Origin: an uncultured Pseudomonadota bacterium
Lineage (GTDB): Bacteria > Pseudomonadota > Gammaproteobacteria > Steroidobacterales > Woeseiaceae
DNA length: 64,000 nt
NCBI GenBank assembly: GCA_913055625.1
Contig: CAJXJW010000006.1
Coordinates: 62,001-126,000, forward strand
Direction of reading: 5' to 3'
The notes beneath the pieces are model-generated. The model was given only the letters and a program-made list of their open reading frames with translations, made no database searches and had not been told where the DNA came from. A program made the position numbers and the translations under genes. Positions within the stretch are counted from its first letter, which is position 1. The number at the start of each line of letters is the position of its first letter. This document shows positions 1 through 64,000 of the stretch, piece after piece.

Positions 1-2
1 AT

Positions 3-752
3 CGGATTCGTGGATGGGTCGTTCGGCGCGAAGAGTTCTCGCTGATGCGGGCTGCGCGGCACCTGATCTCCATCAGTCCGTTTATCACGGACGTGTTTTC
101 CGGGGAGCTGACCGCCGATGTCGTGCATATCGACAACCCGGTCGACGAGGCCTTCTTCGAGGCGAGGCGGTCCCCTGAGGCCGGTCGTATCCTGTACGTA
201 GGCAGACTCATCCCGCGAAAAGACATCAAGACCTTGTTGCACGCCTTCGCCGATGCACGGGATGCGTGTCCAGGATTGCGATTGCGACTCGCAGGTGAGG
301 GGATATCCGGTCTCGAGCCGTCGGGCTACCCGGCGGAACTCATGCGTATTATCGCGGAAAGAGATCTTGCGCAATCCGTCGAGTTCCTGGGTCAGCTGGA
401 CGATTCCGCGTTGATCGGGGAATATGAAAAATGCTCCCTCATGGTCGTGTCGTCGGTGCTCGAGACCGCACCGATGGTCATCCTGCAAGCGATGGCCGCC
501 GGTGTTCCGGTTGTCAGTACGGATGTCGGGGGAATTCGCTACCTCATACAGGATGGAGAGTCGGGTTTCCTCGTGCCGGCGCGAGACCACGCGGCCCTTG
601 CATCGCGAATGACTTCGATCGTGAGCGACGCTGGCCTGGCACGAAACATGGGTGAGCGGTCCCGGGAAATCGCGGCTCAGCGCTTCAGGGCGCCGGATAT
701 CGCCGCGAGAACCCGGGATGTTTACTGCAAGGCGCTAAGCGTGCCTTCGTAA
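3..752 (+). CDS. GT4-family glycosyltransferase, 5' end missing
   Basis: The reading frame is already open at the first base, so the N-terminal acceptor-binding domain lies outside the window; 249 residues are visible. The visible part is the nucleotide-sugar-binding Rossmann domain of a group 1 (GT4) transferase: a GRLIPRKDIKTLL strand-helix that starts the second domain, and the C-terminal run LETAPMVILQAMAAG followed by GVPVVSTDVGG and GFLVP. In most GT4 enzymes the donor site is E-x7-E; here the second Glu is Gln (ETAPMVILQ). The enzyme would transfer a sugar from a nucleotide donor to a growing cell-surface glycan at the cytoplasmic face of the membrane. The next gene starts 16 bases downstream on the same strand, which suggests an operon that enters the window from the left. 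Donor and acceptor cannot be read from sequence. Confidence 0.9.
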   Translation, partial: RIRGWVVRREEFSLMRAARHLISISPFITDVFSGELTADVVHIDNPVDEAFFEARRSPEAGRILYVGRLIPRKDIKTLLHAFADARDACPGLRLRLAGEGISGLEPSGYPAELMRIIAERDLAQSVEFLGQLDDSALIGEYEKCSLMVVSSVLETAPMVILQAMAAGVPVVSTDVGGIRYLIQDGESGFLVPARDHAALASRMTSIVSDAGLARNMGERSREIAAQRFRAPDIAARTRDVYCKALSVPS

Positions 753-768
753 CGGGGAGAGTCCGGGC

Positions 769-2517
769 ATGGGGGGGTTCGTATTCATTCGACGTTCGGC
801 GGGTATGGATGATGACCTTGTCGACGATGATCCGGCTGTGCAACAGATGCGGCGGCGAAAACTGGTCGTCGGCAAGGTGCTCCGGCGCGAGGAGTTTTCA
901 CTCTACCTGTATCGAAAGCGCCGCTTCTCGTCGTCGAACTCCATCGAGTTCGAAAACGGCAACTTTATCGCCGCGACGGGAACGCTCCTGTACCGGGGAA
1001 TGTTCGGCGAGCGCGCGCTTTGCAGCCTGTTCGACGACTTCTGCTCGGACCAACTGAGCTTCGAGACCCTGCAAGGGCATTTTGCCGTCTGGATTTTTGT
1101 CGAGAACCGTCTGATCCTGTTCAACGACTACCAGGGACAGTATCAAGTCTACCATTCGTCCGATTATCGTCGTGTTTCCAGTTCCTTCCTGGCGGTGCTG
1201 GCCGGTTGCGATCAGATCACTCCGAGTCCGCAGGAGGTCTACGAGTACCTGGCATTTTCCATGGCCTATGGCGAACGGACCGTCGTTAAAGAGGTTTATC
1301 GCCTGGGCAGGACGCACATGGTTCAGCTGCTTCCCGGTCGCCGCGAGTACGCCAAGCAGATTCGCCTTCCGTCGAGTGGCGGAAGAACCGGCTTCGAGGA
1401 GCTGTTGGATCTCAACCACGACCGGTTGTCCCAGGTGTTCCAAACGTACGTGGACGCGTTCGGTGACGATATCAGTATCGGGCTGAGTGGCGGGTTCGAC
1501 AGTCGACTCGTACTGGCTTACCTGCTGTACTGCGGCGCCAATCCGAGAATCTACGTGCAGGGGACGGAGGAATCGGCCGACGTCAAGATCGCCAGGAAAG
1601 TGGCTGCGTTCATCGGCCGACGGATAGAGCTGGACAGTGTCGGGACCGATGTCCGGTTCTCTCCGGACGAGTTTCCTGCGAGGCTTCGAGCGGCCAGCGA
1701 CTATTCCGATGGATTTCTGCCGTCGGGCTTGCTGACCACCTGGATGCTGGCTGCGCCCGAGAGGTCCGACCATGTTCGGCCGGAAAAGCTGAGGCTGTAC
1801 GGCATGGCCGGGGAGATGTACCGCCGCACGTTAGCATTGCCCAGTAGGCGTGTGACGTTTTCCGAGTTCTTCACGGTCCAGGCCGACAAGGTTGATGTAT
1901 CTTCGTTCACGTCTCGGTTCAACAAGCGGGATTTCTACGGGCGAATCGGCGACAAGATGAAGGATGCGATGCAGCTGCAGGACAGATCGCTGACGCCGAT
2001 CCAGGCGGAGATGGCCTATCCGTTCTTTCGGCTGGCATTCAATTCCGGGTGGCAGATGACCGTACAGAACGAGAGGGCACATGCGATCGTGCCGTTTGGT
2101 GAGCCGTTGCTGAGCCATGCCGCCGCCGAAATTCCGATGGAGTTTCGAAAGCTGGGCCGTATGGAGTCGGCCCTGATTGCCCGGGCGAACCCGGAAATTG
2201 CTGCAGCACCCTCAGCCTACGGGTACTCATTCAGCGATGGGCCAAGTGTCCGCGCTCGGCTGCGCGCAGCGATCAACGAGAGTATTCCAATTCGGCTCCG
2301 GCCCGCGATACATCGATACCGGGCGAGACGCTCGATGCCGCCGTCTAAGCCGTACTTCCTCGAAGACGCGTACCTTGGTGAGCTGTTCCCGGATGGGTGC
2401 CGATATGTCTCCGGACTCATCGATCTCCGCGCCGAAAGCAGCCCGGCCATACTCAGCCGGGCGTTGACGTTGGAGTTCCTGTTCAGCGGGCGCTGCGCGT
2501 CTGCCGATCACGTCTGA
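769..2517 (+). CDS. Asparagine-synthetase-like protein lacking the glutaminase cysteine
   Basis: A 582-residue protein with the AsnB layout: an N-terminal class II amidotransferase-like domain (about 1-200) and a C-terminal AMP-forming PP-loop domain with SGGFDSR at 240-246. True asparagine synthetases begin Met-Cys, and the cysteine releases ammonia from glutamine. This protein begins Met-Gly-Gly-Phe, so it probably does not use glutamine in that way. The PP-loop is of the SGGFDSR type seen in AsnB relatives of capsule and peptide clusters rather than the SGGLDSS of housekeeping enzymes. A good ribosome site (GGGGAGAG) precedes the ATG. It follows a glycosyltransferase by 16 bases and overlaps the convergent PurD-like gene by 10 bases. 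A likely role is amide-bond formation on a surface polymer or small molecule; the substrate is unknown. Confidence 0.8.
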   Translation: MGGFVFIRRSAGMDDDLVDDDPAVQQMRRRKLVVGKVLRREEFSLYLYRKRRFSSSNSIEFENGNFIAATGTLLYRGMFGERALCSLFDDFCSDQLSFETLQGHFAVWIFVENRLILFNDYQGQYQVYHSSDYRRVSSSFLAVLAGCDQITPSPQEVYEYLAFSMAYGERTVVKEVYRLGRTHMVQLLPGRREYAKQIRLPSSGGRTGFEELLDLNHDRLSQVFQTYVDAFGDDISIGLSGGFDSRLVLAYLLYCGANPRIYVQGTEESADVKIARKVAAFIGRRIELDSVGTDVRFSPDEFPARLRAASDYSDGFLPSGLLTTWMLAAPERSDHVRPEKLRLYGMAGEMYRRTLALPSRRVTFSEFFTVQADKVDVSSFTSRFNKRDFYGRIGDKMKDAMQLQDRSLTPIQAEMAYPFFRLAFNSGWQMTVQNERAHAIVPFGEPLLSHAAAEIPMEFRKLGRMESALIARANPEIAAAPSAYGYSFSDGPSVRARLRAAINESIPIRLRPAIHRYRARRSMPPSKPYFLEDAYLGELFPDGCRYVSGLIDLRAESSPAILSRALTLEFLFSGRCASADHV

Positions 2518-3776
2518 AGCAGCTCGGCCCCGATATCCCGGCGGTAGTGAATATCGGCAAACCGTACCTGATCGATCCTCGAGTACACCTTGCCGAGGGC
2601 ACCGGCGAGCGTTTCATCCGTGCCGGCTACACCGAGTACCCTCTCTCGCGACGCGACGGTCGTCGTTTGCAGCGGGTACGTTCCGTGATGGAAGACGTGT
2701 GGCCCGGCCCGGGTGCCCTCAGTACTCGCACCATCCAGCGTGACATCCCGGTGCTCCCCGGGGACGTAGTTCTGCGTTGTCGCCATGATCGCCGCAGCAT
2801 AGCCTGGACTGAAGCGCACGGAGTTGTCGTGCAGGTGACCCTTGGCGCATGCTTCGGACACGGTGAACAAGTCGCAATCGAGCAGCGGCAGCAGAACTAA
2901 TGCCTCCGGATTGCCGAAACGCAGGTTGAACTCCAGGAAGCGAACGCCGTCGGCGGTGGCGATGAGGCCGGCGTAAATGATGCCGTTGAGCGCACGCCCG
3001 CTCTTGCGCATCTCATGCGCGGCACGTTCCAGGTATTCGACAACTTTGCCCGGCGCGATACCGAGGTCGTCTTCGGAGAGGGGGCCAACCGCGCCCATTC
3101 CACCGGTGTTGGGGCCCTCGTCGCGGTCGTAGCGTCGTTTGTAGTCGCGCGTTGCCATGAGCGGGACGAGTCGCCGGCCATCGGTCAGTGCAAAGAATGA
3201 CGCTTCGCTCCCGTACAGGCGCTCCTCGATAAGGACCCGTGGCGCACCCGGGCCGGGAATCGGCTTCGCGAAGAAGCTTCGCACCGCGGAAATCGCCTCC
3301 TCCTGCGAACCGCAAACGACGACGCCACGGCCGTGAGTGCCCGGGCCATCGAGCTTGACTACGCATGATTCGATGCCCTGCTTTCGGAGGTGCCGGCAAG
3401 CGTCGCGAGAATCCTCGAAAGCACTCCAACTCGCCGTCGGAATGCCTGCGCTCTTCATGAGACTCTTCGAAAACGCCTTGCTGGTCTCCAGGAGTGATGC
3501 GGACTTCGTTGGCCCAAGTATGCACAGACCAGCCGCCCGGAACCGATCGACCACTCCGCTCTGGAGCGGCGAGGTTGGACCGACAATCGTGAGATCGATG
3601 TTCTCGTGCTTCGCGAACGCGAGAAGCGCATCGGTGTCGCCGAGGCCGATCGGGACATTTTCCGCGACGGAGCGGGTGCCTGCATTGCCGGGCGCCACGC
3701 AGACCCGGTCGACGCCGTCGATTGCGGCCAGGCGCCAGGCCAGCGCATGTTCGCGCGACCCGAAGCCAATTATCAT
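2508..3776 (-). CDS. PurD-like ATP-grasp ligase (phosphoribosylamine-glycine ligase family)
   Basis: The length (422 residues from ATG 3776; 427 from GTG 3791) and overall layout match PurD. The N-terminal domain has a GFGSREHALAWRL nucleotide loop and a VAPGNAGT segment, followed by an ATP-grasp domain with DYKRRYDRDEGPNTGGMGA and the metal-binding EFN, then the PurD C-terminal domain ending in RRDIGAELL. PurD joins glycine to 5-phosphoribosylamine in purine synthesis. Several usually invariant PurD stretches differ: KLDGPGTHGRGVVV replaces KADGLAAGKGVVV, and RFGNPEAL replaces RFGDPETQ. The first loop is GFGSRE rather than GSGGRE. Given these changes and the neighbours, this may be a paralogue with another acceptor. 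If no other purD exists in the genome, it would have to be the purine enzyme. It starts from a long divergent intergenic region. Confidence 0.85.
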   Translation of the reverse strand: MIIGFGSREHALAWRLAAIDGVDRVCVAPGNAGTRSVAENVPIGLGDTDALLAFAKHENIDLTIVGPTSPLQSGVVDRFRAAGLCILGPTKSASLLETSKAFSKSLMKSAGIPTASWSAFEDSRDACRHLRKQGIESCVVKLDGPGTHGRGVVVCGSQEEAISAVRSFFAKPIPGPGAPRVLIEERLYGSEASFFALTDGRRLVPLMATRDYKRRYDRDEGPNTGGMGAVGPLSEDDLGIAPGKVVEYLERAAHEMRKSGRALNGIIYAGLIATADGVRFLEFNLRFGNPEALVLLPLLDCDLFTVSEACAKGHLHDNSVRFSPGYAAAIMATTQNYVPGEHRDVTLDGASTEGTRAGPHVFHHGTYPLQTTTVASRERVLGVAGTDETLAGALGKVYSRIDQVRFADIHYRRDIGAELLQT

Positions 3777-4210
3777 CGCCGAGCGTCCCACTATTCGGAT
3801 GTGTCCACAGCCGGATCCTTCCCGAGCGCCATCGGTTGCAGCCTGCAGTCACCACGACGGATCGCCTGGCGAATGTGCAGCTTGTTGCGTCGTATCTGCG
3901 CGAATTCTGCCGCGGCAGATGGCGTTTGACGTGGCCGTGACGCGGTTGCGTCACGGGGCTCGACGCAGAGCCCGGCGGTCGGTGCCATCTCTGCAACGCG
4001 AAATGATACAGAATCGGCGAACCACCTCAACAGGCCAGGGCAGCGACATGCCGGGAGGCGGGGGGAACCGGCCACGGCGAATTCACAGGTCCCGGCCAGA
4101 TTGTCCGGCGGTCACGACCATCACATCGCGGTAACGTCGGAAGGGAAAGGCACAACTATGCCATCCTGAGATCGACCGGGAGCCGCAGGGATGAAGGGAC
4201 GGGTCGCAGC
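3777..4210. other. Divergent intergenic region with clustered inverted repeats, no gene seen
   Basis: About 430 bases separate the PurD-like gene from the divergent lipoprotein gene. I find no convincing protein on either strand: the open frames here have shadow-like composition and no ribosome sites. What stands out is a cluster of short perfect inverted repeats at 3907-3972, annotated separately. Promoters for both neighbours should lie here, but I cannot point to clear -35/-10 pairs. Confidence 0.6.
3907..3972. repeat. Three adjacent inverted repeats
   Basis: The sequence shows a 12-base perfect palindrome CTGCCGCGGCAG (3907-3918), then a 9-base-pair perfect hairpin CCGTGACGC/GCGTCACGG with a GGTT loop (3935-3956), then GGCTC/GAGCC around six bases (3957-3972). 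The hairpin has no T-run after it, so a classical terminator is unlikely. Operator sites, a structured leader or a small RNA are possible. Confidence 0.6.
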
Positions 4211-6157
4211 ATGACGAGGTGGTTCGGGCTTTTTTGCCTGGCGGTACTGGGTGGCTGCCTGTCGAAGCCGAAGGACCCTGGTCACGAACCGTTCTCCTCG
4301 TTCAACGGGGCATTTCACCGTGACATCGTCGTCGAGGGACTGGCGGGCAGCGCGGCAACGTCCGGCGCCGACGTGTCAGCCACGACGCCCGACGGTCAAT
4401 CCATCGTCGATGGCAAGTCCGGAGCTGCAGGACACTACTCGTTGGCATTCCGTTGGGCGGACGACACGTACGCTTTGGAGTTGACGGCAAACGGGGGTAT
4501 CGACCTGGTGACCGGCCGCCCACCGGAATTTGTTCTCCGCGGTGTGGTCGCTTCGGGAAAGGCCAGGGTAGTCGCAAACATCAATGCGTTTTCGACGTTA
4601 GCCGTCGAGATTGCCAGGGGTCTGAACGGCGGGTTGCGTCCGTCGAATCTCCGGGACGCCGAAGAGATTGCGGCTACTGCGCTCAACTGCGGTTTGACGA
4701 CATTGGTTGCCGATGGGCCCATGACCGCCACCATTGACGGGCGAAACGCGGCGGAGCTCGGCATGGCCTCCGCTACTCTGGCCGAGATCTTCAGGCGGAC
4801 CAGCGCACAACTGGTGCTTGCCGGGTTCGACGTCAGCGCGAATGAAGTCATCAGGGCGCTCGGCGCGGACCTCGTTGATGGACTTATCGAGGGCAATGGT
4901 GGTCGTGGAGCGGATCCTCTCGTCGCTGCCGTTGCCAGCGTAGTGACCGCGCAGGTCCTTGCGGAGTCCCTGAGCCATCGCCTGCGCGTCGACGGCCTCG
5001 ATGCGATGGGCGCGATCGAGGCAACGATCGCCGGGATCGTCGGCAATGAACCGACGGTTCCGCTTGGCGAACTGAAGCCCGGGTTGGAGACCGTCGCGCA
5101 GTTTCGGCGATCGCTGGCGGTCGTAGCCGCCGTGTCCGATGACCCCGCGGTTCTGGGTCTGGCCGGGATCGCACGATCAATCACACCGGAAACCAGCGCA
5201 ACCGAACTGCGGGCGATTCTGCCACCGGGTTTCGGGCGAGCCGTATCAAAGCTCACGATGCGTGTTGCAATGAACGACAGTGACCTCGTCGAAGCGATCA
5301 ACCTGTCCGCGCGCCGCGCACACGACGGCGCGCCCAATCGACCGCCGACGATATCCGGGGAGCCGCCGAGCAGCGCGCCGGTCGGATCGACGTACGTGTT
5401 TCGACCCGCGTTCAGTGATCTCGACGGTGACGCGTTGACGTTCGGAATATCGGGCAGGCCGGCCTGGCTGGTCTTCGATTCACAATCGGGGCAGCTCTTC
5501 GGAACGCCGTCGGCTCATGATGTGGGCGTGTACAGGAAGATTACGGTCACGGTCAGCGACGGCATCGGCATCGCGACACTCGGCCCGTTCTCGATAAGTG
5601 TCGTCAACGCCGGGTCCATGCCCTCGATTGCAGGTACGCCACCCACCACTGTCGTCACCGGTAATACGTACTACTTCAGCCCGAGGGCCGATGATCCCGA
5701 TGGTGACGAGCTGCAATTCCGCATCGACAACAAGCCTGCCTGGGTCAGTTTCGACGCCGGTTCCGGCATCCTCGCAGGGGTTCCCCGGGAGCACGACGTC
5801 GGCAGCTATCACGACATTCGGGTCTCGGTCTCCGACGGGGATTCGACGGCCGCGCTGGCGGCGTTCACCATTACGGTCACTTCAATTTTGCGCGAGGCCG
5901 GCGCGGTCACCGTGAGCTGGACACCGCCAACGCATAACAGCGACGGGACGATACTCGAAGATCTCGCAGGTTTCCGTGTCTACTGGCGCGCCGGATCGGC
6001 GCCATACCGCACGTCAATGCTGGTCACGAATGCGGCGGCGACGCGGGCGGTTGTCGACGACCTGGAGCCGGGGCGCTATGAGTTCGCGGTCACCGCGCTG
6101 AATTCGCACGGGCGCGAGAGCGGGCTCTCGGAGCCGGTCGAAAAAGTCGCGCGGTAG
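4211..6157 (+). CDS. Lipoprotein with two Ig-like (He_PIG-type) domains and a fibronectin III domain
   Basis: 648 residues. The N-terminus is a lipoprotein signal (FCLAVLGGC, lipid-anchored Cys at about residue 16). Residues 20-370 are an alpha/beta region without a family I recognise, beginning with a carboxypeptidase-regulatory-like strand pattern. Residues about 375-463 and 469-556 are two homologous repeats with the He_PIG hallmarks (DLDGDALTF and DDPDGDELQF, PAWLVFD and PAWVSFD, GTPSAHDVG and GVPREHDVG, VSDG). Residues 557-648 form a fibronectin type III domain (VTVSWTPPT, FRVYWRAG, YEFAVTALN). Such proteins sit on the outer membrane and bind carbohydrate or other cells. It runs divergently from the PurD-like gene and convergently toward bacterioferritin. 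No enzyme motif is visible. Confidence 0.8.
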   Translation: MTRWFGLFCLAVLGGCLSKPKDPGHEPFSSFNGAFHRDIVVEGLAGSAATSGADVSATTPDGQSIVDGKSGAAGHYSLAFRWADDTYALELTANGGIDLVTGRPPEFVLRGVVASGKARVVANINAFSTLAVEIARGLNGGLRPSNLRDAEEIAATALNCGLTTLVADGPMTATIDGRNAAELGMASATLAEIFRRTSAQLVLAGFDVSANEVIRALGADLVDGLIEGNGGRGADPLVAAVASVVTAQVLAESLSHRLRVDGLDAMGAIEATIAGIVGNEPTVPLGELKPGLETVAQFRRSLAVVAAVSDDPAVLGLAGIARSITPETSATELRAILPPGFGRAVSKLTMRVAMNDSDLVEAINLSARRAHDGAPNRPPTISGEPPSSAPVGSTYVFRPAFSDLDGDALTFGISGRPAWLVFDSQSGQLFGTPSAHDVGVYRKITVTVSDGIGIATLGPFSISVVNAGSMPSIAGTPPTTVVTGNTYYFSPRADDPDGDELQFRIDNKPAWVSFDAGSGILAGVPREHDVGSYHDIRVSVSDGDSTAALAAFTITVTSILREAGAVTVSWTPPTHNSDGTILEDLAGFRVYWRAGSAPYRTSMLVTNAAATRAVVDDLEPGRYEFAVTALNSHGRESGLSEPVEKVAR

Positions 6158-6192
6158 CCCGCATACCCTCAGCCAGCCGGAGGCCCGGCAGG

Positions 6193-6657
6193 CTACATCT
6201 GCGACTGCAGGTAGTTCTCGCGACCGACCCGCTCGATGAGCTCGAGCTGGGTCTCGAGCCAGTCGACGTGCTCCTCCTCGGAGTCGAGGATGGACTGCAG
6301 CAGATCGCGCGTCACGAAGTCCCTGAGCTGCTCGCAGTCGACGATCGCGTTCTTGAGGTCCGGGATTGCCGCCAACTCGAGGTCGAGGTCGCACCGCAGC
6401 GCTTCAGGAACATCCTCGCCGATTCGAAGCTTGCCGAGTTCCTGCAGGTTCGGCAGACCTTCCAGGAAAAGAATGCGCTCGACGAGTGAATCGGCATGCT
6501 TCATCTCGTCAATGGATTCCTTGTACTCGTACTCCCCGAGGTCGACGAATCCCCAGTCCTTGAACATCCGCGAGTGTAGAAAGTACTGGTTGATCGCCGT
6601 GAGTTCGTTTCGCAAGATGCGATTCAGGTGATCGAGAACGGCTTTCTCGCCTTTCAT
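6193..6657 (-). CDS. bfr: Bacterioferritin
   Basis: 154 residues, the usual Bfr length. All ferroxidase ligands can be placed: Glu18, Glu51, His54, Glu94, Glu127 and His130. The haem-binding Met52 is present (EMKHAD), which separates Bfr from plain ferritins and DPS. It assembles into a 24-subunit cytosolic shell that oxidises Fe(II) and stores it as a ferric mineral; haem between subunits helps electron-driven release. The gene for its ferredoxin partner Bfd lies 240 bases upstream on the same strand behind a Fur-like box, so storage and release proteins are encoded together but may have separate promoters. A purine-rich site AAAGGCGAG-type start context supports the ATG at 6657. Confidence 0.97.
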
Positions 6658-6897
6658 TGAGCTTCTCCGTCAAAAGTCCCTGCGGCGCCGAACCCGTCTC
6701 GCACGATGCGAAAGCGACGCGGTGCCCGTCGTGTCGCGATGCCAGGCCAGCGTTGATCACGACCAAGGCTGGTCGCAGTCTAGCAGAAGGAAGAATGCGC
6801 GCGCTTTCGCAAAGCCGATCGGCGTCGGTTGCTTGATCTTACGATCGCCGCCGTGCCGTCCCGGTGGTGGCGCGTACCGTAGAGACCGGTCGGGCGA

Positions 6898-7098
6898 TCA
6901 GGCCGCGCTCGGCTGGTAGAGGCGAGGCTCGGCGGATGGGCCGGCGTCCCGCAATACGTCCATCGCGCTCTCGCGGCAGGTGCCGCATCCGGCAGCGACG
7001 CCGAGCGTCGCCTGGAGGGCCGACAGATCGCGCACGCCGCGTTGCGCCGCCGAGCGGATCTGGCTTTCCGTGATCGCGTTGCAGATGCAGACGTACAT
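6898..7098 (-). CDS. bfd: Bacterioferritin-associated ferredoxin
   Basis: 66 residues with the four [2Fe-2S] ligands in the BFD spacing: Cys4 and Cys6 (MYVCICNAIT) and Cys38 and Cys41 (GCGTCRES). Bfd docks on bacterioferritin at the haem and donates electrons that mobilise stored iron. Family members are normally iron-repressed, and here a Fur-like 7-1-7 operator lies 46 bases before the start codon and overlaps a TTGACA -35 hexamer on the same strand. The last 10 or so residues beyond the fold are a short Pro/Ala-rich tail. Confidence 0.96.
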   Translation of the reverse strand: MYVCICNAITESQIRSAAQRGVRDLSALQATLGVAAGCGTCRESAMDVLRDAGPSAEPRLYQPSAA

Positions 7099-7143
7099 GG
7101 CAGGTCCGTCATTGATGGCTGGTAGCCGGTATTGGAGCGCAAA

Positions 7144-7158
7144 TGAGAATGATTGTCA
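7144..7158 (-). promoter_or_regulatory. Fur-like operator over the bfd promoter
   Basis: The 15 bases TGAGAATGATTGTCA fit the Fur 7-1-7 consensus TGATAATnATTATCA with two differences, and the two halves are inverted repeats of each other with one mismatch. On the minus strand a perfect TTGACA (7159-7154) overlaps the operator, so bound Fur would block RNA polymerase at bfd. The divergent RhlG-like gene starts 112 bases to the right and could share the control. Confidence 0.8.
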
Positions 7159-7269
7159 ATACTATTACGTCACATTCCTGTCCCGCGCCGCCGGCCGGTG
7201 CGGGACGCCGCGCGGCGGCGGGGCTACACTTTCCGGCCAGGCCATCGGCCGCTACGACGCAGGTCAAAC

Positions 7270-8049
7270 ATGAAGTCATTGTTCGATGTATCCGGCAAGG
7301 TGGCCGTGGTCACCGGCGGCTCACGCGGGATTGGCGCGATGATCGCGGAGGGCTTCGTCGCGAACGGGGTCCGGACCTATATCTCGTCGCGCAAGGCGGA
7401 CGCCTGCGAGGCGATGGCCGCGCAGCTCTCGTCGCAGGGCGAATGCATCCCGGTGCCCGCGGACCTGTCGTCGGCAGCAGGAATCCGGGCGCTCGCCGAC
7501 ACCGTTCGCGCGCGCGAGAGCAAGCTGCACGTGCTCGTCAACAATGCGGGCGCGACCTGGGGCGAGCCCATTGACAGCTTTCCCGAGGCGGGCTGGGACA
7601 AGGTGATGGACATCAACGTCAAGGGTCCGTTCTTCCTGACCCAGGCCTTGTTGCCGTTGCTGGAAGCGGCGGCGACGCCGGGCGACCCGGCGCGAATCAT
7701 CAACGTGGGCTCGATCGACGGGTTGAATGTCAATCGGATGCCGACCTATTCGTACGGACCCAGCAAGGCGGCCGTGCACCACCTGACCCGGACGCTGTCG
7801 GCGCATCTCGCCGAACGCAACATTACCTGCAACGCGATTGCGCCCGGGCCGTTTCCGAGCAAGATGATGGCGCACACGCTGCAGACAATGGGCGACCGCG
7901 TTCGTGCGGGTGTTCCTCTCAAGCGAATCGGCGAGCCGGAGGACATGGCCGGCGCTGCGATCTACCTGTCGTCGCGCGCCGGTGCCTACGTCAGCGGCGT
8001 CGTGCTCCCTGTCGACGGGGGCATCGTTGCGGCCGCCAGGACCCTCTAG
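7270..8049 (+). CDS. Short-chain dehydrogenase/reductase, RhlG-like
   Basis: 259 residues from ATG 7270. An ATG at 7153 is in frame but would place a Pro/Arg-rich tail over the Fur site, so I reject it. Classical SDR features: TGGSRGIG cofactor loop (15-22), NNAG (91-94), catalytic Ser148, Tyr162 and Lys166 (YGPSK), and a C-terminal PVDGG. Segments such as VTGGSRGIGAMIAEG, PADLSS and IAPGPFPSKM resemble Pseudomonas RhlG, an NADPH-dependent beta-ketoacyl reductase, more than housekeeping FabG. The loop suggests NADP(H) use because Ser-Arg follow the glycines. The natural substrate is uncertain; gluconate-5-dehydrogenase-like roles are an alternative. It is divergent from bfd and followed 105 bases later by prsR. 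Confidence 0.85.
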   Translation: MKSLFDVSGKVAVVTGGSRGIGAMIAEGFVANGVRTYISSRKADACEAMAAQLSSQGECIPVPADLSSAAGIRALADTVRARESKLHVLVNNAGATWGEPIDSFPEAGWDKVMDINVKGPFFLTQALLPLLEAAATPGDPARIINVGSIDGLNVNRMPTYSYGPSKAAVHHLTRTLSAHLAERNITCNAIAPGPFPSKMMAHTLQTMGDRVRAGVPLKRIGEPEDMAGAAIYLSSRAGAYVSGVVLPVDGGIVAAARTL

Positions 8050-8154
8050 GAATTCGGAGCGGCCCGACGACGATTGTGATCCAGCTACTGCAAACTCCTT
8101 CCGTGTCGTGGCAACATGGACGTCCACTTCGGCAGCGCCAAGGGAATGCCGCTC

Positions 8155-9537
8155 GTGAGTGAAAACAGCCGCACATTGCTCATCGTCGAAGACGACCCCG
8201 GCCTGCTCAGCCAGCTGAAATGGTGCTTTGAAGACTACGACGTGTGCACCGCGGAGGACCGCCAATCCGCAATTGCCGAGTTGCGCCGGCGCGAGCCGAT
8301 GGTCGTCCTGCAGGACCTCGGATTGCCGCCGCGCCCTGAGGGCGTCGAGGAAGGGCTCGCGACGCTTGCCGAGACGTTGCGCCTCGCGCCCCACACCAAG
8401 GTCATCGTCGTAACCGGGAATGGCGACCAGGAAAACGCGCTGACGGCCGTGGGGCAGGGCGCCTACGACTTTTACGAGAAGCCCGTCGATACCGAGACGC
8501 TGAAGCTGCTCGTGGACCGCGCGTTCACGATCGCGGAACTGGAGGCGGAGAATCGCCGTCTGCAGAGCAAGGTGAACGAATCGCCGCTCGACGGCATTGT
8601 CGCGGCCAGCGAGGCGATGCTGGCCGTCTGCCGCATGATCGAAAAAGTGGCGCCTACCGACGTGACAACCTTGTTGCTGGGCGAGTCGGGTACCGGCAAG
8701 GAACTGCTTGCCCGTGCACTGCATCGTCTCAGCCCGCGTGCCGGCGGTGCCTTTGTGGCGATCAATTGCGCAGCGATCCCTGAGAACCTGCTTGAATCGG
8801 AGCTGTTCGGCCATGAGAAGGGCGCCTTCACAGGCGCACACAAGCAGACGATCGGCAAGGTCGAGGTCGCCAATGGTGGCACGTTGTTCCTGGACGAGAT
8901 CGGTGACATGCCGATGCCCTTGCAGGCGAAGTTGCTACGGTTCCTGCAGGAACGTGTCATCGAGCGCATCGGCGGGCGCCAGGAGATTCCGGTCGATGTT
9001 CGCGTTGTGTGCGCGACGAACCAGAAGCCGGACGACCTCATCGCACAGGGGTTGTTTCGCGAGGACCTCTACTACCGGATAGCGGAAATTACCATCAACA
9101 TCCCACCCTACCGCGAACGGGAGGAAGGTCGGCTGATCCTCGCGAGGACCTTGCTCCAGAAGTACTGCGAGAAGCAAAAGCGCTCGCTGAACGGTTTCAG
9201 CGAGGACGCCGTTCGCGCGATCGAGTCGTATTCCTGGCCGGGCAACGTGCGCGAGCTCGAGAACAAGATCAAGGGCGCCGTGATCATGGCCGAAGGCAAA
9301 TTGGTCACGGCTGCCGACCTCGGCATCAGTGCGGTTGATGCCGAAGATGAGTCGCTCAACCTTCGGGAAGTGCGCCAGCGTGCGGAGTCGAAGGCAATCC
9401 GCGTAGCGCTCACGCGAAGTTTCGGCAATATCTCGAGAGCTGCTGAGCTGTTAGGCATCACACGGCCGACGCTGTACGACCTCATGAACAAGTACGGCCT
9501 GTCCGCGGAAGGGTATTCGAAAAAGACGGCGTCGTAG
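8155..9537 (+). CDS. prsR: PrsR-type sigma-54 response regulator of exopolysaccharide/PEP-CTERM loci
   Basis: 460 residues from GTG 8155, which has AAGGGA nine bases upstream; ATG 8146 and 8116 are in-frame alternatives. Order: receiver domain with VEDDPGL and phospho-acceptor Asp in [12 protein letters not shown]+ domain with GESGTGKE, the sigma-54-contacting GAFTGA loop and [11 protein letters not shown], then a Fis-type helix-turn-helix ([19 protein letters not shown]). Close matches to the LQDLGLPP and EEGLATL wording are typical of the PEP-CTERM-box response regulator family, which activates sigma-54 promoters of exosortase-associated surface-polysaccharide genes. The usual partner kinase PrsK is not adjacent. 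Its presence agrees with the glycan-type genes at the start of the window. Convergent with glrR across an A/T-rich repeat cluster. Confidence 0.9.
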
Positions 9538-9558
9538 CGCCCGCACCGCGGGTGTACT

Positions 9559-9672
9559 GTCAAAAAAAAGGTGTCAAAAAAAAGGTGTCAGGTTTATTTT
9601 TCTCTTTTCTGAAAAATAAACCTGACACCTTTTTTAAAAATAAACCTGACACCTTTTTTTGGTTTATTTTTT
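9559..9672. repeat. A/T-rich repeat cluster, also a bidirectional terminator
   Basis: Copies of an 18-base unit GGTGTCAGGTTTATTTTT fill the gap between two convergent genes. Full copies lie at 9584-9601 (+), 9612-9629 (-) and 9636-9653 (-). Partial copies are the GTCA-plus-A-run units at 9559-9583 and a GGTTTATTTTTT end at 9661-9672. Bases 9578-9602 pair perfectly with 9611-9635, a 25-base stem around an 8-base loop flanked by A and T runs, so transcripts from both sides could terminate here. The last partial copy supplies the TAA stop of glrR. Similar units are, as I recall, spread through some gammaproteobacterial genomes near REP-associated transposases; no transposase is present here. Confidence 0.85.
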
Positions 9673-11015
9673 TATCGGGACTTGAACTGGTCCGGGTTCA
9701 GGTCGTGCCGCGACAATAGCTTGTAGAAGTCGGTTCGGTTGCGCTTCGCGAGGCGTGCGGCCTGGCTGACGTTGCCCTGCGTGATCTGCAGGATCTGTGA
9801 GAGGTAGTTGCGGGTAAACTCGTCGCGCGCATCACTGAACGACAACAACTTGCCGCCATGCTCGCCGAGGCTCTGCTTGACCAGTTCCGCGCTGATGACC
9901 GGTGAGCGTGACAATGCGACGTTCTGACGGACGATGTTGGAGAGCTGCCGGATGTTGCCGGGCCATTCGGCCGTGACGAGCATCTCGACCGCCTCCGGTG
10001 CGTACACCTTGCGCTCCTGTCCGGCCTCACGGGCGATCGTTTGCAGAAAATGCGCAACGAGCAGCGGAATGTCCTCGCGGCGGCCGTCGAGCGTCGGCAA
10101 GCGGATGTTGACCACGTTGAGCCGGTAATAGAGGTCTTCGCGGAAGCGCCCCTGTTTCATGAGTTCCTGGAGGTCCCGGTGCGTCGCCGATATTACGCGG
10201 ACGTCGATGTCGATCGCGTCGGTGCTGCCGACGGGCCTCACCTGGTTCTCTTGCAGGACGCGTAGAAGTTTCACCTGCAACCGCATCGGCATGTCGCCGA
10301 TCTCGTCGAGCAGCAAGGTGCCGCCCTGGGCCGCCTGGAACAGGCCCTTGTGGCTGCGAGTCGCGCCGGTGAACGCGCCTTTCTCGTGGCCGAACAGTTC
10401 GGATTCGAGCAGGTTTTCCGCCATTGCCGAACAATTGATTGCGACGAACGGTTGTCCGCGGCGCGGGCTCGCGTTATGGACTGCCTGCGCGAGAAGTTCC
10501 TTGCCGGTTCCGGATTCGCCGGTGATCAATACGCGCGCATCCGTCGCGGCGACCATCTTCGCCTGGTTCAACACCTCTTTCATGGTGTGGTTTCGCGTGA
10601 TGATGCCGCGTGCCCAGTCCTCGTCGACTTCGACCGAACCGGAGACCTTCATCGCCTTCTCGACGGTGGTCATCAGTTCTTCCTTGTCGATCGGCTTCGT
10701 CAAGAAGCCGAACGCGCCGCTCTGCGTGGCGGCGACCGCGTCCGGAATGGTGCCGTGCGCGGTGATGATCACCACGCGCAGCCCTGGCGAGCGCGACTGG
10801 AGTTCCTTGAGGAGACCAATGCCGTCCATCTTGTCCATGCGAAGGTCGGTGATGACAAGATCCGGCGCGAAGCGGGAGAGGATGGCGAGCGCATCCTGCG
10901 CGCTGTCGACGGCCTCGACCTCGTAGCCTTCCGCGCGCAGCCTGATCGACAGCAGCCGCAACAGGCCCGGGTCGTCATCGACCAGGAGAATTTTTCCGTT
11001 GGATCTGGCAGCCAT
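9672..11015 (-). CDS. glrR: GlrR (QseF) sigma-54 response regulator
   Basis: 447 residues, similar to E. coli GlrR throughout: LVDDDPGLLRLL start, phospho-acceptor Asp57 in VITDLRMDKMDG, TAHGTIPDAVAATQSG, AAA+ with GESGTGKE, an intact GAFTGA loop and [13 protein letters not shown], and a C-terminal Fis-type helix (NVSQAARLAKRNRTDFYKLLSRH) almost identical to GlrR. Phosphorylated by GlrK, it opens sigma-54 promoters of envelope-stress genes, in E. coli rpoE and the small RNA glmY. It is third in the glrK-qseG-glrR operon, 110 bases after the qseG-like gene. Its stop codon is formed by the edge of the repeat cluster, so the C-terminus may have been slightly altered by repeat insertion. Confidence 0.95.
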   Translation of the reverse strand: MAARSNGKILLVDDDPGLLRLLSIRLRAEGYEVEAVDSAQDALAILSRFAPDLVITDLRMDKMDGIGLLKELQSRSPGLRVVIITAHGTIPDAVAATQSGAFGFLTKPIDKEELMTTVEKAMKVSGSVEVDEDWARGIITRNHTMKEVLNQAKMVAATDARVLITGESGTGKELLAQAVHNASPRRGQPFVAINCSAMAENLLESELFGHEKGAFTGATRSHKGLFQAAQGGTLLLDEIGDMPMRLQVKLLRVLQENQVRPVGSTDAIDIDVRVISATHRDLQELMKQGRFREDLYYRLNVVNIRLPTLDGRREDIPLLVAHFLQTIAREAGQERKVYAPEAVEMLVTAEWPGNIRQLSNIVRQNVALSRSPVISAELVKQSLGEHGGKLLSFSDARDEFTRNYLSQILQITQGNVSQAARLAKRNRTDFYKLLSRHDLNPDQFKSR

Positions 11016-11125
11016 TAGGGGGAGAAGCGCGTACTTTCACACGGTCTGCAAGGGTAGACCGTCAGCCACGCCGGGGCAAGTAAATCGTTAAAAAACAAGA
11101 CGTTTGTCGCCAAAGAGCGACGTCT

Positions 11126-11758
11126 TTACTGGCCCTGCTCGCGAATCGATTGTTCGATCGAGGTGATGGCCTCGAGCTTTTCCTCGGCATCCGTCAGTTC
11201 GGCACGCAGGCGCCGGTTCTCGGCCTCGACCGTCGCCAGACGCTGCGCAAGCGCCTGCTCCTCGGTTCGGTCCGGCCGGGAACTCGCCTCCCGCAGTCGG
11301 CGCGTCTCCGACTCGATGACGAGCCGGTCTTCCACGGCGTTCAGGTAAATGTGAGCGAGGGCGACCTCCGACGGCGTCAGGAGCGCCGACTGGGACAGGA
11401 TTTCGCGCAACAGGCTCTGCGCCCGCTGCAGGTCGGTCTGTGAGTGACCGGGTGTCGCCATCACCAGGGCAAACCGCAGGTTCGTCGACGGGTCCGGTGT
11501 CAGCGTTGCCGCCGATTCGGCGTCCGCGAAAATCTCGACCTGCGTGGCCGGGTCGCCCGTCGCCAGGAGGTCGAGTTCCCGCAGGTAGTCGTCGGCGCTC
11601 GGCGCACCGGGCGTGACGGGCTGGTTTCCCGGGCCGCTGCTGCCGCCCGGCGTTACCCGGTCCAGCCAGCTGCCGGTCGACCCGCAGGCCGCGAGACACA
11701 GCGCTGCGGCCGCGAGCGCGGCGGAGCGAACCGGCAAGTTGTGTCGACGACTATTCAT
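11126..11758 (-). CDS. QseG-like outer-membrane lipoprotein
   Basis: 210 residues. Signal peptide with lipobox LCLAAC (anchored Cys about residue 25), a Gly/Pro-rich linker, a helical repeat-like middle (60-150) and a C-terminal coiled coil (about 160-205, ESETRRLREASS then TVEAENRRLRAEL). Sequence identity to E. coli QseG is not obvious by eye; the call rests on position between glrK and glrR, size, and the lipoprotein plus helical design. QseG is an outer-membrane lipoprotein that controls the activity of the GlrK/QseE kinase. It overlaps glrK by 8 bases, so translation is probably coupled. Confidence 0.8.
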   Translation of the reverse strand: MNSRRHNLPVRSAALAAAALCLAACGSTGSWLDRVTPGGSSGPGNQPVTPGAPSADDYLRELDLLATGDPATQVEIFADAESAATLTPDPSTNLRFALVMATPGHSQTDLQRAQSLLREILSQSALLTPSEVALAHIYLNAVEDRLVIESETRRLREASSRPDRTEEQALAQRLATVEAENRRLRAELTDAEEKLEAITSIEQSIREQGQ

Positions 11759-13220
11759 TGGCTGCCAGCTTTTCCGTTCGGACCACCTGTTTTTGCTGCG
11801 GGACGCTCACGCGAAAATGTGCGCCCGGAAACTCGCCCGTGTCGAGCAATTCGACCGAACCGTTATGCGCCTGGATGCACTCCAGCACCACCGACAATCC
11901 GATTCCGGTCCCGGCGACCTGGCCGCCTTGTTCGCGGCGGCCCTGGAAGAACGCATCGAAGATACGCGGGCGTTCATCTTCCGGGATTCCGGGGCCCGTG
12001 TCTGCGAATTCGATAACAAAACCGCCCGGCACCGCCCCGGCGCGAATCGTGACAAAGCCGCCCTTGGGCGTGAATTTAACCGAATTGGACAAAAAATTGT
12101 CCAGGACGGTGCGAAGTTTGTCCCGGTCCGCGTTCACGACGATGTCCTCGACATCGAGGCGAAGCTGGATTTGCGCGGCCTTCAGCGCCAGCCGCTGCTC
12201 CCTCGCGACAGAGATCACAAGGGCGCGCAACGGAAAGTCGGACAGGGAGAGGACCTCGTTCTTCGTCTGCCACGCGCTGAAACTGAGCAGGTTTTCGATG
12301 AGCTGGAGCAGCTTCAGGCCGTTTAGTCGCAGGATGTCCGCGACTTCACGCTGACCCGGGTCGAGATCGCCGAGCGTGCCGTCCAGCAACAACTCCGTGC
12401 CTTCGCGGATATTGGCGAGCGGCGTCTTGAGTTCGTGCGACATGTGGCGCAGGAAGCGGTTTTTTTCCTGCGCGAGTTCCAGCAAGCGTACGCGCAGCCA
12501 CTCGAGCTGGCGACCGAGCTTTTCGAGATCCTGCGGCCCTTCGACGACGATCGGCTTGGAAAAGCCGCTGCGTCCGAGCTGCTCGATGGCATTGTCGATC
12601 TGCCGGATGGGCCGGGCGACCAGCAGGATGAAGAACAGCACGATGATGATGGTTCCGGGAACCAGCGCCGCGACCTGCCAGGCCGAGATGCGTTGTGCTT
12701 CCCGGGTGCTGGACTGCAGCGCGACCAGCATGCTGTCCACGTAGTCGCTGAGTTGCCGTGTCAGGCGCGACACGTTTGCCTTGATTTCCGCGAAGCGGGC
12801 GACGATCTCCTGGGACTCGACAGTACCGATTTCCTGTCCCGTGATCGCATCGACGATCGCGCGCGATTCGCTGTCCACGGCGTCGAGCAAGGGTGTCGCC
12901 CCGGCCGCATCGGCCAGCGGGCGCATCTTCAGCAGGCGCTGCTGAATCGTTTCGAGATCCTGCCTGACGAGCTGACGGGTGTCGTTGTTGCGCAACACGA
13001 CATACTGGCGCGTTACCCGCTCGAGGGAGCCGACGTGCTCAGCAAGGAGACGGTTGTTCTCAGCCGCGGTAACGCCGGTATTGACGAGCGCCTCGCCTTC
13101 CTCCGCCACGCGGTCCAGGCTCCAGAGCGCCCAGAGCACCGAGAACAACAGCGGCAACGTCACGAGGCCGAAGCCGACCAGAATCAGGCCATTCAGGGAT
13201 CTCGGGCGGCGGAATGTCAT
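11751..13220 (-). CDS. glrK: GlrK (QseE) sensor histidine kinase
   Basis: 489 residues. Two membrane spans (about 10-35 and 182-202) enclose a helical periplasmic sensor, then a HAMP linker, a dimerisation helix with phospho-accepting His262 (RHMSHELKTPLAN), and an HATPase domain with the N box (NFLSNSVKFTPKGG), G1 box (DTGPGIPEDE) and GTGIGLSVV. It is the kinase for GlrR and senses envelope stress. First gene of the three-gene operon; galE on the same strand ends 38 bases upstream, so no room remains for a glmY-like RNA gene directly before glrK. Confidence 0.92.
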   Translation of the reverse strand: MTFRRPRSLNGLILVGFGLVTLPLLFSVLWALWSLDRVAEEGEALVNTGVTAAENNRLLAEHVGSLERVTRQYVVLRNNDTRQLVRQDLETIQQRLLKMRPLADAAGATPLLDAVDSESRAIVDAITGQEIGTVESQEIVARFAEIKANVSRLTRQLSDYVDSMLVALQSSTREAQRISAWQVAALVPGTIIIVLFFILLVARPIRQIDNAIEQLGRSGFSKPIVVEGPQDLEKLGRQLEWLRVRLLELAQEKNRFLRHMSHELKTPLANIREGTELLLDGTLGDLDPGQREVADILRLNGLKLLQLIENLLSFSAWQTKNEVLSLSDFPLRALVISVAREQRLALKAAQIQLRLDVEDIVVNADRDKLRTVLDNFLSNSVKFTPKGGFVTIRAGAVPGGFVIEFADTGPGIPEDERPRIFDAFFQGRREQGGQVAGTGIGLSVVLECIQAHNGSVELLDTGEFPGAHFRVSVPQQKQVVRTEKLAANE

Positions 13221-13258
13221 GCGCGGAGTCTACCACCCGTGCCGGCTCTAAAGACGCG

Positions 13259-14269
13259 TCAGGCCGCCCAGTAGGCCGTCGGGTCGCGCGCCGCGATCTT
13301 GCGTTCCCAGGCAAGCGCCGTTTCCACGATCACGTCGAGGTTGTCGAAGCGCGGCGACCAATCCAGGGTCTGTCGAATCCGGTCTGCCACGGCGACGAGT
13401 TCGGGCGGATCGCCCGCCCGTCGTGCTTCCTCGCGAATCACGAGTGGCGCCTTGTTGGCGTGCTCGACGGCGCGCAGCACGTCGCGCACGCTGTAGCCGT
13501 GTCCGTAGCCGCAATTCAGTATCGTGGAAGTCCCGCCGCCGCGAAGGTAGTCGAGTGCCGCCAGGTGCGCAGACGCGAGGTCTTCGACGTGGATGTAGTC
13601 GCGGAGCCCGGTGCCATCCGGCGTGGGGTAATCCGTGCCGAATATCGAAACGTGCGGGCGCCTGCCGACTGCCGCCTCGCAGGCGACCTTGACCAGCAGC
13701 GTCGCGTTCGGCGTCGACTGGCCGATCGTTCCGCTCGGTTCGCACCCCGCCACATTGAAGTAGCGCAGCGACACGTAGCTTGGGCCGCCGGCGTCGGCCA
13801 GGTCACGCAGCATCCACTCGGTCATCAGCTTGGACGTGCCGTAAGGGTTGATGGGCGACGTTTCCGTCGACTCGTCCGCCTTGCCGGTTGCAAGAATCCC
13901 GTAGACCGCGGCCGTGGACGAGAATACGACGTGGCGGACACCGTGCCGATTTGCGACGTCGAGCAGCGTGCGGCTGTTAGCGGTGTTGTTCAGGTAGTAC
14001 TTGAGCGGGCGCGCGACGGACTCGGGCACGACCGTGTGCGCGGCGAAGTGCATGACCGTGTCGATGTCGTACTTTGCGAACAGGGACTCCAGCAATGCCT
14101 CGTCGCCGGTATCGCCGACGACCAGTTCACCACTGGTGACGGCTTCGCGAAAACCGGTGCTCAGGTTGTCCAAGGTGACCACCGTCTCGCCCCTTTCCCC
14201 GAGTTGCCTCAGTACGTGGCTGCCGATGTAACCGGCGCCGCCGGTCAGAAGTATCGTCTTGGTTTTCAT
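13259..14269 (-). CDS. galE: UDP-glucose 4-epimerase
   Basis: 336 residues, the standard GalE length. Extended SDR fold with NAD loop GGAGYIGSH (10-18), catalytic Ser/Thr in FSSTAAVYG (116-124), Tyr143 and Lys147 (NPYGTSK), and the substrate-side RYFNVAG, LRDYIHVEDL and NCGYGHGYSV. It interconverts UDP-glucose and UDP-galactose (or the N-acetyl forms) and so feeds the Leloir pathway and surface polysaccharide. It lies just ahead of glrK on the same strand with a 38-base gap and could be co-transcribed with it. AAAAAAACTCG precedes the ATG, so the ribosome site is weak. Confidence 0.95.
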   Translation of the reverse strand: MKTKTILLTGGAGYIGSHVLRQLGERGETVVTLDNLSTGFREAVTSGELVVGDTGDEALLESLFAKYDIDTVMHFAAHTVVPESVARPLKYYLNNTANSRTLLDVANRHGVRHVVFSSTAAVYGILATGKADESTETSPINPYGTSKLMTEWMLRDLADAGGPSYVSLRYFNVAGCEPSGTIGQSTPNATLLVKVACEAAVGRRPHVSIFGTDYPTPDGTGLRDYIHVEDLASAHLAALDYLRGGGTSTILNCGYGHGYSVRDVLRAVEHANKAPLVIREEARRAGDPPELVAVADRIRQTLDWSPRFDNLDVIVETALAWERKIAARDPTAYWAA

Positions 14270-14458
14270 CGAGTTTTTTTCCGACTTTGCGCAGCTCCGA
14301 AGCGTCGTCGAGCCGCTGCCCTGAACTTTGACCGGCCAAGTCTATCAATACCCATCGGGCATTTTCGGACCTGCATCGCACAAAAAGGTGTCGATTCGGT
14401 CACGGCAATGTGAACCACGTTTTGGGCGGGTTCATATTCGGCGGTTATCATCCGGGGT

Positions 14459-14478
14459 CGGCCACCTGGCAGTGGCCG
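14459..14478 (+). promoter_or_regulatory. Hairpin just upstream of the ribosome site
   Basis: CGGCCAC (14459-14465) and GTGGCCG (14472-14478) form a perfect 7-base-pair stem with a 6-base loop, followed by GTTTTG and, a few bases on, the GAGGAGA ribosome site of the metalloprotease-like gene. A weak promoter candidate lies upstream (TTGGGC, 18 bases, TATCAT at about 14423-14452). The hairpin could shield the start region or stabilise the mRNA. Confidence 0.45.
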
Positions 14479-14494
14479 GTTTTGAGGAGAGCCA

Positions 14495-16576
14495 ATGCAC
14501 GAGGTGCGTTCGCAGGGAAGGCCGCCGGTGGCGGTTGCCGGCAAGGCGGGTTCGTCTGTCCTGGTCATGGCCATGCTGGTCCTCGGCGCTTGTGGCGGAG
14601 GCGGCGGTGGTGGTGACGATGTCCCGACGCCGCCGGCGAACCGGGCGCCGGTCGCTCACGCCGGTGCCGACCAGACTGTCGCCGAGAATACCGTGGTGTC
14701 GCTGGACGGCAGCCTGAGCAGCGACCCGGATACCGGTGACACGCTGACGTACGCGTGGACCCAGACATCGGGGCCCGCCGTCACCCTCGACAATGCCGGT
14801 GGTGCGGCGCCAACGTTCACGGCGCCGGACGTGGCCGCAGGCACGCCGGAAGCGCTGGTCTTCGAGCTCTCCGTCAGCGACGGTGCGTTGTCGAGTACCG
14901 ACACGGTAACGATCAATGTCCAGGAAGGCCAGGCGACCGTCACGATCTCGGGGCGCGTGAATTACGAGTTCGTGCCGCCCAATCCCGGGTGCAGCGGCCT
15001 GAATTTCGCCGGCACCGTTGCCAGGCCGATCCGCGCGGCGACCGTTCAGATCATCGACGACGCGGCGGGTACCGTCATCGCGTCGACGACGTCGAACGAT
15101 GTCGGGGATTACTCGATCGCGAATATCCCGGCGCTGACGATGGTCAGGCTCCGCGTCCGGGCCGAATTGAAGCGCAGCGGCAGCCCGAGCTGGGACGTCG
15201 AGATTCGCGACAATTACGACGACTCGGGCAGCCCGCCGCCGCTGCAGCAGCGACCGCTCTACGTCGTCGACAGCGCCGCCTTCAATGCCGGCGGCGCGGA
15301 CCAGACACGCAACCTGACCGCACCGACCGGCTGGGGCGTTACGAGCTACACCGGCAATCGCGCGGCCGCGCCATTCTCGATCCTGGACGCGATCTATTCC
15401 GGCATGCAGCTCGTACTGACGGTCAGCCCCGGCGCGACGTTCGACCCGCTCGACGCCTACTGGAGCGTCAACAACACGTCCGACAATGGGGATATCAATC
15501 TCGGCGAGCTCGGCTCGTCGTTTTACTCGAGCGACCCGGAAGGGGATTCTGTCCGCAACCCGTCGCTGTTCCTGCTGGGCGATGCAAGCAATGACACCGA
15601 GGAATTCGACCAGAACGTCGTCGCCCACGAGTGGGGACATTATTTCGAGGATTCGTTTTCACGTTCCGATTCCATCGGCGGGGCGCATGCCCTCGGCGAT
15701 TCGCTCGATGCGCGCGTCGCTTTCGGCGAAGGCTGGGCCACGGCACTGGCGGCCATGGCGCTGGCGGAACCGCAATACTGCGACACGGGCGCGGCGGGCA
15801 GCGGGAACGGCTTCGGCATCAATGCCGAGAGCAGCAACTTCGGTCCGCAGGGTTGGTTCAACGAGGTCTCGGTCGTCACGTTGCTGTGGGACCTGTACGA
15901 CGACAACGACGAGGGGAATGACGCGGGCTCCCTCGGTTTTGCGCCGATTTTTGCCACGATGACCGGGCCGCAGGCCAGCACGGCGGCGTTTACCAGCGTG
16001 TTCAGTTTTGCCGCCGAGTTGCGTTCGATGCTGGACAGTACCGACCAGGCATTCCTCGACGCGCAGCTCACGCGTGAGAACATTACGCCGACGGTGATCG
16101 ATATCTGGGGCGACACGGAAACCAACGACATCGGTGGCGGCCGTGACGTGCTGCCCCTGTACACGGATCACGTGGCAGACGGCAGCGTGCTGAACGTCTG
16201 CACGAACAGCGACTACGACCGGCCGGACCGCACCGGCAACAAGCTGGCCGAACACCGGTTCCTGCGCCTGACCGTGCCGGCGACCGATACCTACGACGTG
16301 CTGGTCGAGACGACGACGCCGACGCCGCCGACAGCCGATCCAGACGACCGCGACCAGAGCGATCCCGACGTCTACATTTACGGCAACGGGACCTTCGTCG
16401 CATTCGGCAACAGCCCGGATGAAAACATCGAGGCCTTCCCGACGCAGCTTCCGCTGCAGGCAGGTACCACCTACGTCGTCGACATCGAGGAATGGCGGTT
16501 CAGCGATGCGGACGGCGCGCCATCGAGTTATCCGCAACAGATTTGCTTCGATGTATCCTTTACGCAGACACCCTGA
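14495..16576 (+). CDS. Lipoprotein with Ig/PKD-like domain and HEXXH metalloprotease signature
   Basis: 693 residues. Lipobox VLGAC (Cys33) is followed by a run of seven glycines. Residues 50-148 are a PKD/REJ-like beta domain (APVAHAGADQTV, DGSLSSDPDTGDTLTYAW, ELSVSDG). Residues 150-230 look like a carboxypeptidase-regulatory beta sandwich. The centre has HEWGH at 378-382 and, 29 residues later, GEGW with Glu412, which is the two-His/one-Glu pattern of gluzincin zinc proteases. Hydrophobic helix VVTLLWDLYD follows. The C-terminus (about 580-690) is a beta-rich domain with an acidic loop (PTADPDDRDQSDPDVYIYG) that may bind calcium. I infer a surface-anchored protease; I do not recognise a named family. 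A small lipoprotein gene follows by 19 bases. Confidence 0.7.
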   Translation: MHEVRSQGRPPVAVAGKAGSSVLVMAMLVLGACGGGGGGGDDVPTPPANRAPVAHAGADQTVAENTVVSLDGSLSSDPDTGDTLTYAWTQTSGPAVTLDNAGGAAPTFTAPDVAAGTPEALVFELSVSDGALSSTDTVTINVQEGQATVTISGRVNYEFVPPNPGCSGLNFAGTVARPIRAATVQIIDDAAGTVIASTTSNDVGDYSIANIPALTMVRLRVRAELKRSGSPSWDVEIRDNYDDSGSPPPLQQRPLYVVDSAAFNAGGADQTRNLTAPTGWGVTSYTGNRAAAPFSILDAIYSGMQLVLTVSPGATFDPLDAYWSVNNTSDNGDINLGELGSSFYSSDPEGDSVRNPSLFLLGDASNDTEEFDQNVVAHEWGHYFEDSFSRSDSIGGAHALGDSLDARVAFGEGWATALAAMALAEPQYCDTGAAGSGNGFGINAESSNFGPQGWFNEVSVVTLLWDLYDDNDEGNDAGSLGFAPIFATMTGPQASTAAFTSVFSFAAELRSMLDSTDQAFLDAQLTRENITPTVIDIWGDTETNDIGGGRDVLPLYTDHVADGSVLNVCTNSDYDRPDRTGNKLAEHRFLRLTVPATDTYDVLVETTTPTPPTADPDDRDQSDPDVYIYGNGTFVAFGNSPDENIEAFPTQLPLQAGTTYVVDIEEWRFSDADGAPSSYPQQICFDVSFTQTP

Positions 16577-16595
16577 CGTCCACGGGAACCGAATC

Positions 16596-17174
16596 ATGCG
16601 CTTTCATTGCATCAAGACCCTTGCCGCGACGGCATTCCTCGCCGCCGGATGCAGCCCGCCGGGCAGTGACGGGCAGCCGGCGGCCGCCGATAGCCCGGCA
16701 CCGCCGCCCGACGTCACGTTCATACCCGCGGACGACGCCGCGGAGACCGCCAAAGTATCCGGACCGGTGTCCATCGCGTACCGGATCATCGGCCAGCCCG
16801 TCGTCGGCCAGCCGCTCGCGATCGATCTCGCGGTGACGTCGTCGCTGGGCCGTCAGCCGGTGCGCCTCGACTACCGGATCGTCGACACCTCGGCCCTGCG
16901 GCTCGGCGACGCGCAGACCGCGTTTGCCACCATTGCCGCGAGTTCGGCAGACGTCACCACCGGCGAGCAGCAGGTGACGGTCGTGCCGATGCGCGATGGC
17001 CGCCTGTACCTGAACGTCGCGGCGACGGTCGACACGGCCGAGGGCAGCATGTCCACGGTCACGGCAATTCCCATCCAGGTGGGCGACCTGCGCCGGGAAC
17101 CCGTGAGCAATGGCGTGATCACGACGGACGAGGACGGCAACGCGATTCGCGTGCTGGGCGGCGAGGAGCGCTAG
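16596..17174 (+). CDS. Small lipoprotein, partner of the metalloprotease-like gene
   Basis: 192 residues from ATG 16596; longer in-frame starts lie inside the upstream gene and would spoil the signal peptide. Lipobox LAAGC places the anchored Cys at residue 19, followed by a Pro/Ala/Asp-rich linker. Residues about 55-165 alternate beta strands in the manner of an Ig-like sandwich (VSIAYRIIG, AIDLAVTSS, LDYRIVD, VTVVPMRDGRLYLNVAATV). I do not recognise the family. The 19-base gap suggests co-expression, so it may be a binding partner, inhibitor or substrate of the HEXXH lipoprotein. A terminator-like structure follows. Confidence 0.75.
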   Translation: MRFHCIKTLAATAFLAAGCSPPGSDGQPAAADSPAPPPDVTFIPADDAAETAKVSGPVSIAYRIIGQPVVGQPLAIDLAVTSSLGRQPVRLDYRIVDTSALRLGDAQTAFATIAASSADVTTGEQQVTVVPMRDGRLYLNVAATVDTAEGSMSTVTAIPIQVGDLRREPVSNGVITTDEDGNAIRVLGGEER

Positions 17175-17236
17175 CCGCTTTTCTTATGTAAAAGACCTGA
17201 GACCGAATCTCCGAATTGGGCTACAAGTTGCTGATT

Positions 17237-17284
17237 CCTCGTTCACGAGGCGTCGTGTTAGGGAAAGTTTTCCCAATTTTTTTT
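17237..17284 (+). terminator. Rho-independent terminator with a second hairpin in front
   Basis: GGGAAA/TTTCCC (17261-17274, perfect) followed within two bases by eight T residues (17277-17284) is a standard intrinsic terminator for the lipoprotein pair. A further perfect hairpin CCTCGT/ACGAGG lies at 17237-17250. It also isolates the large cyclic-di-GMP gene, which begins about 130 bases later, from upstream transcription. Confidence 0.75.
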
Positions 17285-17411
17285 CCAAAACATGCGGCGT
17301 TTCACAGACGCTAAATTACGCATTGTCTATCGTTTACCGTCGGTAGACCGGGTTCCGCTCGCAGGCGCGTGCCCGGCCGGCTCGCAGGCAAAGAGCGGTG
17401 GCGTTCGACGC

Positions 17412-20400
17412 ATGGACAAGAAGCTCAGGGACAGGATCCGGCAAGTAACAGCAAGCGATGATGCTCGCAAGGCGGACTTCATCGAGTTGTTGCGTCTTGT
17501 CGATGCGCACTACGACCGCATCGAAGCGACGATCACCCAGTCCGTGAACACCCAGGCGTTCGCCGCAACGCGCACGCCGGTCGATGCCGTTTTCGACAGC
17601 GTGACCGAGGCGCTGTTCTCCGTCGGCAGCAATGGCGCGATCCGGGTCTGCAACAAGATCTGCTCCCGGTACTTCGGGATTCCGAAAGAAGAATTGATCG
17701 GCATGCCGCTTGTCGACCTGATTCCCGATGTCGCCGACACAACGATCGGCGACTTTCTCGAACCGTTCATGGCTGACCTCGACGACACGCACGTCGAAAC
17801 CAGCGGTGGCGAGGTCCGCGCGCGCCGCCGCGACGGCGGGTCGTTCTTCGCCGAAATCAACGCCAGCAGTCTCGACACCGACGATGGCCGTGTCTACGTG
17901 ATCAGCCTTCGCGACGTCACGCAGCGCCGCGAAGCGGAGATCGCCCTCAAGGAGAACGAGGAGCGCTACCGTGCCCTGGTCGAGCACGCGCCGGAAGCCA
18001 TCATCGTGTTCGACGTCGAGAACAACAAGTTCATCGACGTGAACGACAAGGCCTGCGAACTCTTCAACCTGTCCAGGACGCGCCTCCTGACCATCGGCCC
18101 GGAGGCCATCAGCCCGAAGACGCAACCGGACGGCACGCCGTCGTTCGGGGTGCGCCGCGGCCTCGTCGAACGCGCGCTGAACGGCGAGCACCCGACCTTC
18201 GAATGGCTGCACCGGGATTCCACGGGGCGCGAGTTCCCCTGCGAGGTGCGATTCAGCCGGATGCCGTCGCGCGGCCAGTCACTGCTGCGCGTGTCCATTA
18301 CGGATATCGAGGAGCGCAAGCGCAGCGAAACGCTGGCGTTCGCGCAGAACAAGATCCTCGAAATGATTGCCTCGAGCAGCCCCTATGACCAGACGCTGCG
18401 CGCGATCTGTCGATTCGTCGAACGTATCGGGCAGGGTCTGACCGCGGCGATCATGACGCTCGATGCCGACGCGAGCACGCTGACGCTCGAACAGGCGCCG
18501 GGCATGCCGGATGCGCTGTGCCTGCGGCTCGACTTTGTCCCGGTTGCCATCGGCGGGATCACCTGCGGGAAAGCGGCGCACCGTGGCAAGGATACGATCT
18601 CGGCCGACATCGCGAGCGAACCGGGCTGGAGCGACTACCTCGACGACGCCGAGGCCCACGGTATCGGCGCGGCCTGGTCCTTCATCATCAGCGGCGAGGC
18701 CGGGCGGGCCATCGGGACGCTCGACGTGTATTCGCGGCAGGCGCGGGAGCCGGACCCGGACGAACTGGACAAGTTGAGCCGAATGGCGCGCCTGGCCGGT
18801 ATCGCGATCAAGCGGCAGAAAGACGAGGAGCGCCTGCGCAGCAGCGAGGCGCGCTATCGCGGCCTGTTCGAGAACGTCATCGACGGCGTCTACATCGCGT
18901 CGCGTGAAGGCGACATCATCGCCGCCAACCCGGCCTTGGTGGAAATGCTCGGGTACTCGAGCGTCGACGAGATCAAGGCCCTGGGGCGTACGACGATACT
19001 CTACGTCAACCCGATCGACCGCGAGCGCGTCTTCGCGCGGCTCGAAGCGGAGGGAATCGTCAAGAACTTCGAGTACCGCCTGCGGCGAAAGGACGGCAGC
19101 GAGATCGTGGTGCTCGAGAATGCTCGTGCCGTTTACGACGACGACGGCAACATCGTCGCGCACGAAGGCACCATCACGGACATCACGGACCGCAAGGTCG
19201 CAGAGACGCGCATCTTCGAGGAGAAAGAGCGGGCCCAGGTCACGCTGCAGTCGATCGGTGACGGCGTCATCACGACGGATGCGGAGGGGCTCGTCGACTA
19301 CATCAACCCGGTCGCGCAGGACCTGACCGGGCTGGACCTCCGGAGCGCGCGTGGCAGGCCCGTCACCGAGATCATGACGATCATCAACGAGCACACGCGC
19401 GCAACGGTCGAAAACCCGGTCATGCGATGCCTGAAGGACGGGCGTGTCGTGACGCTGGCCGAGAACTCGCTCCTCATTACGCACAAGGGCGAAGAGGTAC
19501 CGATCCAGGATTCGGCGGCGCCGATCCGGGACCGCATCGGCAATATCATCGGCTCCGTCATGGTGTTCCACGACACCAGCAAGGAATCGCGCCTGTTCCG
19601 GCAGCTGTCCTACCAGGCGGCACACGACGCGCTGACGGGGCTGATCAATCGCCGCGAGTTCGAAAACCGCGTTGCGGCGAGCTTCGATGCGCTGAAGAAG
19701 GATGCGCAGCAGTCGCACGCGCTGCTGTACCTCGACCTCGACCAGTTCAAGGTGGTCAACGATACTTTCGGCCATGCCGCGGGCGACGAGCTGCTGCGCC
19801 GCGTGTCCGAGACGGTCCAGGGCCAGATCCGGTCCAGCGACGTGTTCGCGCGCCTCGGCGGAGACGAGTTCGGCATCCTGCTCGAGCGTTGCAGCGAGCA
19901 ACAGGCGATGGATGTCGCCGAGTCCATCCGCAACGCGATCGAGGCCTATCGCTTTGCCTGGCAGGACGCGTTTGCCGCCGTGCGGGTGTCCATCGGGGTC
20001 GTCATGGTGACCTCGGAGCTCCGGGACGTGGCCACGCTGATGAGCTCGGCGGACGTCGCCTGCTATTCCGCGAAGGACCAGGGCCGCAACCAGGTTCACC
20101 TGTACCGCGGCAGCGACGCGACGGTACGGCACGAGGAAATGAAGTGGGTATCGCGCATCACGAGCGCGGTCGAGGACGAGCGGCTCGAGCTCTTTTACCA
20201 GCCGATCATCGGCATCAACGACCGGCACAACACCGTTCGCGGCCACTACGAGCTTTTGCTTCGAATGCGCGATGAGAACGGCTCGCTGGTCAGCCCCGAC
20301 CAGTTCATTCCGGCCGCGGAACGCTACAACCTGATGTCCACGCTCGATCGCTGGGTAATCCACAAGGCATTGTCTGAACTGGCCGATCGCAGCGGCGACG

Positions 20401-20927
20401 TTGACGCACGTTACACGCTGGCGATCAACCTTTCGGGGACGTCGCTGAGCGAGGATCGCTTCCTCGATTTTGTCGTCGACGAGCTCGGGAAGCGGAAGCT
20501 GCCGCAGGGTGCCATCTGCTTCGAGATCACCGAGACCGCGGCGATCTCGAACTTGTCCCGCGTCGTGCATTTCATGCAGGCGTTGAAGAGGCTTGGTTGC
20601 AAGTTTTCGCTCGACGACTTCGGCAGCGGCCTGTCGTCGTTCACCTACCTTAAGAACCTGCCGGTCGACTATCTCAAGATCGATGGGCAGTTCGTCAGCA
20701 ACGTCGTCGACGACTCCGTGGACGAGAGCATGGTCAAGGCGATCAGCGAAGTCGGACACGCCATGGGCATCGAGACCATCGCAGAGCGCGTCGAAACGAA
20801 GCAGGTATTGCAAAAGCTGGGCACGCTGGGCGTCGAATTTGCGCAGGGCTACTACATAGCCCGGCCGAGCTCCGTCGCCACGTTCGAGCCCTGGGCTCGC
20901 GTCTCCCGGGGTGAACTGAGCGCCTGA
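17412..20927 (+). CDS. PAS/GAF/PAS/PAS GGDEF-EAL cyclic-di-GMP signalling protein
   Basis: 1171 residues from ATG 17412; an ATG at 17292 is in frame but adds a basic tail with no homology and I leave it out. Domains in order: PAS (about 52-165), PAS (182-300), GAF (318-470), PAS (475-595), PAS (600-735), GGDEF (738-905) with an exact GGDEF at 816-820, and EAL (915-1160). The EAL motif reads ELL (from Glu947), an accepted variant that keeps the metal-binding Glu; DDFGSG (1068 on) and LKIDGQFV are present. Both synthesis and breakdown of cyclic di-GMP are therefore possible. No membrane span is seen, so it is a cytosolic sensor. It stands alone behind a terminator, and its signal is unknown. 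Confidence 0.92.
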   Translation: MDKKLRDRIRQVTASDDARKADFIELLRLVDAHYDRIEATITQSVNTQAFAATRTPVDAVFDSVTEALFSVGSNGAIRVCNKICSRYFGIPKEELIGMPLVDLIPDVADTTIGDFLEPFMADLDDTHVETSGGEVRARRRDGGSFFAEINASSLDTDDGRVYVISLRDVTQRREAEIALKENEERYRALVEHAPEAIIVFDVENNKFIDVNDKACELFNLSRTRLLTIGPEAISPKTQPDGTPSFGVRRGLVERALNGEHPTFEWLHRDSTGREFPCEVRFSRMPSRGQSLLRVSITDIEERKRSETLAFAQNKILEMIASSSPYDQTLRAICRFVERIGQGLTAAIMTLDADASTLTLEQAPGMPDALCLRLDFVPVAIGGITCGKAAHRGKDTISADIASEPGWSDYLDDAEAHGIGAAWSFIISGEAGRAIGTLDVYSRQAREPDPDELDKLSRMARLAGIAIKRQKDEERLRSSEARYRGLFENVIDGVYIASREGDIIAANPALVEMLGYSSVDEIKALGRTTILYVNPIDRERVFARLEAEGIVKNFEYRLRRKDGSEIVVLENARAVYDDDGNIVAHEGTITDITDRKVAETRIFEEKERAQVTLQSIGDGVITTDAEGLVDYINPVAQDLTGLDLRSARGRPVTEIMTIINEHTRATVENPVMRCLKDGRVVTLAENSLLITHKGEEVPIQDSAAPIRDRIGNIIGSVMVFHDTSKESRLFRQLSYQAAHDALTGLINRREFENRVAASFDALKKDAQQSHALLYLDLDQFKVVNDTFGHAAGDELLRRVSETVQGQIRSSDVFARLGGDEFGILLERCSEQQAMDVAESIRNAIEAYRFAWQDAFAAVRVSIGVVMVTSELRDVATLMSSADVACYSAKDQGRNQVHLYRGSDATVRHEEMKWVSRITSAVEDERLELFYQPIIGINDRHNTVRGHYELLLRMRDENGSLVSPDQFIPAAERYNLMSTLDRWVIHKALSELADRSGDVDARYTLAINLSGTSLSEDRFLDFVVDELGKRKLPQGAICFEITETAAISNLSRVVHFMQALKRLGCKFSLDDFGSGLSSFTYLKNLPVDYLKIDGQFVSNVVDDSVDESMVKAISEVGHAMGIETIAERVETKQVLQKLGTLGVEFAQGYYIARPSSVATFEPWARVSRGELSA

Positions 20928-21001
20928 GCCTGCGGCTATCCGAACTTGGCTGCAATGCCCAATGCGGTACACTGACTGACACCGCCATTTGCAGCCAGAG
21001 C

Positions 21002-21811
21002 ATGCCCGACAGCCCGACGCAGCCCGAATCCGCCCTGCTGGCGCCCGATGAGCCGCCGCCGTTCTTCGTCATGCACGCGGAGTCGCGCCGTCCCATTCTC
21101 CTGACCTGCGACCACGCGAGTTGCCGCATCCCGGATTCCCTGAATCACCTGGGCCTCGACCCGTTCGCGCGCCGCTGCCACCTGGCCATCGATATCGGCG
21201 CGGGTTCACTGACGGAGTTCCTTGCCGACAGCCTCGGTGCCACCGCCGTGCTCGCGCAGTACTCGCGCCTCGTCATCGACTGCAATCGCGACCTCATGGA
21301 CCCGACGGCGTTCCTGCCGTTCGGGGACGGCATTCACGTCCCGGGCAACGCCCACATCCGGCAGGCGCAGAAAGAGGCTCGCGCGGACGCCATCTACCGG
21401 CCGTACCACGCAGCGATCGAGGCGGAGGTCGAGCGGCTGATGTCCTGCGGACGGCGCCCGGCCTTCGTCGCCGTGCACAGCTTTACCCCGGTGCTCAACG
21501 GTGAGACGCGCCCCTGGGAAATCGGGGTGCTTTGGGACAAGGACGAGACGTTGCGGAAGGCTTTCCTCGAGGGCTTTCGCGCCGAGGGTTTCGTCGTTGG
21601 CGACAACGAACCGTACTCGGGTAAGGCGCCCGCTGACTACACGGTCGACAACCATGCCGAGTCGCGGGACCTGCCGTGCGTCGGTATCGAGATCCGGCAG
21701 GACCTGGTGCGCGACGCTGCCGGCGTCGTCAGGATCGGCACGATCATGCACCGAATAATCGATGCGGTTGCGCGCGGGATAGAGCAGGGCGGCGAGCGGC
21801 GTTCTGCCTGA
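21002..21811 (+). CDS. N-formylglutamate amidohydrolase family protein
   Basis: 269 residues. Family features include LLTCDHAS near residue 40, HLAIDIGAGSLTEFLA, YSRLVIDCNRD, AVHSFTPVLNG and a late VGIEIRQDLV. The fold is that of zinc amidohydrolases; the characterised member HutG removes formate from N-formylglutamate in histidine breakdown. No hut genes are nearby. The close pairing with a YbdK-like carboxylate-amine ligase 27 bases downstream, which I recall in many proteobacteria, points to a role in gamma-glutamyl or similar amide metabolism instead. The true substrate is unknown. Confidence 0.88.
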   Translation: MPDSPTQPESALLAPDEPPPFFVMHAESRRPILLTCDHASCRIPDSLNHLGLDPFARRCHLAIDIGAGSLTEFLADSLGATAVLAQYSRLVIDCNRDLMDPTAFLPFGDGIHVPGNAHIRQAQKEARADAIYRPYHAAIEAEVERLMSCGRRPAFVAVHSFTPVLNGETRPWEIGVLWDKDETLRKAFLEGFRAEGFVVGDNEPYSGKAPADYTVDNHAESRDLPCVGIEIRQDLVRDAAGVVRIGTIMHRIIDAVARGIEQGGERRSA

Positions 21812-21838
21812 CGTAGCGCGGGTTCACAGGGGGGGCGC

Positions 21839-22972
21839 ATGAAGAACGGACCGAAATTCACGCTGGGCATCGAGGAGGAGTACCTTCTCGTCGACAAGGC
21901 ATCGCGAAGTCTCGTGGTCGATCCGCCCAAGTCGCTGATGGCCGATGCCGAGTCGCAGGCCAAGGGGCAGGTCACGTCGGAGTTGCTGCGATCGCAAATC
22001 GAGGTGGGCACGCGCGTTTGCCAGAACATCAAGGAGGCGCGCGAGGACCTCGCGAGGCTCCGGCGCATCGTCGTCGATACGGCGGCGGCGCACAATCTCG
22101 CGCCAATCGCCGCGTCGACGCACCCGTTCAGCAGCTGGACGGAGCAAAAGCACACGCAGAAGGACCGCTACGAGTCGCTGACGTTCGAGATGCAGGGCGC
22201 GGCGCGGCGTCTCGTGATCTGCGGCATGCACGTTCACGTCGGCATCGAGGACGACGAGTTGCGCATCGACCTGATGAACCAGATGTCGTATTTCCTGCCG
22301 CACCTGCTCGCGCTGTCGTGTTCCTCGCCGTTCTGGGGCGGTCGCGACACGGGCCTCAAGAGCTACCGGCTGACCGTATTCGACGCGCTGCCGCGTACCG
22401 GTGTGCCGGAACGTTTCGCGAGTTGGGCGGAGTACCAGCGGCACATCGGCATCCTGGTCGACGCCGGCCTCATCGAGGACTCGACGAAGATCTGGTGGGA
22501 CCTGCGGCCGAGCGGCCGATTCCCGACGCTCGAGACCCGGATCATGGACGTCTGCACCCGGATGGACGACGCGATTGCACTTGCCGCCTTGCTCGCCTGT
22601 ATCCTGCGGATGCTTTGCCGGCTGCGGGGGCATAACCAGCGCTGGCGCATCTACACGCCGATGCTGATTCGGGAAAACCGGTGGCGCGCCATGCGCTACA
22701 GCTTCGATGCAGGGTTGATCGACCTGGCGCGCGGTGTCGTCGTGCCGTTCGACGAGCTGCTCGACGAACTGCTCGGGCTCATCGCGGAGGACGCGAATGC
22801 GCTGGACTGCGAGGCCGAGGTCGCGGGCGTCCGGAACATCCTGTCCCGGGGCACCAGCGCACACCGCCAGCTCAGGGATTTCGAGATTGAGCAGGCGGCG
22901 GGCAAGTCCATCGAGGAGAGCCTGCAGGCGGTGGTGGACACCCTCATCGAGGACACCGCCGAGGGCCTGTAG
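21839..22972 (+). CDS. YbdK-like carboxylate-amine ligase (glutamate-cysteine ligase type 2)
   Basis: 377 residues, the usual size for the GCS2 family. It has the N-terminal signature TLGIEEEYLLVD, the SELLRSQIEVGT strand, ASTHPF, a GMHVHVGIEDDELRIDLMN segment and RPSGRFPTLETRIMD. YbdK of E. coli has weak gamma-glutamyl-cysteine ligase activity and its real role is open. It uses ATP to join a carboxylate to an amine in the cytosol. Strong ribosome site GGGGGG lies just before the ATG. It is the second gene of a likely two-gene operon with the amidohydrolase-like gene. Confidence 0.92.
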   Translation: MKNGPKFTLGIEEEYLLVDKASRSLVVDPPKSLMADAESQAKGQVTSELLRSQIEVGTRVCQNIKEAREDLARLRRIVVDTAAAHNLAPIAASTHPFSSWTEQKHTQKDRYESLTFEMQGAARRLVICGMHVHVGIEDDELRIDLMNQMSYFLPHLLALSCSSPFWGGRDTGLKSYRLTVFDALPRTGVPERFASWAEYQRHIGILVDAGLIEDSTKIWWDLRPSGRFPTLETRIMDVCTRMDDAIALAALLACILRMLCRLRGHNQRWRIYTPMLIRENRWRAMRYSFDAGLIDLARGVVVPFDELLDELLGLIAEDANALDCEAEVAGVRNILSRGTSAHRQLRDFEIEQAAGKSIEESLQAVVDTLIEDTAEGL

Positions 22973-23040
22973 CGGCGCGGGCGCGGGGCGCGCCAACTGC
23001 GCACCACGTCGCATTTCGGCCGGCGCATTATGTCTACAAT

Positions 23041-23057
23041 TCGCGAATGTTTCGCGA
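23041..23057. repeat. Twin TCGCGA palindromes upstream of the membrane GGDEF gene
   Basis: TCGCGA occurs twice, at 23041-23046 and 23052-23057, separated by five bases and just after a TACAAT that could serve as a -10 box. The spacing of 11 bases from one centre to the next places both on the same helix face, as for a dimeric regulator. They also sit inside a 17-codon frame (23047-23100) that overlaps the next start codon. Confidence 0.3.
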
Positions 23058-23087
23058 GAATGACATCAGTCCGGAACAGGCGCAGCC

Positions 23088-25004
23088 GTGGACGTGCTGA
23101 ACTCGCTGCTGCCCACGATCTTCGCGGCCGCGTCGGCCATGTACATGGCGCTGGCGGTGTACGTGTCGCGTTCGTCGCCGCAAAGCATCATCGGGGTATT
23201 CCTGGTCCTGGTCGGCCTGCTGATCGCCGGGTCGATGTTCACGTTCGGAACGACCGATCCACACATCTACGGCGTTGGCCGCACGCTCGGGTTTTTCGCG
23301 GCCGGCTTTCTGCCCGTGGCGTACTACGCCATCTACCGGCAGTTCACCAGCGGCATGCCCGGGGCGATGGCGATTGCCGCACTTTGCATCATCCCCACGA
23401 TGACGACGATCCTCGCCGCCACGAATTCCATGCACAACATGATCTGGGATGTGGTGATTACGCTGGACGGACCGGAGTTCACCCGCCTGACCGATCACTT
23501 CTGGTTCAATCGCGTGCACGGGCCGTTCGCTTACGGCCTGTTCGCTTTCTCGATGGTGGCGTTGACCGCGCGCTTGTCGAACATTGCGCCGGCACACCGG
23601 CGAACGGTCATGATGTTCATCGGCTGCGCGGCAGTTCCGTTCGTCGTCAGCGTGTGCAACAACTTCCTGGGCATCGGGCCGCCGGAGTTCCCGTTCCTGT
23701 CGCTGTCGCTGACAATCCTGCTGCCCGTCTACACGTACGCGAGCATTACGCTGCGCGTTCACGACTTCAGCCCCGTTGCCTACCAGACGCTGTTCGATCA
23801 CGTCCGCGACCCGATCATCGTGCTCGACAACAACGACCGGATCATCTGCGCGAACCTGCGGGCGACAGAGCTGCTCGGCCGCCGCGAATCCGAGCTGCTC
23901 GGCCGGCAGCTCTGGGAAGACGTGCCGGAGGCGCGCGCCGTGCTCGCGCAGGCGAGCGAACTGGACATGACGCAGACGCTCAGACTCGATGCGTCGCGGA
24001 CGTACGAGGTCAGCGTCGCGCCGTTGCTCGACGCCAACCGGCGGCGGCAAGGCACGGTCGTCGTGTGCCGCGACGTCACGGAACGGCGAAAAGCCCTGAG
24101 CCAGCTTGCCGACAGCGAGCATCTCATCCGGACCCTTATCGAGACGTCGTCGAACGGCATCCTGCGATTCGCCGCCGCCGAAGACGGTGATCGCCGCATC
24201 TTCCGTTGCGTCTTTGCCAATCGCGCCGCCGAGTCGCACCTCGGATGCGACAGCGACTCGCTCGTCGGCCAGGCGCTGTCCGACCTGCGCCAGCTCGAGC
24301 CCGGTCGGCTGATTGCCCATTTTGCCGACGCGGACAGGGCGGAGACCACGATCAGCTTCGAGACGCTGCTGGAAGGGGAGAGCGGTGAGTCCTGGCTGCG
24401 CGTCATCGGCGAGCCGGTGGGGCACGATTTCTCACTGACGCTGATCGACATTACGCAGCGCAAGGTGAACGAGCGTCGCATGCTGGCGGAGGCGCTGCGA
24501 GACCCGCTGACCGGCGTACTGAATCGCCGCGGTTTCGAGAAGGAAGCCACCACCTGTATCCGCGGCAGCTCGCAGGGCGCGGTACTGTACCTGGACCTGA
24601 ACCACTTCAAGAGCATCAACGATCGCTTCGGCCACCAGGCCGGTGATGCGCTCCTCAAGGCATTCGGCCACCGCCTGGAGTTTTGCCTGCGCCCGGAAGA
24701 CGTGCTCGGTCGCCTGGGTGGCGACGAGTTCGCCATCGTGCTGCCGGGAGTCTCCGTCGAAGACGCCCGCCACATTGCCGAGCGCCTGATCAGCACCGCC
24801 TCCGAGGCTTACATCATCCAGGGCCAGGAGATTCGCTGCACGGCGAGTGTCGGTATCGCGCTGATGCCGCAGCACGGCGAGGAACTCTGGCACCTGATCA
24901 GCATCGCTGATGCAGCGATGTACAACGTGAAGAACCTGACGGAGATCGACGCGGCGAACGACCGCGCTGCCTACATCGAAGCCGCTACGGCGGAGGAACG
25001 ATAA
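23088..25004 (+). CDS. Membrane-bound PAS-GGDEF diguanylate cyclase
   Basis: 638 residues from a GTG start. Residues 1-225 hold about seven membrane spans arranged as in the N-terminal 7TM region of some histidine kinases. Two PAS-like domains follow (about 235-345 and 350-460), then a GGDEF domain (465-630) with exact GGDEF at 544-548 and ADAAMYNVKN. It should make cyclic di-GMP in response to a membrane or PAS signal. No EAL domain is present. The gene follows ybdK by 115 bases, and its end overlaps the convergent DUF4397 lipoprotein gene by 20 bases. I could not find an ATG start that keeps the first membrane helix. Confidence 0.9.
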   Translation: MDVLNSLLPTIFAAASAMYMALAVYVSRSSPQSIIGVFLVLVGLLIAGSMFTFGTTDPHIYGVGRTLGFFAAGFLPVAYYAIYRQFTSGMPGAMAIAALCIIPTMTTILAATNSMHNMIWDVVITLDGPEFTRLTDHFWFNRVHGPFAYGLFAFSMVALTARLSNIAPAHRRTVMMFIGCAAVPFVVSVCNNFLGIGPPEFPFLSLSLTILLPVYTYASITLRVHDFSPVAYQTLFDHVRDPIIVLDNNDRIICANLRATELLGRRESELLGRQLWEDVPEARAVLAQASELDMTQTLRLDASRTYEVSVAPLLDANRRRQGTVVVCRDVTERRKALSQLADSEHLIRTLIETSSNGILRFAAAEDGDRRIFRCVFANRAAESHLGCDSDSLVGQALSDLRQLEPGRLIAHFADADRAETTISFETLLEGESGESWLRVIGEPVGHDFSLTLIDITQRKVNERRMLAEALRDPLTGVLNRRGFEKEATTCIRGSSQGAVLYLDLNHFKSINDRFGHQAGDALLKAFGHRLEFCLRPEDVLGRLGGDEFAIVLPGVSVEDARHIAERLISTASEAYIIQGQEIRCTASVGIALMPQHGEELWHLISIADAAMYNVKNLTEIDAANDRAAYIEAATAEER

Positions 25005-26319
25005 CGATCTCTGCGGTCGCCGGGTCGGCCGTGTCCAGCAGCAATACCTCTACCGAATCGCCGAGCGCCAGGTCGAGCCGCTCAGGGCCCGCGACGACCG
25101 TCTTCTCGCCGACCTCCGTCACGTACAGGTCGTAACTGTCCGCCGCCAGCGTCAGCGTGTTGCCGAGGCTCGGATAACCAAGGCCCTGCCGGGGAATCGC
25201 ATCGTCGATCGGTTCGTCGGCATCGACGAGGTAGAGATCCAGCCCTTCGAAGTTCGACACGCTGTTGAACACACGTAGCTTGGCGTAAGTCGATACCGGT
25301 CGTCGATCGGCCACGTAGGAAGTGGCATCGAATTCTGCCTCGTCACGGAAGATGACGACATTGTTCGGGACGCCGGACGCCGTGGTGAGCGAGCCTTCGA
25401 GCAGAATCGAACCGGCGTTGTCGGCTGCCGTGATGGTGAACTCGGTGGTGCCGGCATCGATCTCCAGGTCTCCGGTAATGTCGCCGAACGCCAGGTCCTC
25501 GGCCAGCAGGTCCGTGAGTGCCTCGTCCTGGTAGACATCGGCGGACGGCAGGTTCATGGCGGTCTGCATGATACGGACCGTCGGCGCCACTCGAGCGTCC
25601 GTCAGCGTGTTCGCGCCCGAGCTGTTGGTCGCCAGGCGGAGTTCATAGGGTGCTGCGTTCGCCGGATCGCCATCGAAGATCGTCAGGAAGTATGCCGTGC
25701 TGGCGTTGTACGCCAACGTGTTCGTCTGGTACACGATGGCGCCCGGGTCGTTGTTCTCCGTAACCGTGATGACGAGCGAGGCAGATTCGAGTTCGACGTA
25801 ATCGGAAACGGCGCCGTTGCTCACCGTCGCGATGGCCATGCCGGCGACCGGGTCGACCCCGGCTTCCGCGGCGTACACATCGAGGTCACCCAGGGTGGGG
25901 GCAAGGTGGCCGAAGCGCAGGAGGAACGTCGTGGCGCTGTCACCGAATTGCGGTTCATCGGCCTCCCAGGTCGTGACCGTGGGCGAGGCCAGGTTTCCCG
26001 TCAGTACGAACGTATAGTCGCGACCCGCGTCGACCTTCTGCGTGACCGTGGCGACCCGCGTGGTCGACAGGTTGCCGGCCAGGGCCGTATCGAAGTTGAA
26101 GTTGTACTCGAAATCGTCGAATCGAACGCCCCCGCTGAAAGCTTTCCAGCCGAGCGTTCCGATGCCTCGTTCCTCGATGCTGAAAGCCACGTTGGGCGAG
26201 TTCGCGATCGCGTTGACCGCGCGGATCGTACCCTTGCCCGACGGCGTCGGCAACGACGACTCCTTGGCACAGCCCGCTGCCAGCAGCAGCGCGGCGAGCC
26301 CCGTCAGGATCCACTTCAT
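24985..26319 (-). CDS. DUF4397-type lipoprotein
   Basis: 444 residues from ATG 26319; a longer in-frame start inside the dehydrogenase gene is unlikely. Lipobox LLLAAGC gives an anchored Cys at about residue 18. Two halves show the DUF4397 pattern: IRAVNAIANSPNVAFSI early and LRVFNSVSNFEGLDLYLVD late, each followed by beta-rich segments ending in surface strands such as SYDLYVTEVGEKT. The function of DUF4397 is unknown; these proteins are secreted or anchored and beta-sandwich-like. Its ATG overlaps the stop of the aldehyde dehydrogenase gene (ATGA), so translation is coupled to a cytosolic enzyme, an odd partnership. Confidence 0.82.
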   Translation of the reverse strand: MKWILTGLAALLLAAGCAKESSLPTPSGKGTIRAVNAIANSPNVAFSIEERGIGTLGWKAFSGGVRFDDFEYNFNFDTALAGNLSTTRVATVTQKVDAGRDYTFVLTGNLASPTVTTWEADEPQFGDSATTFLLRFGHLAPTLGDLDVYAAEAGVDPVAGMAIATVSNGAVSDYVELESASLVITVTENNDPGAIVYQTNTLAYNASTAYFLTIFDGDPANAAPYELRLATNSSGANTLTDARVAPTVRIMQTAMNLPSADVYQDEALTDLLAEDLAFGDITGDLEIDAGTTEFTITAADNAGSILLEGSLTTASGVPNNVVIFRDEAEFDATSYVADRRPVSTYAKLRVFNSVSNFEGLDLYLVDADEPIDDAIPRQGLGYPSLGNTLTLAADSYDLYVTEVGEKTVVAGPERLDLALGDSVEVLLLDTADPATAEIVIVPPP

Positions 26320-27752
26320 GCCTTGCGTTCCTCGTAGCCGTAGATGGATTTTGTCTCGAGGAACTCCTCGATACCGTGCGGGCCCCACTCACGGCCGTTG
26401 CCCGACTGCTTGTAGCCACCGAACGGTGCCATGCTGTCCAGCCAGGCATTGTTGATGTGCACCATGCCGGTACGCATTTTCGAGGCAACCCGGCGGGCAC
26501 GTTCGAGGCTGCCCGACGATACGTAGCCGGACAGCCCGTACGGTGTGTCGTTCGCGATGCGGACGGCGTCGTCCTCGTCCTCGTAAGGGAGGATCGACAG
26601 CACGGGCCCGAAGATCTCTTCCCGGGCGATCGTCATGTTGTTGTTCACGCCGGAGAAAACCGTCGGCTTGACGAAGTAGCCGCGCTCGATGCCGTCCGGC
26701 CGGCCCGTGCCGCCCGCGACGAGTTCTGCGCCTTCGTCGATGCCGCGCTGGATCAAGTCCTGCACCTTCTTCCACTGCACGTCGGACACCAGCGGGCCGA
26801 CCTGCGTCTTCTCGTCACGTGGATCACCGACGATCGTGTTGCGAGCAACGCGCCCGGCAATCTCGGCGGCCTCGGCGAGGCGTGCCTTCGGCACCAGCAT
26901 GCGCGTCGGTGCATCGCAGGACTGGCCGGTGTTGTCGAAGCAGTTTTCCGCGCCGGCGGCAATTTCCTTTTCGAAGTCGGCGTCGTCGAGGATGATGTTC
27001 GCGGATTTCCCGCCGAGTTCCTGCGCCACGCGCTTGACCGTCGGCGCCGCGTTCTGGGCGACGAGGACGCCGGCCCGGGTCGAGCCGGTGAACGACACCA
27101 TCGCGACGTCCGGGTGCTGGCTCAGTGCGGTGCCCACGCCGGGACCGTCACCGTTGACCAGGTTGAACACGCCGGCGGGAACGCCGGCTTCGTCGAGGAT
27201 CTCGGCGAAGAGCATCGCGTCGAACGGCGCAATCTCGCTCGGCTTCAGCACCATCGTGCAGCCGGCAGCGAGGGCGGGCGCGACCTTCACCGCGACCTGG
27301 TTCATCGGCCAGTTCCATGGCGTGATCAGGCCGCAGACGCCGATCGGTTCGCGGACGATCAGTGTCGTGCCGCTCTTCTCTTCGAACTCGAAGGTTTCCA
27401 GCGCCTTGATGGCCGCCTTGATGTGTTGCGGGCCGCTGGCGGCCTGGGCACCCTTGGCCAGGGTCCAAGGTGCGCCCATCTCGTTCATGATCGCTTCGGC
27501 GACCTCGTCGTGGCGTCGCTTGAACACCTCGAGAATCGAGCGCAACAGCTCGAGGCGCTGCTCCCGCGTCGTCCGGGAGTAGCTTTCGAAGGCCCGTTTG
27601 GCCGCGGCGACCGCCCGGTCGACGTCGGCGGCCGAGCCGAGGCTGATGCGGCCGAAGACTTCCTCGGTGGCCGGGTTGACGACGTCCAGCGTGCGCGGTT
27701 CGACCGGCGGCACCCACTGACCGTCTATGTAAAAATCGAGCTTTTCCAGCAT
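26316..27752 (-). CDS. NAD(P)-dependent aldehyde dehydrogenase
   Basis: 478 residues. Catalytic Cys279 (NTGQSCDAPTRM), general base Glu245 (QELGGKS), oxyanion Asn147 (TPWNWPMNQ), cofactor loop FTGSTRAG, and EEIFGPVLSILPYE. The closest wording is to the group of broad-specificity aldehyde dehydrogenases that oxidise medium-chain or aromatic aldehydes to acids in the cytosol. The exact substrate cannot be read. It is upstream of, and overlaps by four bases, the DUF4397 lipoprotein gene; a short AraC-type regulator gene lies about 100 bases ahead on the same strand. A beta-oxidation gene runs divergently beyond that, so fatty-aldehyde oxidation is a fair guess. Confidence 0.94.
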   Translation of the reverse strand: MLEKLDFYIDGQWVPPVEPRTLDVVNPATEEVFGRISLGSAADVDRAVAAAKRAFESYSRTTREQRLELLRSILEVFKRRHDEVAEAIMNEMGAPWTLAKGAQAASGPQHIKAAIKALETFEFEEKSGTTLIVREPIGVCGLITPWNWPMNQVAVKVAPALAAGCTMVLKPSEIAPFDAMLFAEILDEAGVPAGVFNLVNGDGPGVGTALSQHPDVAMVSFTGSTRAGVLVAQNAAPTVKRVAQELGGKSANIILDDADFEKEIAAGAENCFDNTGQSCDAPTRMLVPKARLAEAAEIAGRVARNTIVGDPRDEKTQVGPLVSDVQWKKVQDLIQRGIDEGAELVAGGTGRPDGIERGYFVKPTVFSGVNNNMTIAREEIFGPVLSILPYEDEDDAVRIANDTPYGLSGYVSSGSLERARRVASKMRTGMVHINNAWLDSMAPFGGYKQSGNGREWGPHGIEEFLETKSIYGYEERKA

Positions 27753-27854
27753 GAATCGTCCTCCGGAAGCGAGCCGCGCATTCTAGCCTAATTCAGGCTG
27801 ATCCGGGTGCGTGGGCGGGGGTCGGAAATGGGCCGCGGTGTGCCCCGAGTGCCG

Positions 27855-28277
27855 TCAGGCGCCGGCGATGCGGAGGATGCGTTGCCGGTACTCGGCCGGC
27901 GGCATGTCGTACCAGGACTTGAACGCGGTCGTGAACGAGCTGATGCTCGAGTAGCCGAGGAGCATTGCCACTTCCAGCGCCTTCAGGCGTTCGTCACGCA
28001 GGTAGCGGACCGCGAGTTCGGCGCGCGCCTCCTTCAGGACCTTCTGGAAACTGGTCCGCTCTGCCTTGAGGCGCCGCTGCAACGTGCGCCGGCTCAGCAG
28101 CAGCCGTCGGCACGCGGCATCCGCATTCGCCTCGCCGGCCGCCATGAGCTTTGCCAACGAGCCCTTGAGCTGGTTCGCGATGTTATCGCCGGTATTCAGG
28201 GATCGCAGGTATTTCTCTGCCTGATCAATGAGTTGGCGATACATGTCGCAGAGCGGAAATGATGACGAGGCGTGCAC
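27855..28277 (-). CDS. Short AraC-type DNA-binding protein, sensor domain absent
   Basis: 140 residues (an inner ATG at 28241 would give 128). The C-terminal 100 residues are the double helix-turn-helix of AraC regulators: CRRLLLSRRTLQRRLKAE in the first helix pair and EVAMLLGYSSISSFTTAFKSW in the second, ending in MPPAEYR. Full-length relatives have about 330 residues with a ligand-binding N-terminal domain. Here only 56 bases separate the start from the divergent FadJ-like gene, so the missing domain is not in the DNA. It is either a truncated regulator or a genuine one-domain protein. Position suggests control of the divergent FadJ-like gene and perhaps the aldehyde dehydrogenase. Confidence 0.82.
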   Translation of the reverse strand: MHASSSFPLCDMYRQLIDQAEKYLRSLNTGDNIANQLKGSLAKLMAAGEANADAACRRLLLSRRTLQRRLKAERTSFQKVLKEARAELAVRYLRDERLKALEVAMLLGYSSISSFTTAFKSWYDMPPAEYRQRILRIAGA

Positions 28278-28333
28278 AGCTCAGTAACATACCGACTGTT
28301 TGCCGGAATGCCAACTGACGAGGAAGGAACACG

Positions 28334-30430
28334 ATGCCCGTGACTTACGAACTGGTCGACGACATCGGCCTCATCGTCATCAACAACCCGCCCGTGAATG
28401 CGCTGTCCCACGATGTACGACAGGGGATCCAGGAAGCGATCCGTCTCGCGCAGGGCGACGCGAGCCGGGCCGTCGTGATCCACTGCGAGGGCCGCACGTT
28501 CGTCGCGGGCGCCGACATCCGAGAGTTCGGCAAGCCGCCGGCCGACCCGTGGCTGCCGGAGCTGCTCGACCAGGTCGAGGCCTCGAAGAAGCCGGTCGTC
28601 GCGGCGCTGCACGGCACGGCCCTCGGCGGCGGCTTCGAGCTGGCCCTGGCCAGTCACTACCGCATTGCCGTTGCGTCGGCCCGAGTCGGCCTTCCCGAGG
28701 TCAAGCTCGGCCTGTTGCCCGGTGCCGGCGGTACCCAGCGCACGCCGCGCCTGGCGGGGGTCCGGGCCGCGCTCGACCTGATGACGAGTGGCGACCCCAT
28801 CAGCGCCGATGACGCGGTCGCGCTGAACCTGGTGGACGAGGTTGTCGACGGGCCGTTGCCCGATGCCGCCATGGATTACGCCCGTCGCCGGGTCGCCGAG
28901 GGTGCGGGGCCGCGCAGGACCAGCGAACGCGCGGTGGCCGCCGCCGACCCGGCATTGTTCGCGGAATACCGGAAGCATCTCGCGAAGCGCGCCCACGGCC
29001 AGCTCGCGCCGCAGAAAATCGTCGACTGCGTCGAGGCGGCCATGACACGGCCGTTCCCGGACGGCATGGCCATCGAGCGGGAGGCGTTCGTCGCGTGCAT
29101 GGCGAGTCCGCAGTCCGCCGGGCTGCGGCACCTGTTCTTCGCCGAACGCGAGGCGGCCCGCGTCGACGGGCTGGCAAAGGACACGCCGCGGCGCGACGTG
29201 CAGAAGGTCGGCGTCATCGGGGCCGGCACCATGGGCAGCGGCATCGCGATGAACTTCGCAAACGCGGGGCTCGACGTTGCGTTGCTCGAGGTCAACGATG
29301 CGGCGCTCGCCAGGGGGCTCGAGACGATTGCCCGCAACCACGCCGGTGGCGTGAAGCGCGGCAAGCTCACCGAGGCCGAGGCCGTCGCAACGCGCAAACG
29401 CATTCGCGGTACGACCGAGTACGGCGACCTGGCGGATGCCGACCTCATCGTCGAGGCGGTGTTCGAAAACCTCGGGCTCAAGCAGGACATCTTCGAGAAG
29501 CTCGATGGCATCGCGAAGCCGGGTGCGATCCTGGCGACGAACACGTCCTATCAGGACGTGAACCGGATCGCGGCGGCAACGTCGCGGCCGCAGGACGTCC
29601 TCGGCCTGCATTTTTTCAGTCCCGCGCACATCATGAAGCTGCTCGAGGTCGTCCGCGGCGAACAGACGGCCGACGACGTGCTGGCGACCTGCATGGACCT
29701 CGCGAAGGCCATTCGCAAGATCCCGGTGGTAGCCGGCGTTTGTTACGGCTTCATCGGCAATCGCATGCTGCAGTACTACGGCCGCGAGGCGCAGCTCTGC
29801 CTGATCGAGGGCTCGACACCCGAAGCGATCGACACCGCGATGGAGCAGTGGGGCATGGCCATGGGTCCGCTGCGCGTCTTCGACCTCGCCGGGCTCGACG
29901 TCGGCTACAAGGCGCGCGAGGGCCTGAAGCCGGAGGACCGCGGCGACCCCCGTGTCCATGCCGTCGCCGACGCGCTCGTCGAGGCGGGGCGGCTCGGCCA
30001 GAAGACCGGCGCCGGCTTCTACACTTACGATCCGGACACGCGGGCGCCGTCGCCGGACCCGGAGGTCCTGCGGCTCGTCGAGGCACAGGCCGCGGCGCAC
30101 GGCGTGGCGCGCCGGGAGATCGATGCCGGCGAAATCGTCGATCGCCTTCTGTTTGCGCTGATCAACGAAGGCCTCAGGATCGTCGAGGAGGGCATCGCCC
30201 AGCGGCCGTCGGACATCGACGTCGTCTACGTCTACGGTTACGGCTTCCCGGCCTGGCGTGGCGGCCCGATGCACACCGCGGACGTCATCGGCCTGGATGC
30301 CGTGTACGCGCGCGTGTGCGAGTTCCGCGACCGTTTCGGGTCCGCCAACTGGACGCCGGCGCCGCTGCTCGGGGAACTGGCGTCATCGGGCACGACGCTG
30401 GCTGAATGGCACGCCACCCGGGGCCGTTAG
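28334..30430 (+). CDS. Bifunctional enoyl-CoA hydratase / 3-hydroxyacyl-CoA dehydrogenase (FadJ/FadB-like)
   Basis: 698 residues. Residues 1-185 are a crotonase domain with [11 protein letters not shown], oxyanion-hole FVAGADI and [12 protein letters not shown], and the second catalytic Glu in [13 protein letters not shown]. From about 290 the 3-hydroxyacyl-CoA dehydrogenase begins with [17 protein letters not shown], continues with [11 protein letters not shown] and [17 protein letters not shown], and ends in two C-terminal helical domains ([12 protein letters not shown]). The compact layout is like bacterial enzymes of about 700 residues that resemble the peroxisomal multienzyme. It would hydrate 2-enoyl-CoA and oxidise the product to 3-ketoacyl-CoA in beta-oxidation. 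No thiolase or acyl-CoA dehydrogenase gene is nearby. Confidence 0.94.
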
Positions 30431-30512
30431 CAGTCTGCCTGGCCTGCTGCTAAAACTGGAGAAATATTAAGATCTTGCAACGTGAACTTGATCACGGGAC
30501 GAGCTTTGTGTA

Positions 30513-30525
30513 TCGGTTATACCGA
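30513..30525. promoter_or_regulatory. Inverted repeat in a possible promoter
   Basis: TCGGT-TAT-ACCGA is a perfect 5+5 inverted repeat 21 bases before the start of the unknown gene at 30546. It overlaps the -10 position of a candidate promoter whose -35 would be TTGATC at 30489-30494. It could be an operator. The evidence is pattern only. Confidence 0.35.
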
Positions 30526-30545
30526 CCGACAACCAAGGAGCGTCG

Positions 30546-31184
30546 ATGGTGCGAGATCGGGAGCTTGAAGGTGGGTCCTGCCGGGTGCAGGCGGTGGAGA
30601 GCCTGGAAGACTTTTTCCGGACCTCCATCGACGAGGCCATGTCGCGACAGCGGGTCGCCGTTGATCCGCACGCGGCCCACTACGTCGTCAACCTGCTGAC
30701 GCTGTTCTCGCGATCGGACCAGCTCTACGAACAGCAAGGCGAGGTCTACGGCATCCGGCCGCTCGCGCTGATGCTGGCCGACGCCGCCGACGCGGCCAGC
30801 GTCGAGGAACGCAATCACTGCCTGCGTCGCATCGGCGACGTCTCCCTGTTCATTTCCGGCTTCTTCGCCGACAGCCTGTCCACGGCGGCCGTCGACGTCG
30901 ACTACTACATCTCGATGGGCGGTAACGCCTACGGTTCGCTGTCCGAGGAGGTGCGCGGTTCGGCACGTGGCCGGGTGCTCGCCGGTGTCTTCGCGGAGCT
31001 GGCGAGCAAGTTCCACGTGCTGGTCGACGTGCTGAACGAGGTGCGTGCGGGCAGCGGCTCGGGAACCGACGTCCTGCGCACCTACGAAGTCTGGCTGAAG
31101 ACCGGGAGCCGCCGCGCCGAACAGATCCTGCGGGAGCAGAACGTCGTCCCTATTCGATCCTCCGGCGGATTGCGCCGACACTGA
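30546..31184 (+). CDS. Unknown cytosolic helical protein, first of a two-gene unit
   Basis: 212 residues, no signal peptide or membrane span, mostly helical by composition. A good site AAGGAG lies six bases before the ATG. I do not recognise a named domain. Notable runs are DPHAAHYVVNLLTLF near residue 45, RRIGDVSLFISGFFADSL around 95-112 and VDYYISMGGNAYGSLSE around 118-135, which look like a conserved core. I recall similar hypothetical proteins in several proteobacteria and myxobacteria but cannot give a function. The stop is one base before the ATG of the next gene, so the two are almost surely made together. Confidence 0.75.
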   Translation: MVRDRELEGGSCRVQAVESLEDFFRTSIDEAMSRQRVAVDPHAAHYVVNLLTLFSRSDQLYEQQGEVYGIRPLALMLADAADAASVEERNHCLRRIGDVSLFISGFFADSLSTAAVDVDYYISMGGNAYGSLSEEVRGSARGRVLAGVFAELASKFHVLVDVLNEVRAGSGSGTDVLRTYEVWLKTGSRRAEQILREQNVVPIRSSGGLRRH

Positions 31185-31185
31185 G

Positions 31186-31848
31186 ATGATCGAGGCGCTG
31201 CAATCACGGCTCAGCGCGCTTTACCGGGTCGCCGATGGCTACGACGTCCGGGATTTCCTGATCACGGACCGCGCCGTCGCGACGGCGCTCGGGCCGGCGG
31301 TCATGCAGGACGGAACGGACGAAACGTTGTTGCTCGCGGAGCAGGATGACGAGCTGTCGCTGTCCCTGTTTCTCGACAGCGCCCTGCTCGAACGCGTCGA
31401 GGCGTCGGACCCGCTGGCGGGACTGGAAGCCAGCGCCCTCGACGACCTGTGGAAGGTCGTGGAGGGCGTGAGCCACTTCAACTGCGTCATCTGGAAAGCG
31501 CGGCAGGGGCGGGCCGTTTCGTTGCTGGAACTGGAACTGCAGGCCGAGATCGACAAGTACGTCAGCACGGCACAACTCGCGGCGGAGCAGGGCAAACGGA
31601 CGCTGTTGCGCAACCTGCACCGTTGGCTGTTCGAGGACGTGCGCTTCCGCGAGGGACTCAAGCCGGCCGAAATCGATCGCTACCGATCAGCGAACGATTT
31701 TGCCGCGCGTTTCTGTCACCGGTTGGCGGGCGACACGGCGGCGCTCGATGCCACCGCCGTCGCAGAACTCCGGCATTTCTTTCGGCTGCCGATCGGCGAC
31801 AAGATCAGCCACATTCGCGCCGGGGCGTTTCGGCAGGCAGTGAACTAG
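31186..31848 (+). CDS. Unknown protein, second of a two-gene unit
   Basis: 220 residues, acidic, without signal peptide or membrane spans. Conserved-looking segments are LWKVVEGVSHFNCVIWKA in the middle and LHRWLFEDVRFREGLKP then YRSANDFAARFCHRL toward the end. No domain is recognised. The ATG starts one base after the stop of the preceding unknown gene, which implies translational coupling and a shared task. Its end overlaps the convergent DUF3313-like gene by four bases. Length, composition and clean coding frame make it a real gene despite the lack of a name. Confidence 0.75.
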   Translation: MIEALQSRLSALYRVADGYDVRDFLITDRAVATALGPAVMQDGTDETLLLAEQDDELSLSLFLDSALLERVEASDPLAGLEASALDDLWKVVEGVSHFNCVIWKARQGRAVSLLELELQAEIDKYVSTAQLAAEQGKRTLLRNLHRWLFEDVRFREGLKPAEIDRYRSANDFAARFCHRLAGDTAALDATAVAELRHFFRLPIGDKISHIRAGAFRQAVN

Positions 31849-32558
31849 TCCGTCCCTGCCGGGTCGGTGTTTGCCGGGAGATTGGCATGCGCCTCGTCGA
31901 GCGCGTCGACCAGCAACGTTGCCCACTTCTTGAGTATGCGCCTGGCCTCGGCTTTGTTCGAGACCGACGTCGAATATTGGAAGTAGCCGTTGTCGCGCGC
32001 GCCTTCGCTATCGGCAAGCTCGGCAATCTTTGCGCCTGTCAGTCCGTCGTACAACTCCATGTACAGGGTCATGCTGCCGGCGCTTGCGACATAGCTTCGC
32101 GTGCGAGTGGCATCGCGCAGATCCGGGGCCGTGACGTCGAGATTCACGATAGCCGGACGGAGCAGGAGGATATTCGGTCCGTTCTCTTCGACAACGTTGT
32201 AGCCGCCGTCCTGCAGGGTTTCGGTGAACTCGTCCCGGAACATCTCGCTGATTCCATTGCGTATGCGCTCCATGTCGCTGTCCCCGACACGGCCCGAGAG
32301 AGTGGTCGGCCTCATGTTGAAGTCGCGCTTCCAGTTTTTCCGGAACGCGACGGGACAATCCAGGATCCTGATCGAGTCGTAACCCTCCAGCGTGGCGCCC
32401 TCGGTCCAGTACAGCGCATCGACCTTTGCACTCTCGATGCGCTTCAGGCCGTCCGACGTCACGTCCGGCAACTCGTCGTCGGCCGACGCCACACCCGAAA
32501 TAGTCAGCAGGAACGCGGAAAACGCGCAGGCGAAGCGCATGGATCTGAAATTTTTCAT
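31845..32558 (-). CDS. DUF3313-like secreted protein
   Basis: 237 residues from ATG 32558; a GTG at 32567 is an alternative. An N-terminal signal peptide (MRFACAFSAFLLTISGVASA) has no lipobox, so the mature protein is probably periplasmic. The mature part starts DGLKRIESAKVDALYW and continues LEGYDSIRILDCPVAFRKNW, which matches the DUF3313 pattern as I remember it, where a strand around a tyrosine-rich start leads to a mixed alpha/beta domain (MRNGISEMFRDEFTETL-like helix, then LLRPAIVNLDVTAPD). The function is unknown. It runs convergently to the two-gene unit of unknowns, with a four-base overlap. Confidence 0.75.
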   Translation of the reverse strand: MKNFRSMRFACAFSAFLLTISGVASADDELPDVTSDGLKRIESAKVDALYWTEGATLEGYDSIRILDCPVAFRKNWKRDFNMRPTTLSGRVGDSDMERIRNGISEMFRDEFTETLQDGGYNVVEENGPNILLLRPAIVNLDVTAPDLRDATRTRSYVASAGSMTLYMELYDGLTGAKIAELADSEGARDNGYFQYSTSVSNKAEARRILKKWATLLVDALDEAHANLPANTDPAGTD

Positions 32559-32769
32559 GATTATCACTCACTCCCCGAAAAACTGGTCGCCGGATCGGCG
32601 TTGACAATGTGCCGTCAAGTCTAGCCGATGGGCGGGGCATACGGTAGATTTCGGAATATCGGCCGACTGCGCATTGCCGGGTACCGGGACGATCGGCCGC
32701 AATGCGACACCGGATCATGTGCGGAACACGGAAAGGTTCCGGCACGAATCAACCCAACAGGGGAACGAC

Positions 32770-33198
32770 ATGCAGGATTCGAACACCGCGACCGGGCAAC
32801 GCCGGGGCTTCATCCGCCGAGTCGGCTTCGGTCGCCAGTGCGTGTTGCAGCTTGCCATCTTCGCTTTCACGAGCCTCGGCTTTGCCCAGGTATCCCAGGC
32901 GGGAATGATCAGCAGCGCCGACGCGCGCCAGATCGAACAGCATGCGTCGCGCAGCGCCACGATCGAGGCTTTCCTGTCGCGCAGCGACGTGGCCGCGGAA
33001 CTCACGCGCTTCGGCGTGTCGCCGGAAGTGGTCCTGGCGCGCGTTGACAGTCTGAGCGATGCTGAAGTCGCGGCGTTGCAAGGCAGGATCGACGAGCAGA
33101 CGGCCGGCGGCGATGCGCTGGCCGTCATCGGTGTCGTCTTCCTCGTGTTGCTGATCCTCGAAGTCGTCGGCGTAACCGACATCTTCAAGTCCATCTGA
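32770..33198 (+). CDS. PA2779-family membrane protein
   Basis: 142 residues from ATG 32770, which has AGGGGAAC just ahead; an earlier in-frame ATG (32674) is less likely. An N-terminal signal or signal anchor (about 20-42) precedes a helical domain (MISSADARQIEQHASRSA, FLSRSDVAAELTRFGVSPE, VDSLSDAEVAALQ) and a C-terminal membrane helix (ALAVIGVVFLVLLILEVVGVTDIF). This is the PA2779 layout; the family has no assigned function and is usually followed by a PA2778-type cysteine peptidase, as here. A GG pair (TAGGD) sits just before the last membrane helix. Confidence 0.88.
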   Translation: MQDSNTATGQRRGFIRRVGFGRQCVLQLAIFAFTSLGFAQVSQAGMISSADARQIEQHASRSATIEAFLSRSDVAAELTRFGVSPEVVLARVDSLSDAEVAALQGRIDEQTAGGDALAVIGVVFLVLLILEVVGVTDIFKSI

Positions 33199-34169
33199 AG
33201 CCAACGCCTGGATCACGGCGGCGCCCGCGGCCGTGGGGCGCCGCCGGCCTTGTCGCCGCAACGCTGGCGGCAATGCTGACGTCGGGCTGCGCAAGTTATC
33301 CCGCTGCCGGCTTCGGCGAGTACGTCACGGCAGTCGCCGTTCCCGAAACGCCCTTCGTCCCGCAGGACCGCTACCAGTGCGGACCGGCCGCGCTGCAAAC
33401 CGTGTTGCAGCGCAGTGGCGCCGCCGTCAGCCTGCCCTGGCTGGTCGAGCGCGTCTACGTACCGGGCCGACAGGGCAGCTTCCAGGTCGAAGTCGCCGCC
33501 GCGGCGAGGGCGGCCGGCCGCATCCCGTATCGCGTCGACGGCACGCTCGAGGCCGTGGGCCGCGAGCTGGCCGCCGGGCGGCCGGTGCTCGTACTGCAGA
33601 ACCTGGGCGTCGCGTGGTACCCCCGCTGGCACTTTGCCGTCGTCTACGCGCTCGACCCGGTGCGCGGTATCGTCAGTCTGCGGTCGGGCACCGACAGGGA
33701 ACGGCATACGGCGGTCGACGTGTTCCTGCGCACCTGGGCCCGCGCGGACTTCTGGGGCATCGTCGTGTTGCGCCCCGACGAGTTGCCGTCCGAGCCGGAC
33801 AGGGAACGCTGGTTTTCCGCCGTCGCCGATTTCGAACGCGTCGCCGCCGCGGCCGCCGCGCGCATGGCGTGGAGAACCACGGCCCGGCACTGGCCCGAGG
33901 CGCCGATGCCGTGGTTCGGCCTCGGCAACGTCGCCTACGCATCCGGCGACGCCTCGGCCGCGGAGAGCCACTACCGGCGCGCGCTGGCGCTGGATCCCGA
34001 CTACGCGATGGCGCGCAACAACCTGGCGTGGGCGCTCGCGGACCTCGGCCGTATCGACGATGCCGTACGGGAACTCGAACGGGCGCTATCCTCGCCAAAA
34101 CTGCCGGCCGCGCTGGCGGATGAGATTCGCGATTCCCGGCGACAGATCGGCGCGCGCCGCGGCCCTTGA
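33195..34169 (+). CDS. PA2778-family C39-like cysteine peptidase lipoprotein with TPR
   Basis: The only ATG before the lipobox is at 33273, which would leave a six-residue stub ahead of Cys. Reading upstream in frame gives RRRPRPWGAAGLVAATLAAM then LTSGC, a complete lipoprotein signal, and the only start-like codon is CTG 33195, which overlaps the TGA of the PA2779 gene. I therefore propose a CTG start (324 residues). Catalytic Cys is in DRYQCGPAALQTVL and His in PRWHFAVVYAL, as in C39 peptidases. The C-terminus holds two TPR-like repeats (HYRRALALDPDYAMARNNLA). It is anchored in the periplasm. Family substrate unknown; the coupled PA2779 protein is the obvious candidate. Confidence 0.87.
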   Translation: MKPTPGSRRRPRPWGAAGLVAATLAAMLTSGCASYPAAGFGEYVTAVAVPETPFVPQDRYQCGPAALQTVLQRSGAAVSLPWLVERVYVPGRQGSFQVEVAAAARAAGRIPYRVDGTLEAVGRELAAGRPVLVLQNLGVAWYPRWHFAVVYALDPVRGIVSLRSGTDRERHTAVDVFLRTWARADFWGIVVLRPDELPSEPDRERWFSAVADFERVAAAAAARMAWRTTARHWPEAPMPWFGLGNVAYASGDASAAESHYRRALALDPDYAMARNNLAWALADLGRIDDAVRELERALSSPKLPAALADEIRDSRRQIGARRGP

Positions 34170-34249
34170 ACCGCAATGCGTGTCGAGCCCGCCGCGAGGG
34201 CTGTTAATATTCGACGGACACGGCATCCGATGCGGCGGGAACTCGTGAC

Positions 34250-34669
34250 ATGACTACAATACGATCCACGATCGGCAGACATGGCCCGTGGCGCTCCACG
34301 TACGTGCTGGCGACCCTCGTCGTCGCTGCGTGCGGGCAGCTGCCGCAACCGGGCGCGTCGCCGGTGGCGGACGCACGTGACCTTGCCGGCAGCGAACAGC
34401 AGGTCGACGGCGTCGACGCAAGGTTCGACTGTGACGGCGGACTCCAGGTGCACGCTGTTTTCGTCGGGCCGGAAACCTTGCGATTGCGCCTGCCTGACGG
34501 CGATCACATTCTGCAGGGTGAGCGCGCCGCATCCGGTGCCCGCTATTCGGGCGAGGGCATCGTGTTCTGGAACAAGGGCGACGAAGCCTTGCTTGACATC
34601 GGTGGCGTCGCTCATCATTGCGGCAGGAGCCCGGCTGCATCCGCGGCTGACGAAATAACAACGAAATAA
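34250..34669 (+). CDS. MliC-like lysozyme-inhibitor lipoprotein
   Basis: 139 residues. Lipobox ATLVVAAC gives an anchored Cys at about residue 28. The mature C-terminal part (about 56-125) has the MliC fold pattern: ARFDCDGGLQVHAVF, a LRLRLPDGDHIL strand pair, the loop SGARYSGEGIVFWNKG, and a closing Cys in VAHHCG that can bond to the first. MliC and PliC sit in the envelope and block C-type lysozyme by inserting the conserved SGxxY loop into its active site. The gene is followed 20 bases later by hdeD, so envelope defence is a likely theme. Sequence after the domain is a short Ala-rich tail. Confidence 0.85.
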   Translation: MTTIRSTIGRHGPWRSTYVLATLVVAACGQLPQPGASPVADARDLAGSEQQVDGVDARFDCDGGLQVHAVFVGPETLRLRLPDGDHILQGERAASGARYSGEGIVFWNKGDEALLDIGGVAHHCGRSPAASAADEITTK

Positions 34670-34689
34670 AACAAGATCAGGGGACGGCC

Positions 34690-35292
34690 ATGAACGACAG
34701 ACTGAGTGAAGCAAGAGCAGCGGTACGAGACGGCGCATCCGCGCTTTGTAATCGCGCCTGGTGGGTTTTCCTGATCGGCGGTGTCGCGGCGGTCCTGTTC
34801 GGCATCCTGGCGTTCGTGAGTCCCGGTGCTGCATTGCTGGTGTTGTCGATGTTCTTCGCTGCATACGTACTCGTCGACGGTGCCGTCAACATCTGGGGCG
34901 CGATCTCGAATCGCGACAAGGACGGCTGGTGGGTCATCCTGCTCCTGGGCATCGCCGGCGTACTCGCCGGGGGCTACGCGCTCGCCGTGCCGCCGGTCAG
35001 CATGATCGTGTTCATCTACGTCGTCGCCTTCATCGCCATGTTCGTCGGAACGACGTCGCTGTACCTCGGCTGGAAAGTGCGCGCCGAGATTCCCAACGAG
35101 TGGATTCTGTACCTGTCCGGCGGCATCTCCGTCCTGTTCGCGCTGCTCATCCTGTTCGAGCCGGAAGTCGGCGGGCTGTCGGTCATCTATCTCATCGCCG
35201 CGTGGGCGATCCTGATCGGCGCGCTGCGCATCTGGTTTGCCTTCAGGATTCGCGCTTTTCGGGATCGCATCGACTCGGGAGCGTCTGCGTGA
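34690..35292 (+). CDS. HdeD-family inner-membrane protein
   Basis: 200 residues with six hydrophobic helices of the DUF308/HdeD type: WWVFLIGGVAAVLFGILAF, the second pair after AAYVLVDG, GWWVILLLGIAGVLAGGYAL, and repeats near the C-terminus (WAILIGALRIWFAFRIR). The DG after helix two and the WW-G pattern at helices one and three are typical. E. coli HdeD helps acid resistance at high cell density; elsewhere the role is unknown. Its TGA overlaps the GTG of the next gene (GTGA), so the two are coupled. Confidence 0.9.
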   Translation: MNDRLSEARAAVRDGASALCNRAWWVFLIGGVAAVLFGILAFVSPGAALLVLSMFFAAYVLVDGAVNIWGAISNRDKDGWWVILLLGIAGVLAGGYALAVPPVSMIVFIYVVAFIAMFVGTTSLYLGWKVRAEIPNEWILYLSGGISVLFALLILFEPEVGGLSVIYLIAAWAILIGALRIWFAFRIRAFRDRIDSGASA

Positions 35293-37454
35293 GCACGTGG
35301 CGTCGGCTGACACGTTTTCGCTGCTTTGCAATTGCGGTCCTCGCGCTGGCCTGCTCGACAACGGCCGGCGCACGCGACTGGCCGCAGGAAGTGACGGCCG
35401 AAGAGGGCACGATCGTCGTCTACCAGCCTCAGCCGGAGAGCCTTGAAGGCAACGTGCTGAAAGGCCGTGCCGCCATGTCGCTGGAGATGAAGGGCCAGAG
35501 CGAGCCGATCTTCGGTGCGTTCTGGTTCGAGGCGAAAATCGATACGAACAAGGAGAATGGATCGGCTTTCATCCGCGACGTCCGGGTGACGAACGTCCGG
35601 TGGCCGGAATCGAACGACGCACAGGAACAGCGTTTCACCACCATCGTGGAGGCGGCTATTCCGCAGACCGGCTTCGAGATTTCGATGGAGCGCCTGTCGG
35701 CCAGCCTGGACACGGCCCGCATCCAGCGCGAGAGCCTGGCGGAGCTGAAGAACGATCCCCCGCAGATCCTGTTCCGAGACGAGTTGTCCGTGCTGCTCCT
35801 GTACGACGGAAAGCCCCATTACATCGAAGTGGAAAAGAGCGGCTACGAGCGCATCGTCAACACGCCGCTGCTCGTCGTCCGGCGGACGGGCAGTAGCCGC
35901 CACTACCTGTCGAATGGCCGGTTCTGGTACGAGGCCGACGATCCGATGGGCCCGTGGGTGCCGACATCGTCGCCGCCGGCGGACCTCGTCAAGATGCTGC
36001 CGGCGCCGGAAGACGGCGCAGAAGACGGGCCGTCGACGCCGCCCGCGATCGTCACCGCCAGTGAGCCCACCGAGGTCATCTCGACGCAGGGTGGACCCGA
36101 CTGGCAGGCGGTGGAAGGCGGCGAGCTGCTGTACGTGAAGAATACCGAGACGCCGTGGCTCCGCGAGTTGTCGACGGGGAACATGTACGTGTTGCTGTCC
36201 GGGCGCTGGTTTCGCGCGAAGTCGACCGAAGGGCCCTGGACGTTCGTGCGTGGCGACGAACTGCCGGCGAGTTTTGCGGAGATTCCGCCCGCGTCCGCCA
36301 TCGGCGGCTTGCGCACCTTCGTCGCCGGCACGCCGGAAGCGGAAGACGCGGTGCTCGACGCCCACGTCCCGCAGACCGCGGCGATCAAGCGCAGCGAAGC
36401 GAAACTCAGCGTCCAGTATGACGGCGAGCCGAAGTTCGAGAAGATTCCCGGGACGAAGGTGTCCTATGCACTGAACACCGGCACACAGGTGCTCGAGATC
36501 GAAGGCCGCTACTATGCCGTCGACGCGGGCGTCTGGTTCGTTGCATCGTCAGCGACCGGGCCGTGGGTCGTGGCTGATTCGATTCCCGAAGAAGAGATCC
36601 AGAAGATTCCGCCGAGTTCGCCGGCGTACAACACGACTTACGTGCACATCTACGAATCGACGCCCGAAGTCGTCTACGTCGGCTACACGCCGGGCTACAT
36701 GTGGTCGTTTCCGTACTACGGCGTGCCGGTCTACGGTTCGGGGTGGTACTACCCGCCGTACTACGGCGGAGGCTGGTACTACCCGCGGCCGCCGACCTGG
36801 GGATTCCACGTCGGCTACAACCCCTGGACCGGCTGGACGTTCGGCCTGAGCTGGACGAACGGCTTCTTCAGCTTCGGTGTGGCATGGGGCGGCGGCTATG
36901 CGCCGGTCTACCGGCCCGGTGGCTGTTGCGGCGGCTGGTACGGCGGCGGCTACCACGGGCCGGTGTTCATTAACAACGGCGACATCAATATCGGCAACAG
37001 CATCGGCGACCGAAACGACCTCGGCAACCGGATCGACCACCACGGTGCCCGCGATCTGGATCGTGCCAGGACCAACATTTACGACCGACCGGAGAACCGT
37101 GCGCGCAATGCAGACCGCGCGACGGCGACGCAGAACCTGCGCGAGGCACGTCCCGCGACGAATCGCGCAAACGACGTGTTCGCGGATCGTGACGGCAACG
37201 TGGCGCGTCGTAGTGGTGATCAGTGGCAGACCCGCGACAACGGCCAGTGGCGCGACTCGGGCCTGTCGACGTCGAACCTGAACCGCTCCTCGTCGAGTTC
37301 CGGGTACCGAACGACGGACAGGGCAGGCACGCGGCCATCGACGTCGCAGTTCGATCGCAGCGGCCTGAACCGCGACTACAGCGCGCGCCAGCGAGGCATG
37401 TCGCGGCAGATGTCGCGGCCGCGTTCGATGCGGGCGCCGATGCGGCGGCGGTAG
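35289..37454 (+). CDS. Large secreted Tyr/Gly-rich protein with repeated GPW motifs
   Basis: 721 residues from a GTG start overlapping the hdeD stop. The signal peptide ends near TTAGARD. The central part (about 200-460) repeats a unit in which a SNGRFWYEADDPMGPW, SGRWFRAKSTEGPW or DAGVWFVASSATGPW strand pair is followed by a short helix and a Pro-rich turn (LPASFAEIPP, EEEIQKIPPS); I count three. About 465-560 is very rich in Tyr, Gly, Trp and Pro (YVGYTPGYMW, YGVPVYGSGWYYPPYYGGGW). The last 170 residues are rich in Arg, Asn and Asp. Some databases label similar proteins carbohydrate-binding family V/XII, but no function is established. Location periplasmic or cell-surface. Confidence 0.78.
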   Translation: MSTWRRLTRFRCFAIAVLALACSTTAGARDWPQEVTAEEGTIVVYQPQPESLEGNVLKGRAAMSLEMKGQSEPIFGAFWFEAKIDTNKENGSAFIRDVRVTNVRWPESNDAQEQRFTTIVEAAIPQTGFEISMERLSASLDTARIQRESLAELKNDPPQILFRDELSVLLLYDGKPHYIEVEKSGYERIVNTPLLVVRRTGSSRHYLSNGRFWYEADDPMGPWVPTSSPPADLVKMLPAPEDGAEDGPSTPPAIVTASEPTEVISTQGGPDWQAVEGGELLYVKNTETPWLRELSTGNMYVLLSGRWFRAKSTEGPWTFVRGDELPASFAEIPPASAIGGLRTFVAGTPEAEDAVLDAHVPQTAAIKRSEAKLSVQYDGEPKFEKIPGTKVSYALNTGTQVLEIEGRYYAVDAGVWFVASSATGPWVVADSIPEEEIQKIPPSSPAYNTTYVHIYESTPEVVYVGYTPGYMWSFPYYGVPVYGSGWYYPPYYGGGWYYPRPPTWGFHVGYNPWTGWTFGLSWTNGFFSFGVAWGGGYAPVYRPGGCCGGWYGGGYHGPVFINNGDINIGNSIGDRNDLGNRIDHHGARDLDRARTNIYDRPENRARNADRATATQNLREARPATNRANDVFADRDGNVARRSGDQWQTRDNGQWRDSGLSTSNLNRSSSSSGYRTTDRAGTRPSTSQFDRSGLNRDYSARQRGMSRQMSRPRSMRAPMRRR

Positions 37455-37466
37455 GTCTGGGGCAGA

Positions 37467-37491
37467 GCGGCCGGGGCGCGCCCCCGGCCGC
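37467..37491. terminator. GC-only hairpin between convergent genes
   Basis: GCGGCCGGGG (37467-37476) pairs perfectly with CCCCGGCCGC (37482-37491) around a 5-base loop. It begins 12 bases after the stop of the Tyr/Gly-rich protein and ends just before the convergent gene. There is no T-run, so termination would depend on Rho or on stalling. It could also protect mRNA 3' ends. Confidence 0.55.
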
Positions 37492-37493
37492 GC

Positions 37494-37937
37494 TCAGTCG
37501 TCGATGTCCTCGACGTTCACCTGGCCGGTGATGCGCCGCGAGATGTGCGACCACGACACGCCGATCGCGAGGATCGTTGCCAGGCAGAACAGCGCGATCC
37601 AGGTCAGCGCGGACACGGAGTCCGTGGCCACCCATCCGAGATCGACCAGCAGCCAGATGATGGCACCGAGGATGATCGCGGACAGCAGCACGCCGAGGGT
37701 GTCCAGTGCGCGCCAGGTCGCGATCCAGAATACGGCCCACCCGGCCAGCAACACGCCGACCAGCAACAGGTGCAGCGGGCCGAACGTACTGCCGCCGATC
37801 GCGCTCGTGATCCAGTGATACGCGGAATGGCCGGACGGGTTGAACGTGACGAGCACCAATGCGATCGCGGCGATCCAGCGCCACACGAAGCTGAGAAGCG
37901 TGAAACCCGACGTCGAGGCGTCGATGGACCTGGCCAT
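37494..37937 (-). CDS. Small inner-membrane protein, four helices (DUF6524-like)
   Basis: 147 residues with four clear membrane spans (about 12-31, 52-75, 77-97 and 106-128). The start FTLLSFVWRWIAAIALVLVT followed by FNPSGHSAYHWI is a recognisable signature of a small family that I recall as DUF6524; its function is unknown. The acidic tail NVEDIDD is probably cytoplasmic. It sits 12 bases downstream of the YidB-like gene on the same strand and is likely co-transcribed with it. Confidence 0.8.
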   Translation of the reverse strand: MARSIDASTSGFTLLSFVWRWIAAIALVLVTFNPSGHSAYHWITSAIGGSTFGPLHLLLVGVLLAGWAVFWIATWRALDTLGVLLSAIILGAIIWLLVDLGWVATDSVSALTWIALFCLATILAIGVSWSHISRRITGQVNVEDIDD

Positions 37938-37949
37938 GGTGGCTTGCCG

Positions 37950-38372
37950 CTAGCGGCCGAGGCTGCCGAGCAGGCCCCCGAGCACGCTGTCGAGGCCGCC
38001 GGCATCCGGCAGCTTGCCGTCCGGGCTCAATTTGTCGACGATGCCGGGCAGAATGCCGGCGAGCAACGCGCCGGCTTCACTGCCGCTGACGCCAGCGTCT
38101 TTCGCGAAGCCGGACAGCGTGTCCGCGCCGATGGCGTCCGTGAGTTTGCCGGGGTCGATGGCCTCGTTGGAACCGCTGCCGAGCCAGGACGAGACGGCAT
38201 CTCCGAGCCCGCCCGATTCGAGATTCGAGAGCAGGCCGCCGAGCCCGCCGCCACCGGTGTTCGAACTCAGGAGCTTCATCGCGGCTTTCGCGATCTCCGG
38301 GTTGTCGGCAGCGAACTTTGCCGCGTCACCGAGCAACTCCGGGTTCTTCATGATGGCATCGAGCATTCCCAT
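37950..38372 (-). CDS. YidB/DUF937-like protein
   Basis: 140 residues from ATG 38372; a start nine codons earlier is possible. No signal peptide. A short N-terminal helix pair (MLDAIMKNPELLGDAAKFA) leads into glycine-rich GGGGLGGLLSNLES, then the YidB-like core: GGLGDAVSSWLGSGSNEAID, a DPGKLTDAIGADTLSGFAKD helix pair and a LLAGILPGIVDKLSPDGKLP end. YidB-family proteins are small, abundant and without known function. Likely co-transcribed with the small membrane protein gene downstream. Confidence 0.82.
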   Translation of the reverse strand: MGMLDAIMKNPELLGDAAKFAADNPEIAKAAMKLLSSNTGGGGLGGLLSNLESGGLGDAVSSWLGSGSNEAIDPGKLTDAIGADTLSGFAKDAGVSGSEAGALLAGILPGIVDKLSPDGKLPDAGGLDSVLGGLLGSLGR

Positions 38373-38730
38373 GGGGCGACCTCCGGGTCCTTGTGTCATG
38401 GATTCGATAGTCGACGGAGTTGCGTGACCTGGCGGTCATCCCCCATCGCCCGAGCCCCGACTGTAGTTGCCGTTGATCGGCGTCGCAAGCACTGGCGAAT
38501 CGGAAACCGACTGGAAAATTTCAGGACCGAAGAAAAGGGCCTGCGGTGCGGGCGCTTCTCATCCCGCATCGAAAGGTCCGCCGAGTCGACGCCGTTTGCG
38601 TCGAGATCGGCGTAGAACGCGTCCGTCCGGACCTGCCCCGACATTCGGATGGCAATGCCGGGGCAAAGTTGCAAGAATGCCCGCCCCGATACGTCCCGGA
38701 GGCCGCCCACAGTGCTGCTGGCAGGAGCCC
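38373..38730. other. Divergent intergenic region, no gene seen
   Basis: About 360 bases between the YidB-like gene and the PpiC-like gene, transcribed divergently. Open frames on both strands exist (for example 38396-38710 minus) but lack ribosome sites and family resemblance. The first 90 bases and the A-rich stretch at about 38510-38540 are the likeliest places for promoters. I see no clear hexamers, RNA gene or strong repeat. Confidence 0.5.
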
Positions 38731-39576
38731 ATGCGCCGACTGATTCGTGAACCCCTGTTGCATTTTTTCCTGGTCGGCGCGTTGCTGTTCGCCGGGTTCT
38801 CAGCGCTGAACCGGGACGCGCTGCAGGCGCCGACGGATATCGTCGTGGACAACGAACGGGTGCTTGGATTGCGCGCCCAGTTCGAACGTGCGTGGCAGCG
38901 CCCGCCGACGCCCGCGGAACTCGACGGCCTCGTCGACAACTGGGTGCGGGAGGAGATGCTGTATCGCGAAGGCGTCGCGCTGGGTTTCGAGTTGGACGAC
39001 CCGGTGATCCGCAGGCGCGTCGTGCAGAAGGTTAGCTTCCTGACAGAGGCGCTCGTCGACGACACCGTCAGCGACAGTGAACTGGACGCCTGGCTCGCGC
39101 GGCACCCGGACGACTACCGCATCGAGCCGCAGTTCACGTTCCGGCAGGTCTACTTCGACCCGCGGCGCCACGGCGACGGCCTGGCTGCCGTCGTCGACAC
39201 TGCAGAACGCGCGTTGCACGTCGATGCCGGTGCCGTGCCGGGCGACGCGACGCTCCTGCCCGGGCGTGTCGAGCGGCGTCCGTTGCGCGACGTCGAGCGC
39301 ACGTTCGGCAGCGAGTTCGCCAGTCGCCTCGCGGAGCTGCCGGTCGCAAGCGAGTTCGTCAGGATCCGCTCGGGATTCGGGCTGCATCTCGTGCGCCTGG
39401 AGTCCAGGATCGACGGCCGGCCGGCTGCCCTCGACGACGTGCGGCAGGCCGTGCTGCGCGATGTGCTGGACGATCGCCGTCGGCAGGCCGACGAAGCGTT
39501 GCTCGAATCCCTGCGCGAACGCTACCGGGTCGTTACGACCGACGACGCGATGTCCGTTGCGGCGGGAGAGCGATGA
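38731..39576 (+). CDS. PpiC-type peptidyl-prolyl isomerase, membrane-anchored
   Basis: 281 residues from ATG 38731 with GGCAGGAG ahead. A single N-terminal membrane anchor (HFFLVGALLFAGFSAL) is followed by a SurA/PrsA-like helical chaperone region (LDGLVDNWVREEMLYREG) and a parvulin-like region about 140-245 (FTFRQVYFDP, AGAVPGDATLLPG, VASEFVRIRSGFGLHLVRLE). The parvulin core is loosely kept, so isomerase activity is uncertain. Its stop overlaps the HupE/UreJ start by four bases (ATGA). This pair is common in proteobacteria; the foldase may help the extracytoplasmic head of its neighbour. Confidence 0.85.
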   Translation: MRRLIREPLLHFFLVGALLFAGFSALNRDALQAPTDIVVDNERVLGLRAQFERAWQRPPTPAELDGLVDNWVREEMLYREGVALGFELDDPVIRRRVVQKVSFLTEALVDDTVSDSELDAWLARHPDDYRIEPQFTFRQVYFDPRRHGDGLAAVVDTAERALHVDAGAVPGDATLLPGRVERRPLRDVERTFGSEFASRLAELPVASEFVRIRSGFGLHLVRLESRIDGRPAALDDVRQAVLRDVLDDRRRQADEALLESLRERYRVVTTDDAMSVAAGER

Positions 39577-40571
39577 GCAGCGGCCGCCTGGCCGCGTTGG
39601 CCCTGCTGCTCATGGTCGCGTCGCCCGTGCTGGCGGACGTGTTCCGGCCGGCGTATCTCGAATTCCGGCAGCTCGACGAGCAGCAGTTCCGGATGACGTG
39701 GAAGGTGCCGGCGCAGGGCCCCGATCGTCGCCTCGCCGCGTACGTGGTCCTGCCGTCCTCCGCCGTCATGCTGGACGATATGCGCACGACGTACGTCGGC
39801 GGATCCTGGACCGAGCAACAGGATGTCGAGTTTCCGGGTGGCCTGGCGGGCGCGACGATTCGCATCGACGGGAGCGCCGTCGGCGTCACCGACGTCATTG
39901 CGCGGGTTGAGTGGCTGGACGGTGCCAGCCAGGTCGAGCGCCTGCCGTTGGAACGGCCGCGGTTCACGGTTGCCGAACCGGCCGGGCAGGGCGAGATTGC
40001 GTGGAGCTACCTCGTTCTCGGCGTCGAGCACATCCTGGGCGGGCTCGACCACCTGTTGTTCGTCCTGGCGCTGTTGTTGCTGGTGAGAGGGGCGCGGCGC
40101 ATCGTCATGACGGTCACCGCATTCACGCTGGCGCACAGCCTGACGCTGGTCGCCGCGACGCTCGGCTGGGTCCATGTGCCGGGCGCGCCCGTCGAGGCCA
40201 TCATCGCGCTCAGCATCGTGTTCGTCGCGGCCGAAGTCGTGCACGGCCTCCAGGGAAAGCCGGGGCTGACCGCGCGCTCGCCCTGGGTGGTGGCGTTCTC
40301 CTTCGGGCTGCTGCACGGGCTGGGATTTGCCGGCGCGCTCGCCGAGGTCGGCCTGCCCGGGCAGGCCATCCCGGTGGCATTGTTAATGTTCAATGTCGGG
40401 GTCGAGCTCGGGCAATTGTTGTTTGTTGCCGCCGTGTTGCTGGTCGGCGCGGCCGGGCGTTACGCCGTGTCGTTGCGACCGGGCACGGTCGAACGGGTGG
40501 TTGCCTACGGGATCGGGTCGATCGCCGCATTCTGGACAATTGAGCGGGTCGTGGCGTTTGTTCCGGCGTAA
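39573..40571 (+). CDS. HupE/UreJ-family membrane protein
   Basis: 332 residues. A signal peptide (LAALALLLMVASPVLA) and a beta-rich extracytoplasmic domain (about 22-140) precede six membrane helices that start with a conserved HILGGLDHLLFVLALLLL. Other marks are TAFTLAHSLTL, FVAAEVVHG, SFGLLHGLGFAGAL and VGVELGQL; the His and Asp residues in these are the putative metal path. HupE and UreJ carry nickel for hydrogenase or urease, but neither enzyme is encoded nearby, and members with this extra domain have no assigned metal. Translation is coupled to the preceding foldase gene. Confidence 0.9.
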   Translation: MSSGRLAALALLLMVASPVLADVFRPAYLEFRQLDEQQFRMTWKVPAQGPDRRLAAYVVLPSSAVMLDDMRTTYVGGSWTEQQDVEFPGGLAGATIRIDGSAVGVTDVIARVEWLDGASQVERLPLERPRFTVAEPAGQGEIAWSYLVLGVEHILGGLDHLLFVLALLLLVRGARRIVMTVTAFTLAHSLTLVAATLGWVHVPGAPVEAIIALSIVFVAAEVVHGLQGKPGLTARSPWVVAFSFGLLHGLGFAGALAEVGLPGQAIPVALLMFNVGVELGQLLFVAAVLLVGAAGRYAVSLRPGTVERVVAYGIGSIAAFWTIERVVAFVPA

Positions 40572-40612
40572 GATTGCGGCCCGAAAAGAATGAGACACAC
40601 CGGATCGGGGTG

Positions 40613-43600
40613 ATGTCCGAAAAAGAATCGACGGACAAATCGACTTGGCTCAATAGCTTCGTGCGTCACCGGCGCAAGCTCGCGATCGCGGCAGGCCTGG
40701 TGGTTGTCTACGCGCTGTGCGGTTTCTTTCTTGCGCCGTGGCTTCTCCGGATGAACGCGATCGATATCGTGCAGCAGCGCTACGGGGCCGAGCTGCGCCT
40801 GGAACGCGTCGCCATCAACCCGTTCGTGCTGAGCCTGACGATCGAGGGCGTGGCGCTGGATGCGCCCGATGGCTCGACGGTTGCCAGCGTGCGGACGTTG
40901 TTCGTCAATTTCCAGTCGAGTTCGTTGTTCCGCCGGGCCTGGACGTTCGACGAGGTGCGCATCGACGCACCGGCGGTCGTGCTCGACCGGGCGCCTTCCG
41001 GTCTGCTGAACGTGGCGTTCCTGGCCGGTGCACCGGCGGAGGCCGCCGAGCCGGCCGCCGACGCACCCGGTGGATTGCCGCGTATCCTGATCTTCGATTT
41101 CGCCGTGAACGAGAGTTCCGCCGAGTGGACGGATCGAATGCCGTCGACGCCGGTTCGCTCGCAGTTCGGGCCGGTCAACGTACGGATCGAAGAATTGAAT
41201 ACGCTGCCGAGCCGCGCCGGTGTGCAGTCGGTCGAGATTCGGACGGAAAACGGCAGCACGCTGACATGGTCCGGCGATCTGCAGCTGAACCCGCTGCGCT
41301 CGAGCGGCGCGGCAGCGATCGAGGGTCCGCATTTCTCGCTGCCTTCCCGCTACCTGCGACAGGCGACGGGCTTCAGCATTCCCGACGGACTGTCGCGCAT
41401 CACGTTGAACTATACGGTTTCCGTCGACGACCGGGGGGCTCTCCGCGCGTCGGTCGAAGACCTCGAGCTCGACGTGACGGACGTGCGCGTCCGCAGATCC
41501 GATCCGGGCACGCCGCTCGACGGCGAACAGGTGCGCGACATACTGGCACTGCCGGCGTTTCGCGTCACCGGTGCTTCGGTGGAATGGCCCGAACGAAGGG
41601 TGACGGTTCCGTCCGTACTCGTCGAGGATGCCGCGGTGCGCGTTTACCGCGACGAAGGCGGACGGATCAACTGGCTCCCGGAACGGACCGACAGCGAGGA
41701 GGTCGATACGGCGCCGCCTGCTGCCGGCCCGCCGTGGAACGTGCACGTTGAACGTGTCGACGTTCGCCGCCTGTCGATCGATCTCGAGGACCATGCGGTC
41801 GATCCGTACGCGGAGATCGGCCTCGCGTCCGTCGACCTCGTGCTGACCGACATCGTCAATCGCGACGGCGCCGAGATGCCGCTCAGTGGCTCGATCGAGA
41901 CCCGCGGCGGAGGCACGATTCGCGTCGACGGGTCGCTGGTCGCCCTGCCCGAACCGATGGTCGACTGGACCGTGGCAGCCGAGGGCCTGGTGCTCGCTTT
42001 CGGGCACCCGTACCTGAAGCCGCTGGCGGACGTGAACCTCGACAGCGGCACGCTGGACGCGCAAGTCACGGTGCGCAGCGATGCGAGCGAGCCGCTGGAT
42101 CTTTCCGGGGGCTTCCAGGTGCACGACTTCCTCGTGACGGAGACGGACACCGGTTCCAGGCTCGGAAGCTGGGATGCCCTGGACGTCGGCGGGCTGGAGT
42201 TCGGACTTGCGGGCAAGACCCTCGCCATCGACACCATCGCGTTTCGTCGCGCCTACGCCGATATCCTGGTTGCCGCGGACGGCACCGTGAACCTCGGCCG
42301 GGTCGAGCGTGGCTCGCAGTTGCCGCCGTCGGAGGATGCCGCGCCCCCGGTGGCCACGGCCGACGCGCCCGCGTCGGACGATGGGCCGTTGCGGGTCCGG
42401 GTTGGTCGTGTCACGTTCGAGAATTCGGGCGCCGATTTCGCCGATGAGTCGCTGCCGTTGCCGTTTGCGGCGCGCATTGCCGAGCTGAAAGGCGAAATTT
42501 CGACGATTGCGTCGAACAGCCGGGAGCCGTCGAACATCGCGCTCGAGGGGCGGGTCGACGAGCACGGTTTCGTGCGCGTGTCGGGATCCGTCACGCCGCT
42601 GGATCCGTCGCTCGACACGGACGTGTCCGTGAAATTCGAGAACGTCGACATGCCCAAGTTTTCGGCGTACACGGTTCCGTTCGCCGGGCGTGAAATCGCG
42701 AGCGGGCGGCTCGATCTCGAACTCGGGTATGTCGTCGTCGACAGTCGGCTGAACGGTGACAACCGGATCGTGCTGCGCGATTTCGAGCTGGGCGACAAGG
42801 TCGAGCATCCCGGGGCAATGAGTCTCCCGCTCGGCCTCGCCGTTGCACTCCTGAAGGACCCCGACGGCGTCATCGACATCGAGTTGCCGGTGAAGGGCGA
42901 CGTCAGCGACCCGGAGTTCAGCTATGGCGGTGTCGTGCTCGGCGCGCTCGCGAACCTGATCGTCAAGATTGTCGCGTCCCCGTTTGCATTGCTGGGCAAC
43001 CTGCTGGGCGTCGAGGCAGACGAGCTGTCGCACGTCGAATTCATCGCCGGACGCTCCGACCTGACGCCGCCGCAGCGGGAAACCGCGAAGCGCCTCGCGG
43101 AGGCACTCTCGCTCCGCCCGGAACTCGTCCTGGAACTGCCCGGCGCGATCGACCGGGACGTCGACGGCGCCGCCCTGCGTGCGGCCGCCGTTGACAGGCA
43201 GGTTGCTGCCATCACGGAAGGGCAGGACGACGGCGGCGATACCCTGGAGCAGGAGATCGAAGCGCTCGAACGCCTGTTCGGGGAGCTGCCCGGCAACGCC
43301 GATGCGGAGGCCGCGCTGGATACGCTGCGCACGGCATACACGACGCCCGCCGGAGACGATCCCGACGCGCCGGCGTTCGACGCGGTCGCCTATGCGGCGG
43401 CGCTGCGGCGCCGCCTGGCCGACGAGCAGGTCATCGCCGAGCAGGAATTCGCGGCGCTGGCGGCGTCCCGCGCGGCCGCGGTGCGCGACGCCGTTGTCAC
43501 GGCCGACCCGACCGTGGGTGCCCGGGTGGTCGCCGGTCGACAGGTCGCGGTGAGCGGCAGCGACGGCGACCGCGTTGCGATGGAAGTGTCGCTGACGACG

Positions 43601-43654
43601 GGCGGCGAGGCGCCGGACGAGTCGCCGGCAACCGGATCAGGCGAACCGGGCTAG
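40613..43654 (+). CDS. DUF748 (AsmA-like) inner-membrane-anchored giant protein
   Basis: 1013 residues from ATG 40613 after a GGGG site. An N-terminal membrane helix (KLAIAAGLVVVYALCGFFLAPWLL) is followed by an AsmA-type start: RYGAELRLERVAINPFVLSL, then VRTLFVNFQSSSLFRRAWTF. Long stretches of alternating strands fit a bridge-like beta groove. The DUF748 part is about 600-830 (NVDMPKFSAYT, GRLDLELGYVVVDSRLNGDN, PLGLAVALLKDPDGVIDIELP). The tail (about 840-1000) has an OmpA-like run FIAGRSDLTPPQRETAKRL. AsmA-like proteins are thought to move lipid across the periplasm. Its last four bases overlap the small convergent lipoprotein gene. Confidence 0.9.
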   Translation: MSEKESTDKSTWLNSFVRHRRKLAIAAGLVVVYALCGFFLAPWLLRMNAIDIVQQRYGAELRLERVAINPFVLSLTIEGVALDAPDGSTVASVRTLFVNFQSSSLFRRAWTFDEVRIDAPAVVLDRAPSGLLNVAFLAGAPAEAAEPAADAPGGLPRILIFDFAVNESSAEWTDRMPSTPVRSQFGPVNVRIEELNTLPSRAGVQSVEIRTENGSTLTWSGDLQLNPLRSSGAAAIEGPHFSLPSRYLRQATGFSIPDGLSRITLNYTVSVDDRGALRASVEDLELDVTDVRVRRSDPGTPLDGEQVRDILALPAFRVTGASVEWPERRVTVPSVLVEDAAVRVYRDEGGRINWLPERTDSEEVDTAPPAAGPPWNVHVERVDVRRLSIDLEDHAVDPYAEIGLASVDLVLTDIVNRDGAEMPLSGSIETRGGGTIRVDGSLVALPEPMVDWTVAAEGLVLAFGHPYLKPLADVNLDSGTLDAQVTVRSDASEPLDLSGGFQVHDFLVTETDTGSRLGSWDALDVGGLEFGLAGKTLAIDTIAFRRAYADILVAADGTVNLGRVERGSQLPPSEDAAPPVATADAPASDDGPLRVRVGRVTFENSGADFADESLPLPFAARIAELKGEISTIASNSREPSNIALEGRVDEHGFVRVSGSVTPLDPSLDTDVSVKFENVDMPKFSAYTVPFAGREIASGRLDLELGYVVVDSRLNGDNRIVLRDFELGDKVEHPGAMSLPLGLAVALLKDPDGVIDIELPVKGDVSDPEFSYGGVVLGALANLIVKIVASPFALLGNLLGVEADELSHVEFIAGRSDLTPPQRETAKRLAEALSLRPELVLELPGAIDRDVDGAALRAAAVDRQVAAITEGQDDGGDTLEQEIEALERLFGELPGNADAEAALDTLRTAYTTPAGDDPDAPAFDAVAYAAALRRRLADEQVIAEQEFAALAASRAAAVRDAVVTADPTVGARVVAGRQVAVSGSDGDRVAMEVSLTTGGEAPDESPATGSGEPG

Positions 43655-43806
43655 TACCAGCGGCTGGTGCCGAGGCTCATGTACCCGTGATTGCCGACCG
43701 GCACGCCGATGCTCAGGCCGACGCCGACGTTGCCCGAGCACCCGCCGAGCATCAGGGATGCGGCGAGCAGCGCGGCCAGGCACCAGCGGATTCGAAGGTG
43801 TCGCAT
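43651..43806 (-). CDS. Small glycine-rich lipoprotein
   Basis: 51 residues from ATG 43806, with AGGAG nine bases ahead. The signal peptide has a clear lipobox (SLMLGGC, Cys23), and the mature peptide is only 29 residues: SGNVGVGLSIGVPVG then NHGYMSLGTSRWY. Alternating small and hydrophobic residues suggest short strands that could sit in or on the outer membrane. It is too short for many gene finders. It is downstream of the VOC lipoprotein gene on the same strand with a 17-base gap, so probably one operon. Confidence 0.75.
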   Translation of the reverse strand: MRHLRIRWCLAALLAASLMLGGCSGNVGVGLSIGVPVGNHGYMSLGTSRWY

Positions 43807-43823
43807 ACTCGATCTCCTGAAGT

Positions 43824-44684
43824 TCATTTCGGCCATTGCTGCAGAACCAGAACGGCACCTGCCGGGTCTTCGACGACGGCGATCGTACCTTCGCGCAATT
43901 CCGGCGACGGCGCCAGCAGGACCCTGCCGCCGAGTTGTTCCGCCCGGGAGGCCGCCGCGACCGGGTCCGCCACGCCGAAGTACGTGAGCCAGACAGCCGG
44001 CCATTCCGGTGCAGGCTCCTTAAGGATGCCGGCGCGGTCCACGCCTCCGGCGCCCAGTATCACGTACCGGCCGCCGCGGCGCTCGATCTCGGTCGCCTGG
44101 TAGCCGAAGACGCGCTCGTAGAAGCGCGCGGCTTCGACGCTGTCCTCGGCGACCAGCTCGTTCCAGACGACACGGCCGACGGCACCCGCCGTCGTGGCAT
44201 CGTCGGGATCACCGACGTTGCTGCGCGCGAGGCCGACGATGGCTCCCTGGTCATCCGCGATCGCCGCGACGCGTCCCAGCGGCACGTTGCGCGGCGCGAC
44301 GATCACGTCGCCGCCGGCGCTTGTCGCACGCTGCACCGCCGTGTCGACGTCGCCGACGGACAGGTACGGCAGCCAGCGCGACACGTTCGCGCCGTCGTCG
44401 CGCGGCGCGGCCTGCAGCAGCCCGGCAACGTAGATGCCGCCGTCGCGGGCCAGGACGTAGTCCTGTCCCCGACCGGTTCGCGACGTTTCGAGGTCCCAGC
44501 CGAACAGGCCGCCGTAAAAGCGCCGTGCGGCGTCGAGGTCGTTCGTGACGAGGTCGTGCCAGACGGCTTTTCCGACGAGGGGCTCGTCGCTGAACGACAT
44601 GCCGGACAGGTCCGCGGGAGCATTCAATGCGCAGGACGCCAGCAGGGCGGCCGTCGCGGCTATTCCGGTCAATCGCAAGCGCAT
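43824..44684 (-). CDS. Exported lipoprotein with two VOC (glyoxalase-like) domains
   Basis: 286 residues from ATG 44684, which has AAGGAGAAC upstream; longer in-frame starts would destroy the signal. Lipobox ALLASC gives an anchored Cys at about 18. Two VOC domains follow: AVWHDLVTNDLDAARRFYGG to VGLARS, and VVWNELVAEDSVEAARFYER to AVLVLQQWPK. VOC proteins are usually cytosolic enzymes or resistance proteins that bind a metal or a small molecule between paired beta-alpha modules. Metal ligands are only partly recognisable here, so binding rather than catalysis is possible. A lipid-anchored VOC protein is unusual. Confidence 0.85.
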   Translation of the reverse strand: MRLRLTGIAATAALLASCALNAPADLSGMSFSDEPLVGKAVWHDLVTNDLDAARRFYGGLFGWDLETSRTGRGQDYVLARDGGIYVAGLLQAAPRDDGANVSRWLPYLSVGDVDTAVQRATSAGGDVIVAPRNVPLGRVAAIADDQGAIVGLARSNVGDPDDATTAGAVGRVVWNELVAEDSVEAARFYERVFGYQATEIERRGGRYVILGAGGVDRAGILKEPAPEWPAVWLTYFGVADPVAAASRAEQLGGRVLLAPSPELREGTIAVVEDPAGAVLVLQQWPK

Positions 44685-44714
44685 CGCGTTTGTTCTCCTT
44701 CGTGTCGACGCGCG

Positions 44715-44720
44715 ATTATA
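44715..44720 (-). promoter_or_regulatory. Consensus -10 box for the VOC lipoprotein
   Basis: The minus strand reads TATAAT exactly, about 30 bases before the ATG at 44684 and so at a fitting distance for a -10 element. The -35 at 17 bases spacing (TGTCGC) is poor. On the plus strand a TATACT at 44774-44779 may serve the divergent LEA-like gene. Confidence 0.45.
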
Positions 44721-44831
44721 GCGGCCTGAAACTGCAGGCGACAGGCGGCGGTGCCCGTCGGCGACGGGCGGGCTATACTGGCCGCCCCAGCGCCCGTCCG
44801 TTGCCGGGCGAAGACCCCGAGGACCACTGCC

Positions 44832-45305
44832 ATGCGCCGATTCGCCCGCACATGCTGCCTGTACCTGCTGGCGGCTGCCATCCTGTCGGGCTGCGCGGGC
44901 CTGCGCCCCGGCTACGAAACGCCGACGGTGACGGTGAATGCATTCCGGACGCTGCCGTCGGGCGGCGCGCTGCCGAGTTTCGAGATCGGGCTGGAGGTCA
45001 TCAATCCGAACCGCGAACCGCTGGAACTGGCGGGGATCTCGTACACGATCAGCCTCGACGGGCACGACATCATCAAGGGCGTCGGTAACGAGCTGCCGGT
45101 GATCGAGGCCTACGGTACCGGCCAGGTCACCGTGACGGCGACTGCAAACCTGCTGGCGGGCGCCCGGTTGATCGCGGACCTGATGAGCAGTCCGAAAGAC
45201 AGTTTCGACTACCGGTTCCTCGCGAAACTCGACCCGGGCGCGTTCCGGCCAACGATTCGCGTCGAGGACAGCGGCACGCTGTCGGCCGGCAGTCTCCAAC
45301 GTTGA
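44832..45305 (+). CDS. LEA14-like lipoprotein
   Basis: 157 residues from ATG 44832. Lipobox AILSGC (Cys about 20) is followed by one LEA type 2 domain: VTVNAFRTLPS, PSFEIGLEVINPNREPLELAG, ISYTISLDGHDIIKG and a ATANLLAGARLIADLM helix. The pattern of a beta sandwich with a conserved NPN turn is typical of the water-stress/hypersensitive-response (WHy) domain, thought to protect or bind other proteins in the envelope. It is divergent from the VOC lipoprotein gene. Confidence 0.87.
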   Translation: MRRFARTCCLYLLAAAILSGCAGLRPGYETPTVTVNAFRTLPSGGALPSFEIGLEVINPNREPLELAGISYTISLDGHDIIKGVGNELPVIEAYGTGQVTVTATANLLAGARLIADLMSSPKDSFDYRFLAKLDPGAFRPTIRVEDSGTLSAGSLQR

Positions 45306-45440
45306 GCGGGGCTATCGGGGCACCGGTCGGGGGATAGGGACCGGCGCCTGCGGCCGTTGGAATGGTGCGGCATGGCGCCGGACCGCAAAATCGGGAACTC
45401 TGGCGGATTGCCCCGGTCGACTGCGTCGCCGGAAACGTCG

Positions 45441-46334
45441 ATGATCAAGGAGCCGATGCTGACCATGAACCCGCCCCCGTGCCATTCGGACCGTGCCGCG
45501 TTGCCGCCGGCATGCGTCGCGCTGGCGGCGTTCCTGCTCGCCGGGTGTTCGGCGTCGGCCGGCGCTCCCGTTGCGGCGCGTGATGCGATATCGCCGGTGT
45601 CGCCCGCGATCGCGGATTGCCGCGCCCGGCTCGACGCGCCGCACGAAACCGCGGCGACCGGGCTGGACAGCCGGCGGATACGCCTCGTGAACTGGAACAT
45701 CAAGAAGAAGTCGCTGCCGAACTGGAAGGAAGACTACGGTCGGCTGGCGGGCGACCGCGACCTGATTCTGATCCAGGAAGCCTCGCTGCGGCCGGAGACC
45801 GTCGGTATCCTCCCGACCGTCCCACACTGGTCGTTCGCGCCGGGCTACCAGACGGATGATGCGGTGACCGGCGTCCTGACGCTGTCGCGGGTGGCGCCGC
45901 TGGCACGGTGCAGCCTGGTGACCCTGGAGCCGCTGTTGCGAACGCCGAAGGCCACCAGCATTACGGAGTTCGGCCTGCGCGATCGGCGGGAGACGCTGCT
46001 GGTCGTCAATGTCCACGCCGTCAATTTCTCGCTCGGCATGGGCACGTACCGGCAGCAGTTCGCGCAGATCGCGGCCGTGCTCGAGGGCCACACCGGACCG
46101 GTCATCCTCTCCGGGGACCTGAATACGTGGCGGGAAGGCCGTACGCGGACGATCGAGGCACTGGCAGAGCGCTTCAACCTGTCCGAACTGGGCTTCGACG
46201 ACGACCGCCGGACACAGGTCTTCGGCCGTCCGCTGGATCATATCTATGTGCGCGGACTGACCGCCGAGTCGAGCGTTACGACGGACGTCACGTCGTCCGA
46301 CCACAATCCGCTGTCCGTCACGCTGTCGATGTAG
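45441..46334 (+). CDS. Endonuclease/exonuclease/phosphatase-family lipoprotein
   Basis: 297 residues from ATG 45441; 45459, 45468 and the in-frame ATG at 45357 are alternatives. Lipobox AAFLLAGC is followed by an EEP fold: RIRLVNWNIKKK (Asn for metal), LILIQEASLRPE with the catalytic Glu, VNVHAVNFSLG, the LSGDLNTW pair Asp-x-Asn, and SSDHNPLSVTL with the final Asp-His. All catalytic positions of the DNase I/phosphodiesterase family are kept. Outside the cytoplasm such proteins cleave nucleic acid, phospholipid or phosphate esters; the substrate is unknown. The DUF5329 gene follows by two bases. Confidence 0.87.
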   Translation: MIKEPMLTMNPPPCHSDRAALPPACVALAAFLLAGCSASAGAPVAARDAISPVSPAIADCRARLDAPHETAATGLDSRRIRLVNWNIKKKSLPNWKEDYGRLAGDRDLILIQEASLRPETVGILPTVPHWSFAPGYQTDDAVTGVLTLSRVAPLARCSLVTLEPLLRTPKATSITEFGLRDRRETLLVVNVHAVNFSLGMGTYRQQFAQIAAVLEGHTGPVILSGDLNTWREGRTRTIEALAERFNLSELGFDDDRRTQVFGRPLDHIYVRGLTAESSVTTDVTSSDHNPLSVTLSM

Positions 46335-46336
46335 CG

Positions 46337-46720
46337 GTGAGGACGCGTCCGTTTCATCGCCGGCCGTGGATCGCGTGCGCCGTATTGTCGGTCCTGGCGT
46401 CGCTCGCGGACCCGGCCCGGGCGGCCGGCATGGACGAGGAAATCGATTTCCTCATCCGGTCAGTGGCCGAGAGCGAGTGCACGTTCATTCGCAACGGCCG
46501 CGAGCACGATGCCGCCGCGGCCAGCGATCACCTGCAGATGAAGCGCGAGCGCGGCCGCCGCTATTACGACACGACCGAAGAGTTCATCGAACGGATCGCG
46601 AGCCGCAGTTCCTGGTCGGGCAAGGACTACCGGATTCGCTGCGGTGATGACGAGCCGGTAACCGCCCGCGACTGGTTCTTGTCCAGGTTGAAAGTTTTTC
46701 GCGGGCGCCGCGCACCCTAG
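46337..46720 (+). CDS. DUF5329 secreted protein
   Basis: 127 residues from GTG 46337, two bases after the previous stop. The signal peptide (WIACAVLSVLASLADPARAA) has no lipobox. The mature domain matches DUF5329: MDEEIDFLIRSVAESECTFI, RNGREHDAAAASDHLQMK, FIERIASRSSWSGKDYRIRC and a WFLSRLKVF end. Two cysteines could form a disulfide. The function of the family is unknown. Tight spacing shows co-expression with the EEP-family lipoprotein. Confidence 0.85.
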   Translation: MRTRPFHRRPWIACAVLSVLASLADPARAAGMDEEIDFLIRSVAESECTFIRNGREHDAAAASDHLQMKRERGRRYYDTTEEFIERIASRSSWSGKDYRIRCGDDEPVTARDWFLSRLKVFRGRRAP

Positions 46721-46843
46721 CGAGGGCCGGCGCCTTCCCCCCGGGGTCGGAATTGCGTAGGGTTGCGCCGTGGCGCGAACCCTCGCCGGTCGGCGCGGTC
46801 TGATACCCCAAGTCCTTCGCCACCAAACTCCCGGAGAGGAACC

Positions 46844-49800
46844 GTGGGCCTCACACGTCTCGGCTTGTCGAATCCCGTCGCCGTCGTAGCGGCGATCCTG
46901 TTGCTGCTGCTGGTCGGCGCGGTGAGTCTAGGCAGGCTGCCGATCCAGATGATTCCCGACGTGCAGCGTCCTTTCATTCAGATCACGACCGGGTGGCGGT
47001 CAGCGGCGCCGGAGGAAGTCGAGGCCGAGATCCTCGAACCGCAGGAAGACATGCTGCGCGGCATCCCCGGGCTGGAGAAGATGGAGTCCACGGCGTCGCG
47101 CGGCAATGCCAGCATCAGCCTGATGTTCGCGGTCGGCACGGACCTCCAGCGCGCCCTCATCGAGGTCATCAATCGCCTGAACCAGGTGCCGCGTTACCCG
47201 AACGACGTGACGGAGCCGCGCATCTTCGCGGGGCAGGACAGCTTCGGCGCTCAGATTGCCTGGTTCGCGCTCACCCGCGTGCCCGGCAACGACCGTCCGA
47301 TGGCGAGCTATAACGACTTCGTGCGCGAGGTCGTGCAGGCTCGCATCGAGAGAGTGCCCGGCGTATCCAATTCCAATGCGTACGGCGGGCGCGACAACGA
47401 GGTCCGCATCACGTTCGACCCGTACGAAGCGGCTGCGCTCGGTATCCAGATTCCGCAGCTCGCCGCCGTGACCGGCAACAACTACGACACGACGGGCGGC
47501 TTCAGCGACGTCGGCCGGCGCCAGTACACGCTGCGTTACGCCGGCAAGTACGACCTCGACGAGTTCGGCGACATGGTGCTCGACTGGCGCGGCGGCAACC
47601 CGGTACGCCTGCGGGACATTGCGCGCGTCGACGTCGTGATGCGGGACGCGGCGGGCACCATGTTCCAGAACGGCGAAGAATCGATCGCATTCGACACGCA
47701 GGTAGAGCAGGGCGTCAACGTCCTCGACGTGATGGAAGACCTGAAGGAGGCAATCGCCGAACTGGAAGCCGGGCCGCTCGCGCGCGCCGGTCTGCAGGTC
47801 GAGCAGGTGTACGACGAGTCCACCTATATCGAGGATTCGATCGCGATGTTGCGAACGAACCTCCTGCTCGGCATCACGCTCGCGATCGGCATCCTTTGGT
47901 GGTTCCTCCGCAAGTTCCGCGCGACCGTGATCGTGGCGCTCGCGATCCCGGCGTGCCTGTTTGCCGGATTCATGATGCTCAACGTGACCGGCCGGACGCT
48001 GAACATGATCTCGCTTGCCGGGCTGGCCTTCGCAACCGGCATGGTGCTCGATGCCGCGATCGTCGTGCTCGAGAACATCGTGCGGTTGCGCGAGCGAGGA
48101 ACGGGTGCGGCCGACGCAGCGGCGACCGGCACAGACCAGGTCTGGGGCGCGCTGCTCGCGTCCACGGCAACCACGGTAGTGATTTTCCTGCCGATCCTGT
48201 TCCTCGAGGACGTGTCCGGCCAGCTGTTCGCCGATCTCGCGCTCGTGATCTCCGTCGCGGTGGTGGCGTCGCTGATCATCGCCGTCACCGTGATTCCGAC
48301 CGCGGCGGCCCATTGGCTCAAGGATGTCCGCCTGGACGACCCGCACACGAACTGGTGGGACTCCGTCACGCGCAGGATCATGCGGATGACGGACGGGGTC
48401 TGGATGCGGCGCGCGTGGATCGCCGGCCTGTTCCTCGGCGCGACCGCGCTGACGCTGATACTGCTGCCGCCGGCCAACTACCTGCCCAAGGGCAAGCAGG
48501 GCTGGATATTCGCGTTCATCGTGCCGCCGCCGGGACAGAGCGTGACCGCGGCCCGCGAGGAGTTGCTCGAGGTGGTCGTGGACCGGCTGGAGCCGTATCT
48601 CGATGACGATGCGGACCTGCGCCTCGACAACTATTTTCTCGGCGCGTTCGGCAACTTCGCGTTCGCGGGTGCGAAGATGCACGATCCCGCCCGCGGCGAC
48701 GAGTTCGTTGGCGTGTTGAATTCGCAGGTGCTGGCCGGCTTTCCGGACACCATGGCCTTTGCCGACCAGTGGGGCATCTTCGACCGGCTCGCCGGGGGTG
48801 GCGGCATCGACCTGAACATCCAGAGCCGCGACATGGACGCGATGCTCGGGGCGGCGCGCATGGGGCTCGGCCTGGTTGCCCAGAACCTGCCGGGCGCAAT
48901 GGCGCGGCCGGTGCCGGGTGTCGACTTCGCCGAGCCGGAGCTTCGCTTCCTGCCGGACGAGCGGCGCCTGACGGAAGCCGGATGGACGCGCCAGCAGATG
49001 TCGCAGGTCATGCGCGGGCTCGGCGATGGCATCTACGTCGGCGATTATTTCGACGGCGACCGGCGCATGGACGTGATTCTTCGTGCGCCCGAATGGCAGA
49101 GTCCGGAGCAGCTCGCATCGACGCCGGTCGCGACCCCGATGGGCGGCATCGTCTCCGTCGATCAGCTCGGCCGGCTCGAGCGCACCGCGGGCCCGAACCA
49201 GATTCGCCGGGTCGACCGGCGGCGCGCGGTGACGCTCGCCATTACGCCGCCGCCGGACCTGTCACTCGAGGAGTCCATCGAGATTCTGCGGCAGAACGTC
49301 GAGCCGCAGTTGCTGCAGGCGCTGCCGGAAGACGGCGAGATCAGCTACTACGGCAGCGCGGACGACCTGAAGATCGCGCTTGCAAACATGTCGCAGAGCT
49401 TCGGCCTCGCGATCATCGTGTTGTACCTGCTGATGAGCGGGCTTTTCCGCTCCTTCATCGACAGCCTGCTCGTCATCAGCGCGCTGCCACTCGCCACGAT
49501 CGGCGGCATCGCGCTGCTCCGTATCATGGCGCTGCCGATGGACCTGCTGACGATGATCGGCTTCATCACGCTGCTCGGCCTCGTCGTCAACAACGCGATC
49601 CTGCTGGTGCACCAGACCCGGCAGGCGGAGCGCGAAGGCTACAACCGGCGTGATGCGGTGGAGCAGGCCATCCGGCGCCGGCTGCGGCCGATCCTGATGA
49701 GCACGCTGACCAGCCTGTTCGGGATGCTGCCGCTGTTGCTGATTCCGGGGCCGGGGTCCGAGGTGTACCAGGGGCTTGCCGCGGTGATCGTCGGCGGCAT

Positions 49801-49909
49801 GTCCATCAGCACCGTCTTCACGTTGATACTGTTGCCGAGCCTGCTGCGGCTGGGCGAAGCTTCGCAGGCGCCAGTGCCCGATGCCGATCGTGCACCGGCG
49901 ATGAGTTAG
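46844..49909 (+). CDS. RND-type efflux permease
   Basis: 1021 residues from GTG 46844, with GGAGAGGA ahead. The usual RND build is present: first membrane helix (NPVAVVAAILLLLLVGAVSLG), a porter domain with EVEAEILEPQEDMLRG, helices 2-6, a second large periplasmic loop starting LPKGKQGWIF, and helices 8-12 (AIIVLYLLMSGLFRSFIDSL, LLGLVVNNAILLVHQTRQAE). In helix four most drug pumps have two adjacent Asp; here the motif is GMVLDAAIVVLENI, with one Asp and one Ala. It exports small molecules using proton flow and works with the adaptor encoded next. The order permease-then-adaptor is reversed from acrAB, and no outer-membrane channel gene is near. Confidence 0.94.
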   Translation: MGLTRLGLSNPVAVVAAILLLLLVGAVSLGRLPIQMIPDVQRPFIQITTGWRSAAPEEVEAEILEPQEDMLRGIPGLEKMESTASRGNASISLMFAVGTDLQRALIEVINRLNQVPRYPNDVTEPRIFAGQDSFGAQIAWFALTRVPGNDRPMASYNDFVREVVQARIERVPGVSNSNAYGGRDNEVRITFDPYEAAALGIQIPQLAAVTGNNYDTTGGFSDVGRRQYTLRYAGKYDLDEFGDMVLDWRGGNPVRLRDIARVDVVMRDAAGTMFQNGEESIAFDTQVEQGVNVLDVMEDLKEAIAELEAGPLARAGLQVEQVYDESTYIEDSIAMLRTNLLLGITLAIGILWWFLRKFRATVIVALAIPACLFAGFMMLNVTGRTLNMISLAGLAFATGMVLDAAIVVLENIVRLRERGTGAADAAATGTDQVWGALLASTATTVVIFLPILFLEDVSGQLFADLALVISVAVVASLIIAVTVIPTAAAHWLKDVRLDDPHTNWWDSVTRRIMRMTDGVWMRRAWIAGLFLGATALTLILLPPANYLPKGKQGWIFAFIVPPPGQSVTAAREELLEVVVDRLEPYLDDDADLRLDNYFLGAFGNFAFAGAKMHDPARGDEFVGVLNSQVLAGFPDTMAFADQWGIFDRLAGGGGIDLNIQSRDMDAMLGAARMGLGLVAQNLPGAMARPVPGVDFAEPELRFLPDERRLTEAGWTRQQMSQVMRGLGDGIYVGDYFDGDRRMDVILRAPEWQSPEQLASTPVATPMGGIVSVDQLGRLERTAGPNQIRRVDRRRAVTLAITPPPDLSLEESIEILRQNVEPQLLQALPEDGEISYYGSADDLKIALANMSQSFGLAIIVLYLLMSGLFRSFIDSLLVISALPLATIGGIALLRIMALPMDLLTMIGFITLLGLVVNNAILLVHQTRQAEREGYNRRDAVEQAIRRRLRPILMSTLTSLFGMLPLLLIPGPGSEVYQGLAAVIVGGMSISTVFTLILLPSLLRLGEASQAPVPDADRAPAMS

Positions 49910-49916
49910 GAACCCA

Positions 49917-50951
49917 ATGAAACGATCCATGCGATTCCTGCCACTGCTGTGTCTTGCCGTATCGGGCACTGCCCTCGCGCAGATGCCGCCGGCCAACGTC
50001 GTCGTGCAGTCCGCGGAAATGCGGGAACTGTCCCCGTCGGTGGATGTCCCCGGCACCGTGATCAGCCGCTTCGACGCGCGCCTGGCGTCCGAGGTGGCGG
50101 CGAAGCTCGAGTGGATCGCGGAAGTCGGCACGCGGGTGAACAAGGGCGAGGTCGTCGCCAGGCTCGACGCCACGACGTTCCGCCTGCTGGAAGCCGAGGC
50201 GGAGAGCCGGGTGCGGCGCGAGCAGGCACGTGTGAAGTTCCTCGAGTCCGAGAAACATCGCCTGGAAAGCCTCGCGAGCAACAACCTGTCGGCGCGCAGC
50301 CAACTCGACCAGGTCGAGGCGGACCTGGAGGCGTCGCGCAGTGACGAGGCGATCGCGCGGGCGCAGCTGGGGCAGGCCCAGGTGGCGATGGCGGTCACGC
50401 AGATCAAGGCACCGTTCGACGGCATCGTGACGGAACGCCTGCGCAACATCGGCGAGCGCCTGAACGTGGCTGACGAGGTCATCCGGCTCGTCGATCCGCG
50501 TTCCATCGAGATCGTCGCACGCGCACCGCTCAGCACCGTGCACTTCATCAGCGAAGGTGCGGCGCTCGCGATGCACAACGACTATCGCGCCGATTCGGCC
50601 CAGGTCCGCACGGTGGTACCCTTCGGCAATCCACAGTCGCACATGTTCGAAGTCCGGCTGACCGCGGACCCGGACAAGTGGACGGTCGGCGAGAGCGTGC
50701 GCGTATCGATGCCGACGGCACTGGCCCGCGAGGTGCTGGCCGTGCCCCGCGATGCGCTGATACTGCGGCGCGAGGGCACCACGATCTTCAAGGTGAAGGA
50801 CGACATGACGGTCGAACAGGTCAACGTGATCACGGGCCTCGGCGCCGGTGAGCACATAGAGGTCAGCGGCGATATCGCGGCGGGGGACCAGGTGGTCGTG
50901 CGCGGCGGCGAGCGCCTCGGCAACGGCATGACGGTGACGCTGGCGAAGTGA
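49917..50951 (+). CDS. RND efflux periplasmic adaptor (membrane-fusion protein)
   Basis: 344 residues, seven bases after the permease gene. A signal peptide (LPLLCLAVSGTALA) precedes a barrel-sandwich lipoyl half (GTVISRFDARLASEVAAKLEW, GEVVARLDATTF), a coiled-coil hairpin (about 85-160, rich in Arg/Glu/Leu), the second lipoyl half (IKAPFDGIVTERLRNIGERL) and beta-barrel segments to the C-terminus. No lipobox is seen, so it is probably soluble or anchored by its signal. It links the permease to an outer-membrane channel encoded elsewhere. Confidence 0.93.
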   Translation: MKRSMRFLPLLCLAVSGTALAQMPPANVVVQSAEMRELSPSVDVPGTVISRFDARLASEVAAKLEWIAEVGTRVNKGEVVARLDATTFRLLEAEAESRVRREQARVKFLESEKHRLESLASNNLSARSQLDQVEADLEASRSDEAIARAQLGQAQVAMAVTQIKAPFDGIVTERLRNIGERLNVADEVIRLVDPRSIEIVARAPLSTVHFISEGAALAMHNDYRADSAQVRTVVPFGNPQSHMFEVRLTADPDKWTVGESVRVSMPTALAREVLAVPRDALILRREGTTIFKVKDDMTVEQVNVITGLGAGEHIEVSGDIAAGDQVVVRGGERLGNGMTVTLAK

Positions 50952-50973
50952 GACGTGGCATGAGCAGGCGAAC

Positions 50974-51051
50974 ATGAAAAACCTCGAGCGAATCCTGGAA
51001 TCGCGGCCGATGCACCGGGTCGGCAACGGGCAGAGCGTCGCGCCCGCATGA
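50974..51051 (+). pseudogene. 25-codon frame resembling a pirin N-terminus, possible remnant
   Basis: A short frame begins with ATG 50974 and ends in a TGA that overlaps the pirin ATG (ATGA). The product, MKNLERILESRPMHRVGNG then QSVAPA, recalls the start of many pirins, where HWVGDGFPV follows a helix. The complete pirin gene that follows belongs to a different pirin type and lacks this segment. So this may be the left end of a deleted tandem pirin, kept as a tiny upstream frame that couples to the next gene. The similarity is from memory and short. Confidence 0.4.
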
Positions 51052-51953
51052 GTTTCAGCGACGCACCCGCACCGGCCTGCGCGAATGGGCGCGGCAGCAT
51101 CGAGCTGCGGATCGAACCGGTGGAGCGCGACCTGGGCGAGCTGACCGTGCGACGGGCGCTGCCGTCGCCGGGCCGGCGCACGGTGGGTTCATTCATCTTC
51201 TTCGATCACATGGGTCCGGCCGAGTTTCCGCCCGGCGAAGGCATCCAGGTGCGCCCGCATCCCCACATCGGCCTCGCGACCGTGACCTACCTGTTCGAAG
51301 GCGAAATCATGCACCGGGACAGCCTCGGCTACGTGCAACCGATTCGTGCCGGCGCCGTCAACCTGATGACCGCGGGGCGCGGCATCGTGCATTCGGAGCG
51401 CGCGGGCGAGGATCTGCACACGACCTCGCGTCTGCACGGTATCCAGTCCTGGATGGCCTTGCCGGACGGGCACGAGGAAACCGACCCGGCATTCGTGCAT
51501 TACCCGGCGTCCACCCTCCCGGAGCTCGATGTCTCCGGCGTCACCGTGCGCGTCATCATCGGTACCGCCTACGGGGCAACGTCCCCGGTGTCGACGTTGT
51601 CGCCGATGCTCTACCTGGAATGCCGGATGCCCGAAGGTGCACAAATCCTGCTGCCTGACGACCAGGCCGAGCTCGCGATCTACGTCGTCGAAGGCGGCGT
51701 CGTCGCGGGCGACGAGGAGGTCGGGGCCGGGGTGATGGCGGTCGCTGCGGACGGCGGACCACTGAGCCTGCGGGCGGCGGCCGACAGCCGTGTCATGGTG
51801 ATCGGCGGTGCGCCGGTCGGCAGACGGCATATCTGGTGGAACCTGGTGTCGAGTTCGCGGGAGCGAATCGAGCAGGCCAAGGCCGACTGGAAGTCCGGCC
51901 GCTTCGCGATGGTGCCGGGCGACGACGAGTTCATCCCGCTACCGGAGAAGTGA
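51048..51953 (+). CDS. Pirin-family protein
   Basis: 301 residues. The N-terminal cupin has the metal signature RPHPHIGLATVTYLFEG (His71 and His73), GYVQPIRAGAVNLMTAG and GRGIVHSE with the third His and the Glu ligand. The C-terminal cupin (about 180-290) includes LLPDDQAELAIYVVEGG and VMVIGGAPVG. Pirins are cytosolic iron cupins; some act as quercetin dioxygenases and others as redox-sensing co-regulators. Which applies here is open. It lies about 95 bases after the efflux adaptor gene and may be the third gene of that operon. Confidence 0.93.
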   Translation: MSFSDAPAPACANGRGSIELRIEPVERDLGELTVRRALPSPGRRTVGSFIFFDHMGPAEFPPGEGIQVRPHPHIGLATVTYLFEGEIMHRDSLGYVQPIRAGAVNLMTAGRGIVHSERAGEDLHTTSRLHGIQSWMALPDGHEETDPAFVHYPASTLPELDVSGVTVRVIIGTAYGATSPVSTLSPMLYLECRMPEGAQILLPDDQAELAIYVVEGGVVAGDEEVGAGVMAVAADGGPLSLRAAADSRVMVIGGAPVGRRHIWWNLVSSSRERIEQAKADWKSGRFAMVPGDDEFIPLPEK

Positions 51954-52064
51954 GACACGGTTCTCAGGAAACGTGACGGTCGTTGCGCCGAATGTGACCC
52001 GTTTCCGGCGCCGTCCGGGTGACGCAACATAAAATACGGGATTCTGCCGTCGCCGGAATGTCGC

Positions 52065-53486
52065 GTGACCCGTCATCCGATCGCCGTCTTGCTATTGTTG
52101 TTGGCTGGCCCCGCCGGGGCCTGGTGGAACTGCGACTGGAACCAGCGGTTCCCGGCCGACATCGTTGCGCCGAATGGCCGCGCACAACCGAACTACGCGG
52201 TTCGGCTCGACCTCACCGCCGCGTCCGTACCGGCGTCCTTCGATTGGTCGACCGACGGGGCCGACCTGCGTCTCATCGACCAGGATGACGTCACGCCGCT
52301 GCCGTTCCTCATCGAGCAATGGGACAGCGCAGGGCGAACCGCCGTGGTCTGGGTGACGGTGCCGGTCCTGCGGGGCGTGCGGCGGATCTACCTGTACTTC
52401 GACGGGCCCGCGGGCGCTGTTGACCAGGGTTCCCTCGCCGCAATGCCCGAGGTCGGCATGAAGTTCCACACGCGCCGATCGTTCGTCAACCCGAACAACC
52501 GGACGGCCGCCGAACTTGCGTTCGCCGCCGGCGGCGATGTCGGCGGTTACGGCTGCACGAGTGTCGCGAGCTACGTCGGCGTCAGCAACAGCGGAACCTT
52601 CGCGCCGCCGACGCGGCAGAACGACATCGCCTTGTTCGCCGAGGCGTTTTTCGAGGTACAGGCGGGCGAGGCCGGCGTCTGGGAGTTCCGCTACGGTGCC
52701 GATTTCGGCTATGGCGGCGGGCTCTACGTCGACGACGTCGCGCTGGAGGAGGACTGGAACTCGAATCTCTGGTGGAACTACAACTGGAACAACACGGGCG
52801 GGGTGTTGCAGGGAAGCCTGTTTCTCGATGCCGGCCAGCACAGCATACGGATCCTCGGGTTCGAGGATTGTTGCGACGGCGGTCTGACGGTGCAGTTCCG
52901 CCGCCCGGGCGGTCCCTGGCTCGACATGAGCCAGGCGAATATGACGTTTCGGGCGCGCCAGTGTTCCAACCGACCGGAGCCGGTCGTCGCCTACGGTGCG
53001 GGGGAGACCGGCAGCTGTCCGGAGCTCGAGGTGCTGCGTTCGTCGCAGCCGTTCAGTGACCCGATCAACGGGACCGCCGGGCCGCGAGCCATACCCGCGG
53101 CGGTCATGCTGAACACGACCGAGATCCGGAACTCCGGCGCGGGGAGCGTCGATGCCGGAACGCTGGTGCTGACCGAAGTCGTCGACCCGGACACGGCGCT
53201 CCGGGTTCTCGACTTCGACGGCTCGACGTCAGGGCCCGTGCGTTTCGTCGACGGCGCCTCGTCCAGCGGGCTCACGTACTCGTTCGGCTCGCTCGCCGAC
53301 CCGTCCGACGACCTGTCATTCTCCGATGACGGCGGGGCGACGTTCACCTACGTGCCGACACCGGACGGCAGCGGCGTCGATCCCGCCGTGACCCATATCC
53401 GGATCGAAGCAAACGGCACTTTTGCCGGCAACGGCGGCGCCGGGCATACGTCCGCGCAGTTTCTTTTCAAGACTCAAATAAGGTAG
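52065..53486 (+). CDS. Secreted DUF2341/CCXG-type beta protein
   Basis: 473 residues from GTG 52065. The signal peptide ends in PAGAWW, and a DUF2341-like domain (about 20-125) begins WWNCDWNQRFPADIV and ends in YLYFDGPAGAV. Residues 130-300 resemble the PA14-like module of CCXG-family surface proteins, including ILGFEDCCDGG. The rest (about 310-473) is a beta-rich domain of the conserved-repeat kind (ISSV-like NTTEIRNSGAG, SFSDDGGATFTYVPTPDGSG). Relatives include parts of MshQ-like pilus proteins and PEP-CTERM proteins, but no sorting signal is at the C-terminus here. Probably exported to the surface; function unknown. Confidence 0.75.
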   Translation: MTRHPIAVLLLLLAGPAGAWWNCDWNQRFPADIVAPNGRAQPNYAVRLDLTAASVPASFDWSTDGADLRLIDQDDVTPLPFLIEQWDSAGRTAVVWVTVPVLRGVRRIYLYFDGPAGAVDQGSLAAMPEVGMKFHTRRSFVNPNNRTAAELAFAAGGDVGGYGCTSVASYVGVSNSGTFAPPTRQNDIALFAEAFFEVQAGEAGVWEFRYGADFGYGGGLYVDDVALEEDWNSNLWWNYNWNNTGGVLQGSLFLDAGQHSIRILGFEDCCDGGLTVQFRRPGGPWLDMSQANMTFRARQCSNRPEPVVAYGAGETGSCPELEVLRSSQPFSDPINGTAGPRAIPAAVMLNTTEIRNSGAGSVDAGTLVLTEVVDPDTALRVLDFDGSTSGPVRFVDGASSSGLTYSFGSLADPSDDLSFSDDGGATFTYVPTPDGSGVDPAVTHIRIEANGTFAGNGGAGHTSAQFLFKTQIR

Positions 53487-53561
53487 TGTTGCCGAGCCGG
53501 AGCGCAGGGTGCCCCGGCGGGAGGGAGCGGACAACTGTTCGGTCACGGCCGGCAGGACGCG

Positions 53562-54569
53562 TTGCACGAGAATCAAAATAGCGTGGCGAACAGGAAACTA
53601 CTGATCGGCGATATCGGCGGGACGAACGCTCGCTTCGCGATCGCCGACAACGAATCACCGGGCTTCGACCAGATGCGCATCCTGAAGTGCGCGGATTTCG
53701 AAACCTCCAATGAGGCCGTCCGGAACTACCTCGATGACGTCGGCATCGGCCGCCCCGATGCGATCTGTATCGCCGCCGCAGGACCGCTGGTCGGCGACAC
53801 CATCCGCCTGACGAACAACGCCTGGACCGTGTCGGTCGACGGTCTGCAGAATGCCTTCGGCACGCGCCAGGTACGGCTCCTGAACGATTTTGCGGCGATT
53901 GGCTTCTCCGTGCCGTTCGTGGGGCCGGAGCACCTGCAGGCAATCGGTGACGTGACGCCGGGTTCGCTCGACAATCCGCACTACACGATTGCCGTTCTCG
54001 GGCCCGGTACCGGGCTGGGATCGGTGGGATTGCGGCGCTTCGGCGAGCACCTGCTGCTGATCAACAGCGAGTCCGCGCACAGCGGCTTCGCGCCGGAGAC
54101 GCGTCGGCAGTTCGACATCCTGTCTGTCCTGCAGGATCGGCGCGAGCGGGTCGACAGCGAGTACCTCGCGTCGGGCACCGGGATTACGAACCTGTATTGG
54201 GCGCTGGCGCAGCTGCATGGCACGAACGCGAACCCGAAGGACGCCGCGGCGATCTTCGATCTCGCCGAGCGAAATGCGGATCCCGTGGCCGTGGAGACCG
54301 TCGAGGAATTCTTCGAGATTCTCGGGCAGGTGGCCGGGGATCTCGCGTTGACGTTCGGTGCGGAAGACGGCGTGTACGTTGCCGGGGGCATCGCGCAACG
54401 CCACGCGGACAAGCTGCTGAAGAGTCGCTTTCGCGAAGGCTTCGAGCGCAAGGGCAGCCACCGCTACCTGGTCGAACGCATCCCCACGCAGCTCATTACT
54501 TACGACCAGCCGGGATTGCTGGGCGCCGCCTACGGCGCCCTGCAACTCATCGGTGGTGGAGCCGGCTAG
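53562..54569 (+). CDS. glk: Glucokinase
   Basis: 335 residues from TTG 53562, which has AGGA four bases ahead; GTG 53583 is an alternative that gives 328. ROK-unrelated, proteobacterial Glk type: LLIGDIGGTNARFA phosphate loop, AAAGPLVGDTIRLTNNAW, LLNDFAAIGF with the catalytic Asp, GPGTGLGSVG, SESAHSGFAP for glucose contact, and a C-terminal VYVAGGI. It phosphorylates glucose in the cytosol. It stands alone here, without the usual pgl, edd or zwf neighbours, although an eda/kdgK cluster lies 5 kb downstream. Confidence 0.95.
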   Translation: MHENQNSVANRKLLIGDIGGTNARFAIADNESPGFDQMRILKCADFETSNEAVRNYLDDVGIGRPDAICIAAAGPLVGDTIRLTNNAWTVSVDGLQNAFGTRQVRLLNDFAAIGFSVPFVGPEHLQAIGDVTPGSLDNPHYTIAVLGPGTGLGSVGLRRFGEHLLLINSESAHSGFAPETRRQFDILSVLQDRRERVDSEYLASGTGITNLYWALAQLHGTNANPKDAAAIFDLAERNADPVAVETVEEFFEILGQVAGDLALTFGAEDGVYVAGGIAQRHADKLLKSRFREGFERKGSHRYLVERIPTQLITYDQPGLLGAAYGALQLIGGGAG

Positions 54570-54575
54570 ACCCGG

Positions 54576-54896
54576 TCAGTTGGCCAGTTCCTCGGCCTTG
54601 TCCTTCGCGGCGTCAGCGGCGTCGTCCATCGCATCCTTGGTCGCGTCCGCCGCGTCGTCGACGGCTTCTTCGGCCTTGTCCATCGTATCTTCGGCCCACT
54701 CCTCGGTGGTTTCCGCGGCTTCCTCGATCACGTCACCGGCCTCATCGGCCATGTCGCTTGCGGCGTCTCCGACGTCTTCGGCGACTTCCTTGGTCTTGTC
54801 GGCCATGTCGTCCATGGTGCTCTTCGCTTCTTCACGGCTGCAGCCCCACAGCGACAGCATCGCGGCAAGCAGTGTGATTCCCAGGATCTTCTTCAT
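54576..54896 (-). CDS. Repetitive Ala/Asp/Glu-rich small lipoprotein
   Basis: 106 residues. Lipobox LSLWGC gives an anchored Cys at 19. The remaining 87 residues contain almost only Ala, Asp, Glu, Lys, Thr, Met and Val, in 11-residue-like units (DDMADKTKEVAED, DAASDMADEAGD, DDAADATKDAMDDAADAAKD) that would form one long amphipathic helix. This looks like the LEA group 3 or apolipoprotein-like pattern and suggests a stress-related surface protein. It is convergent to glk with a six-base gap. Confidence 0.8.
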   Translation of the reverse strand: MKKILGITLLAAMLSLWGCSREEAKSTMDDMADKTKEVAEDVGDAASDMADEAGDVIEEAAETTEEWAEDTMDKAEEAVDDAADATKDAMDDAADAAKDKAEELAN

Positions 54897-55037
54897 CGTC
54901 TCTCCCTTGATTCAGGACTCAGGCCGAATGATTCTTACATATGTCGTCTGAGAGCGCCAAGGCCGAGGCGGCGGCTGAACGGCCCGCCGATGTCAGCAGC
55001 CGGTTGCCGACGGGCAATGCGGCGGTAGACTAGCCAG

Positions 55038-57521
55038 ATGCATCGTCGACCCGATACCGCCGTTGCGCGGCTGCGCCGGACAAGTCGCCTCGTCCTCATC
55101 GCGGCGGCGATGCCGTATCTCGCCGCCGCGCAGTCGGAGGCGCCGGTGGAAACAGATGCGCCGGCACCGGCGACCGACCCGCCCGTGACCGCGTTGTTCG
55201 AAACCCGGGCCGACCTCCAGGCCTTTCTCCTGTCGATCGGGTCGCCCGACACCGACGCATTTTTTGCGGAGCGAAAGGCCCGGCTCGACGACTTGCGGGA
55301 CAAGCTGACCGACGTCGATACCGCCGCGGAGTCGGATGCCATGCAATCGATGGCGTTCGACGATCTCGTCGACCTTCAGACCGTGGTGCGCACGGATCTG
55401 CGCAGCCTGGGGTTGTTGTCGGAACAATTGTCGTCGCGTGCGGCGCGACGCGACGCCCAGCTCGATGAACTGGCGGTTCGCACTGCGGAGTGGCAGCGGC
55501 TGACCGACATTGCGCGCGGCCGCAGCGCGCCGGCCTCCGTGCTGGCGATGGCGGCGGGGATGGCGACGCAACTGGACCGTGCGCGCCGGGAGCTCACGGC
55601 GGATCGCGACACGGCGCTGGAGGCGCTGAGCGTCATTGCCGGCCTCCAGACCGGCGTCACGGCCTTCGACGCGGAGATCCAGCGGCGTCTCAATGAACTG
55701 GAGACCGTTTCACAGACCGTCGCGGTCGCGCCGCTCTGGAGCGCCGGCGTCTGGACCGCGTCGCTCGGCATCGACGAGACCCGGAGAGCGCTGTCCCGCC
55801 ATGCGACGGCCATTGCACGTCCGTTGTCGGCGCACGCGATCTGGATCGTCGTGCTGTTCGTCGCCGCCTGGGCCGGCGCACAATGGCTGTTGTCCGCCAC
55901 CGGCGAACGCGTGCGGGAGGCCATGCGCACGGACGCCGTCAGCGTTCGCGCGGCGGCGGCGTTCGAACGCCGCAACGCGACCGCGCTCCTCTCCGGGTTG
56001 CTTGTCGTGTACTGGCTGGGCCCGCCCGCGCCGCAGGCCTTCCAGAGCCTGCTGCTGGCAGTGCTGCCGTTTCCGGCCGCGGCGCTGGCGGTCACGGTGT
56101 TCGCGAAGCCGCTGCGGCTGACCGTCTACACGCTGGCGGCGGTGCTGGCGGTCATGTCGCTGCGGCCGTTCTTCGAGCCGATGCCGCTGATCGGCCGCCT
56201 CGTACTGCTGTTGCAGTCCCTGCTCACGGTGGCGGCCATCATCGTCGACTACCGGCGCGGCCGATTTCGAATGGCGTTCCCGGCCGTCCGGGAGAAGGTC
56301 ATGCGCTGGGGTGTACGGACGGTTTGCGGCGCGCTGCTGCTCGTCATGGCACTCGAAATCGTGGGCCAGATCGGCGTCGCGAATACCGCGCGGTCGCTGG
56401 TGCTCGGTGGTCTCGGCCTCGGCATGATTTTTACGTCGATCAACTACGTGCTGACCGGGATCACCCTGGCGCTGCTGCACCTGCGGCCGATTGCCTACGT
56501 TCCGGTCGTGCGCAACCAGCGCTGGACGATCGTGCAGACGATGCGCAAGGCCGTTCGCTGGCTGATGGCCGTACTCTGGCTGCTCGCGACGCTACGGTTT
56601 GCCGGGCTGCTCACGATTGCCACCGCGAAGCTGCAGGAATTGCTCGCATCGGAGATCAACGTCGGCGCCGTGGCGCTCGACTTCTCGTCGATCGCTGCCG
56701 GCGCGGCAATCCTGTTGGGCACCTGGTTCCTCAACCGGCTCATTCGCTTCGTGCTTGCGGGCAAGTCGCTGTCCGGCGTGCAGGTCGCGACCGGCCTGAC
56801 GTTTGCTGTCTCCAAGCTGCTGCGCTACGCCATCGCGGTTGCCGGCTTCATCTTCGCCCTGGCGGCCATGGGCTTCGACCTGACCAAGGTAACCGTGCTG
56901 GCGGGCGCTCTGGGCCTGGGCATCGGTTTCGGCCTGCAGAACATCGTGCAGAATTTCATCTCCGGCCTGATCCTGCTGTTCGAACGGCCGATCAACATCA
57001 ACGACATTGCGATGGTCGACAACCTGATGGGCACCGTAAAAGAGTTGAACATCCGGTCGACGGTCATCGAGACGTTCGACGGCGCGGAGGTCATCGTGCC
57101 GAACGCCGACCTGGTGTCCAAGACCGTCACGAACTGGACGAAGTCGAACCGGCGCCGTCGCGCGGAAATCGACGTCGGTGTCGCGTACGGATCGGATTCG
57201 CAACAGGTTCTGAACCTGCTCGAGAGCATCGCGAAGTCGCACGACCAGGTCATGCCGGATCCCGAGCCGTTCGCGATCTTCCTCGGTTTCGGGGAAAGCT
57301 CGCTCAATTTCCGGCTCTATATCTGGCTGAACGACCTGTCCGAGGTGCTCAGGACGCCGAGCCGAATCCGGCAGGACCTCTTGCTGGCGCTGAAGGAGGC
57401 GGGCGTCGAGATCCCGTTCCCGCAGCGTGACGTGCGCGTCACCATGCTGCCCGGACCGCAGGCGATCGATGCGGCAGGCGGTCCGCCGCCGGGCGCGCGC
57501 GGCCCGGCACCGTCCCGCTAG
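55038..57521 (+). CDS. MscS-type mechanosensitive channel of the large (MscK/YbiO-like) kind
   Basis: 827 residues. A signal peptide (LVLIAAAMPYLAAAQ) is followed by a periplasmic helical domain (about 45-245), then about 10 membrane helices, and the MscS core near 610-790. The pore helix reads VLAGALGLGIGFGLQNIVQN, then FISGLILLFERPI, and the cytosolic vestibule has NIRSTVIETFDGAEVIVPN, LVSKTVTNW and the final LEAGVEIPFPQRDV-like KEAGVEIPFPQRDV. Such channels open under membrane tension and release solutes on osmotic downshock. The extra N-terminal domain distinguishes it from MscS itself. Its end overlaps the convergent serine hydrolase gene by four bases. Confidence 0.93.
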   Translation: MHRRPDTAVARLRRTSRLVLIAAAMPYLAAAQSEAPVETDAPAPATDPPVTALFETRADLQAFLLSIGSPDTDAFFAERKARLDDLRDKLTDVDTAAESDAMQSMAFDDLVDLQTVVRTDLRSLGLLSEQLSSRAARRDAQLDELAVRTAEWQRLTDIARGRSAPASVLAMAAGMATQLDRARRELTADRDTALEALSVIAGLQTGVTAFDAEIQRRLNELETVSQTVAVAPLWSAGVWTASLGIDETRRALSRHATAIARPLSAHAIWIVVLFVAAWAGAQWLLSATGERVREAMRTDAVSVRAAAAFERRNATALLSGLLVVYWLGPPAPQAFQSLLLAVLPFPAAALAVTVFAKPLRLTVYTLAAVLAVMSLRPFFEPMPLIGRLVLLLQSLLTVAAIIVDYRRGRFRMAFPAVREKVMRWGVRTVCGALLLVMALEIVGQIGVANTARSLVLGGLGLGMIFTSINYVLTGITLALLHLRPIAYVPVVRNQRWTIVQTMRKAVRWLMAVLWLLATLRFAGLLTIATAKLQELLASEINVGAVALDFSSIAAGAAILLGTWFLNRLIRFVLAGKSLSGVQVATGLTFAVSKLLRYAIAVAGFIFALAAMGFDLTKVTVLAGALGLGIGFGLQNIVQNFISGLILLFERPININDIAMVDNLMGTVKELNIRSTVIETFDGAEVIVPNADLVSKTVTNWTKSNRRRRAEIDVGVAYGSDSQQVLNLLESIAKSHDQVMPDPEPFAIFLGFGESSLNFRLYIWLNDLSEVLRTPSRIRQDLLLALKEAGVEIPFPQRDVRVTMLPGPQAIDAAGGPPPGARGPAPSR

Positions 57522-58483
57522 TTATTGGCGAATTCCGTCGGCGAGCCCGCCAGCCGCGGCGCCGCAAACACGATGTCGTCGAGCGCCACGATGATGCGGC
57601 TCATCATGCTGCCGCCGTTCCGTGATTGCGCCAGCGCCACCGCGATGTAGCGGCGGCCGTCGCGTTCGACGATGGCGCTGTCCGAGTGCCATTCCTTCCA
57701 CGTCCCGGACTTCCGGTAGATGCGGGACCCGGGGCGGTTCGCCAGGAGTCCCTGGACGAACTTGTGGTGCAACGCGGGCTTGCCGAGGATTGTTTTCATC
57801 TTCGCACTCGCCTCCGGCGATACGAGACGGCCGGTTTCGAGCAGGTAATAGAAGCGCGCCACCTGGAACACGGTGGCGCCGTGCGACAGGTCGTTGACCG
57901 GGTCCCGCTTCCACGCCTGCGTGCTCGCGTAGGCCTTGCCGACCCACAGGCCCCCGTCGTGGTATTCGTCATACAGCCCGTAGCGCTGTGATTGCAACAG
58001 GTCGGCGAGGTATTCGAATCCGATCTCGTTCAGCAGCTCGGTCGCCGCCGGGTTCGACGATTCGCGAATCATCGCCCGGCACAACGAAATCGTGTCGCGG
58101 TCGACCGTGCGGCCTTCGTCAGCCGCCTTCTGGAACACGCCGAGGAGGATCGCGATCTTCGGCAGGCTGGCCGCATAGATGCCGAGGTCCGGGTTGACGG
58201 CCGCAAATCGCGGGTGATGCGGGTCCGTGATATCGACCAGCGCGACGGCCAGTCGCTGGTCGTGGACGATGGCGGAAAGGCCGAGGCTCGCGATCTCGGT
58301 CTCCAGCTGATATTGCAGGGCCGGATCCTGCGATTCCGACAGACCGGGCCACGCCTCCTGGGCGAGCGAGGTCGTTGAGGCCGAGAGAAAATACAACAGG
58401 GCCGCGAGCGCGAACCTCGGTCGTCGCCGGTCGAGAACCGATGTCTCCGGGAGACGGCCGTCGAGTGCAGGGTCGTATGCCAT
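57518..58483 (-). CDS. Class A beta-lactamase-like serine hydrolase
   Basis: 321 residues. Export signal at about 22-42 after an arginine run (RRRPRFALAALLYFL). The penicillin-recognising fold is shown by the SxxK motif (Ser106-Lys109 in AASLPK), a Ser-Ser-Asn motif at 142-144 where class A enzymes have SDN, and KSGTW near the C-terminus in place of KTG. The omega-loop Glu of true beta-lactamases cannot be located with confidence. I infer a periplasmic hydrolase or a D,D-peptidase-like enzyme on peptidoglycan; antibiotic hydrolysis is unproven. It has no regulator beside it. Confidence 0.85.
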   Translation of the reverse strand: MAYDPALDGRLPETSVLDRRRPRFALAALLYFLSASTTSLAQEAWPGLSESQDPALQYQLETEIASLGLSAIVHDQRLAVALVDITDPHHPRFAAVNPDLGIYAASLPKIAILLGVFQKAADEGRTVDRDTISLCRAMIRESSNPAATELLNEIGFEYLADLLQSQRYGLYDEYHDGGLWVGKAYASTQAWKRDPVNDLSHGATVFQVARFYYLLETGRLVSPEASAKMKTILGKPALHHKFVQGLLANRPGSRIYRKSGTWKEWHSDSAIVERDGRRYIAVALAQSRNGGSMMSRIIVALDDIVFAAPRLAGSPTEFANN

Positions 58484-58782
58484 GTCGTCACCGCCGAGCC
58501 GTGAATGACGCTCCCGCAGCGCACTGGCTTTCCGACGGACGGGCTACAGCCGTGGCAGAAATCCCTTTGCGATGCCGGTCGCGCGCAGCCGGGCGTCGGC
58601 CGGCCGCTACTACCGATACTGTTCGCATTGCCGTTGTCGTTGTCGTGGGCTGCCGATCGGGCAGCGGTGCCATTCTATCGGCAGACCCGGAACCCCTGGC
58701 AAGGATTTTCTGAAAGAGCGCAACAGGCCGGGCGCCCTCGGGGAGGCGCACGGGCAGCCGGCGATCGCGCGATGTGCGCCCG
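58484..58782. other. Intergenic region before the serine hydrolase gene
   Basis: Roughly 300 bases between two minus-strand genes. No protein or RNA is supported. On the minus strand TTGCCA and, 19 bases later, TAGAAT (about 58672-58702) form a weak promoter candidate for the hydrolase gene. The longest open frames are high-GC shadows. Confidence 0.45.
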
Positions 58783-59553
58783 CTAGTGCGGCTTGGCAGC
58801 CACAAGCTCAGCGCCGCCGAGGCCGGACGCCGCCCGCGCGTAGCGCCGGACGGCGTCGACCTCCACGGCAATCCCCCGCTCGTCGTCCACGTACTTCGCG
58901 AACGTGCAACTCATCGCACCGGCAACGCCACCGTGGGCATCCAGGATCGGCGCGGCGACGCAGACCAGTCCGCGCGTTATCTCCTCGTCGTCGACGGCGT
59001 AGCCGCGCTCGGCGACGGAACGCAGTTCACGCCGCAATCGCCGGGCATCCGTAATCGTGTTGTCCGTGTAGGCATCGAGCTTGCGACCGGTGAGGCGACG
59101 GCGGGTGTCGGCGTCGGCAGTTGCGAGCAGCACCTTCCCCATGCTCGTGCAGTGCAGCGGAAACGTCTTGCCGATCTCGGAATGCAGTCGGATGCCGAAA
59201 TCACGGGGCTCGATCTTGTCGATGTAGATACCGGCGTCGTCACCGAGGATGCCCAGCGTGGCGACATGCCCGGTGGTTTCGTGCAGCGCCACGAGGTGCG
59301 GTCGCGCCACCCGGCGCAGGTCGTAGTCCGCGACGACGTTGGCGCCGAGGCGGGCAAGCCGCAGGTCGCCCCGGTACACCCGGCTCGCCGGGTCGAACGA
59401 CAGGACCGACAGCGCCACGAGTTCCTTCAGCAAGCGGTGGACGCTGGCTTTCGGCAGGCGCGTGGCCGAGACGACGTCGGCAAACGGCAGGCCCTCGTTG
59501 CCGGCCTCGACCACGGCGTGGATGATCCGGAACCCGTTGCTCAATGCGCCCAC
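58783..59553 (-). CDS. IclR-family regulator of the uronate cluster (KdgR-like)
   Basis: 256 residues. A winged helix-turn-helix (about 10-70) includes LPFADVVSATRLPKASVHRLL, followed by the IclR effector domain: LVALHETTGHVATLGIL, the LHCTSMGKVLLA strand-turn, and RGLVCVAAPILDAHGGVAG. IclR proteins are often repressors whose ligand is a pathway intermediate, and KdgR binds 2-keto-3-deoxygluconate. It is divergent from the KDPG aldolase and KDG kinase genes, which makes it the probable local regulator. Its binding site should lie in the 150-base gap, but I could not define it with certainty. Confidence 0.92.
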   Translation of the reverse strand: MGALSNGFRIIHAVVEAGNEGLPFADVVSATRLPKASVHRLLKELVALSVLSFDPASRVYRGDLRLARLGANVVADYDLRRVARPHLVALHETTGHVATLGILGDDAGIYIDKIEPRDFGIRLHSEIGKTFPLHCTSMGKVLLATADADTRRRLTGRKLDAYTDNTITDARRLRRELRSVAERGYAVDDEEITRGLVCVAAPILDAHGGVAGAMSCTFAKYVDDERGIAVEVDAVRRYARAASGLGGAELVAAKPH

Positions 59554-59705
59554 TCGATGCTGCCCCCGTGCTTGACAAGGCAGAGCCCTGTCGCGCTACA
59601 CTGTACAAAATCAGAAACCTAGTTCCAAATACGGAACTTGTCAATCCACACTGTCGATCCACGAAGGGGCAGGCGTTTGCCCCGTTTCCCAGGGGGGAAC
59701 CGCGC

Positions 59706-60353
59706 GTGTCACTATCCCTGCCTCTCGCCGAGGTGCTCGAATCCGTTCCCGTCGTTCCGCTCGTGAAGGCGGAAGATCCCGACATCGCCGTCAAGACGTC
59801 CCGTGCGCTCGCGGCCGGCGGGCTGACCGTCGTGGAGGTCGTCTTTCGCACCGACCGCGCCCTCGAATGCCTCGGGGCCGTCGCGGACGACGTGCCCGAA
59901 ATGGTTGCCGGCGCCGGCACGGTGCTCACGGCCGAGCAGGCGCGCCAGGCGCTCGACAACGGGGCGAAGTTCATCGTGTCGCCGGGACTCGACGACGGCG
60001 TGGTGGGCGTCGCCCGGGAAGCCGGCGTGCCGGTATTTCCCGGCATCGCGACGGCAACCGAGTTACAGAGGGCGCACAATCTCGGGCTCGAGGTGGTGAA
60101 GTTTTTCCCCGCGTCGATTGCTGGCGGGATACCCGCGATCAAGGCGCTGGCCAGCGTCTTCCGAAACATGCGATTCATGCCCACCGGGGGTGTCTCCGCG
60201 AAGAACCTCGCGGAGTTCCTGACCGTCCCGGCCGTGCTGGCGTGCGGCGGAAGCTGGCTGACGCCCGACGACGCGATTGCCGCCGGCGAGTACGGTGTCG
60301 TCACGCGGCTCGCCGAGGAAGCCTTACAGATCGCGTCCATCGCGAGGAGTTGA
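59706..60353 (+). CDS. eda: 2-keto-3-deoxy-6-phosphogluconate aldolase
   Basis: 215 residues from GTG 59706 with GGGGGGAA upstream. A TIM-barrel KDPG/KHG aldolase: [20 protein letters not shown], the catalytic Glu in [32 protein letters not shown], the Schiff-base Lys in EVVKFFPAS, and [15 protein letters not shown]. It splits KDPG into pyruvate and glyceraldehyde 3-phosphate, the last step of both the Entner-Doudoroff route and hexuronate breakdown. The kinase that makes its substrate is encoded four bases downstream. Confidence 0.96.
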
Positions 60354-60357
60354 ACGC

Positions 60358-61389
60358 ATGAGCAAGAAATACGTCTCGTTCGGTGAAATCATGCTGCGCC
60401 TGAAGACGCCCGGCAACGAACGCTTTTTCCAGTCACCGTCTTTCGAAGCGACGTTCGGGGGTGGCGAGGCCAATGTCGCCGTCGCGCTGGCGAACTACGG
60501 TCTCGATGCGGCGTTCGTCAGTGCACTGCCGGCGAATGACATCGGCGAGGCAGCAATCCGTGAACTTCGGAGCTTCGGCGTCGATACGTCGCGCATCGTT
60601 CGCAGCGGCGACCGGGTCGGCATCTACTTTCTCGAGACCGGCGCGAACCAGCGCCCGTCGAAGGTGGTCTACGACCGAGCGAACTCATCCATTGCGAACG
60701 CGAAGAGCGGCGACTTCGATTGGGATTTCGTGTTCGACAATGCCCGTTGGCTGCACATCACCGGCATTACACCGGCGCTCAGCCAGTCCGCCGCAGACCT
60801 GAGTTTCGAGGCGGTGAAGGCGGCAAAGGCGCGCGGTGTCACGGTGTCCTGCGACTTCAACTATCGCGGCAAGCTCTGGAAGTACGGCAAGTCCGCGCCT
60901 GAAGTGATGACGGAACTCGTCAAGTACGTCGACGTCGGCATTGCCAACGAGGAAGACTGCCAGAAATCGCTGGGCGTCACGGTCGACGTCGACGTGGAGA
61001 GCGGCGAGCTCGATACCGCGAAGTACGAAGCGCTCAGTGCGAAGATGATGGAGGTCTACCCGAACCTTTCCGTCATGACGATCACGTTGCGCGAGTCGAA
61101 GAGCGCGGACCGCAATGGCTGGTCCGCCTGCCTGCGCGACGAGGACGGTTTCCGCCTGTCGCGCCGCTACGAGATTACGGACATCGTCGACCGGGTCGGC
61201 GGCGGCGATAGCTTCGCGTCCGCATTGATCTACGGTCTCGAGGCCTACGAGGACCGGCAGGAGTCGCTGGAATTTGCCGTCGCGGCAAGCTGCCTCAAGC
61301 ACTCCATTCTCGGAGATTTCAATCGCGTTTCCGTGGCCGAGGTGACCAACCTCATGGGCGGCGATGCATCCGGGCGCGTGCAGCGCTGA
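60358..61389 (+). CDS. kdgK: 2-keto-3-deoxygluconate kinase
   Basis: 343 residues from ATG 60358, preceded by GAGGAG. PfkB-type sugar kinase: FGEIMLRL start, [16 protein letters not shown] near 33-48, [10 protein letters not shown], and the catalytic segment [19 protein letters not shown] with the Asp base. It phosphorylates KDG to KDPG for the aldolase encoded just upstream. KDG arises from pectin, alginate or glucuronate/galacturonate breakdown. The pair and the divergent IclR regulator form a compact uronate module. Confidence 0.95.
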
Positions 61390-61414
61390 TCCACTCCACA
61401 CCGGGGGAAACCAC

Positions 61415-61963
61415 ATGAAGACTCTAAGAACCATTTTATCGGCCGGAGCGCTCGGCGTTGCGTTGTCCGCCTGCGGCGGCGCTGACAGCGACGCCGGCGG
61501 GACGGCGCATCCCGTCGCCGACAGCGTGCATTCCAGCGGCAAGCAGGAAACGGCCCTGTCCGACGTACCGCAGGCGGTACTCGAGGTCGTGAAGGCGGCG
61601 CGCCCCGAGCTCGACGTGCAGGAAGCGGAATACGAAACGCGTGACGGCCGCGAGTACTATGACGTCGGCGGCCTGTTGCCGGGTGGCGAAGAGATCGAAC
61701 TCGACATGACGAAAGTCGACGGGGTGTGGACTGTTGTCGAGATCCAGCGCGATATCGATGATTCGCTGGTGCCGGCACCGGTCGTGACGGCGCTGAATGG
61801 CGGCGTGCCGGATTGGGAGGCCACGCGCATCATCGAGAGCGACCAGGGCGACGGCACGATCGTCTACGAATTCTTCGGGCCCGGCGCCGACGGTACCGTG
61901 AAGTACGAAGTCAAGTGGACCGACGGTGAGGCGACACTGCTCACCGAGGAGTGGGCTCACTGA
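61415..61963 (+). CDS. PepSY-like lipoprotein
   Basis: 182 residues from ATG 61415, which has GGGGGAAA ahead. Lipobox ALSAC gives an anchored Cys at about residue 20. Two PepSY-like units follow: VPQAVLEVVKAARPELDVQ with YYDVGG and VDGVWTVVEIQRDID, and VPAPVVTALNGGVPDWEAT with TIVYEFFG and EATLLTEEW. PepSY-like domains often inhibit or chaperone secreted hydrolases. The gene sits between kdgK and two exported hydrolases, and its stop overlaps the next ATG by one base (TGATG), so it may help those enzymes. Confidence 0.8.
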   Translation: MKTLRTILSAGALGVALSACGGADSDAGGTAHPVADSVHSSGKQETALSDVPQAVLEVVKAARPELDVQEAEYETRDGREYYDVGGLLPGGEEIELDMTKVDGVWTVVEIQRDIDDSLVPAPVVTALNGGVPDWEATRIIESDQGDGTIVYEFFGPGADGTVKYEVKWTDGEATLLTEEWAH

Positions 61964-63552
61964 TGCCGCATGTCGGTGCGCCGGTCTCTCGACGTGAAGT
62001 CCTGCGACTGGCGGCCGGCGGTGTGGCACTGTCGGGCTTTGCGCGCCTGGCTTACGGCGCCACGCCCGACAGCCCGGTCGTAAGGACGAATGCGGGCGCG
62101 GTTCGCGGCTTCGTCGACGACGGGATCCGGGTCTTCCGCGGCATTCGCTACGGCGCCGACACCGCGCCCCGGCGTTTTCGCCCGCCCCTGGCGCCGCGGC
62201 CCTGGGACGGCGTTGTCGACGCGCTGGACTACGGAGCGTCCTGTCCCCAGTCACGCGAGGACGTGGTCAGCGAGGACTGCCTGTTCCTGAACGTCTGGAC
62301 ACCCGGCGTCGACGATGGCCGGAAGCGTCCGGTGATGTTCTACATTCACGGCGGTGCCTATTCGAGCGGGTCCGGTTCGAGCCCGTGGTACGACGGGCGG
62401 GCGCTGGCACGGCGCGGCGACGTCGTCGTCGTCACGGTAAACCACCGTCTCAATGCGTTCGGTTACCTGTACCTGCAGCGCTTCGCCGACGAGCGCTATG
62501 CGGATTCCGGGAACTGCGGGCAGCTCGATCTCGTGCTGGCGCTCAAGTGGGTGCGCGACAATATCGCGGCCTTCGGCGGAGACCCGGACCGCGTTCTCGC
62601 GTTCGGCCAATCCGGTGGCGGTGCGAAGGTCGCGACGATGATGGCGATGCCGGCGGCGGCCGGGCTGTTCCAGCGCGCCGCGAGCATGAGCGGGCAGCAG
62701 GTGACGGCATCCGGCCCGGGCAATGCGACGGAGCGGACCTTGGCCTATCTCGACGCAGTCGGCGTCGCCCCGTCGGATATCGGCACGCTGGCGACGCTGC
62801 CGGCCGATCGCCTGGTCGCGGGATTGTCCGCGCGCGACCCGGTGCTGCCCTACGGGTCGGTGTATTTCGGTCCCGTGCTGGACATGCGCTCGCTGCGGCG
62901 CCACCCCTTTTATCCCGACGCCGCGCCTCAGTCCGCCGGGATACCGATGATCCTCGGCAACACGCACGACGAAACGCGCGCGTTCCTGCGCGGCGAAGAG
63001 TACGAAGACCTCACGTGGGACGAACTGCCCGACCTGCTGATCCCGAACATGCGGGTCGACATCCGTCCCGAGTTCGTCGTCGCCGAGTACCGCAGGCTGT
63101 TCCCGTCACTGTCGCCGACACAGGTCTTCTTCAAGGCGACGACGGCAGCGCGCTCCTGGCGCTCGGCGATCATCGAGGCGGAGGAAAGGGCGAAGCAGGG
63201 CGGTGACAACACTTACGTGTACCAGCTCGACTTCGGCAGCCCCGAGGAGCCCGAAATGGGCGCGCCGCACACGTTCGACATTCCGCTGGTCTTCGGCACG
63301 CTGGGCGCACCGCGCACGATCACGGGCACGGGGCCGGAAGCGCGTGCCGTGTCCGCGATGATGAGTGACGCGTTCATCCGCTTTGCGCGCGACGGCGTTC
63401 CTGGCAGCGACGCCATGCCCGCCTGGAAGCCCTACACGCTGCCGAATCGCGAGACGATGGTCATCGACCTTCCGCCGCGCATGGAGAACGATCCGCGCGG
63501 TGCCGAGCGACGATTGTTCGCGACCGTACCCTATGTCCAGCCCGGAACCTGA
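61963..63552 (+). CDS. Tat-exported type-B carboxylesterase
   Basis: 529 residues from ATG 61963; GTG 61951 is an alternative. A twin-arginine signal (SRREVLRLAAGGVALSG) precedes a full alpha/beta-hydrolase of the carboxylesterase type: FRGIRYG, EDCLFLNVWTP, oxyanion HGGAYSSGS, nucleophile Ser217 in FGQSGGGAK (GESAGG in most), Glu in NTHDETRAF, and His in APHTFDIPLVFG. The Gly-Gln-Ser-Gly elbow is a variant. It probably removes ester groups from a carbon source in the periplasm or outside; sugar acetyl or feruloyl esters would suit the cluster. Coupled to the PepSY-like lipoprotein. Confidence 0.9.
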   Translation: MPHVGAPVSRREVLRLAAGGVALSGFARLAYGATPDSPVVRTNAGAVRGFVDDGIRVFRGIRYGADTAPRRFRPPLAPRPWDGVVDALDYGASCPQSREDVVSEDCLFLNVWTPGVDDGRKRPVMFYIHGGAYSSGSGSSPWYDGRALARRGDVVVVTVNHRLNAFGYLYLQRFADERYADSGNCGQLDLVLALKWVRDNIAAFGGDPDRVLAFGQSGGGAKVATMMAMPAAAGLFQRAASMSGQQVTASGPGNATERTLAYLDAVGVAPSDIGTLATLPADRLVAGLSARDPVLPYGSVYFGPVLDMRSLRRHPFYPDAAPQSAGIPMILGNTHDETRAFLRGEEYEDLTWDELPDLLIPNMRVDIRPEFVVAEYRRLFPSLSPTQVFFKATTAARSWRSAIIEAEERAKQGGDNTYVYQLDFGSPEEPEMGAPHTFDIPLVFGTLGAPRTITGTGPEARAVSAMMSDAFIRFARDGVPGSDAMPAWKPYTLPNRETMVIDLPPRMENDPRGAERRLFATVPYVQPGT

Positions 63553-63564
63553 CCGGAGAAGGCC

Positions 63565-64000
63565 ATGCCTCACGAGATCGACAGGCGCACCAGCCTGAAA
63601 TTGCTGCTTGGAGCGGGCGCCGGTGTCGTCGCGGCGCCGCTGCTGCCGGCCCCGGCCCTGGGGCAGGGGTCCCGTGCCACGTCGTCGCTCGACCCGTTTG
63701 CCGACATGCAATGGGGTCGAACGTTCGAAGGCCAGCGTCGTGCGGATCTCGGCGACGGCACGTTCCTCAATCCCGTCTTTGCGGGGGACCGACCCGACCC
63801 GACGATTTTCCGGGATGGCGATACCTACTACCTGACGTTCTCGAGCTTCGATGCTTACCCGGGCATCGTCATCTGGAAGAGCGTCGATCTCGTGAACTGG
63901 GAGCCGGTCACCGCGGCGCTCAGGACGCCTGTCGGTTCCGTGTGGGCACCCGAACTTCTGAAACATGACGGGCGCTACTACTGCTATATCCCGGCACGCT
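63565..64000 (+). CDS. Tat-exported glycoside hydrolase family 43 protein, 3' end missing
   Basis: The frame is open from ATG 63565 (site GGAGAAGG) to the last base, giving 145 residues. A twin-arginine signal (DRRTSLKLLLGAGAGVVAAP) precedes the first blade of a five-bladed propeller: NPVFAGDRPDPTIF with Asp78 as the probable catalytic base, YYLTFSSFDAYPGIVIWKS and VNWEPV, then SVWAPELLKHDGRYY. This is the start of GH43, which includes arabinanases, xylosidases and arabinofuranosidases. The remaining acids lie outside the window. It follows the carboxylesterase by 12 bases and adds a polysaccharide-cleaving enzyme to the uronate cluster. Confidence 0.88.
   Translation, partial: MPHEIDRRTSLKLLLGAGAGVVAAPLLPAPALGQGSRATSSLDPFADMQWGRTFEGQRRADLGDGTFLNPVFAGDRPDPTIFRDGDTYYLTFSSFDAYPGIVIWKSVDLVNWEPVTAALRTPVGSVWAPELLKHDGRYYCYIPAR

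Follow-up and report, generated by a model that had tools for sequence, protein, structure and literature searches.

INTRODUCTION

Enzymes with the thermolysin fold have long served as models for the folding and silencing of a protease by a covalently attached pro-domain. Protealysin, an M4 enzyme with a propeptide, has been solved as a precursor, according to the title of the structure. In Serratia its gene shares an operon with that of emfourin, which, as stated in the source extract, binds the active-site region 1:1, protealysin itself being intracellular (PMC9505478). Another relevant case is FP0506 from Flavobacterium psychrophilum, an elastinolytic lipoprotein predicted to lie at the surface and proposed, in the extract of its description, to be a gluzincin of a new family (PMC6414381).

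In this work, we have analysed two adjacent genes in a window of 64,000 nucleotides from an uncultured member of the Woeseiaceae (source genome of 3.63 Mb in 20 contigs). P1 (14495..16576, + strand) codes for a 693-aa lipoprotein with a PKD domain, a CarboxypepD_reg-like beta domain, a predicted thermolysin-fold catalytic domain and a PPC-like domain. P2 (16596..17174, + strand) begins 19 bases past the P1 stop and codes for a 192-aa partner lipoprotein whose lipobox ends at Cys19. Like protealysin and emfourin, they are a putative metallopeptidase and a small dedicated protein in one operon, but P1 and P2 carry export signals, whereas protealysin is described as intracellular in the source extract (PMC9505478). 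FP0506 differs from P1 in its size (296 aa) and in being PF04228/M48-like by HHpred, and the extract mentions no partner gene (PMC6414381); M48 kinship of P1 was weighed and dropped. With the M36 fungalysins (PF02128, NF038111 and NF038112, including the rhombosortase- and myxosortase-dependent bacterial forms) P1 has in common the HEXXH motif and a GEGW-type Glu, but it differs from them in that no PF02128 match, FTP propeptide or conserved His downstream of the zinc Glu was found in it, and in that it has a PPC-like domain and P2. The M4 thermolysins (aureolysin, thermolysin, LasB) include the closest solved fold, but P1 is only 8–11% identical to them in the listed M4 rows, and neither an FTP/PepSY domain nor a GGVHxNS-type His was found in it.

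RESULTS AND DISCUSSION

Conservation of the P1–P2 pair

The pairing of the P1 and P2 genes is firm. We assembled 100 loci, consisting of 20 plus the best 80 of 237 relatives from a scan of genome contigs; since only the best 80 were kept, the loci lean to close homologues. Fourteen of the 100 were dropped as repeats of an identical core, and in 82 of the 86 distinct loci an ORF of the P2 family lies directly behind P1 (plain blastp with a limit of E 1e-3 recognised 71 of these pairings; the other 11 came from an iterated profile whose training set included ORFs found in such a position). Fifteen other matches to the P2 profile at E <0.01 fall in repeat loci or in the second copy of L088. Contig ends account for three of the misses (L060, L061 and L087), and the fourth, L071, is a true P1 without P2 in a genome that also holds a paired copy, L070. 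Tandem arrangements of the types P1-P2-P1-P2 and P1-P2-P1 were seen in L088 and L108, with a diverged one in L105.

Among 99 related genomes, P1 was found in 66 and P2 in 71, and P2 follows on the same strand behind every one of the 70 P1 matches whose 3' end is complete, a count that leaves out 8 partial P1 matches and one weak row of the 79 (G088 contig 103). A class-wide sample of 274 genomes yielded P1 in 18 and P2 in 15, and a P2 match lies next door in 14 of the 16 strong P1 places. At L103 and L104 the P2 position is taken by an exported-looking ORF of 167 or 172 aa to which the P2 profile is blind at E 0.001. Of 349 genomes sampled across the phylum, 6 have P1 matches, and the four strong places among them, two of which also figure in the earlier counts, are all paired. 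Woeseiaceae MAGs supply many of the nearest named homologues, and the rest are mostly MAGs titled only Gammaproteobacteria or Proteobacteria, which points to a probable source of the Woeseiaceae type. The pair also occurs in records of Kangiella, Hirschia and Desulfocapsa, in Nitrospirota and Planctomycetota MAGs (MAG labels can be wrong), and on a 493-kb plasmid of a Comamonadaceae, where both genes are annotated as 'hypothetical protein'. On the Burkholderia ambifaria plasmid pBMC401, typed as conjugative, locus L142 (2788-4945) carries a P1 without the zinc Glu followed by an 81-aa P2-like remnant (E 6e-4), apparently a pair in decay.

The preliminary description of this DNA, made from the sequence alone, had suggested a new protease-partner system, and as a conserved gene pair this proposal is strongly supported by its recurrence in close relatives and in distant taxa. 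No paper on the pair was found in the open-licence literature searched.

Genetic neighbourhood and the downstream palindrome

In the Woeseiaceae-type loci the pair is located between a galE-like epimerase gene accompanied by a histidine kinase gene and a PAS-GGDEF-EAL gene. The epimerase is present in 44 and the kinase in 43 of the 60 loci with enough upstream DNA, and the GGDEF gene in 50 of the 76 with enough downstream DNA. Epimerase, kinase and GGDEF genes were not found in the fetched flanks of the Kangiella, Hirschia, Desulfocapsa and Planctomycetota loci, which identifies the pair itself as the conserved unit.

A strong terminator had been read behind P2, and this reading was not borne out. 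A consensus scan of positions 14200-17500 gave 4 terminator-like sites, against 2.6 (sd 1.3) in shuffles, and Rfam had no match in the same interval. The site behind P2 is a conserved palindrome, GGGAAAGTTTTCCC (GGGAA-N4-TTCCC; 17261..17274, no strand assigned), between P2 and the PAS-GGDEF-EAL gene. Its 5-pair stem does not form when the 129-nt stretch is folded to minimum energy, and in several loci it is flanked by an A-run, not a T-run. Sites with up to 3 mismatches to GGGAAAATTTTCCC are present in 48 of the 52 loci that have both P2 and the GGDEF gene; after shuffling, 1 of the 52 stretches still has one. The pattern GGGAAWNNWTTCCC is found a single time in the whole genome. Instead of a terminator, the palindrome looks like a dedicated regulator site or a promoter element for the GGDEF-EAL gene.

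Domain organisation and predicted fold of P1

By the established lipobox rule, P1 would be anchored to lipid through Cys33, at the end of its signal peptide and lipobox (LGAC; 14495..14593, + strand), and seven Gly follow, as the earlier reading of a Gly7 linker had it. Several P1 proteins that a crude lipobox rule scored 'Sec' have a Cys plus Gly/Ser after the hydrophobic run, so they are probably lipoproteins too. The PKD-like and beta-rich modules noted previously were also recovered: the PKD domain (residues 56-142; 14660..14920, + strand) matches Pfam PF22352 with E 9e-17, a sub-threshold CarboxypepD_reg match covers residues 177-230, and the predicted C-terminal module (residues about 551-692; 16145..16570, + strand) resembles the collagen-binding (PPC) domain of ColG, with Z 11.5 over 96 residues and an rmsd of 2.0. 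In a 1900-aa relative, L106 (741-6443), 14 PKD stretches precede the peptidase and P2 is still behind.

The model of P1, built for residues 136-693 with 74 aligned sequences, has a mean pLDDT of 94.5 and a pTM of 0.93. In structure comparisons its residues about 151-531, within which the stretch matched by CarboxypepD_reg falls, align with whole thermolysin-fold enzymes. The closest solved structure is aureolysin (Z 19.6 over 269 residues, rmsd 3.2, 9% identity), so that the model has the two-domain fold of M4 enzymes; thermolysin gives Z 18.1 and the fungal M36 enzymes give Z 13.4-13.6.

The catalytic site of P1

The HEWGH motif (residues 378-382; 15626..15640, + strand) and Glu412, which lies in a GEGW motif (15728..15730, + strand) and is presumably the third zinc ligand, had been taken for a gluzincin site. 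By analogy, His378 and His382 would be zinc ligands and Glu379 the general base. None of the 74 aligned rows departs from His378, Glu379, His382 and Glu412, and the HEWGH motif as a whole is likewise invariant; together with the thermolysin-like predicted fold, this conservation is more than chance would give. By alignment and predicted fold, P1 would thus have the HEXXH and downstream Glu in a zincin fold that characterise the gluzincins (clan MA(E)). Other residues invariant in all 74 rows are Arg390, His398, Glu457, Asp466, Asp469, Cys569 and Cys684.

The M4 enzymes carry a catalytic His after the Glu ligand (His231 of thermolysin, in GGVHxNS); a motif of this type, [GN]x[VI]HxN, comes after HEXXH in 12 of the 16 same-class M4 segments. 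P1 differs in this respect, as no conserved His was found downstream of Glu412 in the 74-row alignment, the segment 440-470 included. The only columns with His in at least 15 of the 74 rows are 374 (70/74), 378, 382, 398 and 587 (17/74, poorly conserved). When one M36 sequence was aligned by hand, the His231 position appeared to correspond to P1 residue 454, where all 74 rows have an aromatic W, F or Y. We propose that the invariant His398 (15686..15688, + strand), located between the zinc ligands, would take over the role of His231.

Placement of P1 among metallopeptidase families

The view that P1 and P2 belong to no named family holds for Pfam and NCBIfam searches. On the catalytic part of P1 no Pfam model matched up to E 10 (the HMMER filters drop most weak matches), the M4 models PF01447 and PF02868 included. 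The M36 model PF02128 likewise found nothing in this part even at E 10, far from its curated cut-off, and nothing at E 0.01 in the genome that carries P1; with the limit set at E 0.1, it picks out 4 of the 74 P1 members, the best at 0.0055. NF038111 matches 20 of the 74 at E up to 0.1 (best 3e-6), and when the PKD domain of the window P1 was removed, it matched residues 368-425, which cover the zinc site, with E 0.0016, far under the model's cut-off. These matches point to an M36 similarity around the zinc site that is weak, yet above noise, and no Pfam peptidase family claims the protein.

Several other matches were set aside. The whole-P1 matches to NF038112 and NF038111 (E 3e-29 and 7e-22) are no proof of M36 kinship, since it is on the PKD domain that their best displayed stretch falls. 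Profile-profile comparisons with 16 M4 segments (E 0.1) and with 2 M36 segments (E 0.0076 over 12 residues) were not useful, and the single PDB match of the P1 profile, 6xi3, covers the N-terminal beta domain alone. Kinship with M9 collagenases, with which P1 has a predicted PPC-like domain in common, was dropped: PF01752 matches 1 of the 74 members with E 0.043, and the window P1 is not that one. From its sequence and its model, P1 would be a lipid-anchored zinc endopeptidase of the thermolysin fold, in a gluzincin family as yet unassigned.

An apparent lack of propeptide and a candidate partner

A Pfam search found no FTP or PepSY domain in the window P1, and at E 0.01 neither was found in any of 10 chosen P1 homologues. 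For comparison, the search was applied to seven chosen M4/M36 enzymes from the same class, of which six have FTP (one just under the cut-off) and two have PepSY at E 0.01. FTP is not universal within M36 either, being detected in 1 of the 2 M36 enzymes tested. In short P1 members such as that of Kangiella aquimarina, whose stop-to-stop ORF has 549 aa, the beta-domain matches start at residues 77-86, which leaves little room for the usual pro-domain. There may be a divergent pro-domain of another kind, but judging from these sequences P1 seems to do without an FTP/PepSY pro-domain, the part by which M4 and M36 enzymes are folded and silenced.

We infer from these data that P1 has peptidase activity, that P1 and P2 are in contact, and in which direction P2 acts. 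P1 is very probably a peptidase with a dedicated partner. That P2 acts as a pro-domain surrogate or as an inhibitor of P1 is a more tentative reading, to which we give slightly less than an even chance. P2 would then be the dedicated exported partner of P1, in effect a pro-domain supplied in trans; its Ig-like domain would dock on P1, its conserved C-terminal tail would reach the catalytic or the PPC part, and P2 would assist the folding of P1 and/or keep it silent until it is in place. The most elaborate version, a new gluzincin family in which a separate lipoprotein replaces the pro-domain and uses its tail to plug or shape the active site, and in which the transition-state His has moved from the His231 position to His398 in the loop connecting the zinc ligands, is unlikely to be correct in all its parts.

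The fold of P2 and the roles that it could play

The P2 model (77 sequences; pLDDT 83.8, pTM 0.63) predicts an Ig-like sandwich, in agreement with the beta-sandwich lipoprotein of 192 residues seen earlier. The predicted Ig/macroglobulin-like domain (residues 55-163; 16758..17084, + strand) has its best matches, over about 100 residues, in CD109 (Z 12.1) and in the Salmonella alpha-2-macroglobulin (Z 11.9). A fold of this kind is widespread and tells little about function. The window P2 has no Pfam match at E 1, a match to a Pfam family as expected of an emfourin-type inhibitor being likewise absent, and among the 77 P2 members there was no inhibitor family in 25 of the 35 Pfam families, those among the matches listed. 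PDB sequences gave matches to the P2 profile from E 0.057 up, mostly in signal-peptide stretches. Protealysin-emfourin, with the inhibitor gene in the operon of the peptidase, is the nearest working analogy.

Since macroglobulin- and Ig-type domains are a common kind of binding module, P2 could instead be a permanent accessory subunit with no part in the silencing or folding of P1, serving to extend substrate binding or to keep P1 stable on the membrane. The membrane can be shared, since the crude lipobox rule, which overlooks some lipoboxes, scores both proteins as lipoproteins in 60 of the 86 loci. However, PKD and PPC-like modules are already present in P1, P2 is plain Sec in 8 of 82 loci by the same crude rule, so a shared anchor is not always required, and the missing propeptide would be left unexplained; we regard this role as rather unlikely. 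Less probable still is that P2 acts as a periplasmic escort and delivers the lipoprotein P1 to the outer membrane or the surface. Both proteins are exported from genes lying side by side, and 5 of 77 P2 proteins match the XAC1346 family secretion chaperone of NCBIfam, but these matches are weak (best E 0.014), the window P2 has no NCBIfam match, and by the crude rule P2 has a lipobox of its own in 73 of 82 loci.

P2 copies without P1 and the C-terminal tail

In the reading that we favour, P2 as a pro-domain surrogate or inhibitor, the part that would reach into P1 is the conserved C-terminal tail (17112..17171, + strand; consensus NGxxxxDExGExxRxLPA, from the alignment and a tail profile). P2 relatives without an adjoining P1 were found in L101, L102, L143, L144, L145 and L147; the genome of L102 carries a proper pair elsewhere, and L146 is uninformative, as its contig stops where P1 would sit. 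These copies could indicate that P2 serves a separate function in the envelope, its link with P1 being one of regulation only, or that it is a substrate processed by P1. The adjacency in all 70 complete matches in relatives and the pairing in distant taxa amid otherwise different neighbours count against both possibilities, as does the tail, and we consider them very unlikely.

The P2 profile has 188 positions and was made from paired copies, which it therefore favours. Its match extends to position 185 or beyond in 78 of the 81 paired copies versus 1 of 6 copies without P1 (the count omits the contig-cut G037 and G090, the fragments G036 contig 88, G086 and G269, and repeats of G000 and G069). 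Of 12 further paired copies, 3 fall short of position 185. With a tail profile of 56 rows, taken as Woeseiaceae-type by locus number, 5 of the 6 orphans score <=0 or not at all, versus 6 of the 33 paired copies outside the training rows (two of the six are an identical sequence). Exceptions occur in both directions: L143 retains the tail though its genome, G004, has no P1 match, and the P2 of L090 has no tail, yet is paired with P1. In L144 (genome G021), where the epimerase, kinase and GGDEF genes are present and no P1 was found, P2 ends ahead of the tail. Because the species are related, the tail counts are suggestive only, and those orphans that come from other families may be paralogues in which the tail was never present.

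A regular expression for the tail motif did not separate the groups (74/89 vs 3/6, p 0.08; 25/33 vs 3/6, p 0.32); it was badly chosen, as it also matches the end of the P2 Ig domain. Stand-alone P2-like lipoproteins without the usual tail are located at 5240-5848 in L101, 5225-5824 in L102 and 3897-4505 in L147, the last with epimerase and histidine kinase genes nearby, like those of the Woeseiaceae locus.

Implications

The conserved adjacency of P1 and P2 fits any obligate joint function. Since P2 travels with P1 through distant bacteria, our data suggest that it controls or completes the enzyme. If our proposal is true, there would be a widespread branch of thermolysin-fold enzymes with no recognisable pro-domain and a separate exported partner, in which folding help and inhibition could be studied in trans. 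The Woeseiaceae, common bacteria of marine sediments, are described as protein degraders in the extracts of two reports (PMC7082342, PMC12175321), and a so far unannotated peptidase family would be added to them.
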